NCBI RefSeq assembly: GCF_014698335.1
Contig: NZ_JACJSV010000049.1
Coordinates: forward strand, 1-36,822
DNA length: 36,822 nucleotides
Source of the DNA: Microcystis viridis FACHB-1342
GTDB lineage: Bacteria; Cyanobacteriota; Cyanobacteriia; Cyanobacteriales; Microcystaceae
Direction: 5' to 3'
Shown: piece by piece, positions 1 through 36,822 of the stretch
Layout: every line of letters starts with the position of its first letter
Position numbering within the stretch: the first letter of the stretch is position 1
Program-made: the position numbers and the translations under genes
Notes under the pieces: generated by a model
Seen by the model: the letters and a program-made list of their open reading frames with translations, nothing else
What the model was told of the DNA's origin: nothing
Database searches by the model: none

Positions 1-3
1 CCC

Positions 4-34
4 TAGCTGGTGCCGAGAAAACCTTCACCAGCTA
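4..34. repeat. Short inverted repeat at window edge
   Basis: TAGCTGGTG at 4-12 is followed by its perfect complement CACCAGCTA at 26-34, with a 13-base loop. It may be a terminator or the end of a mobile element reaching in from the left. The window edge prevents a decision. Confidence 0.4.
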
Positions 35-125
35 AGTATTTTTACTCAAGTCTCTGGAGGGGGATAGCTTATGTGACAGTTGAGGGTGCGGAATGTGGGA
101 TCAAATCATTACCCAAATCATTACC

Positions 126-325
126 GAAATCTCTAACTGACTTTTGACAAGTTTCTGTTGGGAAAGACGGCTTTTTTGTCCTTCTATTCTCTCCTCGATT
201 TGTTGTATTTCCTTGCCGATTAATAGAGAATCTAGGGTTAAAATCGGTTGTCCTGCTTTCACCTCTTGGCCTTCACGGACATAGATTTTTTCCACTTCTC
301 CTGCGGTGATTGCGTCGAGTTTGAC
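126..325 (-). pseudogene. Fragment of a second hlyD copy
   Basis: This 200-base stretch aligns without gaps to 6346-6545 in the intact membrane-fusion protein gene, with about 13 mismatches by eye. It corresponds to residues 68-134 of that protein, the first half of the lipoyl-like domain and the start of the coiled coil. The reading frame stays open but has no start, membrane anchor or C-terminal half. It runs into unrelated sequence on both sides; the left breakpoint sits beside a short tandem repeat (AAATCATTACC twice, about 107-125). It cannot make a working adaptor and is read as the relic of a duplicated or rearranged export cluster. Confidence 0.8.
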
Positions 326-643
326 CAGGGTAAGCGCATCTTAACAATCCTTGACAAAATGAACTTTATGTGAGTTGCTTACCCAGAGAGCGATTCAGGC
401 ATATTTGAGGAGAATTGGCCATCTCAATTGTTAAGCAAAAATTGACCAAATGGGTCGATTTCGTAACTATTCTGATTGACTGGTATCACTTGAAATGCCC
501 ATGCGGATCACAAAATTGGCCAATTGTCAATAGCGTTTGAGATGCTCTCACCCTGAATAGGGAGATGATGTTGGGTTTCCGTTGTCAATCCAACCTTGCA
601 AGATAGGCGTATGCCTTCGGCATCGCACCTGATACCTTAATAG
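326..643. other. Gene-free stretch with element remnants
   Basis: No credible gene is seen on either strand. The segment starting GGTAAGCGCATCTTAACA (about 329) and ending near GTTGCTTACC (about 383) looks like the end of a degenerate insertion sequence, because TAAGC and GCTTA-type ends face each other. The right part carries half of a dispersed TTGGGTTT repeat (565-610). Assignment to an element family is not possible from the sequence alone. Confidence 0.35.
565..610. repeat. Dispersed TTGGGTTT repeat, copy A (degenerate)
   Basis: The segment contains ATGATGTTGGGTTTCC and CAATCCAACCTTGCAAGATAGGCG, matching in order the right half of the complete palindromic copy at 4208-4310. It lies just downstream of the immunity-like gene at 644-886. 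Confidence 0.6.
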
Positions 644-886
644 CTAAGTTGCTTGTTTGCCAAATTCAGGAACAACCAGGTTGACTTCCTTCGAGTTGTA
701 ACCAAATGCTTCTACCTGAGACTTGATCAAATCAAGAGCATCATAATAAGCAAGGCTTTGTCCTTTATAGAAAGAAGAGTCCTCTCCTTTTATGTCAGCT
801 TCGTTAATTTTTGCGAGGGATTCATTGTACTTTTCTTTGAGAATAAGTGCATGATCTTTGATAAAGTTAACAGATTCTGTGTTCAT
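644..886 (-). CDS. Small immunity-like protein partner of the preceding toxin-like gene
   Basis: The product is 80 residues, acidic and mostly helical, with no membrane segment. The ATG at 886 is chosen because it overlaps the stop of the upstream gene in the sequence ATGA, a common arrangement for translationally coupled toxin/immunity or toxin/antitoxin pairs. A longer reading frame extends upstream inside the neighbour's gene but lacks support. The sequence (residues such as FYKGQSLAYYDALDLI) was not matched to a named family. The assignment as immunity protein rests on size, charge, coupling and position directly after a toxin-like module. A plain conserved hypothetical is the alternative. 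Confidence 0.55.
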   Translation of the reverse strand: MNTESVNFIKDHALILKEKYNESLAKINEADIKGEDSSFYKGQSLAYYDALDLIKSQVEAFGYNSKEVNLVVPEFGKQAT

Positions 887-1230
887 AGCCCTCTCTCCTT
901 GAGTAGGCTTTCTAGTATAGTCTTTTGCTCGCTCTGCCGATTTATGCCACTTTGCCATTTATCGGGAAGAGCTTTTTGCTGTCTAGGATCAAGATTATCA
1001 AAATCAGGTATAAATTTTTGGGGAGCTTCAATCTTTTTTTGATGTTCAGAAATTTGCTTGTTTATAGATTCAATTCCTTTTCGGATTTGAGAGTCTGGCT
1101 TTTTGGCATATTCGTTATAGAATCCAGAGTGCTTACCCCCTTGTTTGGCAATATTATATGGGTCATTCACATTAGTCACATCATCCACTTCATCAACAGC
1201 CTTAGTAGCTACCAACTGTTGATTCTTCAC
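883..1230 (-). CDS. Orphan polymorphic-toxin C-terminal-like protein
   Basis: The product is 115 residues, starting with GTG at 1230 behind GGAGAGG; an in-frame stop lies upstream, so it is not the end of a longer reading frame here. An acidic N-terminal 30 residues lead into GGKHSGFYNEY and a charged helical part ending in DPRQQKALPDKW and QRQSEQ-like turns. The GGKHSGF start followed by this helical region resembles modules found at the C-terminal end of bacterial polymorphic toxins and some phage head proteins; this is recalled family knowledge, not a search result. The stop overlaps the start of the next small gene (ATGA). A free-standing toxin domain with its immunity gene is the favoured reading; the catalytic activity is unknown. 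Confidence 0.5.
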   Translation of the reverse strand: MKNQQLVATKAVDEVDDVTNVNDPYNIAKQGGKHSGFYNEYAKKPDSQIRKGIESINKQISEHQKKIEAPQKFIPDFDNLDPRQQKALPDKWQSGINRQSEQKTILESLLKERGL

Positions 1231-1440
1231 TATTATACCTCTCCAGAAAAGATTTTTGATAAGCTCTTAGTCAGGGCTTCATCTCTTATTTTGACAATTA
1301 TTGGAGAGGTCTATTTAGCAGGGTCAGTCCACACTCACCCACATCAATATAGGAGCGAACAAACTCTATCTGAGTTTCTTGCATCACTTCTGTGGTAAGA
1401 CGATTTTGCCTAATTGAGTTTTCGGTAAGTTTTAGGGGAA

Positions 1441-1486
1441 TTGTTGGGTTTCCTTGCGTCAACCCAACCTACCAGATCGGCGATCG
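1441..1486. repeat. Dispersed TTGGGTTT repeat, copy C
   Basis: TTGTTGGGTTTCCTTGCGTC followed by AACCCAACCTACCAGATCGG matches the right half of the complete copy at 4208-4310. It sits immediately downstream of the TPR gene and ends in a GGCGATCGCC octamer. Confidence 0.65.
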
Positions 1487-1493
1487 CCTTGAG

Positions 1494-2849
1494 TTAAATT
1501 TGAGAAAGTTCGCGTTCACCCGCTAATTTCAGTGCAGAAGCGGCTTCAGGAATATAGGAAGTTTTCGTTTTAGAGACCATACCTCCCTGTTGTTCCTGTA
1601 ATTGTTCTAGACGCATGGTACTCCAATCGGTCAGCATCGAGTTACCTAGCCGGGGGGCCAATTTGTTAATTTTCTCCACGGCGGAGATAGCTAATTCATC
1701 CATCTGTAGGGAAGCTAGATAGCAATCACAGGCGATGTCTATCTCTCCTAATCGTTCGTGACATTGGCCGGCCATAAACCAAGCGATCGCCATTCCGGGC
1801 GGGCCGAGTCTAGTGGCAGAACGATAGATTTTCGCCGCTTCTTCAAATTTATTTTGTTTCAGTAAAATTTCCCCCAGTTGCAGGCGATAACGAGAGTAAA
1901 GAGGTTCCATCGCCACCATTTTCTTCGCTCTCTCTTCGGCGAGATCGATATCACCCAACCAGAGAGCTTCTTTCGTTCGACTCTCAAAAACCGTCGTCAG
2001 ATTTTCATGGGCGGCAATTCTCTCGGTGTCGTTTTTACACTCGCGGGTTAGTTCTTCCGCTAGGGATTGACAGAGATCCATTTCACGGATAACCGTTTGC
2101 CGTTCACCCCGCAGAAGTGGAGCGAAAACAGCCGCACGCTGGAAAACACTGGTTAAACGTTTAAACTCGAAACGATCAAGGGAAGGTTCGAAGTGATAGA
2201 GTGCCTCTTTCGCTACTTCTCGCCAATGGGCGACCGCCGCTATATCTCGAAATACAGTAGCGTGTAAAGCGATTAGTTCTACGGCCGCCCCGAAAACCTC
2301 CAGGCTTTCTTTAGAAGCGTATTGAACGATTCGTTGAAAATCTTCGAGATTTTCTGATGTACTGATACTTTCTTGACAGAGGATTTTAGACATCGCCAGG
2401 CTGTAAGCTAATCTAGCGAACGTGGGGTCTCTGCCAATGTTTTCATCGGTAATTGCGGGAATATAGCGAGTAATCGCTTCATGAAAGCATAAACTCGATA
2501 ATAAATTAATTGTTTTCAGTTGAGTAGCGGGTGAAAGCTCACGATAATGCTCTAAATGCTCGCAAAGAACTCTCCAACGTTCGGTTCTCAACTCATCGGG
2601 GAGGGTGAGAGGATCGTTAATTGAGTATTGAAAAAGACCGGTCTCTCGAATCAATTGCTCTCGAAAAGAAGCAGGGTGAATGAGAGTAACCGGGTTCACG
2701 GACGACGTATTAGTATCTCGCACTTCGGAGACAAGATTTCGATAACTATAGTCAATTCCCTGAATATGCCAAGCGCCAGATTGATAGGGACTAAGATCGA
2801 AATAAGGACGATGGCTCCAAGTGATCGGAAAATCGTTTAAAAATAGCAT
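1494..2849 (-). CDS. TPR-repeat protein next to the peptide-export cluster
   Basis: The product is about 451 residues from the ATG at 2849; a TTG at 2861 would add four residues, and neither start has a strong ribosome-binding site. It is soluble, with no signal peptide. Residues about 300-400 contain helix pairs of TPR character (for example LGEILLKQNKFEEAAKIY and AGQCHERLGEIDIACDCYLASLQ), a fold used for protein or peptide binding. The N-terminal 60 residues (FDLSPYQSGAWHIQG) were not recognised. It is co-oriented with the export cluster and follows the precursor gene, from which it is separated by two miniature elements. A role in handling the exported peptide is possible but unproven. Confidence 0.7.
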   Translation of the reverse strand: MLFLNDFPITWSHRPYFDLSPYQSGAWHIQGIDYSYRNLVSEVRDTNTSSVNPVTLIHPASFREQLIRETGLFQYSINDPLTLPDELRTERWRVLCEHLEHYRELSPATQLKTINLLSSLCFHEAITRYIPAITDENIGRDPTFARLAYSLAMSKILCQESISTSENLEDFQRIVQYASKESLEVFGAAVELIALHATVFRDIAAVAHWREVAKEALYHFEPSLDRFEFKRLTSVFQRAAVFAPLLRGERQTVIREMDLCQSLAEELTRECKNDTERIAAHENLTTVFESRTKEALWLGDIDLAEERAKKMVAMEPLYSRYRLQLGEILLKQNKFEEAAKIYRSATRLGPPGMAIAWFMAGQCHERLGEIDIACDCYLASLQMDELAISAVEKINKLAPRLGNSMLTDWSTMRLEQLQEQQGGMVSKTKTSYIPEAASALKLAGERELSQI

Positions 2850-2965
2850 ACATATTCTCAAGAAATGCGATCTTTATCTGGTTGGTATTTCCACGATAGT
2901 CAACGGAGTATCTTGTTTTGCTGAACTACCGTGGAAACTGGGAGAAGGAAAAGATAAAATACTGA

Positions 2966-3083
2966 GGCGTTGCTGAATCAAGGTATGAATGCCAACTGTG
3001 CAGGTTCCCCTGCAAAAGTTAGTTTGGGTCTAGGTTTTAAGAAATTCCACCAAAGAAGATTCATATCTCAAATCAGCAACGCC
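2966..3083. mobile_element. Miniature inverted-repeat element (GGCGTTGCTG ends)
   Basis: The left end reads GGCGTTGCTGAATC..ATGAAT and the right end is its complement with about 5 differences over 25 bases (ATTCAT..AATCAGCAACGCC). Total length is 118 bases with no transposase. A 71-codon open frame running through it (2970-3185) is regarded as accidental. No clear target duplication was found. The ends resemble those of cyanobacterial insertion sequences that supply transposase in trans. Confidence 0.65.
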
Positions 3084-3139
3084 ATACTTCTATGTTTAGT
3101 CATTCTCAATAAGGCTGTCCTTATTGCGGTGACTAATTA

Positions 3140-3341
3140 CACCGCGAGGGAGCATCCCACTTTTGCAATAAGCAATTGTACTTAGATGCGAAATACTTAT
3201 ATGGCAAGCCTTTTCGGGAGTTCATAGATTTTCAACGGTTCTCTAAATTGTGTGATTGGAACCAGAATCGTTACTACAAAAGCCTTCTTACCCTTCTGAG
3301 CATTTATACTCATTACATAATTGGGATGCTCCCCACCGCGA
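3140..3341. mobile_element. 186-bp miniature element with 8-bp target duplication, inserted at the precursor stop codon
   Basis: The element spans 3148-3333. Its ends are GGGAGCATCCCA (3148-3159) and TGGGATGCTCCC (3322-3333), a perfect 12-base inverted repeat that continues imperfectly to about 25 bases. The direct repeat CACCGCGA flanks it at 3140-3147 and 3334-3341, the footprint of transposition with an 8-bp duplication. It encodes no transposase; its longest internal frame is 38 codons (3197-3313, minus strand). Excising the element and one duplication joins the precursor codon GTG directly to TAA, so the insertion occurred at the native stop. Confidence 0.88.
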
Positions 3342-3507
3342 CCGATTGAGATGAGCAGCAACACCAACGACAACAACCGCCTACCACTTGACGTAAGGTT
3401 TTAAAAGCGGTGATACTTTCTGGACTGTCGTTAGCGGCATCGGTGCGAAACTCGATAATTTCGTCAGTCACCGTGTTTTTGAGCTCGTTGATTTTGATGT
3501 TAGCCAT
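3313..3507 (-). CDS. Double-glycine leader peptide precursor with Cys-rich core (RiPP/bacteriocin-like)
   Basis: The product is 64 residues. The leader starts MANIKINELK, is acidic in its middle, and ends LRQVVGG at residues 38-44, the classical Gly-Gly site cut by C39 peptidase domains of exporters. The core starts CCRWCCCSSQ (Cys 45, 46, 49, 50, 51) and continues SVAV. The last six codons (GSIPIM) and the stop come from the terminal repeat of a miniature element; before insertion the gene ended ...SVAV-TAA. GGAGA lies about 9 bases before the ATG. The matching exporter lies upstream in the same orientation. No cyclase, dehydratase, radical-SAM or lanthionine enzyme is visible in the window, so the core may be exported with disulfides only, or be modified in trans. 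The precursor role is inferred from leader and context. Confidence 0.78.
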   Translation of the reverse strand: MANIKINELKNTVTDEIIEFRTDAANDSPESITAFKTLRQVVGGCCRWCCCSSQSVAVGSIPIM

Positions 3508-3539
3508 GAGATGTATTCTCCAAATTTTCGCTAAATGAA

Positions 3540-3559
3540 TGAATCAAATTATTGATTCA
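3540..3559. promoter_or_regulatory. Palindrome upstream of the precursor gene
   Basis: TGAATCA (3540-3546) and TGATTCA (3553-3559) form a 7-base inverted repeat with a 6-base spacer, about 33 bases before the precursor start codon. The position suits an operator or an AT-rich hairpin in the leader. No regulator is known for it; the HTH protein at 9375-9848 is a candidate. Confidence 0.35.
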
Positions 3560-3800
3560 AGAAAACAATAACAATTTTTCAACATCAGATCAACTATCAA
3601 AATCGAACAAAAAAAAGATAATTGAGTTATTTATGTTCTTTTTGAAAGACTGTTTTTTGCGAAAACATCATCAAAACCGATTAAACAACGGGCTTCCAAG
3701 CTATTTAAAGAAACAAAAATAAGTAATTTATGTACAAAAAACTCTGAACTTGTCTTGTTGGAAGCAAAGAGAACCAACCAAGCTAACTGAATTGAGTTAT

Positions 3801-4032
3801 TTAGGGTTTGCGGCAAAAAGTTTGTTGATGGGGTTAGGAGTCAGGATTCAGTAGCCGGTCGTCGGTCGTTTCAGGCTTTGTTGCCCTCCTTTTTGTACTA
3901 GCTTGCGTACCACAAGAAGGATAATGCCAAGTTTTTGAAGGTCACAATCCTATTTTCGCAGCACTAACATCAGACTTTAACAGGTCAAAAGCCTTATTTT
4001 AAAAGGGTTTTATCATTATTCAGCAAGCACTA
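3801..4032. mobile_element. Degenerate miniature element (TTAGGGTTTGC ... TTCAGCAAGC)
   Basis: The left end TTAGGGTTTGCGGCAAAAAG and the right end TTATTCAGCAAGCACTA are imperfect inverted repeats. Internal words (AAAGTTTGTTGATGGGG on the left, AAGGGTTTTATCATTATTCAG on the right) match the better-preserved copy at 26996-27211. No coding capacity. This is a non-autonomous element or its relic. Confidence 0.5.
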
Positions 4033-4207
4033 TTTATTTTTTTTATTAACTGGGAATTCTGTTAATGAATAGATTCAGGAATTTTTAAAAGTGTATGTAT
4101 TAAAAATCGCTTTGTTGGTTTTTATGCTGAATAAGCTCACTCAAGAATAATCGGATTATTGGTATTTTATTAATCCATATTGTATTAATTTTATAGTAAA
4201 ATAATCC

Positions 4208-4310
4208 GTAGGTTGGGTTAAACGAAGTGCAACCCAACACAAAACATGAAGAATAATAGGGGGATGATGTTGGGTTTCATGCTTCAACCCAACCTACAAA
4301 ATAGGCGATC
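4208..4310. repeat. Dispersed palindromic repeat, complete copy B
   Basis: GTAGGTTGGGTTAAACGAAG and its imperfect complement CTTCAACCCAACCTAC (to 4297) face each other around an AT-rich centre with TGATGTTGGGTTTCATG. The tail AAAATAGGCGATC continues into the gene at 4284-4481 and supplies its last codons and stop. Half-copies lie at 565-610 and 1441-1486. Confidence 0.75.
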
Positions 4311-4481
4311 AGCCTTCTGTAAAACTTCCGCAGTGACCGACTCGCTTAGATAATACTCCCCGCAATTCTGACAGATATCCGCAGGGACTTGTTTTAAAAT
4401 CACGATACAATTATCTCTCTCTAAAGTAACGGTAACAAAACCCGATCGAGTCGTACCGTGTTTACAGATCACACATTCCAT
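4284..4481 (-). pseudogene. Truncated YgiT/MqsA-type zinc-finger antitoxin
   Basis: The remaining product is 65 residues. Two CxxC pairs (Cys 3 and 6, and CQNC about residues 37-40) form the zinc-binding site typical of YgiT-type domains, followed by the usual GEYYLSESVTAEVLQKAD helix. After LQKAD the frame enters the dispersed repeat and stops within about 8 codons, so the normal C-terminal end is missing. The toxin that usually precedes such genes is absent: the upstream neighbour is the isomerase, 57 bases away. The Zn domain may still fold, but a working toxin/antitoxin pair is not present. Confidence 0.75.
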
Positions 4482-4508
4482 AACTCTTATCTTCCCTTAC
4501 TATGTTTG

Positions 4509-4531
4509 CGGGGTGAGCAATGCCCACCCCG
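4509..4531. terminator. GC-rich hairpin after the export operon
   Basis: CGGGGTG (4509-4515) and CACCCCG (4525-4531) form a 7-base stem with a 9-base loop just downstream of the isomerase stop on the minus strand. There is no T-run, so it may be a simple repeat or a weak attenuator that separates the export genes from those downstream. Confidence 0.4.
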
Positions 4532-4538
4532 TTCACGA

Positions 4539-5273
4539 TTAATTACTAAACTCGTATTCTATCTCTTGAATCTTCTCCTTTACCCAGCCGTTAAACAAAT
4601 CAACACCGATTTTCAGAGCCAACTCCTCGGTTAATTTTGGTTTAAGGATTTCCTCGACAAAAATCAGGTGAAAACCCCGATCGCCTTGCAGCGGTTTCAA
4701 CAATCGAGAAGAATCCGATGCGAAAATTGCGGACGAAAGATTCGGTCGTAAATCCTTACGGTAAACAGTACCGCGATAACCCCCCTTGCGTCGTAATTCC
4801 ACATCCTCGATATAGCGATGCGCTACTTCCTGAAAGCTGATTTCCTCCTCCTGAATTGATTCATACAACTCCTCCGCCATCGCCTGATCTGCTAACACTA
4901 CCTCATAGATCACCGCGCCAGTATAATCTAGCTGGTGTTCCACAAAATAGGATTCAATTTTGTCTGCGAAAAGATGTTCGGCTAATTTACCCGATAGTAA
5001 ATTGAATTGAACGATCGCCTCGAAATCGTCTAGGGATAAGCCCTGTTTTTCCAACCAATTCCATGTATCTTTGGCGTTATGTAATTCATTGGCGAGACGG
5101 AATTGATCGGCCGCCTGTTGTAACTCGTCAGTCGTGTTTTTAATCCCCGCTGCCGTGGCGGTTTCGGTGATGATTTTCCGACCGATAATTCCCTCGACTA
5201 TTTCGGGAACTTTCCCCGATAGCTTAAGCTGTTGGATAAGGTCTTGATTGCTGATGGTGATACTATGGGACAT
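4539..5273 (-). CDS. Parvulin-type peptidyl-prolyl cis-trans isomerase (foldase) of the export operon
   Basis: The product is 244 residues without signal peptide or membrane helix, so it would act in the cytoplasm unless exported by an unknown route. The N-terminal half is a SurA-like helical chaperone region (about 10-100). The C-terminal half (about 115-215) has rotamase-like character: AMAEELYESIQEEEISFQEV, RRKGGYRGTVYRKDL and LLKPLQGDRGFHLIFVEEI. It follows the HlyD gene by 18 bases. PpiC-like proteins of this kind recur next to C39 exporters and HlyD in cyanobacteria, where a role in keeping the exported peptide or exporter folded is presumed. Family call firm, substrate inferred. Confidence 0.85.
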   Translation of the reverse strand: MSHSITISNQDLIQQLKLSGKVPEIVEGIIGRKIITETATAAGIKNTTDELQQAADQFRLANELHNAKDTWNWLEKQGLSLDDFEAIVQFNLLSGKLAEHLFADKIESYFVEHQLDYTGAVIYEVVLADQAMAEELYESIQEEEISFQEVAHRYIEDVELRRKGGYRGTVYRKDLRPNLSSAIFASDSSRLLKPLQGDRGFHLIFVEEILKPKLTEELALKIGVDLFNGWVKEKIQEIEYEFSN

Positions 5274-5291
5274 AATGACTCCTGAAAAAAA

Positions 5292-6746
5292 CTACAGTTT
5301 TAACCCATCTTTTTGTAGATCCTTAAAGGGATCGAGGATGTAATCGATCACCCGACGCTGACGGACGATCGCTTCTGCGGTAGCCGTATCTCCCGGATTG
5401 AGGGGAATACATTGATTTCCCTTTTGAATACAGGAGCGATCGAGTTGAATTTCTAGCTCGAAAACGTTAATTTTTCCGTTGGGCGTTTCCTTTTCGATCG
5501 CCGTCGGTGATTTCTTGGTGATCTTGCCGCCGATAATGCCGTAATCCTGAAAAGGATAGGCATCGAACTTGACTTTTATCGGCATACCGGCGCGGAGAAA
5601 TTGACTTTGATCCGTGGGCATTTCTGCCTTGAGAATAAACCGCGATCCTTTCGGTGCTATCTCCGCAACCCGCGTTCCCGACTGCACCACCGCACCCGCG
5701 CGTTTAATCGGTAATGAAAAGATTGTGCCGTCGGTATTCGCCTTTAAAACCCTCTGACTTAGTTGGATTTGGAGCGCTTGCCGTTGGCTCTCGCTTTGGG
5801 CGATTTCCGATGCCAGTGTTGCGATCTCCGTGTCTAGATTGTTAATCTGCTCCTGTACCCTTAAGAGTGCCAACTCGTTGGAATGGCGGAGACTTTGATA
5901 ACCCCGCTGCCGCTCCTGTAATTGCAGACGCGCTTGGGCGATATCGGCGCTCGTTTGTTGACTCGTCTGACGGTAGGCACTTTTTAATTCCGCTAGTTTA
6001 TGTTGATTTTCTTTTACCTCCGCTTTTCCCCGCTCGTAGAGTTGTTGGCGCTCCTTGGCATTGTCCTCGCGCTCGATGAATTGCACCTCCGATATCGCGC
6101 CATCCTCCCACGCTTTTCGGTAGCGATCGACTTCTTTTAAAGCCGTTTCATAACGACTTTTGAGAATCGGATAATCGGTCTGACTTTGTGCGAGGGCGGT
6201 TTTCGCTTGATTTACCCGCGCTTGTTGTTCTTCTAGGGATATTTTGGCCTTCTTGATTAATGCGTCCACATTCTCCCGCGCTTGTTCGATCGAGGCTTCT
6301 TTTTCCGCTGCTGCCGCGCGATTTTGTTGGCTTTGGGTGGTTAAAGAAATCTCTAACTGACTTTTGACAAGTTTCTGTTGGGAAAGACGGCTTTTTTGTC
6401 CTTCTATTTTCTCCTCAATTTGTTGTATTTCCTTGCCGATTAATGAGGAATCTAGGGTTAAAATCGGTTGTCCTGCTTTCACCTCTTGGCCTTCACGGAC
6501 ATAGATTTTTTCCACTTTTCCCGTCGCGATAGCATCGATTTTGACTGTTTCTCCTTGGGGTTCCAGTTTTCCTGGTCCGACACCGGTTTCATCGACTTTT
6601 GAGAATATCGCCCAGGGGAGAATGATCGAGACGAAAATAATCAGAAAATAGAGTAAACCACGCGTCCAGGGTAGGGGTAAAGTATCGATCAATTCTTTGG
6701 TATGGAAAGACCAGTTATCGCGCTCTCTGTCTAGATTGGTTGTCAT
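5292..6746 (-). CDS. HlyD-family membrane-fusion protein
   Basis: The product is 484 residues. One membrane segment (about 30-48) follows a short cytoplasmic tail. Next comes the split lipoyl-like domain (VEKIYVREGQEVKAGQPILTL, residues 78-98) and a long Gln/Glu-rich coiled-coil hairpin (about 104-330). The second lipoyl half and beta-barrel follow, ending in a region with TATAEAIVRQRR near the C-terminus. It bridges the inner-membrane exporter to the periplasm and outer-membrane channel in type I secretion. It starts 2 bases after the exporter stop, indicating translational coupling. A partial copy of residues 68-134 lies at 126-325. No TolC-like gene is in the window, so a general one elsewhere must serve. 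Confidence 0.93.
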   Translation of the reverse strand: MTTNLDRERDNWSFHTKELIDTLPLPWTRGLLYFLIIFVSIILPWAIFSKVDETGVGPGKLEPQGETVKIDAIATGKVEKIYVREGQEVKAGQPILTLDSSLIGKEIQQIEEKIEGQKSRLSQQKLVKSQLEISLTTQSQQNRAAAAEKEASIEQARENVDALIKKAKISLEEQQARVNQAKTALAQSQTDYPILKSRYETALKEVDRYRKAWEDGAISEVQFIEREDNAKERQQLYERGKAEVKENQHKLAELKSAYRQTSQQTSADIAQARLQLQERQRGYQSLRHSNELALLRVQEQINNLDTEIATLASEIAQSESQRQALQIQLSQRVLKANTDGTIFSLPIKRAGAVVQSGTRVAEIAPKGSRFILKAEMPTDQSQFLRAGMPIKVKFDAYPFQDYGIIGGKITKKSPTAIEKETPNGKINVFELEIQLDRSCIQKGNQCIPLNPGDTATAEAIVRQRRVIDYILDPFKDLQKDGLKL

Positions 6747-6748
6747 AG

Positions 6749-9367
6749 TTATTCACTCAATTGATTAGAGTTCAAATTACGGTAAATTCCAGGTCTGGCC
6801 ATTAATTCTTCGTGGGTTCCACTATCGACTAATACCCCTCGATCGAGAACGAGAATACAATCCGCGTTCCGCACCGTAGAGAGGCGATGGGCGATAATCA
6901 CCATGGTGCGATTCTGCCGAATTTTCTGGAGATTTGTTTGAATAATCCGTTCCGATTCGGTATCGAGGTGGGAAGTGGCTTCATCGAGGATTAATAACCG
7001 CGGCTCTCCCATCAACGATCGAGCGATGGCGATCCGTTGTCTCTGTCCCCCGGAAAGTAGCCCTCCACCCTCGCCGATCTGGGTTTCGTACCCCATCGGC
7101 AGTGATTGAATAAAGTCATGAATTCCCGCTAATTTCGCCGCGACCACCACATTTTCTAGGGGGCGATCGGGATGACCTAAACTGATATTTTCCCGAATCG
7201 TGGAACCGAAGAGAAAGGTATCCTGATCGACGACTCCCACCTGTTGCCGGAGGGAACTGAGGGCGATCGTACTCAGATCGTAACCGTCGATCGATATCTT
7301 CCCATCGGTGGGGGGATAGAGGCCGATCAGTAATTTCGAGATCGTGGTTTTTCCCGAACCGCTCCGACCGACGATGGCAACGGTTTGACCGGGTAAAATT
7401 TCAAAACTGAGGTTTTCTAAAACATTCTGATCGCTGTCGGTGTGGTAGCGAAAGGTGACATTTTCAAAGCGAATATGTCCCTGTAATTCTGGGAGAAACT
7501 GACGGGAAAGTTCCTCTAAATTCTCCTCCGGTTTCGCGTCCAGTACATCGTTAATGCGCTCGACGGCGATATTGACTTCTTGAAATTGCGTCCAGAGAAC
7601 GGTTAAGCGTTGAAAAGGCGCAATGATCTGGGCAAAAAGCATATTAAAGGCGATCAGTTGTCCGATCGATAATTGATTTTGAATCACTAGATAGGCACCG
7701 AAACAGAGTAACCCCGTCGTCGCTAAAGATTCGATCAGATTACTGAATATCTGGAGATTATTGCCGATGATCTGCCCGGAGAAATTTTTCTTGACCTCCA
7801 CCGAGAAAAGGTCTTCCCAGTGCCAACGGGTCGATCGCTCTGTGGCGGTAGATTTGACGGTACGAATACCGGTTAAAATCTCGATTAGGTAACTGCTTTC
7901 TTTAGCGAGTGCCTGAAAAATATCCCGGGATATTCGCTGCAGAAAAGGGGTAGAAATTAACGCCAGTAGAAGGAACGGTGGCACAATCGCCAAACTGATG
8001 AGGGCTAATTGCCAGCTATAGCGGAACATCACCGCCACATACACGAAAACCGTTAATAAGTCAAGTAAAATCGAGAGAGCTTCCCCAGAGAGAAAACGCT
8101 GGATCTTGCGATTTTCCCCGACGCGAGAAATGATATCGCCCACATAGCGGGACTCGAAATAACCGAGGGGAAGGCTGAGGGTATGGCGGATAAAACCGGT
8201 GATTAATGCCGTATCGATGCGATTAGCGGTGTGATCGAGGAGATAGGCGCGTAAACCGGTAATTGCTACCCGAAAAACCCCGAAAATTAGCGCACCGATC
8301 CCCATCGCCCAAAGGGTAGTTAAGGACCCCTGGACGATTACTCGATCGAGGATTAACTGGGTGAAAATCGGCGTAATTAAGCCGAATATCTGGATAAAAA
8401 GCGAGGCGACGAAAATTTCCAGCAGCACGAACCAATGGGGTTCCAGTAAGCGATAAAACTGCCAGAGAGAGGTTTTATCCTCTTTCGTGTCCCGGAATTT
8501 CTGGTTCGGTTGGAGCAGCAGGGTGAATCCCGTCCATTTACTGGCGAATTCGGCACGACTTAGGGTTAATTGCCCGATCGCTGGATCGCCAATAATCACC
8601 TGTTTGGGGGTAATTTTCCAGATAACAACGAAGTGTTTGCCTTCCCAGTGAGCGATCGCCGGTAGGGGCTGTTTCCCTAATCCCTCTAGAGTCGCTTTTA
8701 CCGGACGGGTGGAGAGGCCGATATTTTCCGCCGCGGTGATCAGTCCCGACAGGGATGCCCCGTCGCGGTTGACGTTGGCCATTTCCCGCAAACGGTTGAC
8801 GCTGATTCTTTTGCCCCAATAACGGGCGATCATGACTAAACCGGCCGCCCCGCAATCGGAGGCGGACTGTTGCTCGAAGAAGGGATAACGGCGGAGGGAT
8901 TGCCCGATCCAGTGACCTAACCGCTGCGCCGGAGAGGGAAAATAGGCTCGATCGCTTTTTTTGTCCGTTTCTTCTGTCTTCGTCCCAAGAAGTTGCTCAA
9001 TTTCCCGCGCCCGTTGCAGTAATGTTTTTTTCAGGGCGGGGTGTTTTTTCAGGATCGGCCTCAGGGCGGACTCGGGGATAAGAAGTAGTTCCGCCTTTGC
9101 GGAGACTCGAACCGAGTAGGGAAGAAAACCCGATCGGGGAAAGAGGGTGAATTCTCCAAAAAATTCGTCGGTTTTGAGCGCGATCATCTCTTTTTGCTGC
9201 GAGTTCGCTATGCGAACTTTGCCGCGAACCACTAGATATAATCCGGGCTGTAGGGGCAGTGTACCTGCTTCGGGAGAGAGGGTGATCGCCGTTTTCTGGA
9301 GACTCCGCCACTGGGTTTCGGACAGGAATTCTGGCCAGGGATTGACGAGGCTGTGAGTATCGAGCAT
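6749..9367 (-). CDS. C39 peptidase ABC exporter with N-terminal cyclic-nucleotide-binding-like domain
   Basis: The product is 872 residues. Residues about 10-130 form a cyclic-nucleotide-binding-like beta-barrel (FGEFTLFPRS around 70-79), but the phosphate-binding loop is atypical, so ligand binding is doubtful. Residues about 160-290 are a C39 cysteine peptidase with Cys172 (SASDCGAAGL), His245 (GKHFVVIW) and Asp261 (GDPA). Six membrane helices (about 310-600) follow. The ATPase domain has Walker A GRSGSGKT (667-674), signature LSGGQ (771-775), Walker B LLILDE (791-796) and switch His827, all intact. Such proteins cut Gly-Gly leaders and export the core peptide; the precursor at 3313-3507 is the obvious client. 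It lies 7 bases after the HTH gene. Confidence 0.95.
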   Translation of the reverse strand: MLDTHSLVNPWPEFLSETQWRSLQKTAITLSPEAGTLPLQPGLYLVVRGKVRIANSQQKEMIALKTDEFFGEFTLFPRSGFLPYSVRVSAKAELLLIPESALRPILKKHPALKKTLLQRAREIEQLLGTKTEETDKKSDRAYFPSPAQRLGHWIGQSLRRYPFFEQQSASDCGAAGLVMIARYWGKRISVNRLREMANVNRDGASLSGLITAAENIGLSTRPVKATLEGLGKQPLPAIAHWEGKHFVVIWKITPKQVIIGDPAIGQLTLSRAEFASKWTGFTLLLQPNQKFRDTKEDKTSLWQFYRLLEPHWFVLLEIFVASLFIQIFGLITPIFTQLILDRVIVQGSLTTLWAMGIGALIFGVFRVAITGLRAYLLDHTANRIDTALITGFIRHTLSLPLGYFESRYVGDIISRVGENRKIQRFLSGEALSILLDLLTVFVYVAVMFRYSWQLALISLAIVPPFLLLALISTPFLQRISRDIFQALAKESSYLIEILTGIRTVKSTATERSTRWHWEDLFSVEVKKNFSGQIIGNNLQIFSNLIESLATTGLLCFGAYLVIQNQLSIGQLIAFNMLFAQIIAPFQRLTVLWTQFQEVNIAVERINDVLDAKPEENLEELSRQFLPELQGHIRFENVTFRYHTDSDQNVLENLSFEILPGQTVAIVGRSGSGKTTISKLLIGLYPPTDGKISIDGYDLSTIALSSLRQQVGVVDQDTFLFGSTIRENISLGHPDRPLENVVVAAKLAGIHDFIQSLPMGYETQIGEGGGLLSGGQRQRIAIARSLMGEPRLLILDEATSHLDTESERIIQTNLQKIRQNRTMVIIAHRLSTVRNADCILVLDRGVLVDSGTHEELMARPGIYRNLNSNQLSE

Positions 9368-9374
9368 AGTTGTT

Positions 9375-9848
9375 TTAAGCTTTGGCTGAAGGAGAAAGAT
9401 CGATGATGCGGATCGGCTGTAGCTGTTTGCGGAGGCGATTGACGTGGGTGGGGGTGAGCGCGACCCCGAATTCTTTCTCTAGATGCTGCGCTAACCAAAC
9501 TCCCGACCATCGGTTAAAGGAATAGCCGAAATCCCGGGGGGATTTACTAATCAGTTCTCTCAGGCGATCGAGGTAAAATTGATCAACTTTGGAAGGGCGA
9601 CCGCGGCGGTATTTCTGCCAGTGATCGATCTTGCCACTCTCGGCGATCAGTATCCATTTACTAGCGGTGGCGGCAGTACAATCGAGAAGCTTACGGATCT
9701 CGCCCGGGGATTTGCCCTCGTCAGCGAAAAGAATGATTTGAATCCGTTTGCGATCAACATCAGAGATATTTGGTTCTGTTAAGATTTCGAGAAGTTGCTG
9801 ACGTTGGGATGGGGATAGATATTTACCAGTGCTTGATGACGTTGACAT
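9375..9848 (-). CDS. IS630-like helix-turn-helix protein, first gene of the export operon
   Basis: The product is 157 residues from ATG 9848; the frame is open further up, but the extra N-terminus (Cys/Leu-rich) has no support. It has a homeodomain-like HTH (about 15-70, with KSPGEIRKLLDCTAATASKW) and a second winged part (about 85-140, GYSFNRWSGVWLAQHLEKEF), as in the DNA-binding half of IS630 transposases. The DDE catalytic domain is absent and there are no terminal repeats around it. Its tight coupling to the exporter (7-base gap) argues for a domesticated regulator rather than an element fragment. A transposase relic co-transcribed by chance is the alternative. Confidence 0.75.
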   Translation of the reverse strand: MSTSSSTGKYLSPSQRQQLLEILTEPNISDVDRKRIQIILFADEGKSPGEIRKLLDCTAATASKWILIAESGKIDHWQKYRRGRPSKVDQFYLDRLRELISKSPRDFGYSFNRWSGVWLAQHLEKEFGVALTPTHVNRLRKQLQPIRIIDLSPSAKA

Positions 9849-9909
9849 AGCCTTTGCAACTATAAGTAAAAGCAGACAGCAGCAGGTCGGAACGTTGAGG
9901 CAAGAAAGA

Positions 9910-9925
9910 TGTACTAAGTTGTACA
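9910..9925. promoter_or_regulatory. Inverted repeat upstream of the export operon
   Basis: TGTAC-TAAGTT-GTACA is a 5-base inverted repeat with a 6-base spacer, about 60 bases before the start of the HTH gene. It is a plausible autoregulatory operator for that protein; this is inference from position only. Confidence 0.3.
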
Positions 9926-10031
9926 ATGGGCTGACTTCCCCGGGTGACGATCTCTTTCGCTGTCCTTAAATTATTATTGTGGCTGCGAAAGTGAAAATTA
10001 TGCAGTCTATTAAATTCTTTTGCTCTCCCCC

Positions 10032-10065
10032 GATAAGCTGTTGACTATCTAAATTACTCGTTAAG
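10032..10065. repeat. Dispersed GATAAGCTGTT repeat, copy 1
   Basis: GATAAGCTGTTGACTATCTA followed by AATTACTCGTTAAG nearly repeats at 16062-16096 with one insertion and a few changes. It lies in the divergent space between the export operon and the peroxiredoxin gene. The rest of that 430-base space (9849-10279) shows no gene. Confidence 0.55.
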
Positions 10066-10264
10066 ACTGCAAGGGAGCGGGCAGCAGGGAGCAGGGATCG
10101 GCAGTTTGAGCATTTGTACTAAAATTTCCAATATGCAGTTTAAATTCAGTACAGCTGACAACCTTCCCAACAACCAACTAACGGCCAATTACTCAAAATC
10201 GTTATGACTATGATATAGTTGTTAAGGAATGTAAAAATAGTTGCATTTTCCCAGAAACTAGATT

Positions 10265-10270
10265 AAGGAG
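10265..10270 (+). promoter_or_regulatory. Strong ribosome-binding site of the peroxiredoxin gene
   Basis: AAGGAG lies 9 bases before the ATG at 10280 and fixes the start. It is one of the few canonical Shine-Dalgarno sequences in the window, fitting a highly expressed gene. Confidence 0.75.
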
Positions 10271-10279
10271 ATTAAAAGT

Positions 10280-10879
10280 ATGACCGCCGAAGGTTGCTTA
10301 AGAGTCGGACAAGCGGCGCCGGATTTCACCGCGACCGCCGTTTTCGATCAAGAGTTCAAAACCATCAAATTGTCGGATTATCGGGGTAAATACGTCGTTT
10401 TATTCTTCTATCCCCTCGATTTTACCTTTGTTTGCCCCACGGAAATTACCGCTTTCAGCGATCGAGTTAGCGAATTTGCCAGCATCAACACCGAGATTTT
10501 AGGGGTGTCCGTCGATAGCGAATTTGCTCACCTCGCATGGATTCAAACCGAGAGAAAATCCGGCGGTGTGGGGGATGTGGCCTATCCTTTGGTGTCGGAT
10601 CTGAAAAAAGAAATCAGCACCGCTTACAATGTTCTTGACCCAGATGCGGGGGTGTCCCTGCGCGGTCTCTTTATCATCGATAAAGAAGGTGTTATCCAAC
10701 ACGCTACTATTAATAATCTTTCCTTTGGTCGCAGTGTCGATGAAACCCTCCGCACTCTGAAAGCGATTCAATACGTCCAATCCCATCCGGATGAAGTTTG
10801 TCCCGCCGGTTGGCAAGAAGGGGATGCTACTATGGTTCCCGATCCTGTGAAGTCAAAAGTTTACTTCGCAGCAGTTTAG
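10280..10879 (+). CDS. Typical 2-Cys peroxiredoxin (thioredoxin peroxidase)
   Basis: The product is 199 residues, a cytosolic thiol peroxidase that reduces hydrogen peroxide and alkyl hydroperoxides using thioredoxin. The peroxidatic cysteine is Cys52 in FVCPTE and the resolving cysteine is Cys174 in VCPAGW, so the enzyme is a typical 2-Cys dimer. GGVG (95-98) stands in place of GGLG, and a C-terminal YF (195-196) is present; this pair marks peroxiredoxins prone to inactivation by over-oxidation. Length and motifs match cyanobacterial and chloroplast homologues. The gene has its own ribosome-binding site and a terminator directly behind it, so it is probably monocistronic. Confidence 0.96.
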
Positions 10880-10928
10880 TTAAAGTTCGTTAGAAGTCCC
10901 TCAGCTATAGATGGGGAGAGACTTTTAA

Positions 10929-10958
10929 GGGGGTGAATTATTTCACCCCCCATTTTAA
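10929..10958 (+). terminator. Rho-independent-type terminator of the peroxiredoxin gene
   Basis: GGGGGTGAA (10929-10937) pairs perfectly with TTCACCCCC (10942-10950) around a 4-base loop, followed by CATTTTAAT. It lies 50 bases after the stop codon. Confidence 0.8.
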
Positions 10959-11047
10959 TCGGAAAATTTTCTGGAAAATTGGCCCCATTAGCCATGACCC
11001 CATCTAGAATACTGGCCAGACAAGTCTAGAAAGAGTCACGGCGATCT

Positions 11048-12307
11048 ATGACTACCAGTAATTATGATTCCGAGTTGACAGTTTTGGGATTACCCGCAGC
11101 CAAAGGTAGATGGTTATTAATACCTCTAGGAATGGGTGTTTTACTCTGTTTAGGGACGGTGTACTCTTGGAGTATCTTTAGAAAACCCCTAGAAACAGAA
11201 TTAAATCTCAGCGCCACGGAAAGCCTATTGCCCTACACTGTGGCCCTAGTATTTTATGCCGCTTCTATGCCGATCGCCGGTTTTTATATCCCCCGGGTAG
11301 GCACTCGCAGGATGACCGCTATCGGCGGAATTATCGTCGGTTTAGGCTATATTCTCGCTAGTTTTGCCGCTCAGATCCAGACAATTATTCTGACCTACGG
11401 AGTTATTGCTGGCACGGGAGTCGGCATCGCTTACGGTGTTCCCATGGCAGTGGTGGCACGCTGGTTTCCCGACAAAAAAGGTTTAGCGGTGGGTTTAACT
11501 ATCATCGGATTTGGCCTTTCTCCCCTGATTACCGCACCTTTAGCCAATCGATTAATCAATGAATATAGCGTTAGACCAAGTTTAAGATTTTTGGGGATTA
11601 TCTTTACAATAATTATTGTGATGATTGCCCTCGCCATGAAATTACCCCCCCAGGACTGGCAACCTCCCGCCAATTTAGCTAATCGAAAATCCGACTTTCT
11701 GGCCAATTATCCAGTGAATATGCTGAAAAGTCGCTCATTTTATGGCTTATGGCTTTGCTATGCTATTGGTGCTTTAATTGGCTTGAGTGCTATCGGTATT
11801 TCTAGTCCTGTCGCTGAGGAAATTATTCAGATCGAGCCGGGGTTAGCCGCTAGTAGTGTGGCTCTATTTGCTTTGTTTAATGGTATTAGTCGTCCTTTGT
11901 TCGGTTGGTTAAGCGATCGCTGGAAACCCCATTATCTAGCGATCGGGGCCTATACACTCATTTTGATCGGTTGCCTGTTGATGGTCAAGGCCGAAAAAGG
12001 GGCGGTTACTAGCTATCTAGTGGCTTTTTGTCTATTTTGGTTTTGTTTAGGGGGATGGTTAGCCCTAGCTCCCGCTACCACTCTCCACTTCTTCAATCCT
12101 GACCACTACGCCCAAAATTACGGTATTGTTTTTACTGCCTACGGTGTCGGTGCTTTGATCGGCACTTTAGTAACCGGTAGAATTCGCGATTGGTTCGGTA
12201 CTTACACTTATGCGTTTTATGCCATGGCTGTATTGGCAATACTGGGTATTTTTCTCGCTAGTGCCTTACTGAAAAGAGAGCGATCGCAGCTATCAAATCC
12301 TAGCTAA
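11048..12307 (+). CDS. MFS transporter, oxalate/formate antiporter-like (OFA) family
   Basis: The product is 419 residues with about 12 membrane helices. The first helix carries GTVYSWSIFRKPLETEL, the hallmark of the OFA subgroup of the major facilitator superfamily. The cytoplasmic loop GVPMAVVARWFPDKKGLAVG and the mid-protein GISRPLFGWLSDRW motif fit the same family. Substrates of cyanobacterial members are mostly unknown; monocarboxylates are suggested by family resemblance only. The gene stands alone on the plus strand and converges with the small gene at 12319-12591, 11 bases away. Confidence 0.88.
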   Translation: MTTSNYDSELTVLGLPAAKGRWLLIPLGMGVLLCLGTVYSWSIFRKPLETELNLSATESLLPYTVALVFYAASMPIAGFYIPRVGTRRMTAIGGIIVGLGYILASFAAQIQTIILTYGVIAGTGVGIAYGVPMAVVARWFPDKKGLAVGLTIIGFGLSPLITAPLANRLINEYSVRPSLRFLGIIFTIIIVMIALAMKLPPQDWQPPANLANRKSDFLANYPVNMLKSRSFYGLWLCYAIGALIGLSAIGISSPVAEEIIQIEPGLAASSVALFALFNGISRPLFGWLSDRWKPHYLAIGAYTLILIGCLLMVKAEKGAVTSYLVAFCLFWFCLGGWLALAPATTLHFFNPDHYAQNYGIVFTAYGVGALIGTLVTGRIRDWFGTYTYAFYAMAVLAILGIFLASALLKRERSQLSNPS

Positions 12308-12318
12308 GGGAGTTAATC

Positions 12319-12591
12319 TTACCCTAGAGTAGATACTGCCGCCATTTTATAGTTTAAAATAGTCGAAATAGGTCTTTTAATCGCTCTTTTTCGGGGTGAT
12401 TGTCGATCTTGAATCAAATCTCGGTTTTTCTCGAGGAAAGAAATTAACTGATCATCAGGGATTTCTTGGAATTCGCCAGTTTTCAATAAAACAGCAGCCA
12501 TGGTAAATCGGACTCCCCAATATTCCTCTCGATCGCTATCATAGCAGCCCTCTGCTAACAGGGAGTTCCCTAGAGTCAAAGAAATCACCAC
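12319..12591 (-). CDS. Hypothetical protein at the end of the GUN4/NrtS cluster
   Basis: The product is 90 residues with a GTG start at 12591; no family was recognised. The middle (TGEFQEIPDDQLISFLEKNRDLIQ) looks like a short amphipathic helical domain, and the C-terminus is basic (SPRKRAIKRP). It starts about 21 bases after the nrtS stop in the same orientation, so it may be the last gene of that operon. The reading frame could also be partly accidental because the start is weak. Confidence 0.5.
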   Translation of the reverse strand: MVISLTLGNSLLAEGCYDSDREEYWGVRFTMAAVLLKTGEFQEIPDDQLISFLEKNRDLIQDRQSPRKRAIKRPISTILNYKMAAVSTLG

Positions 12592-12612
12592 TTAGAGGTA
12601 TATTCATTGCCT

Positions 12613-12864
12613 TTATTGTTGGGATTTTTTCGGCCACTGCTGACGGCGATAACTGCTATACTGCCCATGAACATTGACCAGATAGGGAACTAGATAAGTC
12701 AGTGATGCCGCCAGCCAGCGATCGCTTGTCATACGGCCGCCCACTATAGCATAACCGTGGTTAATTGTCAATAAAATTGTCCCCACTACTACAGCCACTT
12801 TTATCCCAGTGGGGGCAAATTGGGGGGATAATAAAGCCCGAAAATAGTCGATAATCCCTTTCAT
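12613..12864 (-). CDS. nrtS: NrtS-type nitrate/nitrite transporter
   Basis: The product is 83 residues with two membrane helices (about 20-40 and 50-67). The conserved core is SPQFAPTGIKVAVVVGTILL followed by TINHGYAI and YLVPYLVNVHGQYSS near the C-terminus. This pattern is that of NrtS, a very small transporter shown in a marine Synechococcus to take up nitrate and nitrite as paired subunits; here only one copy is seen. The gene begins 3 bases after the GUN4 gene stop, so the two are co-transcribed. The name rests on recalled family similarity. Confidence 0.82.
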   Translation of the reverse strand: MKGIIDYFRALLSPQFAPTGIKVAVVVGTILLTINHGYAIVGGRMTSDRWLAASLTYLVPYLVNVHGQYSSYRRQQWPKKSQQ

Positions 12865-12867
12865 TGC

Positions 12868-13431
12868 CTATAAATCGCACTCTATCAGGCGAGTAAAGCA
12901 AAAAGTCACCATTTTTAACCCGTAGGGAGACTTCCACCAGAGAGCGGGAAAACAGCCTTCAGGAGCCGCTAGACTAAAATCCCAGTGATCATAATCATCG
13001 ATACGCCACTCATCTTTGTCGCGCCATCCTACCAATTCCCCAAATTTTCTAATCGTTTCCGCGTCTTGGGTACGCAGGGTGTTAATACTACCGCCGGCGG
13101 CAAAATATAACTTCACCTGATTGCTAAAACCGAAATGATCGCCGCTATAATTTTTCCAAAGGCGATCGAGTACTCGAATCACATTAACGGGAAACCGCAT
13201 CATATCCTCTGGGGTTAAAGTATCGCGGGTTCTGCCGGCAGTTTCGAGGATAACTCGGAGAGTTTCTGCGTCTGCCTCCCTAAAGTTCCCCTCAGCTAGT
13301 AATTGCTGTAATTTACCATAGCGCTCGATGTCTGGTACTAACATCTGCCGCGCTTCGATGAGGGCAACCCGTTCGGTTAAAGATTGCAATTGAGCTAAAA
13401 TATCCTGAAGTTGGGCGTTAATATCTGACAT
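12868..13431 (-). CDS. GUN4-domain protein with N-terminal coiled coil
   Basis: The product is 187 residues. Residues 1-30 are a short coiled coil (DINAQLQDILAQLQSLTERV); residues about 40-180 form the GUN4 fold with EADAETLRVILETAG, FPVNVIRVLDRLWKNYSGDHFGFS and GCFPALWW. GUN4 proper binds porphyrins and stimulates Mg-chelatase. Shorter and fused GUN4 domains with other partners are common in cyanobacteria, so this is called a GUN4-domain protein rather than GUN4 itself. It lies between cupB and nrtS in one orientation. A porphyrin- or bilin-sensing role is possible but not shown. Confidence 0.85.
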   Translation of the reverse strand: MSDINAQLQDILAQLQSLTERVALIEARQMLVPDIERYGKLQQLLAEGNFREADAETLRVILETAGRTRDTLTPEDMMRFPVNVIRVLDRLWKNYSGDHFGFSNQVKLYFAAGGSINTLRTQDAETIRKFGELVGWRDKDEWRIDDYDHWDFSLAAPEGCFPALWWKSPYGLKMVTFCFTRLIECDL

Positions 13432-13485
13432 AAATGTAAAGGGGGTTTGTTGACTGCAAAACTTACCGATTTATCGGCAGAATAA

Positions 13486-14616
13486 TTATTGATTTACCGC
13501 TTCTAATCTTGACTTGACAAAGCGATTCATCCATGCTTCTAGATAGATGCGATTGGCTTTTTGTTCTTTTAAATCTGTGGTAGTTAAAGGGTAAGGTGCT
13601 AATCCTTGAATAGCTGCCGTTGTTACACAAAACATCGACTTTTGAAAAGTTTCGCAGATCTGGACTAATAAATCTTCCTCTTGACGAAAACTCTTTTTAT
13701 AAATGTCGTGCAGATAATCTGGCAAAAAGTGACGCATATCCTGCATTAATAGTGTGGGAGGAATCCCTGCACCTCCGATGGGTAAAGGATCCGCATACAA
13801 AGCACCATAGGCAAACATTCCTTGATCGTAGGGAATTTGATAGGCTTGGGCATTATAGGAAATTGTACCGGGAAAAGGTGTTCCGCGAAAGAAAACCGCC
13901 TCAACGTAGGGGATTGCCGTATCTGCAAGAAAGGTTAATCCTGCCGATTTGGGGATCAGATCATAGGTTTGTCCTTTGATTTTTACCTGATAGACAATTG
14001 CTTGACTAGCATTATCAACTAAATTTTTCTTAATGTGTGCCACCACTTCGGGAATATTGGTAATTTTTCCGACATCGTAGAGATCGGATAAACTTAAAAA
14101 AGTATCGGCCATAATTCGCCAAAATTGACCTAAACCGCTATAGTAGGCCATCATCCGCATTTGTTCTGGCAAAAATTCAGGAAAGGCTTTATTTAAAATT
14201 AAAACTAGGGGATTATTCCTAAATTTGGCTTGAATAACTTTGGCTGTCACTTCCCGAAAAGCGGCACCATCTACATAACTATCTAAACCACCCCCACCAT
14301 GCCAAAACATGGCTTTCATACAGTATTCAGCATACTCAAAATTAATGCGATTATGCCACCAGTGTTGTAGTAATTTTTGCCAAGATACTTGACCATTAAA
14401 ATATTTAAAGAAAGGGAAAAAAACCAAAAACTGATTTTCCGCAATATAAATTAAATTTTTGGAATAAGCATCTAACACCACTCCGTAACTTTTCAGGATA
14501 CCCACTACCTCGATCAAATTCTGGGGAGTATCTTTTAACAATGCTTCCCCAGCAGTGAGACGCTCAATATAGGATGCTAGGGGATGAGAGGAGGACTTGA
14601 CAGGGATAGTAACCAT
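13486..14616 (-). CDS. cupB: CO2 hydration protein of NDH-1 complexes (ChpX/CupB type)
   Basis: The product is 376 residues. Cup proteins attach to specialised NDH-1 complexes on the thylakoid membrane and convert CO2 to bicarbonate at a zinc site as part of carbon concentration. The His/Arg-rich stretch QHWWHNRINFEYAEYC (about 84-99) and AMFWHGGGGLDSYVDG (102-117) are conserved features of the family. Length favours the constitutive CupB/ChpX over the longer, inducible CupA/ChpY. The partner genes ndhD4 and ndhF4 are not beside it, which is also the case in Synechocystis. It lies 31 bases after the DUF1823 gene. Confidence 0.87.
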   Translation of the reverse strand: MVTIPVKSSSHPLASYIERLTAGEALLKDTPQNLIEVVGILKSYGVVLDAYSKNLIYIAENQFLVFFPFFKYFNGQVSWQKLLQHWWHNRINFEYAEYCMKAMFWHGGGGLDSYVDGAAFREVTAKVIQAKFRNNPLVLILNKAFPEFLPEQMRMMAYYSGLGQFWRIMADTFLSLSDLYDVGKITNIPEVVAHIKKNLVDNASQAIVYQVKIKGQTYDLIPKSAGLTFLADTAIPYVEAVFFRGTPFPGTISYNAQAYQIPYDQGMFAYGALYADPLPIGGAGIPPTLLMQDMRHFLPDYLHDIYKKSFRQEEDLLVQICETFQKSMFCVTTAAIQGLAPYPLTTTDLKEQKANRIYLEAWMNRFVKSRLEAVNQ

Positions 14617-14647
14617 GCTAGAAGCTTGATAAAATAACTTTCCTGAT

Positions 14648-15004
14648 CTATTTTAACCCATAAAAGCACAACCAATTAGCGGCGGTGGCACGGCGAGTCA
14701 TGCGGGGATTGAATTCGCCAATTTTATAACCGGTAAACCCCAATTTATCTTTTAATAATTGTTTATTTTCTGGCAAGATCGATCGAGTTAATTTTACTGT
14801 TGGGGGACGATTGGCAATAAAATCCGGGGGTTCGGGATATTCACGGAGCCAATCTTCCTCTACTTGACTATTATCCCATTTTCCTTGACTTTCATCGTAG
14901 CGATAACCTAAACTTTGCCAAACCAATTTATTAACGGTTTCGTCGTCAATTTCATCGTTAATAATCGCCCAAATTGTCTCTATATTTAATTCTGGTAGTT
15001 CCAT
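14648..15004 (-). CDS. DUF1823 family protein
   Basis: The product is 118 residues from ATG 15004 (a TTG at 15010 is also in frame). It is soluble with no signal peptide. The core has KLVWQSLGYRYDES, the acidic WDNSQVEEDWLREYPEPPDF and a C-terminal KEYLGFTGYKIGEF-like segment (here KLGFTGYKIGEFNPRMTRRA), which I recognise as DUF1823, a cyanobacterial and plastid-lineage family of unknown function. It probably starts the run DUF1823-cupB-GUN4-nrtS. Its upstream region carries a heptamer repeat array. Confidence 0.8.
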   Translation of the reverse strand: MELPELNIETIWAIINDEIDDETVNKLVWQSLGYRYDESQGKWDNSQVEEDWLREYPEPPDFIANRPPTVKLTRSILPENKQLLKDKLGFTGYKIGEFNPRMTRRATAANWLCFYGLK

Positions 15005-15016
15005 AATCAAGTGAAT

Positions 15017-15055
15017 GGGGTGTGGGGTGTGGGGTGTGGGGTGTGGGGTGTGGGG
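15017..15055. repeat. Heptamer tandem repeat GGGGTGT x5
   Basis: Five units of GGGGTGT plus a final GGGG lie 12 bases upstream of the DUF1823 start. A shorter array (three units) occurs at 27032-27055. Such heptamers are a known class of short tandem repeat in filamentous and colonial cyanobacteria. Confidence 0.9.
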
Positions 15056-15172
15056 AGAATAAATAAAATAATCTCCTATTTCCTGACGACCGGCTACTGA
15101 CGACTGGCTACTGCCTACGGTTAAAATAACTGGTGAATAACATCATTGATCATCGCGTAAGCGTAGCCTATT

Positions 15173-16066
15173 TTGCCTCCTTCTAACGCCAAAATTATTT
15201 TTATTCTAACTATCGGTGTGGTGTCGGTTTCTGCATCGGCAATTTTTATCCGGTTAGCGATCGAAGCGGTAGGTAATGCTACGATCGCATTTAGTTTATT
15301 TTTAGCGACTTCTCGTCTGATATTGGCTTCTGTTGTCCTAATTCCGAACTGGTTGACCTTATCACGCCAAAAAGTCCCTATTCAAGCCTATTATTACGCA
15401 GTGGGGGCAGGATTTTGTTTAGCTCTCCATTTTGCTACTTGGATTACTTCTCTATCCTACACCTCGATCGCCGCTTCCACCACTTTAGTCACTACTAATC
15501 CCCTCTGGGTTTCCCTGTTGGGTTGGTGGTGGTTTCGAGAAAAACCGACTAAATTAACCTTTATCGGCATTTTTGTGGCTTTAACGGGGGGATTATTGAT
15601 TGTTTTAGCCGATCGAGATGTGAGTAGTTCTTATCCTAACCCTTTATTGGGCAATAGCTTGGCTTTAATTGGGGCAATTCTCGTCAGTGGTTATATTCTC
15701 CTCGGACGGGAAGCACAAAGAAAGGGCTTAAATATTAAGAATTATATAACTGTAGCCTACACTACCGCAGGATTAGCCTTATTACCTTCTATTTTTTTAT
15801 TTGGTCAAGATTACGAAAGCTATCCCCTATCCGTGTATGTTTATGTGTTAATGATGGCGATTTTTCCGCAATTAATCGGTCATACTAGCTTTAACTGGGC
15901 TTTGCGATGGGTAGCACCGACAATAGTAACCATGGTAATTTTATTAGAGCCAATCGCCGCTAGTCTGTTAGGAGTGTTCATTTTTGGTGAAATCCCCCCC
16001 CAAGAAGTCATTTATGGCGGATTAATTCTATTAATCGGCGTAGGCATTGCTATTTTGGGCGGATAA
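15173..16066 (+). CDS. EamA/DMT-family metabolite transporter
   Basis: The product is 297 residues with about 10 membrane helices arranged as two EamA repeats (about 10-140 and 155-297). TSLSYTSIAASTTLVTTNPL and FNWALRWVAPTIVTMVILLE are the typical end-of-repeat segments. The start is a TTG at 15173, the first possible start after an in-frame TAG and directly before the membrane helix; no strong ribosome-binding site is present. Substrates of this subgroup are usually amino acids or other small metabolites; none can be chosen here. Confidence 0.87.
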   Translation: MPPSNAKIIFILTIGVVSVSASAIFIRLAIEAVGNATIAFSLFLATSRLILASVVLIPNWLTLSRQKVPIQAYYYAVGAGFCLALHFATWITSLSYTSIAASTTLVTTNPLWVSLLGWWWFREKPTKLTFIGIFVALTGGLLIVLADRDVSSSYPNPLLGNSLALIGAILVSGYILLGREAQRKGLNIKNYITVAYTTAGLALLPSIFLFGQDYESYPLSVYVYVLMMAIFPQLIGHTSFNWALRWVAPTIVTMVILLEPIAASLLGVFIFGEIPPQEVIYGGLILLIGVGIAILGG

Positions 16067-16096
16067 GCTGTTAGTGTATCTAAATTACTGGTTAAG
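16062..16096. repeat. Dispersed GATAAGCTGTT repeat, copy 2
   Basis: The same repeat as 10032-10065. Here it begins at the stop codon of the EamA gene (GATAAG includes the TAA), so the repeat may have supplied the end of this gene. Confidence 0.55.
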
Positions 16097-16199
16097 TGCG
16101 ATCTCGATCGCCGATTGTAACCACAGACACAGACTAGATTAGTGTACAATGATGACTGAATGAGAGTTTAAGTAGGTAGGTCTTAAAAACTTGCGGATG

Positions 16200-16269
16200 C
16201 CCCCCTTATCAAGGGGGGATTAAGGGGGGATCAGCACCCCCCTTATCAAGGGGGGATTAAGGGGGGATC
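16200..16269. repeat. Two direct copies of a 33-base C6/G6 hairpin repeat
   Basis: CCCCCCTTATCAAGGGGGG followed by ATTAAGGGGGGATC occurs at 16200-16232 and again at 16237-16269. Each copy can fold because CCCCCCTTA faces AAGGGGGG. It lies upstream of the pseudopilin genes and downstream of the EamA gene, and could stop transcription between them. The same kind of repeat is widespread in cyanobacterial genomes. Confidence 0.85.
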
Positions 16270-16440
16270 GAACCCAGAATCTATCTTCAATTTAATTGTA
16301 ACCAGCTACTTAGACAATCTGACTCAATTGAAAAATAGGGTTTTCGGGGAATTAATTCCCTGACTAAAGTTAGAAATATCCGATCATTTGCGTAATCTGT
16401 AGTTAAGAGCGAAGAAAAGCCAGTAGTTTTCAGGAAAAAC

Positions 16441-16458
16441 GGGGGGGGGTAAAAAGTG
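16441..16458 (+). promoter_or_regulatory. G9 tract in the ribosome-binding position of the pilin-like gene
   Basis: Nine G residues (16441-16449) are followed by TAAAAA and the GTG start at 16456. The tract sits where a Shine-Dalgarno sequence is expected and is of a length that can slip in replication. Confidence 0.55.
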
Positions 16459-17061
16459 AAATTAAAAGGAAAGGGGATACAGTCAAAACTGTCATCATCC
16501 GAGTCGGGTTTCTCGATGTTAGAAGTGATGATTGCCATTTTAACTATTACCGCTTTCTTAACAGGAACCTTACAGTTAATGGCGTTCACTGCCTTATATA
16601 AAGTTCGGTCAGAAAGACAGGCTCAAGCTAACTTTTGGATTCAAGAAGATTTTGAGGATGTCAAATTTTTAGCTTCGACTTTAGATGTGAACTCCAGTCC
16701 TCCCAACCCCTACATCACCCCAGATGTATGTACAAATATCAGTCAGGGTTATGCCACAGCTTTAAGAAGAGAACTAACGGCTACTCTCCCCCCCACCAAT
16801 CCACTGCAGGAACAATTAGTAGGGACAAGATCATTTGTCCGTAAAAACTATTCTCTCTATCGAACTTTTCCTGAGGATGAAGCAGCCCAGTCCGCCCATC
16901 CCCATCGCCTTCGTATAGAGTATAAGGTGAAGTTAGCTGATGGTGAAATAGCTAATGACTATCAAACTCAAGAAAAAGACGAAAGAAACGAAGAAGAAGG
17001 AAAATTTCTTGCTAAAAGTTCTGTCGAGGTGGTTCCCGATGCGTCGTTTGAATGTCCATAA
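16456..17061 (+). CDS. Type IV pseudopilin (PilV-like)
   Basis: The product is 201 residues with a GTG start. The prepilin cleavage site is G18|F19 with Glu at mature position 5 (GFSMLEVMIAILTITAFLT), followed by a hydrophobic helix of about 20 residues. The rest is a periplasmic globular part with few recognisable features and two cysteines (about 94 and at the C-terminus). Pseudopilins of this class join the tip of type IV pili or polysaccharide-secretion machines after cleavage by PilD. The following gene overlaps it by 23 bases. Confidence 0.85.
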   Translation: MKLKGKGIQSKLSSSESGFSMLEVMIAILTITAFLTGTLQLMAFTALYKVRSERQAQANFWIQEDFEDVKFLASTLDVNSSPPNPYITPDVCTNISQGYATALRRELTATLPPTNPLQEQLVGTRSFVRKNYSLYRTFPEDEAAQSAHPHRLRIEYKVKLADGEIANDYQTQEKDERNEEEGKFLAKSSVEVVPDASFECP

Positions 17062-17677
17062 AAATCAGGGTTTTACCCTGTTAGAAATTTTGGTAGCTTT
17101 GGCAATTACGGGAATTCTTGCCGCCTTAACCGGACCTAATTTATCAGCTTGGTTAAATAGAAATGAAGTCCAAGAAGCCACCGATTCTATACAATCAGCC
17201 CTAAGGGATGCCCAAAGACAAGCCATCCGTCTAGGGAGAATTTGCAGGATTAATTTTACCAACGGGACTAGCAATAATCCCACGGTTTACTCGAGAATAA
17301 CTGCTTTAGATAAGGACTCCAATCCTGACCCTGGTTGTTTAGTAGCGGCTAATGCTAATGCGGGTTCCCTAAATCTGCCGGAGGAAATATTTATGGTGGT
17401 GAAGAATTTTCCTCTCCAGGGCGGCACTCCGGAGGTACAGTTTTCCTTTCGGGGTCATGTGCCGAGGTTAACCTTTGATCCGCCACAAAACCGAGCGATA
17501 ATCGTATTATATCCCGCCGCCAATGCCACCGCCGATCCCTATCCCAACCAAGAAAAAAAATGTATAGTTATCGCTTCTCTGCTAGGAATAGTTAAACAAG
17601 GCACTTATACTGGAACTTCTCTAACTAACCTCGATGCTCGTCAATGTGAAATCCGTCTCGATGGAACTCAACCCTAA
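17039..17677 (+). CDS. GspH/FimT-type pseudopilin
   Basis: The product is 212 residues from ATG 17039, which gives a normal short basic leader (MRRLNVHKNQG); the open frame continues 28 codons upstream inside the previous gene but would give an unusual lysine-rich tail. Cleavage is expected at G11|F12 with Glu at mature position 5 (GFTLLEILVALAITGILAAL). The following helix carries RNEVQEATDSIQSALRDAQRQAI, typical of FimT/GspH, and the globular domain has four cysteines. It is co-translated with the PilV-like gene and probably acts as a minor tip pilin. No other pilus genes are nearby. Confidence 0.87.
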   Translation: MRRLNVHKNQGFTLLEILVALAITGILAALTGPNLSAWLNRNEVQEATDSIQSALRDAQRQAIRLGRICRINFTNGTSNNPTVYSRITALDKDSNPDPGCLVAANANAGSLNLPEEIFMVVKNFPLQGGTPEVQFSFRGHVPRLTFDPPQNRAIIVLYPAANATADPYPNQEKKCIVIASLLGIVKQGTYTGTSLTNLDARQCEIRLDGTQP

Positions 17678-17683
17678 TCAGTT

Positions 17684-17800
17684 ATCAGTTATCAGGTGTG
17701 AGTTATCAGTTATCAGTTACCAAATGTGAGTTATCAGGTGTGAGTTTTTAGTTTACTGATTACTGTTCACTGATTACTGTTCACTGTTTACTGATTACTC
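17684..17800. repeat. Low-complexity TTATCAGTTATCAG repeat tract
   Basis: Repeated words CAGTTATCAG, GTGTGAGTTATCAG and CTGATTACTGTTCA fill the space after the pseudopilin gene. The same family occurs at 22980-23005, 26593-26625, 27640-27670 and 35240-35284, always between genes. Confidence 0.75.
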
Positions 17801-17801
17801 A

Positions 17802-18185
17802 TTACTTTTGATTGCTCAGAAATAGTCGTAATTTCAATAAACTGAGAGTTTGACCGAGATTGAGGGGAAGGAGAGAAATGCCTGCTAACCGCGATTGTAA
17901 CCAACCATCGCCCCAATACCATTCGTGATAGCCATCGATACCTTGACTCAAAAGCAAGCGTAAACACTGGTCATTGGCCAATAAAACCTGATGTTGTACG
18001 GGGATTAAACCTAACCAAGAGGTAAAAGTCAAACCTTCCTCTAATTTATCGGGTAGATTGGGTGAGAGCATTTGCGGCCACAGCCATTGACGGAGATGAG
18101 CAGTTTTGAGCAAACTATCCCCGATAGCCTGTTCACTGGCCGAGATTTCGATACGCAGCTGACTTTGTTGAAAATTGCCGAACAT
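17802..18185 (-). CDS. SRPBCC-like conserved protein
   Basis: The product is 127 residues, cytosolic. LRIEISASEQAIGDSLLKTAHLRQWLWPQ at the start, LTFTSWLGLIPVQHQVLLAN in the middle and a C-terminal helix rich in leucine (SLLPLNLGQTLSLLKLRLFL) give the order strand-helix-sheet-long helix typical of the START/SRPBCC hydrophobic-ligand fold. The GYHEWYWGDGWLQSRL block is strongly conserved-looking. A specific ligand or activity cannot be named. It is divergent from hslO, with about 84 bases between the two starts. Confidence 0.65.
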   Translation of the reverse strand: MFGNFQQSQLRIEISASEQAIGDSLLKTAHLRQWLWPQMLSPNLPDKLEEGLTFTSWLGLIPVQHQVLLANDQCLRLLLSQGIDGYHEWYWGDGWLQSRLAGISLLPLNLGQTLSLLKLRLFLSNQK

Positions 18186-18269
18186 ATGATTGTCTGATAA
18201 TTTTTGTTAAGTTAGTTAAAGAATAACTAAAAATCGGGACAGTGTTTTCCAAGGATAACAGTAAGTAGT

Positions 18270-19184
18270 ATGGCAGATAAATTAATCCGCGCCACGGCCG
18301 CCGATGGGGGAATTAGAGTAGTAGGAGTGATTACCACCCGTTTAACCGAAGAAGCTCGCCAAAGACATCAATTATCTAACGTAGCCAGTGCTGCTCTCGG
18401 TCGCACGATGGCATCGGCTTTACTCTTGGCTTCCAGTTTAAAAAAACCCGGTTCTAGGATCAATATTCGCATTAAAGGCGATGGTCCCCTGGGCGGTGTT
18501 TTGGTTGATGCCGGACTCGATGGCACGGTGCGCGGTTATGTGGACTATCCCCAAGTGGAATTACTCCCCAATGCTAAGGGTAAATTAGATGTGGGTCGCG
18601 CGGTGGGTAACAAGGGTTATGTGCGAGTCTTACGCGAAGAAAAAGGCGAGGGGAGAAATGAACTTCAAGAAAGCATCGTCGAGATAGTTTCTGGGGAAGT
18701 GGGGGAAGATATCGCCTACTATCTAGACCAATCGGAACAAATTCCCTCCGCTTTGCAAGTGGGGGTTTTTGTCGGTACAACCACAGGAGTAACGGCAGCC
18801 GGGGGAATTTTATTACAAGTTCTCTCTAAAGAAGCGTCCCGGGATGAGGTCTTGGTGGCTCGTTTAGAGTCGAGATTGCGAAAATTAACGGGATTTACGC
18901 CTCTTTTACGCGCAGGAAAAGGACTAGAAGATATTTTTCAGGAACTTCTGGGAGATATGGGTCTAGAAATTTTTCCGGCTGTGCAGCTGCTGCGTTTTGA
19001 TTGTAGCTGCTCTTTTGAACGGGTCTTAGGAGCTTTAAAATTCCTCGGGGTCGATGAATTAAAAGACATCATCGAAAAAGATAAACAAGCGGAAGCCGTC
19101 TGTGAGTTTTGTCGGGAAGTGTATAATGCCAACGAGAGACAATTAATCGAATTAGTCGAGTCTCTACAGGCTGAATCTTGCTGA
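18270..19184 (+). CDS. hslO: Redox-regulated chaperone Hsp33
   Basis: The product is 304 residues, a cytosolic holdase that becomes active when oxidants break its zinc site. All four zinc ligands are present: Cys245 and Cys247 (DCSCS) and Cys278 and Cys281 (CEFC). The N-terminal domain has the standard GDGPLGGVLVDAG and GRTMASALLLAS segments. The length is normal. One extra cysteine ends the protein. Oxidative-stress defence is shared with the peroxiredoxin at 10280, but the two are not linked. Confidence 0.96.
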   Translation: MADKLIRATAADGGIRVVGVITTRLTEEARQRHQLSNVASAALGRTMASALLLASSLKKPGSRINIRIKGDGPLGGVLVDAGLDGTVRGYVDYPQVELLPNAKGKLDVGRAVGNKGYVRVLREEKGEGRNELQESIVEIVSGEVGEDIAYYLDQSEQIPSALQVGVFVGTTTGVTAAGGILLQVLSKEASRDEVLVARLESRLRKLTGFTPLLRAGKGLEDIFQELLGDMGLEIFPAVQLLRFDCSCSFERVLGALKFLGVDELKDIIEKDKQAEAVCEFCREVYNANERQLIELVESLQAESC

Positions 19185-19247
19185 GAAGTTGGGCAATGAG
19201 CGCCATTAGGGTAAAATCTATCTAAAATATCTGCTGGGGAGTTGTGA

Positions 19248-21203
19248 ATGTCTAAAGGAAAAGAATTAACCGAAAATCTAGTCAAACGAGAATCGATTGA
19301 CCCCCTGACTCGTTGGCCAGAGAAAACTAAGTCTTTTCTTTTTCTCTTTTGGTCTCGATACCAGCATCGTTTCACTTGGAAAGTTTGGGCGGCTTTATTT
19401 GTGGTCGTTTTTGGCGGTGTTGGCTTTCTCGCCACTTGGCAGTTATTAAATATGCAGAAGTCGCCCAATTGCCCCAAAATCTTCTGGCCCATCGCTTCTG
19501 CCTCCCTACGTCTCTACTGCGCTCAACTTTCCGCCGATAGTCGCACCGTGGCAGGTTTACTCGAAGCCATTGCCCTGGTGGAAGCTTTACCCGAAGACCA
19601 TCCCTTGCGATCGCAAGTCAATCAACAGGTGGAAGAATGGGCGCGAGATATACTGAATTTGGCCGAAAAAGACTATCAAGCGGGAAATTTAAAGCAGGCA
19701 ATCGCTAAAGCTCGTCAAATCCCCAATAATATGGCAGTAGCGGCAATTATTGAAGAAAGAATCGCTAAGTGGCAAGAAACTTGGACGGAAGGCAACGAGA
19801 TATTAAGCAAACTAGAGGAAAATCTCCGCGCTTCCAACTGGAATCAATCTTTCCGTCTGGCAGTGGATTTATTGAACTTAAATAACGAATATTGGGCAAC
19901 GGTTAAGTATAATGAAGCGATCGCTAAAATTACCGTCGCCCGGGAAGATAGCAGTAAATTAGATAATGCCTTTAATCTCTTTGCCCGGGCCGGTCTCAAC
20001 AATTGGTTCAAAGTCATCGAAGAAGCTAGAAAAATTCCAGCCAGCAGTTATGCCTATCAGGAGGCACAAAAATTAATCGCGAAAACCGAGGATAAGCTAA
20101 AAGAATACGCCGAAAGATTAATTGAGCGGAAGCAATGGCAAGCTCTCCGGGATTTGGCTAACCAAACCCCCAAAGACCTCAAAATTAAAGCAGATGTCAC
20201 CGATTGGTCTCTCTTGTCGGAAGCGGCCTTAGATGCGGAAACCGGCACGGTGGACGGATTAGAAGCCGGCATACTGGGACTAGAACAAATTGACGCTTCT
20301 CGACCCCTCCATCAAACGGCCCTAGCTATGAAGGAGCGCTGGCAGTTACAGGTGCAGGATCTAAAAATACTGTCCGAGGCTAGAGATTTAGCACAAGCAG
20401 GTACAATCGAGCAGTATAGCGCCGCTATCGCGAAAGCGGGAGAGGTCCCCCGTAATAATCCCCTCTGGTCGCAAGCACAGCAGGAAATTGGCTCTTGGAA
20501 TCGTCAAATACAAGTGATTGAAGACCGGCCGATTTTAGAACGGGCGCGGGAAATCGCTATCCCCGGCGATATTAATTCCCTCAGTAGTGCTATTATTCAG
20601 GCCCGGGCTATTGGCAAGAATCGGGCCTTATACCGAGATGCTCAACGGGAAATTCGCGGCTGGCAAGTGCGGATTGAACGCATGGAGGATCAACCCATTT
20701 TAGATCAGGCCCAAGCTTTGGCCAATCTCAAAGACTATAGCACAGCGATCGAAACTGCCAATCAAATTCCCCCCGGTCGCACTCTTTCCTCGGAAGCTTC
20801 CCAAAATATCCGTCGTTGGCGCCGAGAGTTGCGGGCCCGTCAAAATCTCCAACAGGCTAATCAATTAGCGGCGACGGGAAGCGCAGAGGGTTTAACCCGA
20901 GCGATTGCTTTAGTTACCAATATTTCCACTCAAACCGACGCAGGTGTGCAACGGACTGAATTGCTGGAACGTTGGAGTTATCAGCTTTTGTCTTTAGCCA
21001 CGGCCCAAGCTAATAATGGCCGTTATCTGGAAGCTATTCGCCTTGCTGAATCCGTATCCCGGGAAAGTACCGCCTACAGTTCGGCTCGCTCCCAAATGCA
21101 AGGCTGGCGCAATATTCTCCAACCGCCGGCCCCACCACCAATAGTTGAATCGACTCCCCTTTCTCCAGAGTCCCCGATAGAAACACCAAGTCCGGGTCAA
21201 TAA
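19248..21203 (+). CDS. Large single-pass protein with degenerate helical repeats
   Basis: The product is 651 residues. A basic N-terminal tail is followed by one membrane helix (about 47-67). The rest is nearly all alpha-helical with degenerate repeats of roughly 40-70 residues; two clear units share a core of the form (I/M)EDxPIL-(E/D)-(R/Q)A and an IxQAR or IETANQIP helix, and NxPLWSQAQQEIGSWNRQI-type turns recur. A Pro/Ser-rich tail ends it. This resembles cyanobacterial proteins often labelled, without evidence, as segregation ATPases; no Walker motif is seen, so that label is not used. A periplasmic scaffold is plausible. It follows hslO by about 60 bases. Confidence 0.75.
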   Translation: MSKGKELTENLVKRESIDPLTRWPEKTKSFLFLFWSRYQHRFTWKVWAALFVVVFGGVGFLATWQLLNMQKSPNCPKIFWPIASASLRLYCAQLSADSRTVAGLLEAIALVEALPEDHPLRSQVNQQVEEWARDILNLAEKDYQAGNLKQAIAKARQIPNNMAVAAIIEERIAKWQETWTEGNEILSKLEENLRASNWNQSFRLAVDLLNLNNEYWATVKYNEAIAKITVAREDSSKLDNAFNLFARAGLNNWFKVIEEARKIPASSYAYQEAQKLIAKTEDKLKEYAERLIERKQWQALRDLANQTPKDLKIKADVTDWSLLSEAALDAETGTVDGLEAGILGLEQIDASRPLHQTALAMKERWQLQVQDLKILSEARDLAQAGTIEQYSAAIAKAGEVPRNNPLWSQAQQEIGSWNRQIQVIEDRPILERAREIAIPGDINSLSSAIIQARAIGKNRALYRDAQREIRGWQVRIERMEDQPILDQAQALANLKDYSTAIETANQIPPGRTLSSEASQNIRRWRRELRARQNLQQANQLAATGSAEGLTRAIALVTNISTQTDAGVQRTELLERWSYQLLSLATAQANNGRYLEAIRLAESVSRESTAYSSARSQMQGWRNILQPPAPPPIVESTPLSPESPIETPSPGQ

Positions 21204-21516
21204 ATTGATACAGTCTTGGGGCAGTGAGTGTAGCGAACCACAGAGACACAAAGGACACAAAGATCGATCGCTACTATATAAGTTAAACTTATCACACAAA
21301 GAATAAGGGAGCCAAATACCTGTATTATCCTAAATCCGGTTATTAAAGACTGATTATCTATTCCTTCTCTTGTCCCCTGCCTATCCTGATGATATTTAGC
21401 CTATACTCAACGGATTTAGTATAGCCAACAAATAACCAAAGCCAATTTTTAAAAGATAATAGGTGTTATGAATTAAATTAATTAATCAAGCAAAAAACAG
21501 ATATCCGTAATTTCTA
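21204..21516. other. Gene-free stretch
   Basis: No gene or clear structure is seen apart from AT-rich sequence and a few short words. It separates the helical-repeat gene from the duplicated leader that starts at 21517. Confidence 0.4.
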
Positions 21517-21696
21517 TAAACCTCCTGCATAATTAATTTTTGATGGTTCAAAAACGGCAATAATAAGGATTAAATAACACAAAATCTTTAAATAGACCAT
21601 TTAATTGATTATTATTCATTCTTAATTCTCCCGACTACTGGCTACTGACTCCTAACCCTAAAAACGATTTTTGATTTCTGTAAGAGGTCTTATGAA
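21517..21696 (+). repeat. Duplicated leader region, copy 1 (before the pentapeptide gene)
   Basis: The region from TAAACCTC to the start codon (ending AAGAGGTCTTATGAA) is about 80 percent identical by eye to 27211-27383, with an 8-base gap. Shared blocks include TGCATAATTAATTTTTGA, GGATTAAAT and TTTAATTGATTATTATTCAT. The match stops within a few codons of the ATG, so promoter, leader and ribosome-binding site are duplicated but not the coding sequence. Confidence 0.8.
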
Positions 21697-22903
21697 AGCA
21701 AGTGAGGTACTGGATTTATATGCCAAAGGGAAACGCAATTTTAAAGGAGTAAAATTAAAAGGACAGTGTTTTCGCGGACAGAATTTATCGGGGGCTAATT
21801 TTAGTCAAGCAGATCTGCGTGGTACTAATTTTCAAGGTGCTATTTTAGAGGGAACTAAATTTACCGAGGCCAGGGCAGGATTACTAAAGCGCGGTCGGCT
21901 ACAATTAATCTTAATTTCTTGGTTAATAGCGGCTTTCTGCGGCTTTGTGTGGGGATTAGCTGGTTATTATCTAGCTTTAATGCTGGTGACGGATGTAAGC
22001 CAATTTAAAATCATTGGTGCGGTGATAATCACGATTTTATCCCTAATTTATGTAAGATTTTATCGTCAGCGAGTTGGGGGATTACCCTTAGTTTTATCCT
22101 TGATTTCTGGTCAATCAACAAGTTTTATCCTAGCAATTTTCATCAGCTTAATTTTAACTTTATTGACAGTAATTATCTTGGCTTTTCAGGGAGCATTAGC
22201 TGGAATAGCCGTGATGAATGGAACTTTTTCTATAGCTTTGATTGTTGGGGTTTGTGGTACTTTATTCACCGCTTATCTGGCCTGGTTGTCCCTAGAAGAA
22301 TCGAGACAAACAATCACGAAATCGATAGCAATTGCTTTTTTAGCCAGTAAAGGTACAAATTTTTGCGGCGCAAATCTTAAAGAAGCGGATTTCACGGGAG
22401 CGCAGTTAAAAGCCACTGATTTAAGAGCAAAAGATTTAACTAGAACTCGATTTTATCTGGTATCGGGCATCGAGCGAGCGCGTTGGGAAAAGACAATTTT
22501 AGCCGAAGTGGCGATGAGAAATCTTCTCGTTACTGGTCAAGGGGAAAATAAAGCTTATATTGGCTATAATTTTCGTGGACTGAATCTTTACGGGTTTAAC
22601 TTCAAAAATGCCAATCTGACTAGGGCAAATTTGAGCGAGGCAAATTTAGCCTACGCTAATCTAGAAGGGGCAAATTTAGCCCATAGTAACGTGATGAGAG
22701 CCAATTTACAGGCAGCCACCCTGACAGGCGCTTGTATCGAAGCTTGGAAAATCGCCGAAAATACCAATTTAGAAGGGGTTGATTGTGATTATATCTATTT
22801 AGTCGAGTCCGACCAAGAGCGCCGTCCCAAGCAGGGAGAATTTGGGGAAAGGGAATTCCAGCAATTGGCCCTGGAGCAGCGAAAATTGTATATTGACGAA
22901 TGA
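21692..22903 (+). CDS. Pentapeptide-repeat membrane protein
   Basis: The product is 403 residues from ATG 21692, behind AAGAGG. A first block of pentapeptide repeats (about 25-55; GQNLSGANFSQADLRGTNFQ) forms a short beta-helix. Four hydrophobic helices (about 65-215) follow, then a second, longer pentapeptide block (about 230-350; ANLTRANLSEANLAYANLEG). The last 50 residues are charged. The A(N/D)LxxAN pattern is unambiguous. Proteins of this layout are common in cyanobacteria; their function is not established. Interruption of a repeat domain by a membrane block suggests both blocks lie on the same side of the membrane. Confidence 0.9.
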   Translation: MKASEVLDLYAKGKRNFKGVKLKGQCFRGQNLSGANFSQADLRGTNFQGAILEGTKFTEARAGLLKRGRLQLILISWLIAAFCGFVWGLAGYYLALMLVTDVSQFKIIGAVIITILSLIYVRFYRQRVGGLPLVLSLISGQSTSFILAIFISLILTLLTVIILAFQGALAGIAVMNGTFSIALIVGVCGTLFTAYLAWLSLEESRQTITKSIAIAFLASKGTNFCGANLKEADFTGAQLKATDLRAKDLTRTRFYLVSGIERARWEKTILAEVAMRNLLVTGQGENKAYIGYNFRGLNLYGFNFKNANLTRANLSEANLAYANLEGANLAHSNVMRANLQAATLTGACIEAWKIAENTNLEGVDCDYIYLVESDQERRPKQGEFGEREFQQLALEQRKLYIDE

Positions 22904-23008
22904 ATGCTATACAAAGCTAAAATTGCCGCGCCGAGGCGGACAATTAGAGGGATAATAAGACCAGCCTTAACACCTATCCCCCGACTGGTAACTGATCACT
23001 GATAAGCG

Positions 23009-24652
23009 ATGGTGAATATTTCTAATCAAGTTACACCCAATTGGGGACTAGCGCCCCTGGCAAAAGTCCCCGATGTCCAAATCCTAGCGGCGATCGATAT
23101 TGGTACGAATTCGGTTCACATGGTAGTGGTGAAAATTGAACCGTCTTTACCCGCTTTTACGATTATTGCCAGAGAAAAGGATACAGTCCGTCTGGGCGAT
23201 CGAGATAGGAAAACTGGTAAATTAACCCTAGCGGCCATGGAAAGAGCGATCGCGGCTTTAAAACGCTGTCACGATCTGGCTATTAGTCTCCATGCGGATC
23301 AGATTATCGCCGTGGCCACCAGCGCCACCCGGGAAGCAGCCAACGGTGACGAATTTTTGGCTTTAATCGAGAAAGAAGTCGGTATTTCTGTAAATCTCAT
23401 CTCTGGACAGGAGGAAGCGCGCCGGATTTATCTCGGTGTCGTCTCGGGAATGGATTTCCAAAATCAAGCCCATATTATTATCGATATTGGTGGCGGTTCC
23501 ACGGAATTAATCTTAGCCGATAGCCAAGAAATTCGCTTTCTTAGTAGTACCAAAATCGGCGCGGTGCGTTTGACCCAAGATTTGATCACCACCGATCCCA
23601 TTAGTACCACAGAATTAGCCTATTTAAGGGCATACACCAGGGGAATGTTGGAGCGGGCAGTAGAGGAAATTAAACATCATTTACAGGTGGGAGAAGTGCC
23701 GCGTTTAGTGGGAACTTCTGGGACGATCGAAACTTTGATGACTATCCATGCTTTGGAGAAATTGGGGTTAATTCCCAATCCTTTAAATGGCTATCAATTA
23801 ACCCGCAAAGATGTCAGAGAATTGGTTAAACGTTTCGCCAGTTTGGACTATCACCAAAGACTGGCAATTCTGGGGATGTCCGATAAACGGGCCGAGATAA
23901 TTCTAGCTGGTTCGATCGTGCTTTTGGAAGCGATGACCATGTTAGATGTTGATAAGTTAGTTCTCTGTGAAAGGGCCCTGCGAGAAGGGGTAATCGTCGA
24001 TTGGATGCTGACCCACGGTTTAATTGATAATCGGTTACTTTATCAGAGTGAAATCCGTCAGCGCAGTGTCTTGAAAATAGCGAAAAAGTATCAAGTTAAT
24101 TTAGAATCGGCCGAGAGAATAACGACATTTTCCTTGTCTTTGTTCGAGCAAACCCAAGCACAATTACATTCTTGGAATCAGGAGGCTAAAGATCTATTAT
24201 GGGCGGCGGCAATTTTACATAATAGTGGTTTATATGTTAGTCATGCTGCCCATCATAAACATTCCTATTATTTAATTCGCAATGGTGAACTGTTGGGCTA
24301 TACAGAAATAGAGTTAGAAGTTATCGCTAATATCGCTCGTTATCACCGTAAAAGTAAGCCGAAGAAAAGACACGATGATTTTATGAAATTAACGGAATAC
24401 TATCAGTATATGGTCAGACATCTAAGTGCTATACTGCGCTTGGCTGTGGCTTTAGATCGACGACAAATAGGAGCAATTAAAAAGATTGAATGTAAGTACG
24501 ATCCCGAATATAGAACCCTACATCTGCATCTTTTTCCTAATAATGCTGAAGATGATTGTGCTTTAGAATTGTGGAGTTTAGACTATAAAAAACCCGTTTT
24601 TGAGGAAGAATTTGGGGTGAAAGTAGTGGCAACTTTGGCATTTTTACCCTGA
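23009..24652 (+). CDS. ppx: Ppx/GppA family exopolyphosphatase
   Basis: The product is 547 residues, cytosolic. The ASKHA fold is shown by ILAAIDIGTNSVHMVVV (about 26-42), the second phosphate loop IDIGGGSTELIL (about 150-161) and LVGTSGTIETL (about 232-242). The C-terminal half is an HD-like helical domain (AAILHNSGLYVSHAAHHKHS), which marks the long polyphosphatase type. It removes phosphate from polyphosphate or pentaphosphate from guanosine pentaphosphate. The length matches cyanobacterial Ppx. ATG 23009 has no strong ribosome-binding site, and later starts in the first 25 residues are possible. Confidence 0.92.
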   Translation: MVNISNQVTPNWGLAPLAKVPDVQILAAIDIGTNSVHMVVVKIEPSLPAFTIIAREKDTVRLGDRDRKTGKLTLAAMERAIAALKRCHDLAISLHADQIIAVATSATREAANGDEFLALIEKEVGISVNLISGQEEARRIYLGVVSGMDFQNQAHIIIDIGGGSTELILADSQEIRFLSSTKIGAVRLTQDLITTDPISTTELAYLRAYTRGMLERAVEEIKHHLQVGEVPRLVGTSGTIETLMTIHALEKLGLIPNPLNGYQLTRKDVRELVKRFASLDYHQRLAILGMSDKRAEIILAGSIVLLEAMTMLDVDKLVLCERALREGVIVDWMLTHGLIDNRLLYQSEIRQRSVLKIAKKYQVNLESAERITTFSLSLFEQTQAQLHSWNQEAKDLLWAAAILHNSGLYVSHAAHHKHSYYLIRNGELLGYTEIELEVIANIARYHRKSKPKKRHDDFMKLTEYYQYMVRHLSAILRLAVALDRRQIGAIKKIECKYDPEYRTLHLHLFPNNAEDDCALELWSLDYKKPVFEEEFGVKVVATLAFLP

Positions 24653-24942
24653 AATCATGAGCGATGAGTAGCTTGAAATCGGCAAGATGGAAATTTTCGA
24701 GACTTGTTGCCTATTAAGTAGTCGTGGAAAATTAATTTCTTGGTTAGGATAGGCACTCATGCAAGAGGTAGTGAGATATGTGTAATTAATTTTGCCTAGG
24801 TACTTATTCTAGGTCAAGATTATCGACCGTGGCAAATTGATAATTTTTGTTGATAGTCAAGCAGGAAAACAGTTAAAAACTGCGAAGTTACTGTTATAAT
24901 CCAGAGGGAATAGGAACGCAGAAAGAAAAGGAGCCGAAAAAC
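24653..24942. other. Gene-free stretch before the hydrolase
   Basis: AT-rich sequence without credible gene. TTGTTGATAGTC and TGTTATAAT near 24847-24900 may be promoter elements for the hydrolase (TATAAT at 24895), but spacing was not proven. Confidence 0.35.
24928..24933 (+). promoter_or_regulatory. Ribosome-binding site supporting a TTG start
   Basis: AAGGAG lies 9 bases before TTG 24943. It decides the start of the hydrolase gene, for which no ATG precedes the signal peptide. Confidence 0.65.
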
Positions 24943-26592
24943 TTGTTGCAATTAGCCAAAATCAGCCGCTCGATCGCTCTTGGTTGCTTAGGAACAATAC
25001 TGACTAGCTTCCCTGTCCTCTCGGCCGAGAGAATCACTTTTATCTTAGCGCCCTTTAGTCGTACCCTAGAAATTAGTTCCCTAGAAAAGTTTGCCAAAAC
25101 TGGCAGAATTGACGCTAATCTAAGACAATATTTAGGTAATACGACTGCGGAACAACAAAAAGAATTTCGCCAAGCTTTAACCACAAGTAAAGAAATTAAT
25201 CCCGTCCTGATCTCGCGCTTTTTTAACACCAGAATGGGGGAAGATATTCTCAACCTTTTAGGGGAACTGATCACCATTCAAGGGGGTATTAATGGTAAAT
25301 TTGCCCTGCGTTCTGCCCTAGTTAAATCAGCTTTTGAACCGGAAGGGGTAACTATTCTTAGCCTGCTGCGTAATCTGCCCACTAATATGCAGATTGATGT
25401 GACAAAAGTGCAAAGATTAGCCCGGGCGATCGATGTCGTCCTGAAAGCCACCACGGTATTTACGGAAAAGGTGGCGCAATTATCCTTAGAAGAAGCTAAA
25501 AAGGCCGGTGAAATTAATTTTACCGCCATGACCGACCCCCGACAACCCGGACCGCAACAAGTGGAACAGATGCGGCTGGATTTAACCGATAGCCGTCGTC
25601 AGAGGAAACTTTATCTGATTATTGTCAAACCCAAGGGGCAATTAACGCAGAAAACCCCCGTTATCGTCTTTTCCCACGGTTTAGCTTCCCGTCCCGAAGA
25701 TTTTGTCCGACACGCAGAACACTTTGCTAGTTACGGTTATCTCGTCGCTATGCCCCAACACCCCGGCAGCGATACCCTACAGGTGCAGAATCTACTCGCC
25801 GGTTTATCGCGGACGGTTTTTTATTCCAACGAATTTGTCGATCGTCCATTGGACATATCTTTTGTGATCGATGAATTGCAAAGACGCAACGCGGGGGAAT
25901 TTCAGGGGCAATTAGATTTAGATAATGTGGGAGTTGGTGGACATTCCTTCGGCGGTTATACAGCCTTAGCTGTGGGTGGAGCGACAATCGATTTCGAGAA
26001 TCTACAACGGGACTGTCAAAGAAGATTGGCTTTTCTCAATGTCTCCCTCTTGCTGCAGTGTCGTGCTTTGGATTTACCCCGGGAAGAATACAACTTTCGC
26101 GATCCGAGAATCAAAGCGATTTTTGCGGTTAATCCGTTTAATTGGAGTATTTTTGGGGCTAAAGGACTGGCTAAAATCGAAATTCCCACTTTTGTGGCGG
26201 CAGGAACCTACGATCCGGCTACCCCCGCTATTTTTGAACAGGTGCGCTCTTTTCCCCTGCTCAAAACCGAAAATAAATATTTAGCTCTGATTGAAGGTCA
26301 AGCTCACGTTGACTTTTCGGTACTAGATGCGGGAATTAACGAAGCGATCGAATCCATAGCCGATCTTACCCTGCCAGCACCATATCTGATCGATAGTTAC
26401 GCCCATTCCCTATCTTTGGCCTTTTTTGAGGTCTATATTCGCAAAAACCCCAGCTATAAACCTTTTTTACAGGCGGCCTATTCCCAATATCTCAGTCAAG
26501 GCCAGGAGTTTAGATGTTTTCTGATTACCCGCGCTTCCTCGGCTGCTTTAGAACAACTGATCAAAGATTTTGTTGCTCAAAATGTCCGTTAA
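24943..26592 (+). CDS. Secreted alpha/beta hydrolase with N-terminal DUF1400
   Basis: The product is 549 residues starting at TTG. A signal peptide is clear (hydrophobic stretch ending FPVLSA|ERI, about residue 27). The DUF1400 domain follows (ITFILAPFSRTLEISSLEKF to about 150). The alpha/beta hydrolase part has VFSHGLASRPEDF (oxyanion region), the nucleophile elbow GGHSFGG (Ser about 335), the acid in AGTYDPATPA (about Asp 422) and His in EGQAHVDF (about 454). It is most like dienelactone hydrolase or PAF-acetylhydrolase-type esterases, exported to the periplasm or lipid layer. Substrate unknown. Confidence 0.88.
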   Translation: MLQLAKISRSIALGCLGTILTSFPVLSAERITFILAPFSRTLEISSLEKFAKTGRIDANLRQYLGNTTAEQQKEFRQALTTSKEINPVLISRFFNTRMGEDILNLLGELITIQGGINGKFALRSALVKSAFEPEGVTILSLLRNLPTNMQIDVTKVQRLARAIDVVLKATTVFTEKVAQLSLEEAKKAGEINFTAMTDPRQPGPQQVEQMRLDLTDSRRQRKLYLIIVKPKGQLTQKTPVIVFSHGLASRPEDFVRHAEHFASYGYLVAMPQHPGSDTLQVQNLLAGLSRTVFYSNEFVDRPLDISFVIDELQRRNAGEFQGQLDLDNVGVGGHSFGGYTALAVGGATIDFENLQRDCQRRLAFLNVSLLLQCRALDLPREEYNFRDPRIKAIFAVNPFNWSIFGAKGLAKIEIPTFVAAGTYDPATPAIFEQVRSFPLLKTENKYLALIEGQAHVDFSVLDAGINEAIESIADLTLPAPYLIDSYAHSLSLAFFEVYIRKNPSYKPFLQAAYSQYLSQGQEFRCFLITRASSAALEQLIKDFVAQNVR

Positions 26593-26625
26593 TCAGTGAT
26601 CAGTTATCAGTTAACTGATCACTGA
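26593..26625. terminator. Perfect hairpin between convergent genes
   Basis: TCAGTGATCAGTTA (26593-26606) pairs with TAACTGATCACTGA (26612-26625): a 14-base stem with a 5-base loop, 1 base after the hydrolase stop, followed by an A-run. It is part of the TGATCAGTTATCAG repeat family and may act as a terminator in both directions. Confidence 0.6.
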
Positions 26626-26666
26626 AAAAAATTACCACCTCCTACTCCCAATTCATAATTCATAAT

Positions 26667-26957
26667 TTATGTTTGTTGAGGGCGTTTAAGTAGTAATTGG
26701 ATAGCCAAAAGAATTAAACCAATGGTGACAAAAACAAAAATAAAGGTTCCCAGAGAAGCTAAACCAAAAACTAAAGTGCGGACAGCACTGCCAATTCTCA
26801 AGGCGATCGGACTGTGAGCGACCATTGGTTTTGAGTAAAAAGAATGACCGATCGCTGCCGTGAGATAATAGAGAATTGTCCCCAATGCTGCCGAAATTGC
26901 CGCGCCAACTAAACAGCGAGTAGGAGTAACTTTTTTGGTTTCTAATTCTGTGGTCAT
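26667..26957 (-). CDS. DUF3082 membrane protein
   Basis: The product is 96 residues with two membrane helices (about 15-38 and 60-88). TPTRCLVGAAISAALGTILYYL, the loop YSKPMVAHSPIALRIGSAVR and a final FGLASLGTFIFVFV helix match the cyanobacterial DUF3082 family. The function is unknown. It converges with the hydrolase gene. Confidence 0.83.
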   Translation of the reverse strand: MTTELETKKVTPTRCLVGAAISAALGTILYYLTAAIGHSFYSKPMVAHSPIALRIGSAVRTLVFGLASLGTFIFVFVTIGLILLAIQLLLKRPQQT

Positions 26958-26995
26958 TACTTTTTATTCCTCAAATACTGCCCGGGTTAAATTTT

Positions 26996-27211
26996 AATTA
27001 GGGTTTGCTGAAAAAGTTTTTCGTGGGGGTAGGGTGTGGGGTGTGGGGTGTGGGGTTTTACGGATTTTGAGGGGGTCAGTTACCTAATTTTCAGGGAAAA
27101 AGTCCTGGAATTTTACCCCCGATCACTCCAATAGCTGGCACTTTTTGAGGGGAAAAAAGTCTAAAAGTCTTATCCAACAAGGGTTTTAGATTTATTCAGC
27201 AACCCCTAATT
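26996..27211. mobile_element. Miniature element (AATTAGGGTTTGCTGAA ends)
   Basis: AATTAGGGTTTGCTGAA (26996-27012) and TTCAGCAACCCCTAATT (27195-27211) are inverted repeats with one mismatch in 17. The element is 216 bases, carries no transposase and includes a GGGGTGT heptamer array (27032-27055). A degenerate relative is at 3801-4032. Its right end touches the duplicated leader at 27211. Confidence 0.75.
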
Positions 27212-27383
27212 AAACCTCTTGCATAATTAATTTTTGAGGGTTCAAAAACGTCAAAAATAAGGATTAAATGGCATCAAATCTGTAAATAGATCATTTAATT
27301 GATTATTATTCATTCTCAATTTTCCTAACTACTGACTCATAACCCTAACAACAATTTTTGATTTTTACAAGAGGTCTTATGAA
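27211..27383 (+). repeat. Duplicated leader region, copy 2
   Basis: Second copy of the region described at 21517-21696, again ending in AAGAGGTCTTATGAA at the start of an ORF. It begins at the last base of the miniature element 26996-27211, which suggests that the element took part in the duplication. Confidence 0.8.
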
Positions 27384-27573
27384 GGTAGATCAGACAGTGA
27401 TGCAATTCAGACTTGAATCAGCCTATTATGAAAACTTTTCTGACTTTTCTTCAGCTATTTATGGATGCCTGAATGATGCCGATCTGAAACATAAAAAACA
27501 ACTGGATTCCTTGCTTACTCTAGGATTTCAGAAGTTTAATAAATCTCAGATTATGAACGTCCAAATTATATAA
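27379..27573 (+). CDS. Small unknown protein with borrowed leader
   Basis: The product is 64 residues, helical, with residues such as ESAYYENFSDFSSAIYGCL and HKKQLDSLLTLGFQKF. No family was recognised. Its ATG and ribosome-binding site are the same as those of the pentapeptide gene at 21692, but the protein is unrelated. It may be a real small gene driven by a duplicated promoter, or a fragment of a lost gene fused to it. A transposase C-terminal remnant is a further possibility. Confidence 0.5.
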   Translation: MKVDQTVMQFRLESAYYENFSDFSSAIYGCLNDADLKHKKQLDSLLTLGFQKFNKSQIMNVQII

Positions 27574-27672
27574 ACCCCCAGTAGATGGGAGTGCCAGAGC
27601 TGCGGAGCAGTAACCAGTAAACAGTAAATAATGAAATATGATTTGCTGATGACTGATCACTGATCACTGAAT

Positions 27673-28230
27673 TTATCTTTTAGCGGCAACAATGGCAAAA
27701 ACGGTGGTATGGGGATCATCTTTTAAAGTCACCCCTTCCGGCATTTTTAAATCACCCACGAGCAGGAATTGCCCCACACCGATGCCCGAAACATCAAATT
27801 CGATCACTTCCGGGATATTATCAGCAATACAGGAGACATTAACTTCGTTAACGAACTGTTCGATTAAACCGCCCTGTTTGGTTCCGATCGCTTCTCCTAT
27901 GGCTTTAATCGGAACGACGATATCGAGCTTACCGTGGGCAGATACCGAGAAGAAACTGAGGTGATAGAGATTTCTTTTCCAGGGATGAGATTGTACCTCT
28001 TGGATCAAAGCTTTTCCCGTCCAAGGCATTTCCGGAACATTGACATCCACCAGGGTATTATTCACCGAGGCCTTTTTAAGCAGGGTTAAGGCCGCTTTTT
28101 CTCCCACCACGAGGGAAACCGATTCCGTGCCGTTATGGCCATAGAGAACCGCCGGGATCAAACCCTGACGACGTAGAGCCCTGGGGTTAATATTTTCGGG
28201 TCTTTTTTGACATTCAACGCTAACTTGCAT
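27673..28230 (-). CDS. rplY: Ribosomal protein L25 (Ctc-type)
   Basis: The product is 185 residues; the N-terminal part (LRRQGLIPAVLYGHNGTESV) binds 5S rRNA and the C-terminal TL5/CTC beta-domain (about 95-185) marks the long form found in most bacteria outside the enterics. It sits in the large ribosomal subunit. It follows purA by 27 bases in the same direction, so the two are probably co-transcribed. Confidence 0.95.
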   Translation of the reverse strand: MQVSVECQKRPENINPRALRRQGLIPAVLYGHNGTESVSLVVGEKAALTLLKKASVNNTLVDVNVPEMPWTGKALIQEVQSHPWKRNLYHLSFFSVSAHGKLDIVVPIKAIGEAIGTKQGGLIEQFVNEVNVSCIADNIPEVIEFDVSGIGVGQFLLVGDLKMPEGVTLKDDPHTTVFAIVAAKR

Positions 28231-28257
28231 AGTTGACTAATCCTCTTTAGCAATGAT

Positions 28258-29607
<1,350 letters not shown>

Positions 29608-29686
29608 TTAGTCTAGCTAAAGTTCACACAAACTACCATTATCCACACTGGATAGATATTTTGTCAAGAGCATTATTGATTTAGTT

Positions 29687-29824
29687 ATGGCTTTATTTCG
29701 TCGTCCTTCACCACGTTTATTCACCCTATTTACCTTTTTCTTGTTGCTCTGCCCTGGGGCAGCGTTCTTTTTCCAAGGGAAACCATGCCGCGAGACTTTA
29801 GTCCCTCTGCCTCAAGATCCATAG
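29687..29824 (+). CDS. Candidate 45-residue small protein
   Basis: ATG 29687 opens a 45-codon frame ending at TAG 29822-29824. The product has a basic start (MALFRRPSPR), a hydrophobic segment (LFTLFTFFLLLCPGAAFFF) and a short polar tail. This is the layout of a single-pass small membrane protein or a secreted peptide. It is divergent from purA and is followed at once by a perfect 15-base hairpin, as expected for a real transcription unit. No family was recognised and the ribosome-binding site is weak. Confidence 0.45.
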   Translation: MALFRRPSPRLFTLFTFFLLLCPGAAFFFQGKPCRETLVPLPQDP

Positions 29825-29855
29825 AAAACGGGTTTCTCAAAGAAACCCGTTTTCT
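29823..29855 (+). terminator. Perfect 15-base hairpin
   Basis: AGAAAACGGGTTTCT (29823-29837) pairs with AGAAACCCGTTTTCT (29841-29855) around CAA. There is no distal T-run, but the stem itself ends in an A-tract/T-tract pairing. It overlaps the stop codon of the small ORF at 29687. Confidence 0.75.
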
Positions 29856-29881
29856 GGAATAAGAGGCGATCGCAAATTTAA

Positions 29882-29977
29882 TCTCTCTCAATTAATCAAC
29901 TGGAAGCTTTAGGAGAAGCTTTGTTGGATTTTACCAAAGCGGGAGATTTAGAGGAATGGGTGCGATCGCTTTTGTAG
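29882..29977 (+). pseudogene. C-terminal relic of a DUF4351-type protein
   Basis: The frame reads LSINQLEALGEALLDFTKAG then DLEEWVRSLL-stop, the typical end of DUF4351 proteins (Rpn-like nuclease relatives) of cyanobacteria. A stop precedes it directly and the rest of the gene is missing. The remaining 200 bases up to 30177 hold nothing recognised. Confidence 0.6.
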
Positions 29978-30177
29978 GTGAACCTGGTGTTAAAACTATT
30001 TGGTTGGGACTGGGAAGATGACATAATATCAGCGAGACTTGGAAGCTATCTGATCAAATCAGTTCCCCCAGAGAACCCCCTTGAGCCATCCTGCACACTT
30101 TTCTCTCTTTGTCAAATTTTATGTTAAGAAAGATGTGACTAATGGATAGGGGGAGAAGGGGAAAAGCAAACCTAAGA

Positions 30178-31332
30178 TTAACCCTGCACCATCACCGAGG
30201 CAGCCGCAGCCACACCGGCGCCGGGGGTGACACTTTCGACACCTAACTCGATTAAAGTCGCTTCAATGGCAGCGATAACCGTGAGGATATCCCTCTCACT
30301 AGCAAAACCTAAATGACCGATACGGAAGATTTTACCCTTGAGGTGATCCTGACCACCAGCCACAGCGATGTCGAACTTTTTATTGAGAGTCGAACGAATT
30401 TTTTCCGCATCTACTAGAGTGGGGGCTACCGCAGTAATCGCCGTGGAAGCCCAGGAATCCGCCGCGTAGAGGGGCAAATCCAGGGCGCGCATACCCGCCC
30501 GCGTCATCTGCGTTAAGCGTTGGTGACGGGCGAAAATTGCCGCTAATCCCTCCCTTCTCATCATTTGCAGAGAAGCTTGTAAACCGTACATCAGGTTAAC
30601 TGGGGGGGTAAAGGGGGAACTATCCTCATCGGTGGCTTTTTTGTATTTGCCCAAATCTAGATAAAAACGGGGCAGTTTGGCGGTTTCGTAGGCTTTCCAA
30701 GCTTTTTGGCTCACGGAAACAAAACCTAAACCGGGAGGAATCATATAACCTTTCTGGGAACCAGAACCGACCACATCTAAACCCCATTCGTCGATGGGAA
30801 TATGATAAGCTCCTAAACTGGTGACAGCATCGACGATAATTAAAGCTTCCCCGTGGTCTTTTACCGCTTTGTTAATGCTTTCCAAGTCATTGAGAACCCC
30901 GGTGGAAGTTTCTGAATGGGTAATAATTACCGCTTTGATGGCTTTTTCCTTGTCTTCGGTCAGTTTAGCGGTGAATGCTTCTGGATCTAGGGGTTTACCC
31001 CATTCTGCCTTAACTACATCCACATTTAAGCCGTAGGCTTTCGCGACTTTCCCCCAACGTTCCCCAAATTTACCATTATCCCCCACCAAAACTCGATCGC
31101 CGGGGCTGAGAAAATTAATAATTCCCGCTTCCATGGCACCGGTTCCCGAAGCGGTTAGCATTAAGACATCGCCACTGGTTTGATGCAACCATTTAAGATT
31201 TTCGGTTAATTCGGCGATTACCTTGCTAAAAGCACCGGTCCGATGACCTATCGGTGCTTTAGCCATAGCCAATAATACCGCTTCCGGCACCGGTGTGGGG
31301 CCGGGAATCATCAACATATTTTTATTTTCCAT
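30178..31332 (-). CDS. Class V aminotransferase, alanine-glyoxylate/serine-pyruvate type
   Basis: The product is 384 residues, a PLP enzyme. The cofactor lysine is Lys194 in GSGSQKGYM, with the PLP-binding Asp168 in IIVDAVTS and the GPTPVPEAV start typical of the family. Cyanobacterial members were long labelled '42 kDa soluble hydrogenase subunit', which is not their activity; they move amino groups between alanine or serine and glyoxylate, useful in photorespiration. The C-terminal Ala/Val-rich tail is unremarkable. The gene is probably monocistronic. Confidence 0.93.
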   Translation of the reverse strand: MENKNMLMIPGPTPVPEAVLLAMAKAPIGHRTGAFSKVIAELTENLKWLHQTSGDVLMLTASGTGAMEAGIINFLSPGDRVLVGDNGKFGERWGKVAKAYGLNVDVVKAEWGKPLDPEAFTAKLTEDKEKAIKAVIITHSETSTGVLNDLESINKAVKDHGEALIIVDAVTSLGAYHIPIDEWGLDVVGSGSQKGYMIPPGLGFVSVSQKAWKAYETAKLPRFYLDLGKYKKATDEDSSPFTPPVNLMYGLQASLQMMRREGLAAIFARHQRLTQMTRAGMRALDLPLYAADSWASTAITAVAPTLVDAEKIRSTLNKKFDIAVAGGQDHLKGKIFRIGHLGFASERDILTVIAAIEATLIELGVESVTPGAGVAAAASVMVQG

Positions 31333-31553
31333 GGTTCGTCCTCTCTCGTTGGGCCATATTTAACAAAGATAAAAAACCAAATCTCGATCGCATCAATTCT
31401 GAGGGGTTGATTTAAGATTTGGCAAACTCTGATTATATCGCAGGAAGCAGGGGGCGGTCGGCAGGGGGCAGGAGTTAGCTTTTTTCTCCCCAATTCCCCA
31501 CTTCATAATTCGTAATTTATAATTCATCATTCCGACTCCCCACTTCCTAACTC

Positions 31554-32444
31554 CTATTCCCGATTTTCAAACAATTTCTGGATACCGACGGCAGGATCGG
31601 GCAGTTTTACCAAAGATTCGCCGATTAGAACCGCATTTGCTCCCGCTTGCTTCACTTTCGCCAGATCTGTTGCTGTGTTTAATCCCGATTCGCTGACGAT
31701 CAGAATACCTTTTTCTCGCACCTTTTCGCCTCTAGCTTCTAGTAATTGGCGAGTATTGTCTAAATCAACTGTAAATGTCTCTAAATTACGGTTATTAATG
31801 CCGATTAGTTCGATTCCCTCAATGGCTAACACTCGATCGAATTCGGCCAGACTATGCACCTCTACCAAAGCTGTCATCCCTAAACCCTTGACAATTTTGA
31901 CAAAATATGCTAGGTCTTGATCGCTTAAAATAGCGGCAATTAAAAGAACAGCATCGGCTCCTTTAGAGCGAGCGTAGTAGATTTGATAGGGATAAAGGAT
32001 AAATTCTTTGCATAATAGGGGTAAAGATACCGCTTGCCGGACGAGGCTAAGATTTTCGTAACTACCTTGAAAAAACTTACTATCGGTTAAAACCGATAAA
32101 CAAGTGGCTCCTCCCTGTTCATAGGTACGGGCGATCGCTACAGGATCAAAATCTTCGCGGATGACTCCCTTGCTAGGAGAAGCTTTTTTGACTTCGGCAA
32201 TCAAAGCGGGTTGGGTTTTACCCTGTTTTAAGGCGGCTAAAAAGTCGCAAGGTGGCGCAGTATTGGCTATTTTTTGGCGTAATTCTAATAAAGGCAACCT
32301 TTCGCGCAATTTATCGACTTCGATCTCTTTATGCCAAACGATTTCTTCTAAAATATTTTGCGGTTGTGCCTCTGGCACTTTCACCACATAACTCAAACTC
32401 TCAACTTTAACGGCAGGATTGGGGTGTTTTCTTCGGATCTGCAT
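31554..32444 (-). CDS. trpC: Indole-3-glycerol phosphate synthase
   Basis: The product is 296 residues. It closes the indole ring in tryptophan synthesis. The TIM-barrel motifs [15 protein letters not shown] (81-95), LCKEFI with DPYQI-like [27 protein letters not shown] and SESGLNT, and the final [11 protein letters not shown] phosphate-binding segment are intact. The N-terminal 45 residues, including an [12 protein letters not shown] helix, are the usual extension. No other trp gene is adjacent, as is usual in cyanobacteria. Confidence 0.97.
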
Positions 32445-32582
32445 TTTTTCACTGTCCAGAGCTTAACAGTGATTAGTGTAACAGTGATTAGTTATCGGGG
32501 ATTGAAATAGAGACGGGGAAAACCACGTCTCTACAGACATTTAACTCTACTTCTGTGGATATTCCCAGTCTTCACCGAAAGG

Positions 32583-32795
32583 CTATTGCATAGCTTCGAT
32601 CGAACGTTCTAAAATTTTATCTTGGAGTTTTTCGTCTTCTTGACGATTTTCAGTTAATAAAACCCGCGCTTTCGCAGTTTCTGCCTCTCCTTCCCCTAAA
32701 AGCTCCTCTGTACGAGTTAAGACATTCTCTTCGAGCATTCCTTCTGCTTGTCGTTCTTGGGTTAGATTAAGACGTGCTTTTTCTTCAATATTCAT
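32583..32795 (-). CDS. Small acidic helical protein
   Basis: The product is 70 residues, rich in Glu, Gln and Arg, with no hydrophobic core; it looks like one or two long amphipathic helices (LTQERQAEGMLEENVLTRTE, then AKARVLLTENRQEDEKLQD). No family was recognised. The frame is free of stops, an ATG is present with weak upstream purines, and amino-acid use is protein-like. A gene is likely but its function is unknown. Confidence 0.55.
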   Translation of the reverse strand: MNIEEKARLNLTQERQAEGMLEENVLTRTEELLGEGEAETAKARVLLTENRQEDEKLQDKILERSIEAMQ

Positions 32796-33094
32796 AAATT
32801 TATCCCTGCCACAGGTGCGATCGACTTCTACCTTTAGTCTGACACAAATTTGCTATTCCGTATCATTAACTACAGAAAAATTTAGAATCTTACTGGTGAA
32901 ACTGAGATTTAGGTATTTGTTCTCATTCCTTAAATGGACAGGGATCGATCGACCTCAAGCTATAAAATAAAACCTATGGAACAATTCCCCAGCTTAATCA
33001 AGCTTGTATATCGGGCGAATAATTATCGATTGCCTAAACCAACAGATTTCTGGACAGTATCCGATTCTATCGTAATATCCTATTTGCACAGCTT

Positions 33095-33772
33095 ATGACC
33101 AAAGGTAATTTAAACGATCTCATCCGTACAGAAGCTAATAAAGAGGTAGAATCCCAAACCTCTCCTTCTCCCAAACGTCCGAAGGAAACTAACGCCACCC
33201 TACAGGCAAAAATTAACGACTTGACAACAGAATTAGAAAAAACTGAGAAAAATCAGCAAACTCTCCAAGAAAAGGTTATTTCTCTGGAAAAAGAAGTCCA
33301 AGAACATCTGGAACTCTCTGTCAGGTTACAGCAGTTACAACAACAGACCGAGCAGTTAGAATCTGTCCTCTCGGAAAAAACCACTTTGGTGGCACAATTA
33401 TCGAGTCAATTAAGTCAATCCCAGACGGAACTAACCGAGAAAAAACAGTTGATTGAAAAATTATCGAGTCAATTAAGTAAAACAGAAATAGAACTGACTG
33501 AGAAAAAACAGTTAATTGAAAAATTATCGAGTCAATTAAGTCAATCCCAGACGGAATTAACCGAGAAAAAACAGTTGATTGAAAAACTATATAATCAAAT
33601 TAAAACCCTAGAAAATAGTCCCACCCCCACCCCTGAACCGTCGTCAATTACCAAACCTGCGCCGAAGAAACCCAGTCTTTATAACTTTGAAATGGCAACT
33701 TTAGTCCGTTATATTGCCCCAACTCCTACCCCCACAGAGTTAACGGATTCCGATATCGGTTGGTTCGATTAA
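33095..33772 (+). CDS. Coiled-coil protein with three 21-residue repeats
   Basis: The product is 225 residues. Residues about 35-195 form a long heptad-rich coiled coil. Within it, LSSQLSQSQTELTEKKQLIE recurs at residues 102, 123 and 144, each unit 21 residues or three heptads. A Pro/Thr-rich linker (about 170-195) leads to a short C-terminal segment (NFEMATLVRYIAPTPTP). No membrane helix or enzyme motif is seen. A structural or adaptor role is likely. The next gene starts 3 bases after its stop. Confidence 0.78.
   Translation: MTKGNLNDLIRTEANKEVESQTSPSPKRPKETNATLQAKINDLTTELEKTEKNQQTLQEKVISLEKEVQEHLELSVRLQQLQQQTEQLESVLSEKTTLVAQLSSQLSQSQTELTEKKQLIEKLSSQLSKTEIELTEKKQLIEKLSSQLSQSQTELTEKKQLIEKLYNQIKTLENSPTPTPEPSSITKPAPKKPSLYNFEMATLVRYIAPTPTPTELTDSDIGWFD
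33398..33586 (+). repeat. Three 63-base tandem repeats inside the coiled-coil gene
   Basis: TTATCGAGTCAATTAAGT starts at 33398, 33461 and 33524. Units 1 and 3 are nearly identical; unit 2 differs in about ten bases in the part encoding KTEIELTE. The 63-base period keeps the frame and the heptad register. Confidence 0.9.
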
Positions 33773-33774
33773 TT

Positions 33775-34065
33775 ATGGCTAGTAAAAACCAAGAACAACA
33801 ACATCCACAGGAAAGAATTGATCGCCCGATTGTTGATCAGCTGCTGCAATCAGAACCTAATGATTTAAACTTAGCTGAATGCGCTCGTTTACGCATACGT
33901 TATCAAAACTTTCCAGGAGCAAGAGAAATCCAAAGAGATTTAGATTTAATCCTAGAAAAATGGCAGTTAGATGAAGCCAGTTTATGGGCAAAAACTCGAC
34001 AACTGCACAGTCACGGACAAGTGTATCAAATTCGCCAAAGCGAGGAGCAACAGGATTGGAGTTAA
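33775..34065 (+). CDS. Small unknown protein paired with the coiled-coil gene
   Basis: The product is 96 residues from ATG 33775, three bases after the preceding stop (TAATTATG). It is soluble and helical; RIRYQNFPGAREIQRDLDLILEKW is its most ordered-looking part. No family was recognised. Tight coupling suggests that it works with the coiled-coil protein. Confidence 0.72.
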   Translation: MASKNQEQQHPQERIDRPIVDQLLQSEPNDLNLAECARLRIRYQNFPGAREIQRDLDLILEKWQLDEASLWAKTRQLHSHGQVYQIRQSEEQQDWS

Positions 34066-34134
34066 ATTAAGCTATAGGGTTGAAAAAAACACTTCTTCCC
34101 TTTCACCTTATCTCAGAAAATAATATTATTGTAG

Positions 34135-34153
34135 GGGCGAATTGCATTCGCCC
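34135..34153. repeat. Palindromic GGGCGAAT repeat
   Basis: GGGCGAATTGCATTCGCCC is an almost perfect palindrome in the space between convergent genes. It belongs to a common cyanobacterial intergenic repeat type and may act as a terminator. Confidence 0.6.
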
Positions 34154-34226
34154 TCTTTTAATAACTTCTGCTGCTCGCCTATATGTGAGAGAAAGTCACA
34201 AATAGGAGATGCACCAAAAATAAAAC

Positions 34227-35132
34227 CTATAATTTGATTTTATCTAATAATCTCTGAAAAGGATTTTTTGGTTTGCTTGCTGGCGGATCTGCGGGGGGAT
34301 TAGGATCATCTAGATAACGATAATATCTCCAGATATCCCAGTAGGGACAGCCCGGTTCAATGCGAATTCCTGCCCAATGTAAATATTTTAAGGGCTGATT
34401 TAATTTCGGATCGATTAAAATATTCCCCTGAGGTTGAAAATGAGAACTTCCCCCCCAATTTCCCGCTTGACAACCCGGAGCGCGGACAATATTAAATCGA
34501 TTGGGAACTCGTTTGAGAATGGTATAATTAATAATCGGTTGATCGGAGGTTTTTTGAGAAAAATCAAAATATTCTGGATGAGCGGCACATTCTTGAAAAT
34601 CACTATATAATTCCTGTTCTGAGAACAGATTCTTTTTACTAGCCCAAAAACCACCGTTAAACATTCCACTTAGATCATTTTCTGTGAAGATTCCTTGTTC
34701 TAAAACAATCGGATTAAAGACATCAGTAATCCCTTTTTTGTGTTGGTAATCACAGCAGAGAAAATCGTAGGTATCGAGGAAATTTAGATTATCTATTATT
34801 TTTTCAAAAACTACGATATCCGCATCGATATAAAGAAATTGATCTAATTCTCCAAACCAATACACCTGCTTGCGAAATTGATTGGGACGAGCAAAGAATT
34901 TTTCTCCAAAAATATCATATATTTTCTGGGCTAATTCTTCCACTAATTGCAGATCGGGATAGAGAATAACGCCATATTTTTCGGACAATAAATCGGCAAT
35001 TTTTTGATAATTATTGTCGTAGGGAATCAAGATGACGGGAGAATCGGGATCGTACAAACAAATACTATTCATTAATGCGAGCGCCTGCTCGATAACTCGA
35101 TCATTAGCGGTAATGTAAATTCCTCGCTTCAT
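34227..35132 (-). CDS. GT-A fold glycosyltransferase-like protein (Npun_R2821/R2823 type)
   Basis: The product is 301 residues, soluble. The metal-binding DxD is YIDADIVVF (Asp103, Asp105). Downstream MFNGGFWASKK and TSDQPIINYTILKR, and KYLHWAG near the end, follow the pattern of GT8-like enzymes that move sugars from nucleotide donors. The acceptor is unknown; with the next gene it may serve glycan assembly. The C-terminal tail is Pro-rich and basic. Confidence 0.78.
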   Translation of the reverse strand: MKRGIYITANDRVIEQALALMNSICLYDPDSPVILIPYDNNYQKIADLLSEKYGVILYPDLQLVEELAQKIYDIFGEKFFARPNQFRKQVYWFGELDQFLYIDADIVVFEKIIDNLNFLDTYDFLCCDYQHKKGITDVFNPIVLEQGIFTENDLSGMFNGGFWASKKNLFSEQELYSDFQECAAHPEYFDFSQKTSDQPIINYTILKRVPNRFNIVRAPGCQAGNWGGSSHFQPQGNILIDPKLNQPLKYLHWAGIRIEPGCPYWDIWRYYRYLDDPNPPADPPASKPKNPFQRLLDKIKL

Positions 35133-35239
35133 AAATATCCTGGGGGTAAGAGTTAGAAATAATTATATAGCAGTTATCTTAATGGTGAAGTAGAAAGTTT
35201 TCCTTTTGGGGAGTCAGCCATCAGCTTTTTTCTCCCGAT

Positions 35240-35284
35240 ATCCCTGTTCACTGATAACTGATAACTGATCACTGATAACTGAAT
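35240..35284. repeat. TGATCACTGATAACTG repeat tract
   Basis: CACTGATAACTGATAACTGA followed by TCACTGATAACTGA fills part of the space between the two glycosyltransferase genes. It is another member of the repeat family at 17684-17800. Confidence 0.8.
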
Positions 35285-35366
35285 AGCCGATCGATCTTTC
35301 TCTGTCAACTCTTAAAATTGATGCGTTTTATTTTTGAATTGGCGAATAATGAAGGAAAGATCACTG

Positions 35367-36362
35367 CTACTTAAACAGTTTTTTCTTAAGTTTAGCCAGA
35401 GAACTCTGCATCCATAATTTTTTAAGTCGCAGGGGTTCTAAACCTTCTATATCAGCCGGATAGCGTTTTTTAATATCAAAGAAATCATTAATTTCTCTTA
35501 AAATTGTTTCAAAACGTGGTAATAATTTTTCGGGATGATAATCATCGATAAAATTAGCAGGTAAAGAATTAACGGGAAAATTACGGGCATAATTAAGAAT
35601 ACGTTCCAGATCGTATTGAGTGGAATAGGCCCCGATTTTTTGACAATTGAAACCGGGATCGAGATAATCGGCTAGGGCACTATTGACGCTAGAAAATACC
35701 GTACAACCACAGGCTAAAGCTTCCAGGGGCGGTAAGCCAAAACCTTCCGTTAAACCGTTTACAGCCCAATATTCAGCCGAATCGTAGAGATAAACCCGAC
35801 TACGATTGAATAATCCCACTAAATCCTCCACATAGCTATCTAAAACCTTAAGGCGACAGTGGGGACGGAGGGCGGGAACTAGACGATTGAGAAGATACTT
35901 TGAGGATTTGCGCCCCTGTACTAGGACATCGATATCCCTTTCTAAGCCTAAATTGAGAAATTCTGAGCCAATTTGATTAGGAAGATAGTAAATTAAAGCA
36001 TTAGGAGCCTTTTCTCCCCAATAACCCATAGTATTACGGCTAACGGTTATAATTGGTATTTGGGAGGGTAAACGGAAGCCGTAACCTGTACTATGGGCAT
36101 GATAAATGATATTATGCGATCGCAATTTTTGCACCAGTTTAGGAAGATCAAAACCCCAGCTAACCACAAAAATACTGTCATCTGAGTTTATTTTCGCGAG
36201 TATATCCTCTAAAAAGAGATAATTTAACTCTTTTTGACGATAAGTCACAATCTGGGCGCTACAAATTTGACTAGCTAAATTGACAGTTTTCATTTCTGCC
36301 CACAGTCCACCCCCACCAAAGGGAGAAGTAGTACCGGGCAAGAGAAAATAGAGGTTTCTCAT
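35367..36362 (-). CDS. GT-B fold glycosyltransferase (GT4-like)
   Basis: The product is 331 residues, soluble. The donor-binding EX7E is Glu206 and Glu214 in EGFGLPPLEALACG. The N-terminal domain has the glycine loop FGGGGLWAEM (15-24). It is somewhat shorter than typical GT4 enzymes, mainly in the N-terminal half. It is co-oriented with the GT-A gene but 230 bases away, so shared transcription is uncertain. Sugar and acceptor are unknown. Confidence 0.85.
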   Translation of the reverse strand: MRNLYFLLPGTTSPFGGGGLWAEMKTVNLASQICSAQIVTYRQKELNYLFLEDILAKINSDDSIFVVSWGFDLPKLVQKLRSHNIIYHAHSTGYGFRLPSQIPIITVSRNTMGYWGEKAPNALIYYLPNQIGSEFLNLGLERDIDVLVQGRKSSKYLLNRLVPALRPHCRLKVLDSYVEDLVGLFNRSRVYLYDSAEYWAVNGLTEGFGLPPLEALACGCTVFSSVNSALADYLDPGFNCQKIGAYSTQYDLERILNYARNFPVNSLPANFIDDYHPEKLLPRFETILREINDFFDIKKRYPADIEGLEPLRLKKLWMQSSLAKLKKKLFK

Positions 36363-36822
36363 CGGGATAATAGAAGTTTTGGTTAAGCGGCAGTCTGGAG
36401 ACTCGGCTATTCTATGCTTAATTATTAAGGTGTGAGGTATCTAAAGGCAATAGTCGATCGAGCATAGATATTATACTATAGCGTTTCCTGTTCCCAAGAG
36501 GTACATTATCGATGTCGAAAAATTTAATCAGCAAAGGTTAAACTGTGCCACACAGGTGTGAGAAACCTTATATATCCATTGATATTAGCAAGGGGTTTTT
36601 AATACTTAATTACTCTATTTTTATTCGGATGAAAAATGAACTAGAGATTCTATGACCTAGAACACGGAGATCGCCTAAGTATAAATACTCGAAAAATCGC
36701 TATTTTTTGAACTTAAATGATTAGATCTCTTGCAAAAGTAATCAAGATATATCCTTTTGTCGGTAACGAAGTTCGTAATTGTAGATACCAGCAATCAAAT
36801 TCAATCTCAGACCAAATCGCCG
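36363..36822. other. Gene-free right edge
   Basis: No credible gene is seen. The words AGATCTCTTGCAAAAGTAAT (36724-36743) resemble ends of miniature elements in colonial cyanobacteria, but no partner end is inside the window. Confidence 0.35.

Follow-up and report, generated by a model that had tools for sequence, protein, structure and literature searches.

The window analysed here is contig NZ_JACJSV010000049.1 of Microcystis viridis FACHB-1342 (assembly GCF_014698335.1), positions 1-36,822, taken at its full length of 36,822 nucleotides. Its minus strand carries a short double-glycine peptide precursor gene, which adjoins a gene for a TPR-repeat protein on one side and is accompanied on the other by genes for a YgiT-type zinc-finger protein, a rotamase, a secretion adaptor and an ABC transporter (Table 1). 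C39 peptidases cut after Gly-Gly, and the leader of the precursor ends in this dipeptide beside a transporter with a C39 peptidase domain. The frames of the transporter, HlyD and rotamase genes are all open. In 11 of 12 further loci, two of them being the same locus, the precursor has a TPR gene of this family as its neighbour; the exception is L120, a short Microcystis stretch. The TPR gene may belong to the precursor system. The transporter combines an N-terminal cNMP domain with the C39 peptidase, and HlyD and the SurA-type rotamase are adjacent, so that by gene content we would assign the cluster to the double-glycine type, group I/II, as these groups are outlined in the accessible part of Wang et al. 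(PMC3140520). Modification genes, the M16 peptidase (group II) and the S8 peptidase (group VI) were not detected among the subset of window ORFs scanned against Pfam.

Table 1. Features of the precursor locus (positions in the window)
Feature	Position	Strand	Basis
TPR-repeat protein gene, adjoining the precursor	1494..2861	-	domain search; locus comparison
Second element with inverted repeats (ends GGCGTTGCTG / CAGCAACGCC), lying between the precursor and TPR genes	2966..3083		sequence; genus matches
Another short repeat, internal hairpin, edge carrying the pre-insertion stop	3084..3140		genus matches; RNA fold
Stop codon TAA in use before the insertion	3137..3139	-	joined flanks
Target-site duplication CACCGCGA, copy 1	3140..3147		direct-repeat comparison
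Miniature inverted-repeat element, 186 bp, non-autonomous, ISKra4-type ends	3148..3333		genome copies; ends; parent IS
Terminal inverted repeat, left	3148..3159	+	comparison of element ends
Element-encoded tail GSIPIM and stop codon	3313..3333	-	translation; reading of element ends
Double-glycine precursor gene, 64 aa, element-derived end	3313..3507	-	ORF translation; leader relatives in genus and order; leader pS/pN
Terminal inverted repeat, right	3322..3333	-	comparison of element ends
Target-site duplication CACCGCGA, copy 2	3334..3341		direct-repeat comparison
Host-encoded core codons CCRWCCCSSQSVAV	3334..3375	-	translation; joined flanks
Leader codons, ending in Gly-Gly	3376..3507	-	leader/core comparison with genus relatives
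YgiT-type zinc-finger protein	4284..4481	-	family search
PpiC/SurA-type rotamase	4539..5273	-	NCBIfam/Pfam search
HlyD-family secretion adaptor	5292..6746	-	NCBIfam/Pfam search
ABC transporter with cNMP-binding and C39 peptidase domains	6749..9367	-	PF00027, PF03412, PF00664, PF00005

Three other features of the surroundings were observed. A repeat of ~235 bp at ~3797-4035 has many copies of ~80-89% identity, with matches in all 12 genus genomes among the matches listed. Just upstream of the transporter gene, 9375-9926 encodes a helix-turn-helix protein or fragment (HTH_32, HTH_23), which we take to be transposase-like. At ~122-325 there is a displaced fragment of the HlyD gene, with positions 131-300 identical at 164 of 170 bases to a stretch 6220 bases further on, a hint that part of the cluster was duplicated at an earlier time.

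The precursor frame reads MANIKINELKNTVTDEIIEFRTDAANDSPESITAFKTLRQVVGG-CCRWCCCSSQSVAV-GSIPIM-stop, and the right end of the 186-bp element supplies its final 21 bases; read from that end, the element begins GGG AGC ATC CCA ATT ATG TAA. The element lies exactly between a GTG codon and the former stop codon TAA. When it is removed together with one copy of the flanking repeat, the frame becomes ...TCG GTC GCG GTG TAA, that is, ...SQSVAV-TAA, with a core of 14 residues (CCRWCCCSSQSVAV); with the element in place, the frame is ...SQSVAV-GSIPIM-stop and the core has 20 residues (CCRWCCCSSQSVAVGSIPIM). The joined flanks thus agree with the preliminary description, which had proposed the same junction. 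The frame is intact, as are the leader with its Gly-Gly and a GGAGAA ribosome-binding site. The chance probability of an 8-base repeat at fixed borders is ~4^-8.

The element starts with GGGAGCATCCCA and finishes with TGGGATGCTCCC, which together form a perfect inverted repeat of 12 bp. The genome contains two more copies, with other flanks, that match it at 100% over exactly 186 bp, so that its borders are fixed independently of the precursor site. The extent, the inverted ends and the direct repeats originally described are confirmed, as is the claim that GSIPIM and its in-frame stop are element-encoded, the tail being the terminal 21 bp that recur in these copies. Counting its own genome, nine full-length copies (95-100% identity) were found in five of the 12 Microcystis genomes that make up the genus set. 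Exact direct repeats of 8-9 bp flank three of the nine, the copy at the precursor site among them, and are absent at the other six. The element was not found in plasmids or phages, nor its end in viral contigs. It has the properties of a MITE: it is short and lacks a transposase gene, and it has terminal inverted repeats, a target-site duplication and dispersed near-identical copies.

There are six reading routes into the element, five of which stop after 6 to 44 residues; one is open throughout, for 61 residues, far below the 314-residue transposase piece of the parent. The phase of the precursor gives the shortest tail of the six. From both ends of the element, the same phase yields short, stop-terminated tails, GSIPIM and GSIPLLQ. 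As RNA, the element is predicted to form a strong fold closed by its own ends (-55.6 kcal/mol, z -4.4). In L021 (G008:C204), where a further copy lies, a putative minus-strand frame of 81 aa ends in the element-encoded GSIPLVQ.

A relative carries a candidate parent, an insertion sequence of 1179 bp (L042:361-1539) that has its terminal 12-15 bp in common with the element and is flanked by its own 8-bp duplication, AGCACATC. Its transposase is broken, and the larger piece matches the ISKra4 model NF033572 with an E-value of 2.4e-80 and 270.7 bits (cut-off, 205 bits). Given the termini common to this insertion sequence, the 186-bp element is best read as an ISKra4-derived MITE. An intact ISKra4 transposase was not found in the M. 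viridis assembly, which holds only two partial matches, neither above the model cut-off, so that the source of the transposase in this strain was not seen; one of the two reaches within two bases of a contig end in this draft assembly of 138 contigs.

The 108 bases of the joined flanks were searched against the 12 genus genomes for an empty site. No exact one was found: outside the locus itself, no match spans the 8-bp target. The closest is the syntenic locus L091 of M. novacekii (G007), which lacks the element and has the core AAAAKWTVKWKVAVK, whose last residues are VAVK; VAV occupies core positions 12-14 there and in the window alike. The two sequences share GGTCGCGGT, 9 identical bases in register, a run length reached in 4 of 20000 shuffles; within the duplicated 8-base target the match is only 7 of 8, and the two cores differ in their first 11 codons. 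This supports the view that the precursor probably ended in VAV before the insertion; L091 is not a perfect empty site. The empty site anticipated in the preliminary description is hence represented only by this relative, with VAV in the same place.

That description had also taken SVAV for the ancestral end of the core. It can stand as the immediate pre-insertion end but not as an original one, because the stop codon then in use falls within the edge of another repeat (3084-3140). This repeat has matches in 11 of the 12 genus genomes at E <= 0.1, and GTAATTAGTC opens it in 8 of 20 other places among the matches listed, several of them with unrelated left flanks. It forms a short hairpin (RNA fold z -4.5) and is scattered through the genus. 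The second inverted-repeat element beside it has matches of 88% and 89% in the genus loci L095 and L096, and inspection by eye found no target-site duplication around it. The blocks that flank the whole stretch are ~30-50 bases apart in L092 and L093, two of the three syntenic relatives, compared with ~400 in the window. Hairpins also occur 3' of related precursors. In G011 (L093:9735-9790, minus strand), a strong A+U-rich hairpin directly follows the stop codon of the second core (z -4.3), whereas the hairpin past the stop of the third precursor copy of G001 is weak (z -1.4); the window keeps the right part of the G011 hairpin stretch and misses the left arm. The window has another hairpin at 3084-3140. 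We make no claim that the insertions replaced a terminator.

A single-sequence search detected the precursor in five of the 12 genus genomes (its own, G007, G001, G011 and, more weakly, G009), with three tandem copies in G001 and one full and one partial copy in G011. An alignment-based search gave matches in 13 of 388 genomes of the order, including G006; the precursor was not found in viral contigs or plasmids. The leader fits no NCBIfam or Pfam family above cut-off, and no NHLP or Nif11 (N11P) hit was listed at E <= 1 in these libraries, where HMMER filters drop most matches above ~0.1. The window was compared with five genus precursors, namely that of L091, the three copies of L092 and the first copy of L093. 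Leader DNA is 93-96% identical, compared with 21-52% for core DNA (21 to 45 bases compared), and pooled over the 15 pairs of the six sequences, leader pS is 0.100 and pN 0.026. The 19 cores collected are 7-20 residues long, 15 containing Trp and 11 Cys; the window core equals the longest with its tail and is mid-range (14) when the tail is omitted. Judged from these alignments, the leader is conserved and the core hypervariable. The ending GSIPIM occurs in none of the 18 other cores; its presence in homologous precursors of strains lacking the element had been named as an observation that would speak against the original proposal.

Further changes were seen within this family. In G001 (L092:7772-10229, G001:C1), two tandem units of 1229 bp, with one precursor each, differ at five bases, four of them non-synonymous and located inside the 24-nt core, in a stretch of 12 nt, where they change four residues (TMAANFFY vs TIGATSFY). 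The chance of at least four of five differences falling in the core is ~7e-7 under even placement; as far as one pair noticed post hoc can tell, the core would be where change is kept or made. The four substitutions are, on inspection, not confined to adenines, and a diversity-generating retroelement was rejected as their source. In L093 (G011, ~9783-10029, minus strand), there is a partial in-place duplication, in which the first core, AAAKWVVR-stop, is followed by half of the leader again and a new core, CCWCYYMQM; its start, CCWC, is similar to the opposite end of the core in the window. Repeat-made 3' ends were considered for other cores and are not supported: the dispersed repeats listed for G001 and G007 fall past the stop codon, outside the core, starting ~50 bases beyond it in the first G001 copy and ~30 in M. 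novacekii, so that such ends cannot be taken as general.

With a probability of roughly 85%, we consider that an ISKra4-type MITE inserted between the last sense codon and the stop codon, and that the C39-exported precursor gained a tolerated GSIPIM tail. An ISKra4-type transposase, presumably acting in trans, would have inserted the non-autonomous 186-bp element and duplicated 8 bp at the target, between the last sense codon and the stop of a peptide precursor putatively exported by the C39 transporter. As the 21 bases read from the right end of the element encode six residues and a stop, the ribosome would add GSIPIM and terminate. The leader and the Gly-Gly site lie upstream of the insertion and are untouched, so that the neighbouring transporter should still cut the precursor and export a core of 20 instead of 14 residues. 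The insertion may have survived because it is located in a hypervariable core, in which relatives have little sequence in common; the change would have been tolerated rather than advantageous. Against this reading stand the failure to find an exact empty site in the 12 genus genomes, the 7/8 target match and the differing first 11 core codons in M. novacekii, the six of nine copies without an exact repeat, the presence of only partial transposase matches in the assembly, and a core length that, with the tail, equals the maximum of the 19 cores.

That the tail was there originally, with the element merely adjacent, has almost no credence, since the tail is encoded by the last 21 bp of the element, which two copies with other flanks carry unchanged, and no other core ends in GSIPIM; no supporting point was found. 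A draft-assembly artefact, in which a repeat copy was misjoined into the gene, is suggested by the division of the genome into 138 contigs and by the repeated nature of the element, but we regard it as highly improbable: a misjoin is not expected to yield an 8-bp duplication at the exact element borders, and the flanks share a conserved gene order, with the leader on one side and the TPR gene on the other, as in L091, L092 and L093. A more serious alternative, possible if doubtful, is that the insertion silenced the gene, either through destabilisation of the message by the structured element or because the longer core is not exported or active, and that the gene is heading for loss. The strong fold of the element RNA would fit this, as would the second element and the further repeat gathered between the precursor and TPR genes, the retention of only the right-hand part of the strong G011 hairpin, and a leader change, L20F, absent from the five genus relatives; a 95-bp MITE in a Microcystis piricyclamide precursor has been read as silencing in the available part of one report (PMC3428304). 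Yet frame, ribosome-binding site and Gly-Gly leader all remain intact, the transporter genes have open frames, and there is no measured sign of lost function.

The remaining alternatives concern the value of the tail. If the element end had been selected as a new core end, transposition would act as a source of peptide diversity; the core clearly changes fast, and both element ends yield short, stop-terminated tails in the same phase. This is nevertheless a single case, with no second GSIPIM end among the 19 cores, and in two relatives the listed dispersed repeats start past the stop codon, which makes usefulness of the tail distinctly unlikely. The preliminary description had read the locus as a transposable element diversifying a secreted peptide, a claim that is unproved: the core varies strongly in relatives without the element, so that one insertion is no proof of transposition as a source of diversity, and since the core is hypervariable across the family anyway, the new tail may be neutral or harmful. 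A broader view, also unlikely, is that the part after Gly-Gly in this TPR-linked precursor family is a dedicated hypervariable cassette, reworked alike by point changes restricted to the core, by partial tandem duplication and by the ends of mobile elements, the leader being nearly fixed.

In Coxiella burnetii, QMITE1 and QMITE2 are located at gene 3' ends and provide the last residues and/or the stop, and EnhC of the Dugway strain presumably owes 33 additional C-terminal residues to QMITE2, according to the portion of PMC5896051 available; there too a MITE supplies the end of a host gene, but the hosts are housekeeping and other proteins rather than a short peptide in which the core itself is the product, and the element family differs. 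The 95-bp MITE of the Microcystis pirE cyanobactin precursor, reported as silencing (PMC3428304, in part), likewise lies in a gene for a ribosomal-peptide precursor, and in the same genus, although the pathway (cyanobactin), the outcome and the length set it apart, by description rather than by sequence. A 187-bp ISL3-type MITE of Microcystis aeruginosa PCC 7806 inserts into coding genes with 8-bp duplications (PMC11448079, in part): it is of nearly equal length, but its ends are GGCTCTTCG and its parent ISL3, as opposed to GGGAGCATCCCA and ISKra4 here. Rickettsia palindromic elements, reviewed with other coding MITEs (PMC10969869, PMC2229807, both in part), are also small mobile elements translated as part of a host protein; those are in-frame inserts in larger proteins, unlike the terminal extension with the element's own stop seen here. 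Cyanobacterial double-glycine 'bacteriocin' clusters have been divided into groups I-VII (Wang 2011, PMC3140520, in part), and the present cluster resembles them in its long-type C39 ABC transporter with cNMP (CAP_ED), HlyD, SurA-type rotamase and short precursors with variable cores, while differing in a leader that fits no NCBIfam/Pfam family above cut-off and in the TPR gene paired with the precursor. In the accessible text of a Planktothrix study of insertion sequences near peptide clusters, the word MITE is absent (PMC9366434), and nothing in the open-access literature, as far as its texts were accessible, was found to describe an ISKra4-type MITE that makes up the end of a precursor exported by a C39 transporter. 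MITE-made gene ends and a MITE in a Microcystis peptide precursor are therefore already known; the unusual point here is that the change falls in the peptide product itself.

The locus offers a clean example: which residues of a secreted-peptide precursor stem from a transposable element can be read exactly from its sequence, and because the leader and the cleavage site are untouched, the old 14-residue and the new 20-residue cores are directly comparable. A precursor family in which cores change much faster than their surroundings is a test bed for peptide diversification. Should the region after Gly-Gly indeed be a dedicated hypervariable cassette, Microcystis would be drawing on its many mobile elements as one raw material for new exported peptides.
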